This document shows, piece after piece, positions 1-33,465 of a DNA stretch of 33,465 nucleotides (position 1 is its first letter; the number at the start of each line of letters is the position of its first letter). Below the pieces are notes generated by a model. The model saw nothing but the letters and a program-made list of their open reading frames with translations, did not search any database and was not told where the DNA came from. This DNA comes from a bacterium (GTDB lineage: Bacteria; RBG-13-66-14). The stretch covers positions 1 through 33,465 of the forward strand of contig DATKYS010000126.1 of NCBI GenBank assembly GCA_035528375.1, given 5' to 3'. Made by a program: the position numbers and the translations under genes.

Positions 1-204
1 CTGCGCGTAGCTGACATCCAGATATTCCATGGGCCAACTGCTACGCCAAACCAGGAATAGATTATTATCAGCAAAGTTGTACGATGCTACCACATCTTCA
101 TCATCATGCTCACTATCTAGAACATAGATAATGTCCGACCAGTAAACGGCAGATGAAGAAGAAACGAGGAAGAGAATACCTAGGCTTATCAGTTTGAAGC
201 GCAT
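1..204 (-). CDS. Secreted protein of unknown function, 3' end cut by window edge
   Basis: A minus-strand frame opens with ATG at 204 and stays open for 68 codons to the window edge, so only the N-terminus is seen. The product starts MRFKLISLGILFLVSSSSAV, a typical signal peptide (Arg/Lys start, hydrophobic core, small residues before the cut). The mature part is acidic and aromatic and has no family I recognise. The Shine-Dalgarno is weak (TTAGGAATTG). It lies downstream of the FG-GAP fragment and its hairpin on the same strand, and shares the low GC of that block, unlike the GC-rich HEAT gene that follows. The export call is fairly safe; the function is unknown. Confidence 0.6.
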   Translation of the reverse strand, partial: MRFKLISLGILFLVSSSSAVYWSDIIYVLDSEHDDEDVVASYNFADNNLFLVWRSSWPMEYLDVSYAQ

Positions 205-260
205 CGTGATTCAATTCCTAATCACTCACCACACCCATAAGATAGTACAAAAATCCCACC

Positions 261-293
261 AAAACAAGTACTGGAGGGATGCAATCCCTCCAG
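261..293 (-). terminator. Probable rho-independent terminator after the FG-GAP fragment
   Basis: A perfect 10-bp inverted repeat (271-280 with 284-293, stem CTGGAGGGAT, 3-nt loop) lies just after the minus-strand stop at 320. It is followed on that strand by the T-rich TACTTGTTTT. Position and tail fit a terminator between the FG-GAP gene and the secreted-protein gene. Confidence 0.55.
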
Positions 294-319
294 CCTGCAT
301 CCTGTTGACGAAACCTGGC

Positions 320-472
320 TCAAGGAGCGTTTGTATGCCCTGCGTCGTAGTGGTACTGCCCCCACTCTATGTCATTGGCGTCGCCGTCCAACTCAAGGGC
401 AACTATTTTGTCCCCTGCAGTAAAGACCAACTCAGCTTTGTCGTCTCCGTCAATATCGCCGATCGCCGCCAT
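320..472 (-). pseudogene. C-terminal fragment of an FG-GAP/VCBS-repeat secreted protein
   Basis: Read on minus, 50 codons from about 472 to a TGA at 320-322 encode an FG-GAP (VCBS-like) repeat: AIGDIDGDDKAELVFTAG, then KIVALELDG, then the ending WGQYHYDAGHTN. The calcium-binding DxDGDxxAE pattern is clear. The W..Y..DA.HTN ending resembles the last residues of large secreted FG-GAP or PQQ-propeller proteins. Such proteins have hundreds of residues, so nearly the whole gene is missing upstream. The missing part is replaced at about 465-472 by GC-rich sequence that codes on the opposite strand for HEAT repeats. I read this as a remnant cut by a rearrangement or an assembly join, not a small gene. 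Confidence 0.6.
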
Positions 473-1784
473 CCTGGACTACCTGCCCACCGAGGACGAC
501 CCGGAGCAGAGGTTGCAGGCCTACATCGGGCTGGAGGATATAAACAGGCCGATTCCGCTGGAGCGCCTCCTTCCCCTGTTGGAGAACGAGGGCGACCCGT
601 GGACGTTGAGTTACATCCTCCACCTCGTGCCCGACGGGTACGACGAGGGCGCCGCGGCCGTCCTGGCCCGTAGAATCGAGGCGGAATACGGCCCGCGGGT
701 GGACGGTTCGCACCCGATGTTCCTGCCGGAGAACGCCACTTCCTCTTCATCCAACGACTACGAGTATAGCAACTTCAACCGCAGCTACGCCGCCCTCATG
801 CGGAAGCTGACCCGGGTTGCGCCGGAGACCGCCCACCCGATTCTGCTCGACATCTACCACAACGACCCCGTGGAGGAGTCCCGCGAAACGGCCTACGGCC
901 TGGCCCTCACCACGGGACAGCCCGGCGTCGTGGAGTTGATCCGCGAGGGGCTGGAGAGCCCGGAGGCCGGAGTGCGGTATCACGCGGTCAAGGCGGCCCC
1001 CGAGTTCCTGGGGGATGAAGGTGTGGACATCGTCGCCGCAGCGGTCAACGACCCCGGCTTCGAGGTAAAGCTCGCCGCCATCGGGTGGATTGCGGACCTC
1101 CTGGGCCCCGACGCCGCGGATATAATCGCCCCTCAACTGGAGAGCCCGAATAGCCAGATCCGCGACGCGGCGGGAAAGCGCCTGGCCGACTGGGGAGACC
1201 CCCGAGCCTTCGACTACTACTACGACCTGTGGGACGGCCGGATTATCAGTCACGTGACGTACTCGATGATTGCCAACCTGGCAAAGTACGACGACCCGCG
1301 GGGCTGGGAGGTCATCCGGGAGGTCTGTGAGCTCGGCGGCCGGGCGAACGAGGTCCGCAACGCCTGGCTGCTGCGCACCGAGCACGGGGACCCCGAGGCA
1401 CGGGAGTTTTTCCTGTCCATCATAGACGAGGAGGAGCCGCGCTTCAGCACATCGGAAGCCCCCTTCGAAGGGCTGCGTTCGTTCACCGACGACGAGGTCC
1501 GAGCGGTCATAGAGCGCATAGCCTTCGACGAGACCGGGAACCGGGACCGGCGGTATTACGCCTGGGGGGTCCTGGCCTTCTGGAACGACCCCCGGGCGCG
1601 GGACTACTGGCTGGAATGCTTAAATGACAAAGAGAACCCCCTCCGCTATTTAGCGCTTACCTATCTTTCCTATCTCGACGACCCGGAGGTGTGGGAGCTC
1701 ATCCGCGACGCCGCGGAGAACGACCCGGAAAAATTGGTGAGGTTCCAGGCCCAGGAGCAGCTGGACAAAAGAGAGGGCGAGTAG
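369..1784 (+). CDS. HEAT-repeat-like protein, probably 5'-truncated
   Basis: The open frame is 471 codons. From about residue 33 it encodes short paired helices typical of HEAT/armadillo-like repeats, for example GVRYHAVKAAPEFLG and SQIRDAAGKRLADWGDPRAF, with recurring 'DDPRGWEVI' and 'NDPRARDYW' units. Such solenoids serve as protein-binding scaffolds; no catalytic motif is visible. Residues 1-32 are an antisense reading of the FG-GAP fragment, so the ATG at 369 is almost certainly not the native start. No good start follows soon (the next ATG codon is near 717). The gene therefore looks 5'-truncated at about 465. No signal peptide is visible, but it may have been lost. It ends with TAG and is followed by a terminator at 1868. 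Confidence 0.65.
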   Translation: MSLASPSNSRATILSPAVKTNSALSSPSISPIAAILDYLPTEDDPEQRLQAYIGLEDINRPIPLERLLPLLENEGDPWTLSYILHLVPDGYDEGAAAVLARRIEAEYGPRVDGSHPMFLPENATSSSSNDYEYSNFNRSYAALMRKLTRVAPETAHPILLDIYHNDPVEESRETAYGLALTTGQPGVVELIREGLESPEAGVRYHAVKAAPEFLGDEGVDIVAAAVNDPGFEVKLAAIGWIADLLGPDAADIIAPQLESPNSQIRDAAGKRLADWGDPRAFDYYYDLWDGRIISHVTYSMIANLAKYDDPRGWEVIREVCELGGRANEVRNAWLLRTEHGDPEAREFFLSIIDEEEPRFSTSEAPFEGLRSFTDDEVRAVIERIAFDETGNRDRRYYAWGVLAFWNDPRARDYWLECLNDKENPLRYLALTYLSYLDDPEVWELIRDAAENDPEKLVRFQAQEQLDKREGE

Positions 1785-1861
1785 CCGACTGCCAACGAGA
1801 TGTAAATTTATATCGAGTGGGCTTTATTAAAGCGTCCTGTAGTGGCAACGTGTGGGGGATC

Positions 1862-1890
1862 AAAAAAGCGGGGCACAAGCCCCGCCTTAT
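1862..1890. terminator. Bidirectional hairpin terminator, homologous to the tRNA-Glu terminator
   Basis: Stem GCGGGGC/GCCCCGC (1868-1874 with 1879-1885, loop ACAA). On minus it runs into six T (A at 1862-1867); on plus into CTTATTTT. It can end the HEAT gene from the left and the small minus-strand genes from the right. The hairpin and its flank match the terminator after tRNA-Glu at 29303-29328. Confidence 0.7.
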
Positions 1891-1911
1891 TTTCAGCGGC
1901 ACGGGGAATCG
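1879..1911 (-). other. Copy of the 3' end of tRNA-Glu (att-like tRNA fragment)
   Basis: Read on minus, these 33 bases are identical to 29277-29309: the last 18 bases of tRNA-Glu (from the T-loop, CGATTCCCCGTGCCGCTG) plus the following AAAATAAGGCGGGGC. Similarity continues imperfectly through the terminator stem. Upstream of the block the match stops, so no complete tRNA is present. A tRNA 3' end starting in the T-loop is the usual duplicated core left by integrases that use tRNA genes. No integrase gene is present, and the two copies are inverted relative to each other. Confidence 0.7.
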
Positions 1912-2076
1912 CTGTATACCAACACTGGTGGATTGTGTGACCACTAAACGAATGAGGTCGGTAACCATCCCCCTTATCATAACCATCAGCAAGTAGAGGT
2001 CAATGGCGGTTACCTCATAAAGCTGCAGGATAAACTTGCAGCCCCCGATGATCACCCGAAGTGTAACTTAAAATTT

Positions 2077-2700
2077 TTAGAATGTGATACCTACAGAAAC
2101 ACCGATGGTTAAAAATGAATAACCGTCTATATAATCATATGATATTGTAACTAAACCACCTGGTAAAAGACCTTGATCCTGGTTGCTGAAATAATTCGTA
2201 GCTCCTATATAAGCAGTATAGTATAAACTTGATGCATCCGTTAGCAAACCTGCACCAAGAATAAAGTTATTGAAAAATATTAACTCATTCATTATACCAA
2301 ATCCAGTAAAACTAATTTCATTGTAATACCCATCAACGTTGATTGATGAGATAGAAGGTCCTAGAGAATATCTAAACCAATCACAATCGGCAAGCACCTT
2401 TTGAAAAGAACACTTAGCGTATATCCCATGGAAATCTATTTGTAAATTTTCATCAACAGGATTAATGGCATAAAGCAGAAACAGTGGACAATTGAATGTA
2501 AACTCACCGATTGCATATTCATCTTCGTTGCCCACTCTACATTCTAAACCGATATAGTTGGTTATATAAAATTTGTCCTCATCTACATTGTCACCAAAAT
2601 GCAACCGTCCGGTAAACCCTATCGGAACAGTAAGGCTGAATCCCGCAGATACAATCTGCACAATTAATCCTATTAGTATGAAAAAGACGCTGTATTTCAT
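2077..2700 (-). CDS. Putative outer-membrane beta-barrel-like protein
   Basis: The 207-residue product has a clear signal peptide (MKYSVFFILIGLIVQIVSAG). The rest is made of alternating, aromatic-rich strands and ends in a phenylalanine (SFLTIGVSVGITF), the usual C-terminal signature of Gram-negative outer-membrane barrels. No family is recognised. It starts 23 nt after the RHS cassette on the same strand and shares the low GC of that gene's 3' half, so the two may have arrived together. An immunity role for a toxin-like RHS tip is possible but only inferred; the barrel-like ending argues for an envelope protein instead. A start-decisive ribosome binding site is not obvious. The reverse-strand terminator at 1862-1885 lies about 190 nt downstream. 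Confidence 0.6.
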   Translation of the reverse strand: MKYSVFFILIGLIVQIVSAGFSLTVPIGFTGRLHFGDNVDEDKFYITNYIGLECRVGNEDEYAIGEFTFNCPLFLLYAINPVDENLQIDFHGIYAKCSFQKVLADCDWFRYSLGPSISSINVDGYYNEISFTGFGIMNELIFFNNFILGAGLLTDASSLYYTAYIGATNYFSNQDQGLLPGGLVTISYDYIDGYSFLTIGVSVGITF

Positions 2701-2723
2701 AGTGTACCTTTAGTTTAACAAAA

Positions 2724-3737
2724 TTACTCACCCAATTTATGAATTGGAGATTCGTACTTGGGTTCATATAACTGGAAGAAGTGCTGCGTAAAGTCATCAT
2801 ATTGTAGTGCAAAACCAACCACATCAAAGCTTATCTGAAATCCTGTCCAAAAGGCGCCCCAACCAGGATTAGCGGTATTAGCAAACATCCCAAAAACATT
2901 TCCAGCAGCTGAAAGGCCAAGGCCCGCTATACCATGATGAATAAACATCGGTAAAGCACCTTCTAAACCGCTGAAGGAAGGGTTGCGCATGGTAAGATTG
3001 CAGTTTTGCAGACTGTTCATAATAATAGATGAATAGTTGCTGAATGAATTCCAGGAAAATTCTTGAAGTGAGAATAAACTTGATGAAAAGCCACCTGTAA
3101 GTAACATGATCTGATTAGTAGCTCCCGTAACTAAACCTGCAAGAAACCCTGACATCAAACCTTCACCAAAGTCAATATTCTCATTGAATAATGATGCGAC
3201 TCCGCCAATAACCATGCCAGTCATCGCGTCGAGGAAAATGCTTAACGGGTTCAACCCGAGGAACCACGACCAGAAAAACTTGCCGTTAGGGTCTACAAAC
3301 CGTATCGGATTATTCCCCGCGTACGGGTAGCGGTTAATAGCTATCGGGCTTTTGTCGTACTCGAAGTCCGCCGGGTCGCGGGAGAGGAACCGCCCCGTGT
3401 ACGGGTCGTAGTACCGCGCCTGGGCGTAGTAGTGCTCGAAAACGTCCCCGTCCGAATAGTACCCCGTGAACTGGATGGGGTTCTCCCACGCGCCGGGGCA
3501 CACCGGGACGTTGCTGTCCGGCCGGCCGAAGGACTCGTAACTCCCCGTCCACAGAATCCGCTGACCGGGCTTGAGCGGCACCTCAGGCGGCACGGAGAGC
3601 ACCGGCTGGGCCACCACGGCCACCGTCGAGCCCAGGTGGTCCTTCAGGTGCCACCCCAGCTCGTACCCGCCCCACCCGCGGTAGTCGTAGTCTATCGTGC
3701 AAACCACTCCGTTCGCGTCGTTGACGTACTCCCGCAT
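2724..3737 (-). CDS. Short RHS-repeat-associated core protein with variable C-terminal tip
   Basis: The first 150 or so residues hold the conserved end of an RHS/YD-repeat protein: HLKDHLGSTVAVV, then FEHYYAQARYYDPYTGRFLS, RDPADFEYD, and the closing NRYPYAGNNPIRFVDPNG. In the family this core ends a large shell that encloses a C-terminal toxin. Here the shell is absent, with only 337 residues instead of over a thousand. After DPNG comes a tip of about 185 residues, hydrophobic and Gly/Ala-rich, with no motif I recognise. Base composition changes from GC-rich to AT-rich near 3290, at the core/tip boundary, as expected for a swapped tip. An in-frame TGA lies 6 nt before the ATG, with no good ribosome binding site, so this looks like an orphan cassette that may not be translated. 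Confidence 0.75.
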   Translation of the reverse strand: MREYVNDANGVVCTIDYDYRGWGGYELGWHLKDHLGSTVAVVAQPVLSVPPEVPLKPGQRILWTGSYESFGRPDSNVPVCPGAWENPIQFTGYYSDGDVFEHYYAQARYYDPYTGRFLSRDPADFEYDKSPIAINRYPYAGNNPIRFVDPNGKFFWSWFLGLNPLSIFLDAMTGMVIGGVASLFNENIDFGEGLMSGFLAGLVTGATNQIMLLTGGFSSSLFSLQEFSWNSFSNYSSIIMNSLQNCNLTMRNPSFSGLEGALPMFIHHGIAGLGLSAAGNVFGMFANTANPGWGAFWTGFQISFDVVGFALQYDDFTQHFFQLYEPKYESPIHKLGE

Positions 3738-3759
3738 GGCTCAATTATAAACGAAAACA

Positions 3760-3777
3760 GGGTCCGGTTTCGGACCC
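3760..3777 (-). terminator. Hairpin just upstream of the RHS cassette
   Basis: Perfect 7-bp inverted repeat GGGTCCG/CGGACCC with a 4-nt loop. On minus it is followed by the T-rich TGTTTTCGTTT and then the RHS start at 3737. It looks like a terminator but has no obvious gene to end, unless it backs up the stronger hairpin at 3900-3922. It would isolate the RHS cassette from upstream transcription. Confidence 0.35.
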
Positions 3778-3899
3778 CATCTATTCGTGTGGCAGCGGCA
3801 CGGTGCGAACCAGACACCATCGGCTCCCTCCAATCCGATGGCGGCCCGGACGTCGTGGCCCCGGTCGCGCGCCTTGCGCCGGGGTCCGGGGCGGGGCGT

Positions 3900-3922
3900 A
3901 AAAAAACCCGCCGGAGCGGGTT
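3900..3922 (-). terminator. Rho-independent terminator of the gcvT-gcvH-lipoprotein run
   Basis: Stem AACCCGC/GCGGGTT (3905-3911 with 3916-3922, loop CGGA). On minus it is followed by a run of seven T (A at 3900-3906), and it sits about 20 nt after the stop of the propeller lipoprotein. A canonical intrinsic terminator. Confidence 0.8.
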
Positions 3923-3940
3923 GCCAGCCGATACGGCGCA

Positions 3941-5014
3941 TCACTCGGATTCCAAATCGTCGCCCGGCCTCCGTTCGATGGTTTCCGGCGGAGCCGGAGC
4001 GGGTCCCTCCTTCGTCCCCACGGCCAGACCCGAGGCGGTGGCGAAGTACACCGTGTTGGCCGTCTCGTCGTATGCGCAGTCCAGCATCACCGGGTCCAAC
4101 AGTCCCTCCTGGACGCCGTGGTGCTCCCAGACGTTGGTGGCGAAGACGTAGTAGATTGCGCCCCCCTCGGAGGCGGCCCAGATGGAGCCCTCGCCCATTC
4201 CGATGCCGTTGACCCGGTCCCAGGCGCCGCCGTTCATCACCTCGTTGAATGTCTCCCCGCCGTCGGTGGAGCGCCAGAGCCCGAGACCGTCCGTGGATAC
4301 CCAGACGTAGTCGCCCGAGGCGGCCACGCGGCGGAAGGGGTCGTAGCTGGCGCGGATGATCCACTCGTCCCTCTCGCGCAGGTACTGGGCCAGATAGCCC
4401 CGCTTGTCCGGGGAGACGGCCCAGACGGAGCTCTCCGTGATGGTGACGTCGGAGACCGTCCGATAACCGCTCTCCTTCCCCATCAGCGGGTCGAGCTGGG
4501 TAAAGGTGACCGAGCGGGTCGGGTCGAAGGCGGAGGAATGCAGGAGCCCCTGGTCGGTGGCGATGTAAGCCTCGCCGGTGAGGCTGGCGGCGCCGTGGCA
4601 GACCCAGCCGCCGTCCCTGGCGGGCAGGCCCGCCGCGGTCCAGCGGTGGCCGATGTCCGACGAATAGACCGCCCCGTCACCCAGCGCCCAGAGCACCCCG
4701 TCGGTAAAGACCACCCGGCTCAGGTTCGGTGGCAGCAGCGGGTCTTCCACCGCGACGTAGCGCCCCTCCTGGCGTTTTATCAGGCGACCGCCCCCGACGA
4801 CCCACAGCCCCTCCGGGGTCAGCGCGACGGAGACGAGCCCCTCCGCTGGGAGTCCGGCCTCGGGGCCCACCAGCTTCCAGGTGAAACCCTTGGTGACCAC
4901 GTGGGCCTGATCCGGGGTCAGCTCCGCGTGCTCGGAGATGGGCTGCGAGTCTTCGCCGCAGCCCGAGAACACCGGGAGGACGAGCGCCGGGATGAGGGGG
5001 ATGAGTCTGCGCAT
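3941..5014 (-). CDS. Lipoprotein with sialidase/BNR-like beta-propeller repeats
   Basis: The 357-residue product begins MRRLIPLIPALVLPVFSGCG, a lipoprotein signal with a lipobox ending at Cys19. The mature part carries repeats of the BNR/sialidase or photosystem-II-stability type, with the Asp-box-like units SSDIGHRWTAAG and RSTDGGETFNEV and recurring 'VWVSTDGLGLW', 'LWALGDGAVY' and 'SIWAASEGGAIYYV' strands. This predicts a propeller of about six to seven blades. Related propellers bind ligands or act as sensor domains; no enzyme residues are evident. It lies 9 nt after gcvH on the same strand and ends at a terminator, so it is probably cotranscribed with gcvTH. A role in glycine metabolism is not implied. 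The last residues are charged and probably disordered. Confidence 0.75.
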   Translation of the reverse strand: MRRLIPLIPALVLPVFSGCGEDSQPISEHAELTPDQAHVVTKGFTWKLVGPEAGLPAEGLVSVALTPEGLWVVGGGRLIKRQEGRYVAVEDPLLPPNLSRVVFTDGVLWALGDGAVYSSDIGHRWTAAGLPARDGGWVCHGAASLTGEAYIATDQGLLHSSAFDPTRSVTFTQLDPLMGKESGYRTVSDVTITESSVWAVSPDKRGYLAQYLRERDEWIIRASYDPFRRVAASGDYVWVSTDGLGLWRSTDGGETFNEVMNGGAWDRVNGIGMGEGSIWAASEGGAIYYVFATNVWEHHGVQEGLLDPVMLDCAYDETANTVYFATASGLAVGTKEGPAPAPPETIERRPGDDLESE

Positions 5015-5023
5015 GGGCGGGGT

Positions 5024-5407
5024 TTATTCCTCTCCGAGGAGCTCCTCGTAAGCGGCGACATCGTTGAGGTCGTCCATCTCCGCCGGGTCGTCCGGCTTGA
5101 CCTTAATCAGCCATCCGCTCCCGTGCGGGTCGTCGTTGACCTTCTTGGGCTCTTCCACGGCCGCCATGTTGATCTCGGTCACCTCGCCGGAGATGGGGGC
5201 GATGATGTCGTTGGCGGCCTTGACGCTCTCCACGACGCCGCACTCGCCTCCCGCCTCGATCCGGTCACCCACGTCGGGCAGCTCGAGGTAGACGAGCTCG
5301 CCCAGTTGATGGGCGGCGTAATCGGTGATGCCGATCGTCGCCTCTTCCGGGTCGAAGATCACCCATTCGTGGGTATCGGTGTACTTCCTGTCATCGGGGT
5401 AGGACAC
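5024..5407 (-). CDS. gcvH: Glycine cleavage system H protein
   Basis: GcvH is the lipoyl carrier that shuttles the aminomethyl group from glycine decarboxylase (P) to GcvT and the dihydrolipoyl arm to the L protein, in the cytoplasm. The sequence shows YTDTHEWV near the N-terminus, ITDYAAHQLGELVYLELP, and the lipoylation site GVVESVKAANDI with its lysine, then the closing APISGEVTEIN and NDDPHGSGWLIKV. I take the GTG at 5407 as start: GGAGGAAG stands 5 nt before it, and the 127-residue product matches the family length. The open frame continues upstream to an ATG at 5464, but those residues are not family-like. It follows gcvT by about 75 nt. The P subunits and L protein are not in the window. 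Confidence 0.93.
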   Translation of the reverse strand: MSYPDDRKYTDTHEWVIFDPEEATIGITDYAAHQLGELVYLELPDVGDRIEAGGECGVVESVKAANDIIAPISGEVTEINMAAVEEPKKVNDDPHGSGWLIKVKPDDPAEMDDLNDVAAYEELLGEE

Positions 5408-5480
5408 TCTGACTTCCTCCTTCGACGGCCCGCCGCGGTACGGCGGGTCGGAATATCGGTTCACGCACCAATGCCGCCCG

Positions 5481-6575
5481 CTACTTGCGGGTTCCGTCCT
5501 TGTAGAAGGGTGGCTTGACCACGACGGCCCGACGGGATTTTTCCCGGATGTCCACGGAGAGCTCGGAGCCCGGCGCGCGGTGTGACGACGCGAGATAGGC
5601 CAGACCTATCGCCTTGCCCAGGGAGGGCGACATCGTCCCCGAGGTTACCTCGCCGATCTCTTTGTCGCCGTCTAAGCACTTGGCGTGCTGCCGGGCGATG
5701 CCGCGCTCGATCATCTCGAAGCAGACGAGGCGGCGGCCGGGTTTGGCCTCTTTAATCTTGACCAGGGCGTCGCGGCCGATGAAGTCGTCCTTCTCCAGTT
5801 TCACCGTCCAGGCCAGCCCCGCCTCGAGGGGGTTGGTGGTCTTGTCAATGTCGTTGCCGTAGAGGCAGTACTTCATCTCGAGGCGGAGGGTGTCGCGGGC
5901 GCCCAGGCCGATGGGCCTGCCCCCAAGCTCCTCCGTTTTCGGCCACAGGGCGCGCCAGACGGTCACGGCGTGCGCGTTGGGGATGTAGATTTCGAAGCCG
6001 TCCTCGCCGGTGTAACCGGTGCGCGAGAGAAGCAGGTCCTTCACCCCGGCGACCGTCCCCACGGCGAACTCGTAGAAGCCGATGGGCTCCAGGGGGATGT
6101 CGGTCACCGACCGGACCACCTCCTCGGCCAGGGGGCCCTGGACGGCGATGAGGGTGGTCTCGTCGCTCTTGTTTGTAACCTTGAGCCCCTTGGGGGCGTG
6201 TTGGGTGACCCACTCCCAGTCCTTGTCCACGCAGGCCCCGTTCACCACGGTCAGTATCCGCTCCTCGCCGAAGCGATAGACCAGGAGGTCGTCCACGATG
6301 CCGCCGTCGGGATAGCACATCGGGGTGTAGAGGACCTGGCCGTCTTTGGCGGCGGCCACGTCGTTGGTCACCAGGCGGTTGACGAAGGCGAGGGCGCCCG
6401 GGCCCTCGTACCAGAACTCGCCCATGTGGGTCAGGTCGAAGAGGCCCACCTTGGCGCGGACGGTGCGGTGCTCCTCGTTGATGGAGGTGTACTGGACGGG
6501 CAGCTCGTAGCCGGCGAACTCGATCATCTGGCCGCCGAGCTCGTGGTGGATGGCGTTGAGCGCGGTTTTTTTCAT
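5481..6575 (-). CDS. gcvT: Glycine cleavage system aminomethyltransferase (T protein)
   Basis: GcvT transfers the methylene group from the aminomethyl-lipoyl H protein to tetrahydrofolate, releasing ammonia. At 364 residues it has the normal family length. Recognisable blocks are the N-terminal LNAIHHELGGQMIEFAGYEL, FDLTHMGEF, the folate-pocket region with GGIVDDLLVYR, SRTGYTGEDGFEIYIP, LEAGLAWTVKL and the C-terminal GEVTSGTMSPSLGKAIGLAY. It lies directly upstream of gcvH on minus and about 60 nt after bioY. A run reading bioY, gcvT, gcvH would combine biotin uptake with one-carbon metabolism. The ATG at 6575 is preceded by GGGGATCC, a modest ribosome binding site. Confidence 0.95.
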   Translation of the reverse strand: MKKTALNAIHHELGGQMIEFAGYELPVQYTSINEEHRTVRAKVGLFDLTHMGEFWYEGPGALAFVNRLVTNDVAAAKDGQVLYTPMCYPDGGIVDDLLVYRFGEERILTVVNGACVDKDWEWVTQHAPKGLKVTNKSDETTLIAVQGPLAEEVVRSVTDIPLEPIGFYEFAVGTVAGVKDLLLSRTGYTGEDGFEIYIPNAHAVTVWRALWPKTEELGGRPIGLGARDTLRLEMKYCLYGNDIDKTTNPLEAGLAWTVKLEKDDFIGRDALVKIKEAKPGRRLVCFEMIERGIARQHAKCLDGDKEIGEVTSGTMSPSLGKAIGLAYLASSHRAPGSELSVDIREKSRRAVVVKPPFYKDGTRK

Positions 6576-6633
6576 CGGATCCCCGATTTTTTGTAAAAAG
6601 GCAGGGCTAGTTTAGGGAGCCCGCGGGTCGCTG

Positions 6634-7212
6634 TCAAGCGTCATTTCGTGGGATTTTAAGCCGGTGCCGGAGGTGGGCGACGGACACCGCGCCGGCCAGC
6701 TTCAAGAGGTCCGGGGCGACGAAGGGCAGGACTCCGGCCGAAAAGGCGGCCCCGGCGTCCCCGATCCACACCGCCAGCCAGACGTACCCGAAGAGGTAGA
6801 TGGTGGCGATGCCCGCCAGGCCGTTCAAAATGAGGGCGGGGAGCTTATCGCCCAGTTTATCTTTGACCAGGCCCATCACCCCGGCGGCGGCGAGGAAGCC
6901 GACCAGATACCCCCCGGACGGCCCGGCGAAGGCGATCCAGCCGTTCGCCCCCCAGGCGAAGACCGGCGCCCCGGTGAGCCCCAGCGCCAGGTACGCCCCC
7001 ACCGACGAGAGCGCGAGCCAGGAGGGGGTCGCCAGTCCCAGGACCAGCACCACCAGCACCTGCCAGGTCACCGGCACCGGCGTGGGGGTGAAGGGGTGGG
7101 GGAAGGCCAGCCAGGCGCTCGCCGTCAGCGCCCCCACGGCCAGGAGCGCCGGGAGGGCGTAATTCAACGGCCGGGGGAGCGCGCGAGTCTCCGTGTGCGT
7201 TGCTCGGTCCAC
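6634..7212 (-). CDS. bioY: BioY biotin transporter substrate-binding (S) component
   Basis: BioY is the membrane S component that captures biotin, working with the shared ECF energizing module (EcfA/EcfT) or in some bacteria alone. The 192-residue product has about six membrane segments and the family blocks FTPTPVPVTWQVLVVL, SSVGAYLALGLTGAPVFA, and FAGPSGGYLVGF. The start is GTG at 7212, with AAGGAG four to five nt before it. It is 21 nt after the FMN reductase on the same strand. No ecfA or ecfT is present. No biotin-operon operator could be seen in the short upstream gap. Confidence 0.9.
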   Translation of the reverse strand: MDRATHTETRALPRPLNYALPALLAVGALTASAWLAFPHPFTPTPVPVTWQVLVVLVLGLATPSWLALSSVGAYLALGLTGAPVFAWGANGWIAFAGPSGGYLVGFLAAAGVMGLVKDKLGDKLPALILNGLAGIATIYLFGYVWLAVWIGDAGAAFSAGVLPFVAPDLLKLAGAVSVAHLRHRLKIPRNDA

Positions 7213-7233
7213 CTTACTCCTTCCCGAAGCGAA

Positions 7234-7932
7234 TCAGTACTCGCCCTTCGGGGGCCAGCGGGTCTCCAGCCAGCCCCGCTCCTGCCAGTAGGCGTGGTCA
7301 CCCTTAAAGAGCTTGCGGTTGCGCTGGATCAAATCGCGCAGGAATCGGTGCTGGGCCGCGTGGAGCCCCAGCTTGGGGTACTTCCGCTTCTCCCGGACCG
7401 CCAGAACCAGTTCCTCCCCCAACCGCCGGGCTCTCGCAAAGAGCGCCTCGCCGTCGTTGGGCCGGGAGTAAACCATGAAAACCCCCGCCAGCTCGCCGAC
7501 GAGGTCGTACCCCAGCATTTCGCAGCAGGTGCCCAGGTAGCGGGCCACCTCCTGCTCCCCCATCCCGGCGGAGGTGGCCACCGCCACGGCGTGCTTCCCG
7601 GTCATCTCCGGCCGGTGCAGGAGCGCCATGGAGCGGTCGAGGAAAGCCTTAAGCTGGGCGGTGACGCTGAAAATGAAAACGGGGCCGGCGAGCACCAGGG
7701 CGTCGGCGGAGCGCATTTCCGCGTGGAGCGCGGCCACGTCGTCCTTTATGGGACACGGCTCCCCGGCCAGGCACAGGGCCGTGGCGTTGCAGGGGCGGAC
7801 GTCCATCCGGGCGACGTACCGCTCGACCACCTCGCCGTCCGCCTCGCGCCAGGGCTTCGTGAGCTCGGCGGTGAGGCCCGCCGTGTTCCCCCCGGCGGCG
7901 TGGGGCGAGCCGTTTATCACCAGAAGTCTCAT
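7234..7932 (-). CDS. NADPH-dependent FMN reductase / flavodoxin-like flavoprotein
   Basis: The product (232 residues) begins MRLLVINGSPHAAGGNTAGL, the flavodoxin-fold FMN phosphate loop (GSPxxxGNT) of the NADPH-dependent FMN reductase/iron-sulfur flavoprotein group. It continues with the second flavin block ADALVLAGPVFIFSVTAQLK and 'FLDRSMALL'. Members reduce flavins or quinones with NAD(P)H. Cysteines occur in CNATALCLAGEPCPI, at the spacing where iron-sulfur flavoproteins bind a cluster, but I cannot confirm a cluster. The C-terminal 60 residues are basic and outside the flavodoxin core. I chose the ATG at 7932 because GGGAGG precedes it and the family motif starts there; the frame is open further up to 8001. 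It sits between a terminator-like hairpin and bioY. Confidence 0.85.
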   Translation of the reverse strand: MRLLVINGSPHAAGGNTAGLTAELTKPWREADGEVVERYVARMDVRPCNATALCLAGEPCPIKDDVAALHAEMRSADALVLAGPVFIFSVTAQLKAFLDRSMALLHRPEMTGKHAVAVATSAGMGEQEVARYLGTCCEMLGYDLVGELAGVFMVYSRPNDGEALFARARRLGEELVLAVREKRKYPKLGLHAAQHRFLRDLIQRNRKLFKGDHAYWQERGWLETRWPPKGEY

Positions 7933-8013
7933 CGTCCACCTCCCAGGGGCGCTCAAACGCCCATATCCTAACCGACCTTGACGACGCTGGCAACCCTCCA
8001 CCCGTATCAGAAA

Positions 8014-8034
8014 GGGCGGGGATTCACCCCGCCC
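8014..8034 (-). terminator. GC-rich hairpin after the thermonuclease-like gene
   Basis: Perfect stem GGGCGGGG/CCCCGCCC (8014-8021 with 8027-8034, 5-nt loop), about 40 nt after the minus-strand stop at 8075 and followed by TTTCTGATA. The T-tract is weak but the position fits an intrinsic terminator separating clpP-clpX-nuclease from the FMN reductase. Confidence 0.5.
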
Positions 8035-8074
8035 GGTTGGTTTAAAACATCCAACCCGCCTCGCCGTCCACTTT

Positions 8075-8809
8075 TTAGTCCCAGACGACCTCCTCGGGAT
8101 TCAGGCAGTGTTTACAAGCCACCTTCCCCGCCGTCACAAAGTCCTGAGCTTTGAGAACGCAGACGATGTTCCGGAGCTTGATTCGTTCCGTATGACCGCA
8201 ACCGGGACGATGATAGCAGTCCTCGTCGTCGCTGGCCACGTAGACCGCCGAAAGCCCGTCGTCGTCGGTCAGTTCGGGATCGAAAAGCCCGCGTTCCTCA
8301 GTAAACGCATCGTACATCAGGCTCCGATAATAGTCGTGGCGGGCGCAGTTGGGCAGATAACGCCAAGCCACGGCCCAACCGGAGCGGACCATCTCGGCGC
8401 CGACGTCTTTGCCGTCATCCGTTCCGACGTAGGCCAGCCAGCGCCAAGGGCTGGCGCCGTCCCGTTCGTCCAGGTCCGGCGTCAACAAGACCAGGGTTTC
8501 TGGCGGCAGCAGTTTCTCCAACTCCTGTTTCGCCTCCTCGTAACCGAGTCGTCCGCGTTCCGGTGTGTCCAAGCCGATAAGCCTTACACGGTACTTGCAC
8601 TCATCAGGATTATTAGCATCTGTAGCGATACCAGGTAAGGCTTCTATTGCAAAGGTGTCGCCGTCAATCACTCGCGCGATCGTCACCGGCTTGACGGGAA
8701 AGGGAATCCTCTCCGCGGCGTTGACGTCAAAGCCCCACGGAAAAGCGAGGATGATGGTAAAGCAAAGGATAAGCCGCGAAGCCCATCCTCTTAGAGGTTT
8801 CTCGCTCAT
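8075..8809 (-). CDS. Secreted thermonuclease (SNase-like) with C-terminal Cys/His domain
   Basis: The 244-residue product starts MSEKPLRGWASRLILCFTII and has a signal peptide ending near VNAAE. The SNase (OB-fold) domain shows VIDGDTF, RVRLIGLDTPERG (the Arg and Glu expected in the active site) and WRWLAYVGTDDGKDVGAEMV with the second Arg. The family cleaves nucleic acids with calcium, outside the cytoplasm. A C-terminal extension has CYHRPGCGH and, about 30 residues later, VACKHCLNP. This Cys/His set resembles the small metal-binding modules found after some thermonuclease domains. The ATG at 8809 lies 14 nt after clpX, so it may be read through from the clp genes. Sharing an operon with a cytoplasmic protease is probably not functional. 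Confidence 0.85.
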   Translation of the reverse strand: MSEKPLRGWASRLILCFTIILAFPWGFDVNAAERIPFPVKPVTIARVIDGDTFAIEALPGIATDANNPDECKYRVRLIGLDTPERGRLGYEEAKQELEKLLPPETLVLLTPDLDERDGASPWRWLAYVGTDDGKDVGAEMVRSGWAVAWRYLPNCARHDYYRSLMYDAFTEERGLFDPELTDDDGLSAVYVASDDEDCYHRPGCGHTERIKLRNIVCVLKAQDFVTAGKVACKHCLNPEEVVWD

Positions 8810-8823
8810 TTCAGATCCCCTCT

Positions 8824-10089
8824 CTAGGCCGCTTCGTTGGGCGAGGCCGACGCCTGTTTCATCCCAGCCGGACGCCGTTGGGCCTCCTTCACGGGATTCA
8901 GCCGTTCGCGGATGATGCGGGGGGTGATTTTTACCTCCTCCACCGGGGCGGGCAGCTCGTAGAAGGCATCGAGCATGACCTCCTCGAGGATGGCGCGCAG
9001 TCCGCGGGCGCCCACCTTGCGTCCGAGCGCCTCGGCGGCCACCTCCTTGAGCGCCGCGGGGGTGAAGGTGAGCCGGACGTCGTCCAGCTCGAAGAGCTTC
9101 TGGTACTGCCGGACGAGGGCGTTCTTGGGCTCGGTGAGGATGGCCACGAGCTGGTCCTCGGTGAGCGGGTCCAGCCTGGCCACCACCGGCAGCCGGCCCA
9201 CCAGCTCCGGGATCAGGCCGTACTTTATCAGGTCCTCGGGCTCGATGCGGGCCCCCCGGACGACCTCCCGACGGTCCTCCTTCGGGGTCTCGGTGAAGCC
9301 CAGGATCTGCTGGCCCACCCTCCGACCCACGATGTCGTCCAGGCCGTCGAACATCCCCCCGCAGATGAAGAGGATGTCCGTCGTATCCACGCGGATGTAC
9401 TCCTGCTGGGGGTGCTTGCGCCCACCCTGGGGCGGCACCGCGGCCTCGGTCCCCTCGATGATTTTCAGGAGCGCCTGCTGAACACCCTCGCCGGAGACGT
9501 CCCGGGTTATCGAGGGGTTGTCGGCCTTGCGCCCGATTTTGTCTATCTCGTCTATGTAAATGATGCCGCGCTGGGCCCGCTCGAGGTCGTAGTCGGCCAT
9601 CTGTAAAAGTTTCAGCACGATGTTCTCCACGTCCTCGCCCACGTAGCCCGCCTCGGTGAGGGTGGTGGCGTCGGTGAGGGCGAAGGGAACGTCGAGCACC
9701 CGGGCCAGGGTCTTCGCCAGGAGCGTCTTGCCCGTCCCCGTGGGGCCGACGAGGAGGATATTCGACTTCTCCAGCTCGACATCCGAGGCGTCCAGGGGCT
9801 CGCCCAAGTTGTGGGCGATGCGCCGGTAGTGGTTGTACACGGCCACGGCGAGGATTTTCTTCACCCGGTCGTGGCCGATGACGTAATTGTCCAGGCGTGC
9901 CCGAATCTCTTTGGGATTCGGAACCTCTTTCAGGGTTTCCTTCAGATCGGCGGGGGTGCGCCGGAGCGCGTCGGCCGAAATCTCGACGCACTCGTTGCAG
10001 ATGTTGGCGTTGGGCCCCAGGATGAGACGACCCACCTCGGCCTGAGTCCGTCCGCAGAAGCTGCACCGGAGCTCTTTATCCGTGTCCAT
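8824..10089 (-). CDS. clpX: ATP-dependent Clp protease ATP-binding subunit ClpX
   Basis: ClpX is the AAA+ hexamer that unfolds tagged proteins and feeds them to ClpP. At 421 residues it is full length. It has the N-terminal zinc-binding domain (Cys9, Cys12, Cys31, Cys34), Walker A GPTGTGKT at 115-122, the [10 protein letters not shown] block, Walker [12 protein letters not shown], and the sensor/box VII region LVGRLPVV. The ClpP-docking loop reads QQILGFTE, i.e. LGF where many ClpX have IGF, a conservative change. It follows clpP on minus by about 140 nt, a gap that contains two GC-rich palindromes rather than a clear terminator. The start ATG lacks a strong Shine-Dalgarno. trigger factor and lon, often nearby, are not in the window. 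Confidence 0.96.
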
Positions 10090-10138
10090 CGGCGGTTTCT
10101 CCCACGGGGGAATAACCCACTACGGTTATTTTCCGTAG

Positions 10139-10173
10139 GGGCGGCCCGTAGGACGAGTCCTCTGTGGCCGCCC
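10139..10173. repeat. Compound palindrome in the clpP-clpX gap
   Basis: GGGCGGCC (10139-10146) pairs with GGCCGCCC (10166-10173), and an inner stem AGGAC/GTCCT lies between them. Neither side has a T-run, so it is not a classic terminator. It may be an extragenic palindromic repeat or an RNA structure separating clpP from clpX translation. Confidence 0.5.
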
Positions 10174-10198
10174 GCGAATGATAACCATCGGCCTTTTC

Positions 10199-10220
10199 GG
10201 GCGGGGACGGAGCCCCGCCC
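10199..10220. repeat. Second GC-rich palindrome in the clpP-clpX gap
   Basis: Stem GGGCGGGG/CCCCGCCC (10199-10206 with 10213-10220, 6-nt loop), 10 nt after the clpP stop on minus. The stem sequence equals that of the hairpin at 8014-8034, which suggests a recurrent extragenic element. No U-tract follows. Confidence 0.5.
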
Positions 10221-10230
10221 CTACATTGCT

Positions 10231-10818
10231 TTATATCTCCCGGCGCTCCAGAATCTTGTCCACCAGACCGTACTTGACCGCCTCGTCGGCGGGGATGAAG
10301 TTGTCCCGGTCCGAGTCGCCCATGATTTTCTTCACGGTCTGGCCGGTATGCCGGGCCAGTATCTCTATCAGGCGGGTCTTGAGGCGCTGGACCTCCTTGG
10401 CGTGAATCTCGATGTCCGACGCCTGGCCCTCGTAGCCGCCCATGGGCTGGTGGATCAAAAGGGTCGAGTTGGGCAGGGCGTAGCGCTTGCCCTTGGTCCC
10501 CCCGGCCGCCAGCACCGCGGCCATGCTCGCCGCCTGCCCGATGACGTAGGTGGCCACGTCGGGCCGGATGAACTGCATGGTGTCGTAGATGGCCAGCCCC
10601 GAGGTGATGAACCCCCCGGGCGAGTTCACGTAGAGCGAGATGTCCTTGGTCGAGTCGTCCTGCTCCAGGAACAGAAGCTGGGCGATGACCAGGTTGGCCA
10701 CGTTGTCGTCTATGGGGGTTCCGAGGAAGATAATCCGCTCGCGCAGGAGGCGCGAGTAGATGTCGTAGGCCCGCTCGGTGCGCCCCGACTGCTCGATGAC
10801 GATGGGTATCAGGCTCAT
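10231..10818 (-). CDS. clpP: ATP-dependent Clp protease proteolytic subunit ClpP
   Basis: ClpP forms the double-heptamer serine protease chamber partnered by ClpX. The 195-residue product has the catalytic triad Ser98 ([16 protein letters not shown]), His123 ([11 protein letters not shown]) and Asp172 ([13 protein letters not shown]), as well as the N-terminal [20 protein letters not shown] and the oxyanion-side YVNSPGG. Its length is normal, with the short propeptide of the ordinary housekeeping type. An extended -10 promoter element stands about 50 nt upstream. The gene is first in the minus-strand run and precedes clpX. Confidence 0.96.
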
Positions 10819-10868
10819 CCGACCACCTCGTTCCCGGGTTGATGCGATACGCTTATCTTTCGCAAGCG

Positions 10869-10877
10869 ATTATAACA
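10869..10877 (-). promoter_or_regulatory. Extended -10 promoter element for clpP
   Basis: On minus the sequence TGTTATAAT gives a perfect TATAAT with the TG-N extension, about 50 nt before the clpP ATG. No convincing -35 is seen 17 nt further up, which is normal for extended -10 promoters. Confidence 0.55.
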
Positions 10878-10977
10878 TCAAACGCATGGGCGTTGAGCGG
10901 AGGCCATTAATCACATAAATCGCTCGGATTATAGGAAATTAATTTCCCTTCACCCCCTTCACCGAGCTTTTTTATGC

Positions 10978-10983
10978 TATACT
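10978..10983 (+). promoter_or_regulatory. Possible -10 box for the secreted metalloprotease
   Basis: TATACT lies about 100 nt before the ATG at 11083, within the divergent gap between clpP and the protease. A -35 at good spacing is not evident. The same hexamer forms the -10 of the well-spaced promoter at 19459-19487. The rest of the gap holds no gene that I can see. Confidence 0.3.
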
Positions 10984-11082
10984 CCTTATGCACAAGAACG
11001 TATTTTCCTTCTCACTATTCGTATTATTAATATCCAGTGTAACTTCGCACTTGACCAAGGGATAGCAGTTTAAGGAGGCACG

Positions 11083-13086
11083 ATGCGCCTGGTTGCGTTA
11101 CTCTTGATCCTCGCCACGGTGAGCGCCTTCGCGGAAGCCCTCCCCCCCGACAGGATCATCGCTGATTTCGAGGCGGGGAAGCTCGCCCGTTACGAGGAGC
11201 TCCTCTACCTCGTGAAGTACATCCGAGCCTACGACGAGCTGCCGGCGGAGTACCTGAACACCGAGGACGTGGTCATACCCTCGTACACGCCCTACCTCTG
11301 GTACGTGGTGGACCACCTCGATGAGCTTTCTCCGGCCCAGCAACAGGACATCTCCAGCTACATGTACCGTCCGCCGCAGTCGGGTTATCGTCAGTCCAGC
11401 CAGTACCCCATCCGCTTCCACTGGTTCCAGAGCGGGCAGGAGGATTACGTGGACAAGGGGCTGGGTTACCTCAACTACTCCTGGCACTTCGAGACGGACG
11501 CCGACAACCCCGACCGGCTGTGGGCGCCGCCGCCCGACCTGGGCATGGGCGGGAGCAACGACTACGATTACTACCTGGAGGACATCGGCGGCAACGTGTT
11601 GGGCTACACCTCGGCCGAGTTCCCCTACACTCCCACGCCCCGCTACGACTACACAACTTGGATCGCCGTGGACATCAACCTGTCGGACAGCCTGTACCGT
11701 TCGACGGTGTGCCACGAACTGGCCCACGCGATTCAGTACGGCGCGGACGCGGCCGAGGAAAGGATGATGGAGGCGGGCGCCGTCTACCACGAGGACGTCG
11801 TCTACCCCGGCTCCGGCCACGACTACAGCATCATCGGCGACTTCCAGGGCAACCCCTACCATACCCTCGTCTTCTCCTCGGGCCTGTGGATGTACGGGGC
11901 GTGGATTTGGTACAAGTTCCTGGAAATCAACTACTTCGACGAGGACGGCTACTGGTACGACGACATGTACCGGGACAGCATCCAAACCAACCCATACAAC
12001 GACCCGAGCATCTACGAGACGCTCGCGGACCAGTTGGCCGACGAGGGAACGAACCTGGCCGACGCCTTCCACCTGTTCGGCATCTGGCGCGTGTTCACCG
12101 GGACCTACACGGACGACTATCACTGGCCGGTGCCCATCACCACCAACCTTGCCCACGCCTGGAGCCATCAGGTGAGCGAATACCCCCTGGAGGACGTCTC
12201 GGTGCCCGACGCCCGGTTGCCCCAGAAGATGGCGACGAACCTCATCTGGTTCTCCACCAACACCGAGCACGAGATGTTCGCCATCTCCTTCGACGGCCAG
12301 AACGAGGTCGGTGACGAGCACCGCGTGTGGATGGTCTCCGTGCTGGGCGTCCGGCGTGACTTGGGCGAGCCCGACGTCTGGGAGATGAACGTGGACAACG
12401 AGTACAACTACGGCTCTATCGTCATCAGCGACTGGTCGCCCTACCTGAAGATCGCCATGCTCATCACCCAGTACGGCGACGGCAACCTGGATCCCGACGA
12501 CAACGAATCGAGCATGTGGACCCGCGTCGGCACCTACACCTACAGCGCGTGGATAACCGACGTGGGGGCCGATGTGGCCGACCTCGCCGGCCGGGCGGTG
12601 GACGAGGGGGTGCTCCTGACTTGGCGGGCAGAGGGCGACATCGCCGGCTACAACGTTTACCGGGGGACGGAGCGGTTGAACACCTCGACCCTGGATTCCG
12701 CCGCGGTGAGCTACCTGGACCGCGACGCCGCGGGCGGGGAGTACTACCTGGGCTTGGTTGACCCGGTCGGGGTGGAGGTGCGCTACGGGCCGGTCACGGT
12801 TGACCCCGCCGATTCCGGCTCCCGCTCGATGAAGCTGGAGCAGAACTTCCCCAGCCCGGTCGCGGGAACGACGACCATCCGCTTCGCGCTGGCCGAGGCG
12901 GGCCCGGTGGAGATCTCGGTGTACGACCTGTCCGGGCGGCTGGTGGATACCATCGTTGACGGCGAGCTGGAGGCCGGTCCGCACGCCTGCGTGTGGGATG
13001 CCTCTGACCGCGCCGACGGAGTGTACCTCTACACCTTGACGACCCCCGACGGCAGCCTGACCCGCCGCCTGGTGGTCGCGCGCTAG
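11083..13086 (+). CDS. Secreted zinc metalloprotease-like protein with FlgD/type-9-like C-terminal tail
   Basis: The 667-residue product has a signal peptide (MRLVALLLILATVSAFAEAL). The zinc-protease motif HELAH is at residues 211-215, followed by MMEAGAVYHED, whose Glu could be the third ligand. This arrangement resembles the MXAN_6640-type putative metalloproteases. After residue 500 there is a fibronectin-like part (LLTWRAEGDIAGYNVYRG). The closing domain (EISVYDLSGRLVDTIVDG, ADGVYLYTL, RRLVVAR) is the FlgD-like/type-9 sorting tail used for surface delivery in FCB-type bacteria. AAGGAGG stands 5 nt before the ATG, and a strong terminator follows the stop. It is likely a monocistronic extracellular protease; its substrate is unknown. 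The protein is unusually rich in Tyr, Trp and Asp. Confidence 0.8.
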   Translation: MRLVALLLILATVSAFAEALPPDRIIADFEAGKLARYEELLYLVKYIRAYDELPAEYLNTEDVVIPSYTPYLWYVVDHLDELSPAQQQDISSYMYRPPQSGYRQSSQYPIRFHWFQSGQEDYVDKGLGYLNYSWHFETDADNPDRLWAPPPDLGMGGSNDYDYYLEDIGGNVLGYTSAEFPYTPTPRYDYTTWIAVDINLSDSLYRSTVCHELAHAIQYGADAAEERMMEAGAVYHEDVVYPGSGHDYSIIGDFQGNPYHTLVFSSGLWMYGAWIWYKFLEINYFDEDGYWYDDMYRDSIQTNPYNDPSIYETLADQLADEGTNLADAFHLFGIWRVFTGTYTDDYHWPVPITTNLAHAWSHQVSEYPLEDVSVPDARLPQKMATNLIWFSTNTEHEMFAISFDGQNEVGDEHRVWMVSVLGVRRDLGEPDVWEMNVDNEYNYGSIVISDWSPYLKIAMLITQYGDGNLDPDDNESSMWTRVGTYTYSAWITDVGADVADLAGRAVDEGVLLTWRAEGDIAGYNVYRGTERLNTSTLDSAAVSYLDRDAAGGEYYLGLVDPVGVEVRYGPVTVDPADSGSRSMKLEQNFPSPVAGTTTIRFALAEAGPVEISVYDLSGRLVDTIVDGELEAGPHACVWDASDRADGVYLYTLTTPDGSLTRRLVVAR

Positions 13087-13109
13087 TCCGTAGTGATTCG
13101 TCCGTCGTG

Positions 13110-13135
13110 AGGAGCCGACAGGCTCCTCTTTTTTT
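13110..13135 (+). terminator. Rho-independent terminator of the metalloprotease gene
   Basis: Stem AGGAGCC/GGCTCCT (13110-13116 with 13121-13127, loop GACA) followed by C and seven T, 24 nt after the stop codon. A canonical intrinsic terminator. Confidence 0.9.
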
Positions 13136-13210
13136 ACGGGGAACCCGGCCCGGCTTGGGTTCCGAAGGCGGTCGTCCGTACCCGCGGCCGTGTGTTAAAA
13201 TTCGGACGAC

Positions 13211-15109
13211 GTGGACAAAGCCGACATCATCGTCGTGGGCGCGGGGCACGCCGGCGTCGAGGCCGCCCTGGCCGCGGCCCGTCTGGGCGCCCGGGTCCTT
13301 CTGGTCAACACCGACCTGGAGGACGTGGCGGGTATGCCCTGCAATCCCAGCGTGGGCGGCGTCGGGAAGGGGCACCTCGTCCGGGAGATAGACTCCCTGG
13401 GCGGCGCGATGGGCCGACTGGCCGACGGCTCCAGCGTGGGCACCCGGATGCTCAACACCAGCCGGGGGGCCGCCGTCCGGGCGCCGAGGGCCCAGTGCGA
13501 CCGGCGCTTGTACCGGAAGGCCGCCCGGAACCTGCTCTTCTCCACCCCCGGCGTCCGACCCTTCCAGGGCCACGTCGCGGAGCTGTTGACCGACGGCGAG
13601 TCGGTCCGGGGCGTCCGGCTTGAGTCGGGCGTCGAACTCCTGGCTCCGGCGGTGGTTCTCTGTACCGGAACCTTCCTCGGGGGGGAGATATTCGTCGGGC
13701 TCGACAGCTTCCCCGGCGGCCGGGACAACGCCCGCCCCGCGGAGGCCCTCTCCCGGAGTCTCGTAAAGGCCGGAGTTCGTCTGGTGCGGCTGAAGACCGG
13801 CACCTCGCCACGCCTGGACGCCGCCACGGTGGACACCGATTGTCTGGCCCGTCAGGACCCCGACGACCCACCGCCGCGCTTCAGCTTCACCGGTCCCCCG
13901 CCGCCGGGACCTTTTCTCCCCTGCTACGTCACGTACACCGGCGAAGCGGCGCACGGGGCGATTCGCGCCGGGCTCGACCGCAGCCCGCTCTTCAGCGGTC
14001 TCATCCAGGGTGTCGGGCCCCGTTACTGCCCCTCCATCGAGGACAAGGTGGTCCGCTTCCCGCACCGCGAATCCCACCAGCTCTTCCTGGAGCCCACGGG
14101 CGCGGACGGTGACGAGTATTACGTGGCCGGGCTGGCCACCAGCCTGCCCTACGACGTGCAGACGCGCGTACTGGCCGCCATCCCCGGCCTGGAGCGGGCG
14201 CTGATTACCCGCCCCGGTTACGCCGTGGTGTACGACTGCGTCGAGCCGAATCAGCTCCGCGGGAGCCTGGCGGTGGAAGGCGTGGAGGGGCTCTACGCGG
14301 CGGGGCAGGCCTGCGGCAGCTCGGGGTACGAGGAGGCGGCGGCCCAGGGGCTCGTCGCCGGGGTGAACGCCGTTCTCGCCCTGGACGGCCGGGGGCCCTT
14401 CCTCCTGCGACGGGACCAGGCCTACATCGGCGTACTGGTGGACGACCTCGTCCACCGCTGGGGGTCGGAGCCGTACCGCATCTTCACCGCCCGGGCGGAG
14501 CACCGGCTGCTCCTGCGCTCCGATAACGCCGACGAGCGCCTGACGGCCTTGGGGGCGGAGCTGGGTCTGGTGGACAAACCGGCGGCGCGTCGGACCGCGT
14601 TAAAATACCGCTGGCGGGACGAGCTGGTACGCTGGGCCGGGACGCGCCGGTTGAAGAGGGCCGACGTGGAGCGGTTCGGACTCGTCGGATTGGATGGCGC
14701 GACTGCGGCCGAGCTCATCCTCCGCGGCGGGGAGGGCTGCACCGCCCGCATTCGGGAGCTGACTCTGGGCGACGACTCGCTGCCGCGGGACCTCGTCTTC
14801 GACCTGGAAACGGGCGGCCTGGCGGCGGAGGCGCTGGAGGTGGCGCTGGTGGACGTCCGCTACGCCGGGTACCTGGAGAAGGAACGGGACTCATCGGAGC
14901 GGCGGACCGCCCTCGGGCGCCTCGTCATCCCCGAGGGGCTGGACTACCGGCGCGTCCTGGGGCTCAGGCGGGAGGCGGCGGAACGGCTGGAAAAAAACCG
15001 ACCCCGGTCGGTGGCCGAGGCGGGCTCCCTGCCCGGGGTGAACCCGCCCGACGTAACCTGCCTGGTGAGCCACCTCCGGCGCCGGTCGAACGTGCACAGC
15101 GATGGCTGA
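13211..15109 (+). CDS. mnmG: tRNA uridine-5-carboxymethylaminomethyl modification enzyme MnmG (GidA)
   Basis: With MnmE, MnmG uses FAD, methylene-tetrahydrofolate and glycine to modify the wobble uridine (cmnm5U34) of certain tRNAs. The 632-residue product has the FAD dinucleotide fold at the N-terminus (ADIIVVGAGHAGVEAALAAA), the signature CNPSVGGVGKGHLVREIDSL, TGTFLGGEI, the GidA block SGLIQGVGPRYCPSIEDKV, and the C-terminal helical MnmE-binding part ending DVTCLVSHL. Length is as usual. The start is GTG at 13211; the frame gives no better option and the motif begins at once. TTAAAATTC about 15 nt upstream could be a -10. It is not followed by rsmG, its common neighbour; a small-molecule methyltransferase follows instead. 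Confidence 0.96.
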   Translation: MDKADIIVVGAGHAGVEAALAAARLGARVLLVNTDLEDVAGMPCNPSVGGVGKGHLVREIDSLGGAMGRLADGSSVGTRMLNTSRGAAVRAPRAQCDRRLYRKAARNLLFSTPGVRPFQGHVAELLTDGESVRGVRLESGVELLAPAVVLCTGTFLGGEIFVGLDSFPGGRDNARPAEALSRSLVKAGVRLVRLKTGTSPRLDAATVDTDCLARQDPDDPPPRFSFTGPPPPGPFLPCYVTYTGEAAHGAIRAGLDRSPLFSGLIQGVGPRYCPSIEDKVVRFPHRESHQLFLEPTGADGDEYYVAGLATSLPYDVQTRVLAAIPGLERALITRPGYAVVYDCVEPNQLRGSLAVEGVEGLYAAGQACGSSGYEEAAAQGLVAGVNAVLALDGRGPFLLRRDQAYIGVLVDDLVHRWGSEPYRIFTARAEHRLLLRSDNADERLTALGAELGLVDKPAARRTALKYRWRDELVRWAGTRRLKRADVERFGLVGLDGATAAELILRGGEGCTARIRELTLGDDSLPRDLVFDLETGGLAAEALEVALVDVRYAGYLEKERDSSERRTALGRLVIPEGLDYRRVLGLRREAAERLEKNRPRSVAEAGSLPGVNPPDVTCLVSHLRRRSNVHSDG

Positions 15110-15180
15110 GCGGGAAAAAAGCAGAAAGACGGGGCCGGGGAGCTAGCCGAATTGAAACTACGGAAGGTTTAGAGGGTGGC

Positions 15181-15882
15181 GTGTACGACGTAACCGCCAG
15201 GTTCTACGATAAAATCTACGCCTTCAAGGACTACCAAGCCGAGGCGGAGCGGCTGCTGGGTTTCATCCGCGGGCTCCGACCGAAACCCGGCGGGCGGCTC
15301 CTGGACGTGGCCTGCGGCACGGGAGCCCACGTGGTCCATCTGCGCGGGCATTACGAGGTCGAGGGGCTGGACCTCTCGGCCGTCATGTTGGAGGCCGCGC
15401 GGAAGAAACTGCCCGGGGTGGCCTTCCACGAGGCGGACATGACCGACTTCGAGCTCGGCCGCCGCTTCGACGTGGTGACCTGCCTCTTCAGCTCCATCGG
15501 CTACGTGGTGACCGGGGACGCGCTGCACCGGGCGGTGGGCTGCATGGCGCGCCACCTGGTTCCGGACGGTGTGCTGGCCCTCGAGCCCTGGTTCACCCCG
15601 GCGACGTGGAGGCAGGGCACCGTCCACCTGTTGACCGTGGACGAGCCGGAGCTGAAAATCGCGCGGGCGAGCACCAGCTTCTCCGAGGGGCGGCTGTCGT
15701 ACTTCGATCTGCACTACCTCGTCGCCACTCCCGGTGGGACCGAGCACTGCGTGGAGCGGCACGAGATGGGGCTCTTCGAGCGGGAGGAAATCGTCGGCGC
15801 GCTCAGGGCCGCGGGGCTGGAGCCGTCCTACGACGCCGAGGGCCTCGACGGCCGGGGCCTGCACCTGGGGCTGAAAAGGTAG
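15181..15882 (+). CDS. Class I SAM-dependent methyltransferase (DesVI/TylM1-like)
   Basis: The 233-residue product has the Rossmann-type methyltransferase motifs: GGRLLDVACGTGAHVVHL (motif I, SAM), EVEGLDLSAVMLE (acidic end of strand 2), HEADMTDFELGRRFDVVTCL (motifs II/III), and LVPDGVLALEPWF. The MYDVTARFYDKIYAFKDYQA start, the 'LFSSIGYV' segment and the RHEMGLFEREEI ending match the group that includes the amino-sugar N,N-dimethyltransferases DesVI and TylM1. No sugar-biosynthesis genes lie nearby, so the substrate is unknown. It starts with GTG, with GAGGGTGG just before it. It lies about 70 nt after mnmG and 9 nt before the next lipoprotein, so all three may be cotranscribed. Confidence 0.85.
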   Translation: MYDVTARFYDKIYAFKDYQAEAERLLGFIRGLRPKPGGRLLDVACGTGAHVVHLRGHYEVEGLDLSAVMLEAARKKLPGVAFHEADMTDFELGRRFDVVTCLFSSIGYVVTGDALHRAVGCMARHLVPDGVLALEPWFTPATWRQGTVHLLTVDEPELKIARASTSFSEGRLSYFDLHYLVATPGGTEHCVERHEMGLFEREEIVGALRAAGLEPSYDAEGLDGRGLHLGLKR

Positions 15883-15891
15883 GAGGGAACG

Positions 15892-16788
15892 ATGAAGCAA
15901 AAAATGACATCGAATAAGGTTTTCATCATCCTTGTACTCGGGCTCGCTTGGCTCGGGTGTGAGGTTCCGAGCGCCCCGTTGGAGAACGTCGGCGATGAGA
16001 TGCGGTTGACGAACGACCCGGGGCCGAACCGGGACCCGTTCTGGTACACCGAGGGAGACCCGGAAACCCTGGAAGGTAGCCAGATTTGCTACCACGACGG
16101 TCGAACGATTTACCTTTACGACTGGGACAGCGGTGCCATTAGCGAGCTATACACCGCGCCGGAGGGGTACGAAATCACCACGCTCGATAAAATCATGTTT
16201 TGGTGTCACGGACAGGGTTACGCTTTTGCTCTCCATGGCGAGGGGCAGACGGTGGTAATAGCCATCATGAACGATGAATTAGAAGTAGAGCTTCTCCGCG
16301 ATTCCGGTCCTCCCATTGAATCATTTTTCGTCAACTACTGCGATGAGGATGACATGTGGAATGAGAACAACTTTGCTCTCGTTATTTCACGCAATCAAAA
16401 CATATACGTCCTCTATACCGATGGTTCGGATGATGATTCGAGGTACGCCGTTTATATTTGTGATGGCTATGACGTTAGTAATTATGGAGATATGTCGTTT
16501 TTTATAAGAGGAGAAGGAGTAAGCACATCTATTTGGGAATTTACATTTCTTACCTATAACTTGATTTTACGTTTAGATGACGGACATCTTAATAGCTATC
16601 CCCTTAGTACCCTGTGTGTTACGGATAGGGGTGATACGAGAGATATCTGGAATTATTTCTTAGATTATCGAGTAACGTCCAATGAGGGTGAAGAGAAGGA
16701 ATTAGATATAAATGGTCACTATGTAGTTTTTAACCGGATTAACGATGGTCAAAGTGACCTTTACGTGGCAAGGTGGGTAAAACAATAA
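15892..16788 (+). CDS. Lipoprotein with TolB/PD40-like start, AT-rich 3' half
   Basis: The 298-residue product begins MKQKMTSNKVFIILVLGLAW and has a lipobox (AWLGC, Cys23). The mature N-terminus contains RLTNDPGPNRDPFWYTEGD, like the first blade of TolB/PD40 propellers, and later strands (GRTIYLYDWDSGAISELY, NQNIYVLYTDGSDDD, DLYVARW) fit a worn propeller. No catalytic motif is visible. The ribosome binding site AGGAGGGAACG is strong. From about 16200 the coding sequence becomes much richer in A and T than its neighbours, although the frame stays intact. This suggests the 3' half was replaced or is evolving freely. The function is unknown; it is probably an envelope lipoprotein. Confidence 0.75.
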   Translation: MKQKMTSNKVFIILVLGLAWLGCEVPSAPLENVGDEMRLTNDPGPNRDPFWYTEGDPETLEGSQICYHDGRTIYLYDWDSGAISELYTAPEGYEITTLDKIMFWCHGQGYAFALHGEGQTVVIAIMNDELEVELLRDSGPPIESFFVNYCDEDDMWNENNFALVISRNQNIYVLYTDGSDDDSRYAVYICDGYDVSNYGDMSFFIRGEGVSTSIWEFTFLTYNLILRLDDGHLNSYPLSTLCVTDRGDTRDIWNYFLDYRVTSNEGEEKELDINGHYVVFNRINDGQSDLYVARWVKQ

Positions 16789-16817
16789 ACCGGCGAAAGC
16801 CCTGAACCGGACGGGCC

Positions 16818-17552
16818 ATGCTCGAAACGCTCTGGCAAAACTTCCTCCAATCGCTCTACATCCACCTGCCCTTCGCCCTCCTGGCGTTCATCCTCCGGTG
16901 GGTGAGCCTCTCCGGTTTCCTCGGCGGCTTAGGGATAGGCTGGCTGGTCTTTTTGGGCCTGGGCTGGCGCGGGTGGGTGGTGCTGGCCTTCTTCTTCGCC
17001 CTGGGAACCCTGGTCACCAGGCTGGGGTATAAAAAAAAGGAAGCCCTCGGGCTGGCCCAGGAGGCTAGTGGCCGGCGCGGGAGCCGGCACGTGGCGGCCA
17101 ACTGCGCCCTGGCGACGCTCCTGGCCGTCGCCGCTCTGCTGGTCAGCGAGGTCTGGCCCGGCGGCGTCGCCCTCCTGACCGCGGCCTTCGTCGGCGCCCT
17201 GGCCACGGCCACCCTGGACACCGGCTCCAGCGAGCTCGGCCAGCTCTACGGGAAGAAGCCGGTTTTGATAACCACCTTCCGCCGGGTGGAGCCGGGCACG
17301 GCCGGCGCGGTCTCCTGGCAGGGGACTTTGGGCGGATTCGGTCTGGCGGCGCTGGTGGGCCTTCTGGCCGCGGCAATCGGGATGATTCCCTGGCATCACG
17401 TCTGGATCCCCCCCGTGGCCGGGCTCATCGGCGGGAGCTTCGAGAGCTACCTGGGGGCGCTGGTCCCCTCGGGAAAGCTCTCGAATGAAATCGAAAACTT
17501 TTTGAACACGGTGGTCGGCGCCGCGGCCGCATTCCTGTTGGCCCTCATCTGA
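16818..17552 (+). CDS. DUF92 integral membrane protein (TMEM19/VTE6-like)
   Basis: The 244-residue product has about six membrane helices and the DUF92 signatures: an early GGLGIGWLVFLGLGWRGWVV, the TLVTRLGYKKKEALGLAQ segment, RGSRHVAANC, ATATLDTGSSELGQLYGKKP, and VEPGTAGAVSWQGTLGGFGL. In plants the DUF92 protein VTE6 is a phytyl-phosphate kinase, so the bacterial members may act on isoprenoid phosphates; that is only an analogy. It stands 8 nt before the permease with the same orientation, so the two are very likely cotranscribed. The ATG start at 16818 has only a weak ribosome binding site (GGACGG). Confidence 0.88.
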   Translation: MLETLWQNFLQSLYIHLPFALLAFILRWVSLSGFLGGLGIGWLVFLGLGWRGWVVLAFFFALGTLVTRLGYKKKEALGLAQEASGRRGSRHVAANCALATLLAVAALLVSEVWPGGVALLTAAFVGALATATLDTGSSELGQLYGKKPVLITTFRRVEPGTAGAVSWQGTLGGFGLAALVGLLAAAIGMIPWHHVWIPPVAGLIGGSFESYLGALVPSGKLSNEIENFLNTVVGAAAAFLLALI

Positions 17553-17560
17553 GGAGGCCC

Positions 17561-19423
17561 ATGCCCCTGGAACGCCGCCTGACGCTCATGGACGCCTTCG
17601 CCATCGCCGCCGGAGCGATGATCTCCTCGGGCCTCTTCGTCTTGCCGGGCATCGCCTACGCCAAGATCGGCCCCGCCTCGATTCTGGCCTACCTCGTGGC
17701 CGGCGTCCTGATGATCCCCACCATGCTCTCCAAGGCGGAGCTGGCCACGGCCATGCCCAAGGCTGGCGGCAACTACTTCTTCATCACCCGGGGCCTGGGC
17801 GGGCTGGCCGGGACCATGGGCGGGCTGGCCGACTGGTTCTCCATCTCCCTGAAGAGCGCCTTCGCCCTCATCGGCATCGGGGCCTTCGCCAGGCTGGCCT
17901 TCCCCGGCATTTCCGAGCTCGGGTTCAAGATGGTCGCCGTGAGCGGGGCGGTCCTCTTCACCGCCCTGAACCTCCTGTCGGTCAAGGTGGCCGGCAAGAT
18001 CCAGGTCGTCCTCACCCTGAGCCTGTTGGCCATCCTGGGCTTCTACATCGTCGGCGGCTCCACCGGCATCCGGCTCGCCCGGTACGAGCCGTTCTTCAAT
18101 ACCGGTTTCCGGGAGTTCTTCTCCACGACGGGGCTCGTCTTCATCAGCTTCGGCGGCCTGACCAAGCTGGCCAGTATGGGGGAGGAGATTGACAACCCGG
18201 GACGGAACATCCCCCGGTCCATGTTCCTAGCCTTCGCCGCCGTGGAGTTCGTGTCGGTCTTCGCCGTGGCGGTGACCTGCGGCCTGGTGGAGCCCGCCAC
18301 GCTGGCCGGTTCGCTGACCCCGCTCTCCGACGGGGCCCTGGTCATAGCGGGGGGATTCGGGGAGATAATCCTTGCCGTGGCGGCGATACTGGCCTTCATC
18401 ACCACGGCCAACGCCGGCATCATGGCGGCCAGCCGGGTGCCCCTGGGGATGAGCCAAGACCACCTGTTACCCCGCCTCTTCGCAAAAATTTCCACCAAGC
18501 GGAGTACCCCCACCACAGCCCTGGTCGTCACCTGCCTGTTCATGACGGGCACGATAATTTTCCTGGACCTGGAGGTGCTCATCAAGGTCGCCAGCACCAG
18601 CCTCCTGTTCACGTTCTGCATGGTGAACCTGAGCTTAGTCATCATGCGCCTGGTCAAGGTGAAGAATTACCGACCGAAGTTCAAATCCCCCCTCTTCCCC
18701 GTGCTGCAAATCCTGGCGATTGTCGTCTACGTTTTCTTGATCGCCGAGATGGGCACCGTGACCCTGCTCCTCTTCGCGGGCCTCTTGGTTCTGGGTTTGG
18801 GATGGTATTTCTTCTACGCCCGGCTGCACATACGGAGCACTTCGGCGCTCATCACCCTCACCGAGCGTCTGGTGTCGCCCAACCTCCAGGAGACCACGAG
18901 CCGGGAGCAGTTGGAAAAAGAGCTGCTCCAGATAGTCAAGGAACGCGACGACATTCGTTTCGACCGCTTCGATCTCTTGATTCAACGCGCCCCCTTGGTG
19001 GACCTGCCGCGGAGCGTGACCGTGGACGAGCTCTTCCGGATCGTGGCCGACCACCTTTGCGAGCGGCTGGGCCTCCGGCCCGACGAGCTCGTCCGCCTGT
19101 TGCACGAGCGGGAGGCCGAATCCACCACGGCCATTTCCCCGGGGCTGGCCATCCCCCACGTCATCTGCCCCGGGGCGGGCTGTTTCGCGGTGATGCTCAT
19201 CAGGTGCCGGGAGGGGATAGACTTCGGGGCCGACACGGGACCGGTGCACTTCGTCTTCGTCCTGGCCGGCAGCCGCGACGAGCGGAACTTCCACCTGAAG
19301 GCCCTGATGGCCATCGCCCACATCGTCCGCGAGGTTACTCTGGAAACCATCGTCAATACGGCCGATACGATGGAAGAAATCCGGGACCGCATCCTCCTCT
19401 CCCGGCGCCCCCGGCACAACTGA
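17561..19423 (+). CDS. APC-family amino-acid permease fused to a PTS EIIA (PtsN-like) domain
   Basis: Residues 1 to about 430 form an APC-superfamily transporter: MDAFAIAAGAMISSGLFVLPG is the TM1 substrate loop, followed by AMPKAGGNYFFITRGLGG and ASMGEEIDNPGRNIPRSM. About twelve hydrophobic segments are present. After a charged linker, residues 470-615 form a type-2 EIIA domain with STTAISPGLAIPHVICPG (the His533 expected to be phosphorylated) and VHFVFVLAGSRDERNFHLKA. In the family the phosphate comes from HPr, so PTS status could gate amino-acid transport; this is inferred. The ribosome binding site GAGGAGG lies 3-4 nt before the ATG. It is preceded by DUF92. The length of 620 residues agrees with a true fusion, not a frameshift join. 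Confidence 0.88.
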   Translation: MPLERRLTLMDAFAIAAGAMISSGLFVLPGIAYAKIGPASILAYLVAGVLMIPTMLSKAELATAMPKAGGNYFFITRGLGGLAGTMGGLADWFSISLKSAFALIGIGAFARLAFPGISELGFKMVAVSGAVLFTALNLLSVKVAGKIQVVLTLSLLAILGFYIVGGSTGIRLARYEPFFNTGFREFFSTTGLVFISFGGLTKLASMGEEIDNPGRNIPRSMFLAFAAVEFVSVFAVAVTCGLVEPATLAGSLTPLSDGALVIAGGFGEIILAVAAILAFITTANAGIMAASRVPLGMSQDHLLPRLFAKISTKRSTPTTALVVTCLFMTGTIIFLDLEVLIKVASTSLLFTFCMVNLSLVIMRLVKVKNYRPKFKSPLFPVLQILAIVVYVFLIAEMGTVTLLLFAGLLVLGLGWYFFYARLHIRSTSALITLTERLVSPNLQETTSREQLEKELLQIVKERDDIRFDRFDLLIQRAPLVDLPRSVTVDELFRIVADHLCERLGLRPDELVRLLHEREAESTTAISPGLAIPHVICPGAGCFAVMLIRCREGIDFGADTGPVHFVFVLAGSRDERNFHLKALMAIAHIVREVTLETIVNTADTMEEIRDRILLSRRPRHN

Positions 19424-19458
19424 GAAGTATATTTTTCTTGCGAAAAAAAGCTCTTTTC

Positions 19459-19487
19459 TTGTGGGAAAGCCGCTCCTGAGCTATACT
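19459..19487 (+). promoter_or_regulatory. Sigma-70-type promoter for the SPOR lipoprotein operon
   Basis: TTGTGG (19459-19464) and TATACT (19482-19487) are separated by exactly 17 nt, about 75 nt before the SPOR lipoprotein start. The surrounding gap is AT-rich. It is one of the best-formed promoters in the window. Confidence 0.65.
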
Positions 19488-19561
19488 CATACCCGTGGGT
19501 TTCGTATACACACAAAAAAACCGTTCACAGGTCGTCCCCTGCCACGCGCATGGAGGTTTCG

Positions 19562-19996
19562 ATGCTCCGTAACCTCTGGCTAGTGTTGCCTCTGGCTCTG
19601 GTTTTCTTCCTCGGCTGTCAACCCGAGGATGACGGGGAGGACGAGGTGATATCGGACACGGTCATCGAGGGCGAGATAGTCACCGATGCCGATACCGTGG
19701 ACGAGGGCGAACTGGTGACCTTCACCGTACCCGAAAATACGGGTACCGTCAGAGCGACGGCGGATGGATTCCGTGTGCAGCTCTTCGCGGGCGTCTCCGA
19801 GGATAACGCCCGGAAGATGGCCCGGGAGGCCGAATCCGTCCTGGGAGTACCCGTCTACGTGAGTTATATGGATGGTTACTGGAAGGTGCGGGCGGGCGAC
19901 TGCCGCACCCGGGCGGAAGCCGAAACCCTGCGCAACCGGGCGCGCAACTCCGGTTACGCCGACTGCTGGATCGCCGCCGATACCGTAGTTCAGTAG
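19562..19996 (+). CDS. SPOR-domain lipoprotein
   Basis: The product (144 residues from the second ATG) begins MLRNLWLVLPLALVFFLGCQ, a lipoprotein signal with its lipobox Cys. An acidic, Asp/Glu-rich spacer follows. From about residue 70 there is a SPOR domain: DGFRVQLFAGVSEDNARKMA, VPVYVSYMDGYWKVRAGDC, and RAEAETLRNRARNSGY. SPOR domains bind denuded peptidoglycan glycans at division sites. I prefer the ATG at 19562 to the one at 19550 because GGAGG stands 6 nt before the former. Its own promoter lies upstream. The alternative-GlmU gene follows, so a cell-wall theme for this cluster is plausible. Confidence 0.85.
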   Translation: MLRNLWLVLPLALVFFLGCQPEDDGEDEVISDTVIEGEIVTDADTVDEGELVTFTVPENTGTVRATADGFRVQLFAGVSEDNARKMAREAESVLGVPVYVSYMDGYWKVRAGDCRTRAEAETLRNRARNSGYADCWIAADTVVQ

Positions 19997-20078
19997 CCTC
20001 TTCCTCCGACTACCCGTGATCCCTCGAGTTCGCCGATTGGAAAATTCAAAAACCAAGCGATGGACGAAAGGACGCACC

Positions 20079-21323
20079 TTGCGGGTAGTTGTCTTTGAGG
20101 ATTGCCGCTGGCGCAAGCTCTTTCCGTTGACCGAACTTCGACCGGTCTGGGACCTGTCCTTGGGTATGGGCAGGCTCTCGGACCGTTTAAAGAGGGCCCT
20201 GCCCAACGTCACCTGGTGGCCCCGGCCGGAGCTGCGCGAAATTTGCACGGGTCCGCTGTTCAATCCCGAAGACCTGGGCGACGAGCCGCTCCTGTTGGTA
20301 AACGGGGCGGTGTGCGAGCCGGAGACCCTGGCGGAAAAAATCACCCTGGGCAAGCGGGTGGAGGAGGTCTACGCCGTCGGGGAGGAGAGGTGCCTGATCT
20401 GGGCCCGCCTGGAGTCCGGCGAGGCGAAGGAAATCCTAGGCGACATCCACACCTCGGACCCCCGGTTCATCGAGCGGTTCCTGACCGGCGAACGGTCCAA
20501 GTGGCTGAGCCCGCCCAAAGGGGGGGCGGAGACGTCGTGCCTTTTCCGCCGTCCCTGGGAGCTCGTCGAGAGGAACGCCGAGGCGCTGCGCCGCGATTTC
20601 GCCGTCCTCACCCGGAGAAGAACCAAATGGAAGGGTGATGTGCAGGGTGACCCGGCGCTGGTCTTCATCGAAGAGGGCGCCCTAGTCGAGCGAGGGGTGG
20701 TCTTCTCCACCGCGGGAGGCCCCGTGGTGGTGGCGACCGGGGCCGAGTTGCGCGCTCCCTCGCGGATCGAGGGACCCTGCTACATCGGACCGAAAACCAT
20801 CGTGGACTCGGCCCAGATCCGACCCGGATGCTCCTTCGGTCAGAACTGCCGCGTCTCGGGCGAGGTCGAGGCGAGCGTTTTCGCCGATCACGTCAACAAG
20901 CACCACTACGGCTTCATCGGGCATTCCTACGTGGGTGAGTGGGTGAACCTGGGCGCCGGGACGACCAACTCGGACCTCAAGAACACCTACGGGGAGGTGC
21001 GGGCCCACGGTCCCGAAGGTCGCGTGCCCACCGGCCTCGACAAGGCGGGCTGCTTCCTGGGCGACCACGTGAAGCTGGGCATCGGCACCCTGGTGGGTAC
21101 CGGGGTCTGTATCGGCCCTTTCTCCAACGTCTTCAACTCGCCGCCGGTGGGCGGATACGTGCCGCCCTTCTCCTGGGGATCCTTCGGCGATTTCGAGGCC
21201 AACGAGCCGGCCAAGGCCCTGGAAGTGGCGGGGATGGTGATGGCCCGGCGCGGGGTGGAGCTGACGCCCGGCTACCGTCGGTTCGTCGAACGGCTCGCCG
21301 AACGGTACGCCTCGAGCCGATGA
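20079..21323 (+). CDS. Alternative GlmU-like protein (sugar nucleotidyltransferase with left-handed beta-helix acyltransferase end)
   Basis: The N-terminal part opens RVVVFEDCRWRKLFPLTELR and contains RPVWDLSLGMGRLSDRL and RPWELVERNAEALRRDF. These are characteristic of the alternative bacterial GlmU group (TIGR03991), common in the Bacteroidetes/FCB lines. The C-terminal part is a hexapeptide-repeat beta-helix: IEGPCYIGPKTIVD, IRPGCSFGQNCRVSGEV, KHHYGFIGHSYVGEWVNLGA and GTTNSDLKNTYG. The family is predicted to make UDP-GlcNAc or a similar activated sugar. I place the start at TTG 20079 (AAAGGA six nt before, motif immediately after); the frame also opens from an ATG at 20016. The stop overlaps the next gene's ATG (ATGA). 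Confidence 0.85.
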   Translation: MRVVVFEDCRWRKLFPLTELRPVWDLSLGMGRLSDRLKRALPNVTWWPRPELREICTGPLFNPEDLGDEPLLLVNGAVCEPETLAEKITLGKRVEEVYAVGEERCLIWARLESGEAKEILGDIHTSDPRFIERFLTGERSKWLSPPKGGAETSCLFRRPWELVERNAEALRRDFAVLTRRRTKWKGDVQGDPALVFIEEGALVERGVVFSTAGGPVVVATGAELRAPSRIEGPCYIGPKTIVDSAQIRPGCSFGQNCRVSGEVEASVFADHVNKHHYGFIGHSYVGEWVNLGAGTTNSDLKNTYGEVRAHGPEGRVPTGLDKAGCFLGDHVKLGIGTLVGTGVCIGPFSNVFNSPPVGGYVPPFSWGSFGDFEANEPAKALEVAGMVMARRGVELTPGYRRFVERLAERYASSR

Positions 21324-21341
21324 GGCGGACGGCTCGCCGAA
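21291..21341 (-). repeat. Two inverted copies of the 12-bp repeat TTCGGCGAGCCG
   Basis: CGGCTCGCCGAA occurs exactly at 21291-21302 and 21330-21341. It is the reverse complement of the unit found five times (three exact) at 21665-21786. One copy lies in the end of the alternative glmU gene, the other at the start of the lipoprotein gene. Confidence 0.75.
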
Positions 21342-21981
21342 ACGCCCCGCTCTTTCTCGGGTCGGCTCTGCTCCTCGCCGCCTGCGGGAATCTGCGGCAG
21401 GGGGATGAGATTCCCGTGGGGACTTCGGCGTCGGAGAGGCTGGCCGAGGCGCGGACGGTGGCCGTTGCATACCTGCCCGACGGGATGCTCTGCGAGGCCC
21501 TGGGGCTGGATTACGGGCCGACGTTCGGGGACGGACGTTGCCCCGACTGGACCTACACCTTCTATTCGGCGGTCGCCGCGTCCGTCTTCCGGGTTCACCT
21601 GGGGCCCGACGGACTGCTGACCCCGCTCGGCGAACCGGAAAAACTCCTCCCCGGTCAGTCACCCTTCGGCAAGCCGTTCGGCGAGCCGCTCGGCGGGCCG
21701 CCCGCGTGGGACGGTGATTTCTTCATAGACTCGGACTTCGCCGCCAAGTCGGCCCGCATGGCTTCGGCGAGCCGTTCGGCGAGCCGCGGGGCGGTCGGCA
21801 TCCTCTCCGAGGGAACCCCGGTGAGTGAGCGCCTGCGCCTGTGCGCCCGGGGGTTCCCCGACGGCGTGAAACCTGTGTGGGAGTTGACCTACACGGTCCG
21901 CGGCGCTTCAGGGTTCAAAACACAAACGGTCACCGTGGACGCCGCCACGGGTCGGATGCTCGAGAACGAGCCCTTTTTCGA

Positions 21982-21985
<4 letters not shown>
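21320..21985 (+). CDS. Lipoprotein of unknown function containing 12-bp repeat insertions
   Basis: The 221-residue product starts MRRTARRNAPLFLGSALLLA and has a lipobox (LLLAAC). The mature part has YLPDGMLCEALGLDYGPTFG and two halves that look related: CPDWTYTFYSAV near residue 75 and VKPVWELTYTVRG near residue 190, each followed by a beta-strand and ending 'VDAATGRML'. The tail resembles PepSY-like or 'YVDAxTG' strands, but I cannot assign a family. Between the halves lie PFGKPFGEPLGGPP and ASASRSASRG, which are the same 12-bp DNA repeat read in two different frames. The ATG overlaps the upstream stop and the TGA overlaps the next ATG, so it is translationally coupled in the glmU-like to ligA series. 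Confidence 0.75.
21665..21786 (+). repeat. Clustered 12-bp repeats TTCGGCGAGCCG
   Basis: Exact units at 21677-21688, 21763-21774 and 21775-21786; variants at 21665-21676 (TTCGGCAAGCCG) and 21689-21700 (CTCGGCGGGCCG). All lie in the lipoprotein gene but in two reading frames, so the unit is conserved as DNA, not as peptide. Inverted copies lie at 21291-21341. Confidence 0.75.
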
Positions 21986-24472
<2,487 letters not shown>

Positions 24473-24497
24473 TATAATGGGGCCGAGGCCCCTTTTT
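24473..24497 (+). terminator. Terminator hairpin of the ligA series, directly preceded by TATAAT
   Basis: Stem GGGGC/GCCCC (24479-24483 with 24488-24492, loop CGAG) followed by five T, right after the ligA stop. A perfect TATAAT (24473-24478) abuts it, so the same 25 bp could also contain a -10 box for the next gene. No convincing -35 is seen. Confidence 0.65.
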
Positions 24498-24506
24498 GGT
24501 GACACC

Positions 24507-25811
24507 ATGCACAAACCGATAATCGTGACCGCCGCCCTCGCCCTGACCGCGGCGCTCTCCCTGGTCATCGCCGCCTCGACGGCCGACGGCCCGGTGCTGA
24601 CCGTCGTCGTCACCAGCGACACCTGGGGGGAGCTGGCCACCTGCGGGTGACCGGCCAACCGGCTGGGCGGGCTGGCGGAGAGAGCCAGCCTGATCGAAAA
24701 CCTGCGCGAAGAGAACCCCGACCTGATTCTCGTGGACACCGGGGACCTCTTCGGCGTGGACGATAAACCCCGCAAGGCGGAGGCGGTGCTCGAGGTATAC
24801 CGTCTGGCCGCCTACGACCTCATCGCCCTGGGCGACCAGGACCTGCTGGGTGGAGAGATGACGCCGGCCCGGCTCCTGGGGATACTCCCCTTCGCCTGTG
24901 CCAACCTGACCCCCCTGGCGAACGACCGGCCCCCCCTCCCGGCAACGCTCATCCTGGAGCGCGGCGGGGTGAAGGTCGGCCTCGCGGCGGTGATTCACCC
25001 CGACTGTTTCTCCACCGGCCCCGACCCGGCCGCGCTGGGCTACGGGGTGTCGGACTGGCAAGAGCCGCTGCGGGAGGCGGTGGCGAATCTCCGGGCCGCG
25101 GGCTGCGACATCGTCATCGTCCTGTCGCACCTGGGCGTACCCGGCGAGGTGGAAATCGCCCAAAATTTCACCGGGGTGGACCTGGTCGTCGGCGGGCATT
25201 CGGGGCTTTTCCGGCGGCAGCCGGAGCTCTCGTACGCGGCGCCCGTCGTGTGGCCCGGCCGGAAGGGGCGCTATGTGGGCGTCGCCCGGCTGAGTCTCGA
25301 TCCCGACACCCTCGGGCGGCTCGTATCCTACGAGGCGATCCCCGTGGACGGCGAGGTGCTCGAGGCGGACCCGGCGACGCGCGCCGTCATCCTGGACTAC
25401 GAGCACGAGCGGTACGCGGACTGGCTGGAGCGCTTCTACAAACCAGAGGGCGAATACGCCTGGCACGGGGCGGATTACTGCGGCGCCTGCCACGCGGACC
25501 AGTACGCCCAATGGTCATCCACCCCCCACGCCCGCGCCTGGGAGTCCCTCGTCGCCACGGGAGACGACCGGAACCTGGAGTGCATCCGGTGCCACGCCAC
25601 CGGTTTCGGCAGGCCCGGCGGCTTCGGCAGCGTGGAGCTGACGCCGCACCTAACCGGGGTCGGCTGCCAGATGTGCCACGAGACCCCGGCTGAGCACCCG
25701 TCGGGCGAGCGGCCGCCGGCGGTCGAGGCGCGCTTCTGCGCCGTCTGCCACAAACCGGGCTACGACGACGACTTCAGCTTTTCCCGGGACGCGGAGCCGG
25801 TCAGCCACTAA
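24507..25811 (+). CDS. Candidate selenoprotein: metallophosphatase (5'-nucleotidase-like) with C-terminal tetraheme cytochrome, TGA at codon 48
   Basis: The frame opens at ATG 24507, has one in-frame TGA at 24648-24650, and ends at 25811 (434 residues if the TGA is read as Sec). Before the TGA are a signal peptide (LALTAALSLVIAASTADG) and VLTVVVTSDTWGELATCG; after it PANRLGGLAERASLI and LILVDTGDLFGVDD. Related metallophosphatase/5'-nucleotidase-like proteins have 'GELEPCGC...GGLxRRA' here, so the TGA replaces the second Cys. Further on come GDQDLLGGEM, VIVLSHLGVPGE and VDLVVGGHS, then four CxxCH heme sites (Cys325, 359, 387, 411) as in cytochrome c554-like domains. Hemes attach in the periplasm, so the signal peptide before the TGA must be translated. 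If the TGA is not recoded this is a pseudogene. Selenium genes are not in the window. Confidence 0.75.
24668..24692 (+). promoter_or_regulatory. SECIS-like stem-loop after the in-frame TGA
   Basis: Stem 24668-24676 pairs with 24684-24692 (core GGCTGGC/GCCAGCC, plus one G-U and one C-G pair). The loop GGAGAGA starts with G. There are 26 nt between the TGA and the loop, within the range known for bacterial SECIS elements, whose loop requires an early G. The RNA is also coding. Confidence 0.6.
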
Positions 25812-25822
25812 AGAGGGACGCG

Positions 25823-26287
25823 GTGGACGAGGAGAAGGTCGTGCGGGCGGTGGACCGGGCCTGCGAACTATTCGCCCGGGAGGGCTACAACTGCGCCATG
25901 GCCGTCATGTCGGCGCTGCTGGAGCTGGCCGACGGCGACCCGCTGGACTACCTCGCCCTGGCCGCCCCCTTCGGCGCCGGCACCGCCCGCGCGGGCCTGA
26001 CCTGCGGCGCGCTGACGGGAGCGGTCATGGCGCTGGGGATGCTCAAGGCCCCCAAAGTCTACAGGAACCGAGAGGCGAAGGAGGATGCTTACCGGCTGTC
26101 CGCGCCGGTGGTGGAAGGCTTCGTGAAGCGGATGGGGTCCGCCCTCTGCGCCGACATCACCGGGGTGGACCTCGCCGACAAGGAGGGGCGGCGCAGGTTC
26201 GTGGAGCTCGACATCCTGGAGCTGAAGTGCGTCCCCGCGGTGGAGCTGGCCGCGCGTCTGGGCGCCGAGGTCATCCTTTCGGATTAA
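25823..26287 (+). CDS. C_GCAxxG_C_C family redox protein
   Basis: The 154-residue product has the family's spaced cysteines: Cys24 in GYNCAMAV, Cys61 in FGAGTARAGLTCGALTGAVM, Cys109 in GSALCADITGVDL and Cys136 in ELKCVPAVE. Members are small cytoplasmic proteins of probable redox or metal function, often near electron-transfer genes; the exact reaction is not known. Cys14 is an extra one. It starts with GTG at 25823, with GAGGGA before it, 11 nt after the cytochrome gene. The two are probably cotranscribed. Its position beside a candidate Sec-containing cytochrome suggests a shared redox role; this is inference. Confidence 0.85.
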   Translation: MDEEKVVRAVDRACELFAREGYNCAMAVMSALLELADGDPLDYLALAAPFGAGTARAGLTCGALTGAVMALGMLKAPKVYRNREAKEDAYRLSAPVVEGFVKRMGSALCADITGVDLADKEGRRRFVELDILELKCVPAVELAARLGAEVILSD

Positions 26288-26293
26288 ATCGTT

Positions 26294-28294
26294 ATGCGCG
26301 TGCGGTTTGTCATCCTTCAACTCCTGACGGCGACGGCCCTGGCCGCCGGCACCCTCGACCCCTTCCTGGAGGCGGAGCTCGACCGCGACCCGGGCTCACC
26401 GGTGCCCGTGGTGGTCGTGATCGCCGAGCGCCCCTGTGACCTCCACCTGGACCGTTACGCAACGGCCCTCGCCCCCGAGGAACGGCGAGCCGCCCGGTGG
26501 GCCGTCCTCCGACAGCTTTGCGGGCGGTCCCAGGCGCCGGTCCTCGACTTCCTCCACCGGCAGGCGCCCGGAGAGGTGGAGGACATCCGGCCCATCGTTT
26601 TATTGAACGCCGTGGGGGCCAGGGTTACGGCCGAAGTCGCCCGGGAGCTGGCCGACCTTCCCGGCGTGGACCGCGTCGTCCTCAGTTCCACTACCGACGA
26701 CGCCCTCTGCTCCTGCGCCGAGATCACCTGGAACGTGGGCCGCGTGGAGGCCCCGCTGGTCTGGAGCGAGCCCTACGGCTACACCGGCGACGGGGTGGTG
26801 GTGGCCGTGGTGGATACCGGCTGCGACTTCGAGCACCCCGACCTGGCCGACCACCCCTGGGTGAATTTTGGCGAGATTCCCGACAACGGCCTCGACGACG
26901 ACGCCAACGGTTACGTTGACGACGTCAACGGCTGGGACTTCTACTACGACGACGGCACCGTTCTGGGGCCCGAGGACGGCCACGGGAGCCACGTGGCGGG
27001 CATCGTGGCCGGCGACGGCAGCGCCGGGTCCCAGACCGGCGTGGCCCCCGACGCCCGCATCATGGCGGTAAAGGTCTTCTCCGACACCGGCCGCGGCACG
27101 GAGTACATCACCTGGGACGGGATGGACTACGCGGTGGAGATGGGCGCCGACGTGTTGAACCTGAGCTTCGGCTGGCACCAGAATCAGACCCACAACCAGC
27201 CGCTGTGGCGCGATGTGTGCCGGACCGCCCTGGAGCTGGGGGTGGTGATAGTGGCCGCGGCGGGGAACGAAGGCGACAAGACGGGCCAGTACCCGCCGCC
27301 CGACAACATCCGTACCCCGGGCGACGTGCCGGAGATAATCACCGTCGGCGCCACCGAGAGCGCGGACGGGGTCACCTTCTTCTCCAGCATCGGTCCCGCG
27401 GAGTGGAGCTTCGACCCGCCCTACGACGACTGGCCCTACCCGCCGGGCTGCATCAAGCCGGACATCTGCGCGCCGGGGGGAACGGTCACGGTGGGCGGGG
27501 GCATCAAGAGCATAGACGGCCGCCGGGGGGGCTACATCAACATGGAGGGCACCTCCATGGCCACGCCCCACGTGGCGGGGGCCGTCGCCCTTCTGCTCCA
27601 GGCCGACCCTTCCCTGACGCCCGAGGAGGTGAAGGACTACCTGGAGCTCTCCGCCCTGGATCTGGGCGAGGCGGGCAAGGACGACTACGCGGGTTACGGT
27701 CGGCTCCAGTGCCTCCTGGCCCTTCTGGCAATGCAGACCGGCCTGCGGTTCAGCGACTTCGGCCTGACCGAGACCGCCGACGGCGTCCTGGCGGACTGGT
27801 CTCTCACCCGCCCCGACCTCGTGGAGGGATACCGTCTGTACCGGAAGGTGGACGACGGCCTCTGGGAGCCGCTGGGCACGGCTTCCGTCGCTACGGGCCC
27901 TTACCTGGACCGCGACGTGGAACGGGGTCGGCAGTACGCCTACCGCGTCGTGGCCCTCGTCTCCGAGGGCGGGGAGCTCTCCCGCGGGCCGGAGACGCTC
28001 ATCTACGGCCAGGGGTTGCCGCCCCCCCGGGCGCTACTGGGCCAACCCTACCCCTCCCCGGCCGACGGCGCGGTGAACTTTCTGCTGACGTTCCCCATAG
28101 ACGCCAGAGTGGAGCTCACGGTCTACGACCTGTCGGGCAGGCGCGTGGCCCGACCCTACGCCGACGAGCACCCCGCCGGCCGGGAAACGGTGACCCTCTC
28201 GACCGACGGTCTGGCGCCGGGGGTGTACCTGGTGGAGCTCACCGATAAAACCAGCGGGGCGAGCACCCTCCGGCGCTTCGTCATCGCCCGGTGA
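26294..28294 (+). CDS. Secreted subtilisin-like (S8) serine protease with type-9-like C-terminal tail
   Basis: The 666-residue product has a signal peptide (MRVRFVILQLLTATALAAG), a propeptide-like region with EVARELADLPGVDRVVLSST (inhibitor I9-like), and the S8 catalytic triad: Asp174 in VVVAVVDTGCDFEHPDL, His230 in GHGSHVAGIVAG, and Ser421 in MEGTSMATPHVAGAV. The oxyanion Asn is in VIVAAAGNEGD. A fibronectin-like domain (VEGYRLYRKVDDGLW) follows, then the sorting tail VELTVYDLSGRRVARPY, GVYLVELTDK, and RRFVIAR. The tail closely parallels that of the metalloprotease at 11083, pointing to a common secretion route. No component of that route is encoded here. The Shine-Dalgarno is weak. It lies 6 nt after the previous gene. 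Confidence 0.93.
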   Translation: MRVRFVILQLLTATALAAGTLDPFLEAELDRDPGSPVPVVVVIAERPCDLHLDRYATALAPEERRAARWAVLRQLCGRSQAPVLDFLHRQAPGEVEDIRPIVLLNAVGARVTAEVARELADLPGVDRVVLSSTTDDALCSCAEITWNVGRVEAPLVWSEPYGYTGDGVVVAVVDTGCDFEHPDLADHPWVNFGEIPDNGLDDDANGYVDDVNGWDFYYDDGTVLGPEDGHGSHVAGIVAGDGSAGSQTGVAPDARIMAVKVFSDTGRGTEYITWDGMDYAVEMGADVLNLSFGWHQNQTHNQPLWRDVCRTALELGVVIVAAAGNEGDKTGQYPPPDNIRTPGDVPEIITVGATESADGVTFFSSIGPAEWSFDPPYDDWPYPPGCIKPDICAPGGTVTVGGGIKSIDGRRGGYINMEGTSMATPHVAGAVALLLQADPSLTPEEVKDYLELSALDLGEAGKDDYAGYGRLQCLLALLAMQTGLRFSDFGLTETADGVLADWSLTRPDLVEGYRLYRKVDDGLWEPLGTASVATGPYLDRDVERGRQYAYRVVALVSEGGELSRGPETLIYGQGLPPPRALLGQPYPSPADGAVNFLLTFPIDARVELTVYDLSGRRVARPYADEHPAGRETVTLSTDGLAPGVYLVELTDKTSGASTLRRFVIAR

Positions 28295-28353
28295 GCCTCA
28301 TTATTTCAAATGGCAAGCGGTTCAGCGCCTCGTGTCCTCTCAGGAGGTTGAAA

Positions 28354-28923
28354 ATGCGTAAACCGGCCTGGCTCCTTTTAATCCCGGCCTGCCTCATCCC
28401 CCTGGCCTGCGGGGAAACCATGACCGCGCCCGAGCGCCGCGACATCAACCTGGAGCGCTTCGGCCTCACCTTCACCGTCGCCAACGCACTCTGGGATGAA
28501 GGCGAGCTCATCCAGGACCCGGCCACGGGTTCCGACACTGCCATGCTCCGCTCGCCGGAAACCGGGGCCTACCTGTCGGTCTTCTGCCGGAACCAGGGGG
28601 CGGAGCTCACCGCCGAGGACCGGGACCTGGCCCTGGAGGACAAGCTCTGGGAGCTGGAGCCGACCTTCTCGGGCATGGCGGAGGTGGGGCGGGAGGCGGT
28701 CGAGCTCGCCGGCGTCGAGGCCATCCGGGTCGAGTTCACCTTCAACGTCGAGGGTGCCCCCTGGCGCTGCTGGGACTGGACGCTGGTCAAGGGGCAGACG
28801 CTCTGCGGGATTCAGTTCGCCGCGCCGGAGAAGGACTGGAAGGGCCTGATGGGGGAAGTCGACGCCGTGCTGGCTTCCTTCGAGATGACCGGGGCGGATG
28901 TAAAAGCGCCGCTCGCGGGTTGA
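28354..28923 (+). CDS. Lipoprotein of unknown function
   Basis: The 189-residue product starts MRKPAWLLLIPACLIPLACG, a signal with a lipobox (PLAC). The mature domain has the pattern RFGLTFTVANALWDEGE, FTFNVEGAPWRCWDWTLV, and LCGIQFAAPEKDWKGL ... VDAVLASFEM. This resembles the small alpha/beta fold of secreted PsbP-like or 'DUF1795-like' proteins (final helix followed by 'ASF'), but I cannot assign it with confidence. I choose the ATG at 28354 because AGGAGG stands 6 nt before it. Earlier frame codons up to 28291 lack a site. It follows the protease by about 60 nt and ends just before the tRNA genes. Confidence 0.75.
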   Translation: MRKPAWLLLIPACLIPLACGETMTAPERRDINLERFGLTFTVANALWDEGELIQDPATGSDTAMLRSPETGAYLSVFCRNQGAELTAEDRDLALEDKLWELEPTFSGMAEVGREAVELAGVEAIRVEFTFNVEGAPWRCWDWTLVKGQTLCGIQFAAPEKDWKGLMGEVDAVLASFEMTGADVKAPLAG

Positions 28924-28959
28924 TTCCCACCCCGGCTTTGTGATAGGCTTCCTTGCTCC

Positions 28960-29033
28960 TGGGGCGTCGTCTAGTGGCAGGACAGCAGACTCTGGATTTG
29001 CTTACGGTGGTTCGAATCCATCCGCCCCAGCCA
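28960..29033 (+). tRNA. tRNA-Gln (anticodon CTG)
   Basis: A full cloverleaf: acceptor TGGGGCG/CGCCCCA, D-arm GTC...GAC with TAGTGGCAG loop, anticodon stem GCAGA/TTTGC with loop CTCTGGA (CTG at 28992-28994), T-arm GGTGG-TTCGAAT-CCATC, discriminator G and an encoded CCA at 29031-29033. It reads CAG codons. It is followed within 190 nt by tRNA-Glu. Confidence 0.93.
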
Positions 29034-29072
29034 AGAGGCCGAAGCGGGCCGGGCGTGTCCGATAATCTCAGA

Positions 29073-29092
29073 CAAGGGGCTTAAGCCCCTTG
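29073..29092. repeat. 20-bp perfect palindrome between the tRNA genes
   Basis: CAAGGGGCTTAAGCCCCTTG reads the same on both strands. It lies about 40 nt after tRNA-Gln and is not followed by a T-run, so it is either a weak terminator/processing hairpin or a protein-binding site. Confidence 0.5.
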
Positions 29093-29121
29093 CCGCTTCC
29101 CGAAGCACGCGACCGACGCGT

Positions 29122-29179
29122 GAACCGAGCTTTAGCGAGCTACGCCCCCGGCGAACCGAGTCATGCCCCCGGCAAAAGG
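29122..29179 (+). repeat. Two tandem copies of the dispersed repeat also found in ligA
   Basis: Copy 1 (29122-29152) has GAACCGAG, GCGAGCTACGCCCCCGGC; copy 2 (29153-29179) has GAACCGAG, ATGCCCCCGGCAAAAGG and lacks the middle. Both match the 37-bp segment in the ligA start (22444-22480). No protein coding is seen here. Confidence 0.65.
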
Positions 29180-29181
29180 AG

Positions 29182-29210
29182 TTGACAAGACCGACCCGTT
29201 TAAGTTACAA
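29182..29210 (+). promoter_or_regulatory. Sigma-70-type promoter for tRNA-Glu
   Basis: A consensus TTGACA (29182-29187) and TTACAA (29205-29210) separated by 17 nt, 12 nt before the tRNA-Glu 5' end. The spacing to the tRNA is right for a short leader. Confidence 0.7.
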
Positions 29211-29222
29211 AGTCGTTGCACT

Positions 29223-29294
29223 GGCGGCATCGTCTAGTGGTTAGGACGCGTGGTTCTCAGCCATGCAACCGGGGTTCGATTCCCCGTGCCGCTG
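29223..29294 (+). tRNA. tRNA-Glu (anticodon CTC)
   Basis: Cloverleaf: acceptor GGCGGCA/TGCCGCT (one G-U), D-arm GTC...GAC, anticodon stem CGTGG/CCATG with loop TTCTCAG (CTC at 29256-29258), T-arm GGGG-TTCGATT-CCCC, discriminator G. No CCA is encoded, unlike the neighbouring tRNA-Gln. It reads GAG codons. Its last 18 bases and flank recur in inverted orientation at 1879-1911. Confidence 0.93.
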
Positions 29295-29302
29295 AAAATA
29301 AG

Positions 29303-29328
29303 GCGGGGCCTTGCGCCCCGCTTTTTTT
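29303..29328 (+). terminator. Rho-independent terminator of tRNA-Glu
   Basis: Stem GCGGGGC/GCCCCGC (29303-29309 with 29315-29321, 5-nt loop) followed by seven T, 8 nt after the tRNA. A near-identical hairpin accompanies the tRNA fragment at 1862-1911. Confidence 0.92.
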
Positions 29329-29343
29329 AGTGCGTGCTCCAGG

Positions 29344-29550
29344 CTATCGGCTGATGACTAAACGCTTGATGAGAGCATTTCCAGACGACTTCGTGCCAAA
29401 CGCGGTCCTATCGCCGTTCTCTAGCATCGCCACGCGACCGTAGAAGTCAGACCGCCAAGTTCACCCGAACCTGATGAACTCGGTGAGGCCGTCGGCCGAG
29501 ACAACACCGTAAACATCAGGACTAGGGTCAATAGAATCAGTGCCCAAACC
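29344..29550 (-). pseudogene. Remnant reading frame with internal TGA, ends at the tRNA-Glu flank
   Basis: On minus, a frame that looks coding runs GLGTDSIDPSPDVYGVVSAD then GLTEFIRFG, meets TGA at 29461-29463, and continues in the same frame as TWRSDFYGRVAMLENGDRT ... SSGNALIKRLVISR to a TAG at 29344-29346. The ending KRLVISR resembles the last residues of the sorting tails in this window (RRLVVAR, RRFVIAR). It lacks a start and lies just after the stop of the preceding gene in the same frame. I read it as the decayed 3' end of a secreted-protein gene. The family is not recognised. It abuts the tRNA-Glu terminator, a common site for island debris. Confidence 0.4.
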
Positions 29551-29574
29551 CGGCTTTTTTATCTTTCCCTGAGG

Positions 29575-30195
29575 TTAATCGTTAGGTTCTTTTGTCATCA
29601 ACAAAGTGTTTTTACTCCAGGGATGGAAGGTTGGATTGTCAATCCTGAAGCGATACTCCCCCGCCCGGGCCGGATAGACCACGATTGTTATCAGGTCGTA
29701 CTCGACGCCGCTCTCCAGTTTCGAGTAGATACTATAGGCGGTCTTTGCTGCTAAAGCTGCAGAGACAGGGTTGGGTATTGCAGTTCCGACGAGCGCCGCC
29801 GCCGCTCCTATGATGCACTTCTCAATCTTGCCAGCGATGATTTCGGTGGCCACGGCTTTAGCGGTGTCTGCCGTTGTCCCCACGTGAATCCTGCTGTTGG
29901 TTGATCTGACACCCGGATCCTCAATCAACTTGAACTTAAATCCGGTGGGACCGAAAACGGTAAATGTGAGGACATTGTCATTTGCCCCCGAGTAGCTCTC
30001 CGTGTACCCGTATCCACCTCCCCCTCCCTTTAAGTCCCCGCTGAAGTAGATTGAGAGGTAGCCGGTCTCTCCGATGCCGAGGCCGAAGTCCTTGACCATC
30101 GAGTCATTACGGTACGAGAAGGAATAGCTGATGTCGACGTCCCACGAGAAAGTAACGGTCGCAGCAAGCAAAACCAGTACCGTCAGCTTACGCAT
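29575..30195 (-). CDS. Secreted protein of unknown function, Gly-rich
   Basis: The 206-residue product has a short signal peptide (MRKLTVLVLLAATVTFSWDV). The mature part contains beta-like strands, a GDLKGGGGGYGYTESYSG stretch, an Ala-rich helical segment (IIGAAAALVGTAIPNPVSAA) and a final beta-rich part (VEYDLITIVVYPARAGEYRF), like a pre-peptidase C-terminal or jelly-roll strand set. No family is assigned. The ATG at 30195 has GGAGATAACT before it; the frame also opens at 30225, but that would overlap the previous gene's end. It directly follows the CsgG-like gene (stop at 30207), so the two are probably cotranscribed and may act together in the envelope. Confidence 0.65.
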   Translation of the reverse strand: MRKLTVLVLLAATVTFSWDVDISYSFSYRNDSMVKDFGLGIGETGYLSIYFSGDLKGGGGGYGYTESYSGANDNVLTFTVFGPTGFKFKLIEDPGVRSTNSRIHVGTTADTAKAVATEIIAGKIEKCIIGAAAALVGTAIPNPVSAALAAKTAYSIYSKLESGVEYDLITIVVYPARAGEYRFRIDNPTFHPWSKNTLLMTKEPND

Positions 30196-30206
30196 AGTTA
30201 TCTCCT

Positions 30207-31301
30207 CTAATCCTTGAGTAGCCAAGAAACCATCTCGTTCATCAGCTCGACGAAGTTACCGCCGGTCTGTCCGTTATAACCCGCGTCAACGAGATTAGCG
30301 ATAGTGGCATAGAAGACCTTCCCGCGTCCGTAGGTGTAGGTGAACATCCCGATGAGAGGGCCTTCGGTGGTCGTCCAGACCGCCACGGTATCAGCCCCGG
30401 AACGCAGGTTCTTCACCGCCGCGCCGCCGTCCATGTAGTTGACCCGCGCATAGAGCGTTTCCTTAACCTCCGGCCCCAAGATAGGGTGCTCCACGGTGCG
30501 GCCCAACACCTGATTTTTTCCGAATACGTTGGCGTAGTCTGCCGCGCCGAACCAGTCGGCGATGTAGGAGAGATCGAAAGTCGTCCCTGACGAGGCGGCC
30601 AGGTACGCCGGGACGCCGGACTCGATCAACACCGAACCGCCCTCGGCGATGTAGCTCTTCAGCTTGTCTGCCACGCGGTGGTTGTAACCGTTATAGCCGC
30701 CCACACAGAGAACGAGGGCGTACTTGTCCAGGTCCATCGAGGGGAGGGACGATGCGTCTTCGTATTCGATCTGGAGGGAGTGGTCGGTCAGAAGCCAGTC
30801 GTAACTCCCACCGCCGTTGACGATCAGCGCCTTGTATCGCTCCGAGGAACCGCCGCCCAAGGCCGAAAGGCACTTGGCCCCTAATTCATCAACCAAGTCA
30901 AACAGGTCGTCGTTACCGCCCGTGGCCTTGAAGGTAAGGAGGATTTCACCAGTGGACACCAGCACCAGCCGTGCGTCAATGCGTACGCTGACGCCGGAAC
31001 TGGTAACGGAACCCATCAAGAGATGGGTGGCGCCAAGCCAGCCGCCGGCCCTGATGGCCGCCGAGACCTCGACCATGCCCGAGAGGTTAAGGGCCAACTC
31101 CTCGGCGACGCGGTCTATCTGGGAACGCTCGATGAGCGAGTAGCCGTGGCCGGAGAGTTCGGTGGCGAGCATGTCCGGCATCGAAGAGGCGATTTCGAAT
31201 GCGCCGCTTCCGGAGGCGGAGAAGGGTAGTACGGCGATGTGAATCTGCCCCAGGGCTGCGGCGAAAAGCGCGGCCAGAACAAGCGCGATTTTTTTAACCA
31301 T
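30207..31301 (-). CDS. CsgG/FlgO-like N-terminal domain fused to a glutamine-amidotransferase-like domain, secreted
   Basis: The 364-residue product begins MVKKIALVLAALFAAALGQ, a signal peptide. Residues 20-150 follow the CsgG/FlgO-type pattern: IHIAVLPFSASG, ATELSGHGYSLIERSQIDRV, and GGWLGATHLLMGSVTSS. Residues 155-364 look like a class-I amidotransferase-like/DUF4350-type fold: YKALIVNGGGSYDWLL, KYALVLCVGGYN, LKSYIAEGGSVLIESG, YGRGKVFYATIANLVDAG. No nucleophile Cys in a G-C-G setting is seen, so the fold is probably non-catalytic. Such pairs occur in proteins that sense or assemble envelope structures. GAGGAG precedes the ATG. The gene is followed by a secreted protein 11 nt on. Confidence 0.75.
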   Translation of the reverse strand: MVKKIALVLAALFAAALGQIHIAVLPFSASGSGAFEIASSMPDMLATELSGHGYSLIERSQIDRVAEELALNLSGMVEVSAAIRAGGWLGATHLLMGSVTSSGVSVRIDARLVLVSTGEILLTFKATGGNDDLFDLVDELGAKCLSALGGGSSERYKALIVNGGGSYDWLLTDHSLQIEYEDASSLPSMDLDKYALVLCVGGYNGYNHRVADKLKSYIAEGGSVLIESGVPAYLAASSGTTFDLSYIADWFGAADYANVFGKNQVLGRTVEHPILGPEVKETLYARVNYMDGGAAVKNLRSGADTVAVWTTTEGPLIGMFTYTYGRGKVFYATIANLVDAGYNGQTGGNFVELMNEMVSWLLKD

Positions 31302-31406
31302 CAGGACTCCTCGGAGTGGGGTTTAATTAGTCAGTATAGCCGTAATCCACCGCTGTTTCTAATCCTCTTGTCCCTTCCTCTTTTGGGAGAAGGGTTGGGT
31401 AGGGGG

Positions 31407-32648
31407 CTACTCCACCGGGCACCAGGCAGGACACTCGTCATTGCTAGTGTTGCTGGTCAACTGTGTTTGGTTGCTCCCGTCGGTGTCCATCATGAAGATT
31501 TCGTCATCCCCATCACGGACGGAGTTAAAGGTAATGCGGCGACCATCCGAGCTCCAGGCGGGATACCGGTCCCAGCTTGCGTTGTCGGTCAACTGTGTCT
31601 GGTTGCGCCCGTCGGCGTCCATTACGAATATTTCGTAGTCTCCATCGCGGTAGGAGGCAAAGGCGATGCGGCGACCGTCCGGATTCCAGGCAGGATTCTC
31701 GTCATCGCTGGCATTGTTGCTCAACTGGGTCTGGTTGCGCCCGTCGGCGTCCATCACGAAAATTTCGTAGTCCCCGTCGCGGTCGGACTGGAAGGCGATG
31801 TGGCGGCCGTCCGGACTCCAGGCGGGATCTAAACCACCTCTTGTCGTCAACTGTGTCTGATTACGCCCGTCGGCGTCCATGACGAAGATTTCCCAGTCCC
31901 CGTCACGGCCGGAGAAAAAGGCGATGCGGCGGCCGTCCGGACTCCAGGCGGGATCTAAACCACCTCTTGTCGTCAAATGTGTCTGGTTGCGCCCGTCGGC
32001 GTCCATGACGAAGATTTCCCAGTCCCCGTCGCGTCTGGAGGCGAAGGCGATGCGGCGGCCGTCTGGACTCCAGGCGGGAAACTCGTCCGCGCTTGTGTTG
32101 TTGGTCAACTGGGTCTGGTTGCTCCCGTCGGCGTCCATCACGAAGATTTCCCAGTCCCCGTCGCGGTCGGAAGAAAAGGCGATGCGGCCTTCCGCTTCCT
32201 TGAAAACTCCTGCGGCCCAGAGGATTAGAGGGGTGCCAACACCTATAATAGCCAACAGCGCCCATAACCAAGCCCTGCTCTGCGTTTTCGACCAGTCTTT
32301 AAAGTCGGACGTTTGAGATTGCGGCGGGATTATTGGTTGTGTTACCGCTATCTGCTGGGGGAGGGGCTTTGCAAAAGGCGGTTTATCCTTGACTTTCAGC
32401 CGGGCTATGTCTTCCTCGCTCATCAGGCGGGTTTTACCGTAATCCCTAGTCTGATCTGTGCCTTTGCTATCCGGTGTGAGCAGGCGGGTACGGGCAATCG
32501 GTCGATGATGGTCGTTGTTTTGTGTAGGGGAGCGCCTTGACGGACTAGAAGGAGCGGCTGTCTGCCGACGGCTCAGATCAAAGCCGCACTCGGAGCAGAA
32601 AATATCACCGGGGTGAACCTCAGAGCCACACTTGGGACAGAACTTCAT
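31407..32648 (-). CDS. Zinc-ribbon, single-pass membrane protein with six PD40 (TolB-like) propeller repeats
   Basis: The N-terminus has a zinc ribbon ([20 protein letters not shown], four Cys) followed by about 100 residues of low-complexity, Ser/Pro/Gln-rich linker. One membrane helix follows ([19 protein letters not shown]), then six units of about 43 residues with the pattern [20 protein letters not shown], [16 protein letters not shown]40/WD40-like propellers bind proteins or glycans. The topology puts the ribbon in the cytoplasm and the propeller outside. Units 2 and 3 are almost identical in DNA, indicating recent duplication. I choose the ATG at 32648 (GGAG seven nt before); another ATG lies at 32654. 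A broken duplicate of the last unit lies just upstream. Confidence 0.8.
31410..32195 (-). repeat. Six tandem coding repeats of about 125-130 bp (PD40 units)
   Basis: Six units with strongly conserved DNA, each containing the reverse complement of GTCCATGACGAAGATTTCCC or a close variant. The two units at about 31830-31980 share a long identical stretch. The homogeneity suggests unequal crossing over or gene conversion. Confidence 0.75.
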
Positions 32649-32687
32649 TACCATACTCCGGTGTTTAGTGGGTTTCTCCTCGATAGC

Positions 32688-32829
32688 CTACGGAACCGGA
32701 CACCAAGCAGGAAGCGATATTGTATAGCCGGTGTTGTTCGTCAACTGGGTCTGGTTGTGCCCGTCGGCGTCCATCACGAAGATTTCCCAGTCCCCGTCGC
32801 GTTTGGACTCGAAGGCGATGCGGCGGCGA
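32688..32829 (-). pseudogene. Broken duplicate of a PD40 propeller tail
   Basis: On minus the frame reads [38 protein letters not shown] and CPVP, then TAG at 32688-32690. It is the last PD40 unit of a paralogue of the following gene, whose own tail ends CPAWCPVE. No start or upstream blades exist: at about 32830 the sequence switches to an unrelated membrane-protein frame. It is the leftover of a duplication or recombination. Confidence 0.65.
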
Positions 32830-32926
32830 GTAGGGGCAGGAGCAGCACCGGCACCAAGCAGAAGTCAAATGCCTCGAACACCGCGGCGATAAAGCTCTAC
32901 AGGCCGACGAAAAACTCCACGATGGC
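32830..32926 (-). pseudogene. In-frame membrane-segment extension of the following gene, with two TAG codons
   Basis: Read on minus directly after the TAG at 32927-32929, the same frame continues AIVEFFVGL, a second TAG (32897-32899), SFIAAVFEAFDFCLVPVLLL and PLLAAA, then reaches the PD40 junction. The hydrophobic run fits a C-terminal membrane anchor of the preceding secreted protein. Two stops in ten codons and the cut end mean a decayed 3' part. Confidence 0.5.
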
Positions 32927-33465
32927 CTAGGGTTTATACACGGCGTCCGCGGCCAGGTATTTGCGCGGGAAGCTGACCCCCACATTCTCGGTTTGGCTCC
33001 CGGTCGGCGCTGCCGGATCGTGCCACACGAAGACGAGCTGCTGACTGTCCCCCTCGCCCAGGACGCCGGTGTAGTCGAATTCGCACTCGTGATAAATCGT
33101 CTCCTCGGGGGTGACCCCCGCCGGGAAGACGATTTTCAGCGTTAGGTCCTGGGTGCCCTGGACGAAGTCGGCCCCGTACCACGTCGGGGAGAACTCCACC
33201 GAGGCGTAGTCCTCTTTTTCCGAATCGGGGTACACGATGTGGTAGATTTTAATCTGGAAGATGAGCGTCGCCAGCTCGCCATCGTAGATGTACGGGTCCA
33301 GGTGTACCTCCACCCCGGGGTCCACGTACTCGCTGGTGAATATGTCGGAGAGGGGGACGAGCGTCCCCTGAGTCGTGCAGGACTGGGTGTAGGCGTTGAC
33401 GGCGTCGGGGTCCCGATAGTTGAGGGAATCGGAGGCGACGGGCGGGGTGAGCCAGGCCGCGGACG
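32927..33465 (-). CDS. Secreted or surface protein of unknown function, 5' end beyond the window, possibly nonsense-truncated
   Basis: The minus-strand frame is open from the window edge to a TAG at 32927-32929, giving 178 codons. It has AAWLTPPVASDSLNYRDPDA, VEVHLDPYIYDGELATLIFQ, LTLKIVFPAGVTPEETIYHE, and LVFVWHDPAAPTGSQTENVG, followed by VSFPRKYLAADAVYKP. The beta-rich pattern suggests an extracellular Ig-like domain. The frame beyond the TAG encodes a membrane segment (32830-32926), so the native protein was probably longer, with a C-terminal anchor. No family is recognised. If the TAG is a nonsense mutation, the gene may be on the way to loss. Confidence 0.6.
   Translation of the reverse strand, partial: SAAWLTPPVASDSLNYRDPDAVNAYTQSCTTQGTLVPLSDIFTSEYVDPGVEVHLDPYIYDGELATLIFQIKIYHIVYPDSEKEDYASVEFSPTWYGADFVQGTQDLTLKIVFPAGVTPEETIYHECEFDYTGVLGEGDSQQLVFVWHDPAAPTGSQTENVGVSFPRKYLAADAVYKP

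Follow-up and report, generated by a model that had tools for sequence, protein, structure and literature searches.

Evidence for a divergent UshA-like selenoprotein with a tetraheme cytochrome module in a genome related to Candidatus Coatesbacteria

A frame on the forward strand of the window (the whole stretch of 33,465 nucleotides that was analysed) contains a TGA codon between a short N-terminal segment and a long open remainder, which raises two questions: whether this codon ends translation or is read as an amino acid, and what kind of protein would result if it is read through. The TGA almost certainly encodes selenocysteine (Sec), which here takes the place of the second Cys in a CGC motif, and we estimate a probability of roughly 0.93 that the locus is a genuine selenoprotein gene belonging to the known UshA-like (seleno)protein family. 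The features of the gene that bear on this reading are as follows.

24507..25811, + strand: predicted complete selenoprotein gene, UshA-like (5'-nucleotidase fold) domain plus tetraheme cytochrome, one Sec (translation; NF041198, E=2.5e-66; Metallophos and Cytochrome_C554 Pfam matches)
24507..24587, + strand: signal-peptide-like N-terminus, approximately residues 1-27, upstream of the TGA (sequence MHKPIIVTAALALTAALSLVIAAST; helix at residues 3-23 in the AF2 model; homologues' N-termini similarly hydrophobic)
24648..24650, + strand: in-frame TGA, read as Sec48, second position of C-G-U (TGA/Cys column in homologues)
24594..25304, + strand: 5'-nucleotidase/metallophosphatase-fold domain with eroded motif residues (NF041198 positions 16-269; Foldseek to CD73, UshA and SoxB, E<=1e-17)
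25479..25784, + strand: tetraheme module, four CxxCH, cytochrome c554-like (PF13435, E=4e-18; 1bvb, E=6.7e-9; NF041198 positions 375-519)

The frame opens with ATG at 24507, closes with TAA at 25809-25811 and comprises 434 residues plus the stop; its translation reads MHKPIIVTAALALTAALSLVIAASTADGPVLTVVVTSDTWGELATCG-TGA-PANRLGGLAERA... up to the TAA, with exactly one internal TGA, at codon 48, in the local context ATCG-TGA-PANRLGGLAERA. A preliminary description of this DNA had given the frame, the position of the TGA and the end at 25811 correctly to the base, and the start that it expected from automated annotation, GTG 24732, is indeed where the longest table-11 ORF of the same frame begins (359 aa). 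When the TGA is read through, the Metallophos Pfam match changes from a sub-threshold E-value of 0.079 to 6.4e-07 and begins at residue 32, which indicates that the DNA on either side of the codon encodes one domain. The metallophosphatase-like blocks proposed in that description are thus recovered as a family match, the signal-peptide-like segment that it placed upstream of the TGA is regained by the same read-through, and the four CxxCH sites are found at residues 325, 359, 387 and 411.

The AF2 model of the read-through product (mean pLDDT 84.9, pTM 0.81) resembles CD73, E. coli UshA and SoxB in Foldseek searches, with E-values of 1e-20 to 1e-17 and TM scores of about 0.5-0.57 normalised by the whole query. 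The Cys46-Gly-Sec48 motif lies just after the strand-1 loop, the normal site of the first metal-binding motif, in a loop modelled with some of the lowest confidence (pLDDT below 50 at residues 49-53). The metal-site motifs DxH and GNHE are not intact: SDTW stands in place of the nucleotidase NDVH and LGDQD in place of LGNHE, such that, relative to solved nucleotidases, D-x-H has its H replaced and GNHE both its N and its H. Motif residues that remain are SD in motif I, GD, SHLG and GGHSG, with SHLG and GGHSG kept in this subgroup. The C-terminal part, with its four CxxCH sites and Cytochrome_C554 family match, has the hallmarks of a c554-type multiheme module.

A redox role is proposed because CxU/CxC is invariant, the metal motifs are partly lost and the domain is fused to hemes, and we lean towards a periplasmic oxidoreductase in which Cys46-x-Sec48 is coupled to the tetraheme module. 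The UGA at 24648-24650 would be read as selenocysteine with the help of SelB, tRNA-Sec and a stem-loop that follows the codon closely, giving a 434-residue protein that would be exported by its N-terminal signal and receive its hemes in the periplasm. Its N-terminal domain would have retained the 5'-nucleotidase/SoxB fold while losing several motif residues and gaining the invariant Cys46-Gly-Sec48 pair, with a tetraheme c554-type module standing in place of the usual C-terminal nucleotidase domain. The Cys/Sec pair may form a selenenylsulfide or bind a substrate, and electrons would pass between Cys46-x-Sec48 and the four hemes, in one direction or the other. We offer more tentatively the idea that a nucleotidase fold has been turned into a redox enzyme, in which a Cys-x-Sec centre, connected directly to the fused tetraheme module, has taken over from the degenerate metal site; periplasmic seleno-oxidoreductases of this kind would be a class not yet characterised, whose substrates might be sulfur or selenium compounds. 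The sequence evidence for a redox role indicates no substrate.

Some of the motif residues remain, and the protein is clearly homologous to 5'-nucleotidases and SoxB and similar to them in fold, as would be expected if the Sec-containing product acted as a nucleotidase or a SoxB-like thiosulfohydrolase, with the hemes serving for docking or structure only. However, the replaced residues of D-x-H and GNHE, together with an invariant CxC/CxU accompanied by four hemes, suggest redox chemistry and make a hydrolase unlikely.

The 359-residue ORF from GTG 24732 is what a real stop would leave, whether as a pseudogene or as an N-terminally shortened protein, but several lines of evidence make this very improbable. 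The codon is kept as TGA in four relatives from the same taxonomic family (L013-L016), at about 90, 69, 51 and 44 % protein identity, and even in the most distant of these the frame around it is conserved and remains open. The short form, moreover, would lack the signal-like N-terminus (required for c-type heme attachment), the first strand and the invariant CGU. Six distant homologues (L026, L027, L028, L030, L034 and L036) also carry TGA, so that, with the window protein left aside, 10 homologues have TGA in this column; all others that share the CxC/CxU motif have Cys, and across a 19-sequence alignment the column is invariant as Cys or Sec. Outside this motif-sharing set are two distant nucleotidase matches without the motif (L035, L039) and a truncated sequence (L017); L048 and L014 are apparently one record, as are L049 and L016, and each pair was counted once. 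The earlier assertion that related proteins have Cys at this position, and the alignment at codon 48 that was suggested as a check on it, are both borne out: every non-TGA homologue sharing the motif has Cys there, and the column is Cys or TGA throughout.

The genome itself, a draft of 2.63 Mb in 144 contigs that is 100% complete, contains the machinery for selenocysteine insertion, which also speaks against a real stop; selA, selB, selC and selD, the genes whose presence had been proposed as a test, are all found. The tRNA-Sec gene (selC) scores 75.3 bits and has a UCA anticodon (G000:C36:5509-5602), and lies directly downstream of, and co-directional with, a SelB-like ORF of full 647 aa (L044:1023-2966). 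SelA matches TIGR00474 at 375 bits, above the curated cut-off (L010:1441-2592, - strand), and SelD scores 328 bits, also above its cut-off (L042:1414-2523, + strand). SelD has an in-frame TGA of its own (VRCSGUAGK), and hence is probably itself a Sec-containing protein. The TIGR00474 match of SelA begins only at about position 68-73, as it also does elsewhere in the phylum, and SelA therefore seems to be without the first ~70 residues of the model.

Among the homologue-bearing genomes, selA and/or tRNA-Sec was found in 11/11 with TGA, the window genome included; the 16 with Cys comprise ten that have one or both and six that have neither, and the genomes lacking both are all Cys-bearing (Fisher p ~0.027, a hand estimate in which relatedness is ignored). 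The four Sec-machinery genes, the TGA/Cys column and the read-through that restores both domain and signal peptide together give strong support to the replacement of Cys by Sec.

Reading of the TGA as some other amino acid, through a suppressor tRNA or global recoding, would account for the open frame alone and can hardly be maintained: TGA serves as the ordinary stop in nine of the 24 neighbouring ORFs of the window that were judged likely genes, so it is not globally reassigned, homologues have Cys at this residue, and the genome encodes a tRNA-Sec whose anticodon matches. A sequencing or assembly error turning TGC or TGG into TGA, conceivable in a draft of so many contigs, is effectively refuted by the identical codon occurring independently in several other assemblies. 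Chance is likewise excluded by the in-frame TGA that the four family-level relatives share with the window gene at 44-91% protein identity.

Bacterial SECIS elements are recognised by the distance of the loop from the TGA and by a G in the apical loop, and the comparison with synonymous recodings given below used these rules. The candidate in the window gene is the following.

24668..24692, + strand: candidate bacterial SECIS, 9 bp stem and a loop of 7 nt, GGAGAGA, that begins ~26 nt past the TGA (fold energy, conserved core)

The region 24648-24700 folds with -29.7 kcal/mol (z -4.35), and a core of the form CUGGC-GGANNNN-GCCRG, with GGA at the start of the loop, is kept in 5/5 family members; the full-length stem is not conserved past this 5 bp core. 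Only 3.4% of synonymous recodings of the window gene fold as well as its apical hairpin, and the same control is not significant in L014-L016, which make up three of the five family members; statistically, the support is clearest in the window gene. As groups, homologues with TGA come out ahead of those with Cys in the recoding test (Mann-Whitney p 0.03, relatedness ignored). Four of the five core base pairs never vary among family members and covariation is therefore uninformative, and synonymous substitutions near the TGA are too few to demonstrate constraint on the RNA. A small apical loop containing guanosine is described for bacterial SECIS elements (PMC1088965), and with moderate confidence a stem-loop of this kind, with its apical-loop G, can be placed just downstream of the TGA.

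The selenoprotein gene is preceded by one for an NAD-dependent DNA ligase and is followed, after 11 nt, by a gene of a putative redox family, the subtilase gene coming next.

25823..26287, + strand: C_GCAxxG_C_C putative redox protein gene, adjacent, probable operon partner (PF09719, E=4e-21; linked in L013, L014/L048 and L016/L049)

The retention of this neighbour in L013, L014/L048 and L016/L049 supports an operon, and the two genes probably form one. Sec forms of the C_GCAxxG_C_C family are known elsewhere, according to a 2026 review (PMC13188914). The subtilase (26294-28291, + strand) is a secreted protein with a Por_Secre_tail C-terminal sorting domain, a hint that the lineage has type IX-like sorting signals. 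Elsewhere in the window, an ORF on the - strand (2724-3737) has, by eye, an RHS-repeat-core-like stretch: YYAQARYYDPYTGRFLSRDPADF.

The preliminary description had presented the protein as a new selenoprotein, and at the level of the family this cannot be upheld. NF041198 (NCBIfam, 'UshA-like (seleno)protein', PCGU) already models the same CxU position and the phosphatase-plus-cytochrome architecture, and such proteins also appear in the literature: UshA-like (COG0737) CxU selenoproteins account for 76 Sec sequences in the 2008 Global Ocean Sampling survey (PMC2398784), are listed in a 2022 review (PMC9312934), and are entered in the 2026 review as NF041198 with CxU (PMC13188914). The protein is thus a divergent member of a known family and not the founder of a new one. 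NF041198 matches both halves of it and recovers the CGU/CGC motif and two-part architecture, at 224.3 bits against a curated cut-off of 275 bits; by NCBI's rule it is hence a family relative and not a member. Among homologues that share this architecture the scores run from 196 to 295 bits, on both sides of the cut-off, and the close relatives of the window genome all fall below it (196-235 bits). The protein apparently represents a divergent UshA-like subgroup that the model would miss, in a lineage apparently unreported and a phylum that has been little studied; since the current cut-off misses it, annotation probably truncates the N-termini of this subgroup.

The literature searched contained no paper treating Coatesbacteria and selenoproteins together, none on the combination of selenoprotein, metallophosphoesterase and cytochrome, and none giving a function for the UshA-like (seleno)protein family; the passages on UshA in PMC2398784, PMC9312934 and PMC13188914 make no mention of a cytochrome fusion. 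With the present locus, a well-supported selenoprotein, together with a full Sec system, is added from a genome whose nearest named relative is Candidatus Coatesbacteria. The design of the protein, joining a phosphatase fold, Cys-x-Sec and four hemes, poses a clear biochemical question.

Compared with NF041198, the protein shares the CxU/CxC position, the metallophosphatase-like domain with a C-terminal multiheme cytochrome region and the occurrence of Sec and Cys forms, whereas it has TCGU and not PCGU, and 434 aa against a model of 519 positions. Similarly, it shares the CxU motif and the UshA-like assignment with the selenoproteins of the Global Ocean Sampling survey and of the two reviews. 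NF049981 (UshA-like (seleno)protein family 2) matches weakly at residues 31-111 (E 1.4e-12), well short of its 140-bit cut-off, and has, according to PMC13188914, a CxxU motif and not CxU. The N-terminal domain has the fold of the 5'-nucleotidases CD73 and UshA and of SoxB; in contrast to these, canonical motif residues and the C-terminal nucleotidase domain have been lost, and CxU and hemes have been gained. The CxxCH tetraheme module is akin by sequence to cytochrome c554 (1bvb), from which it differs in being fused to a phosphatase-fold domain.
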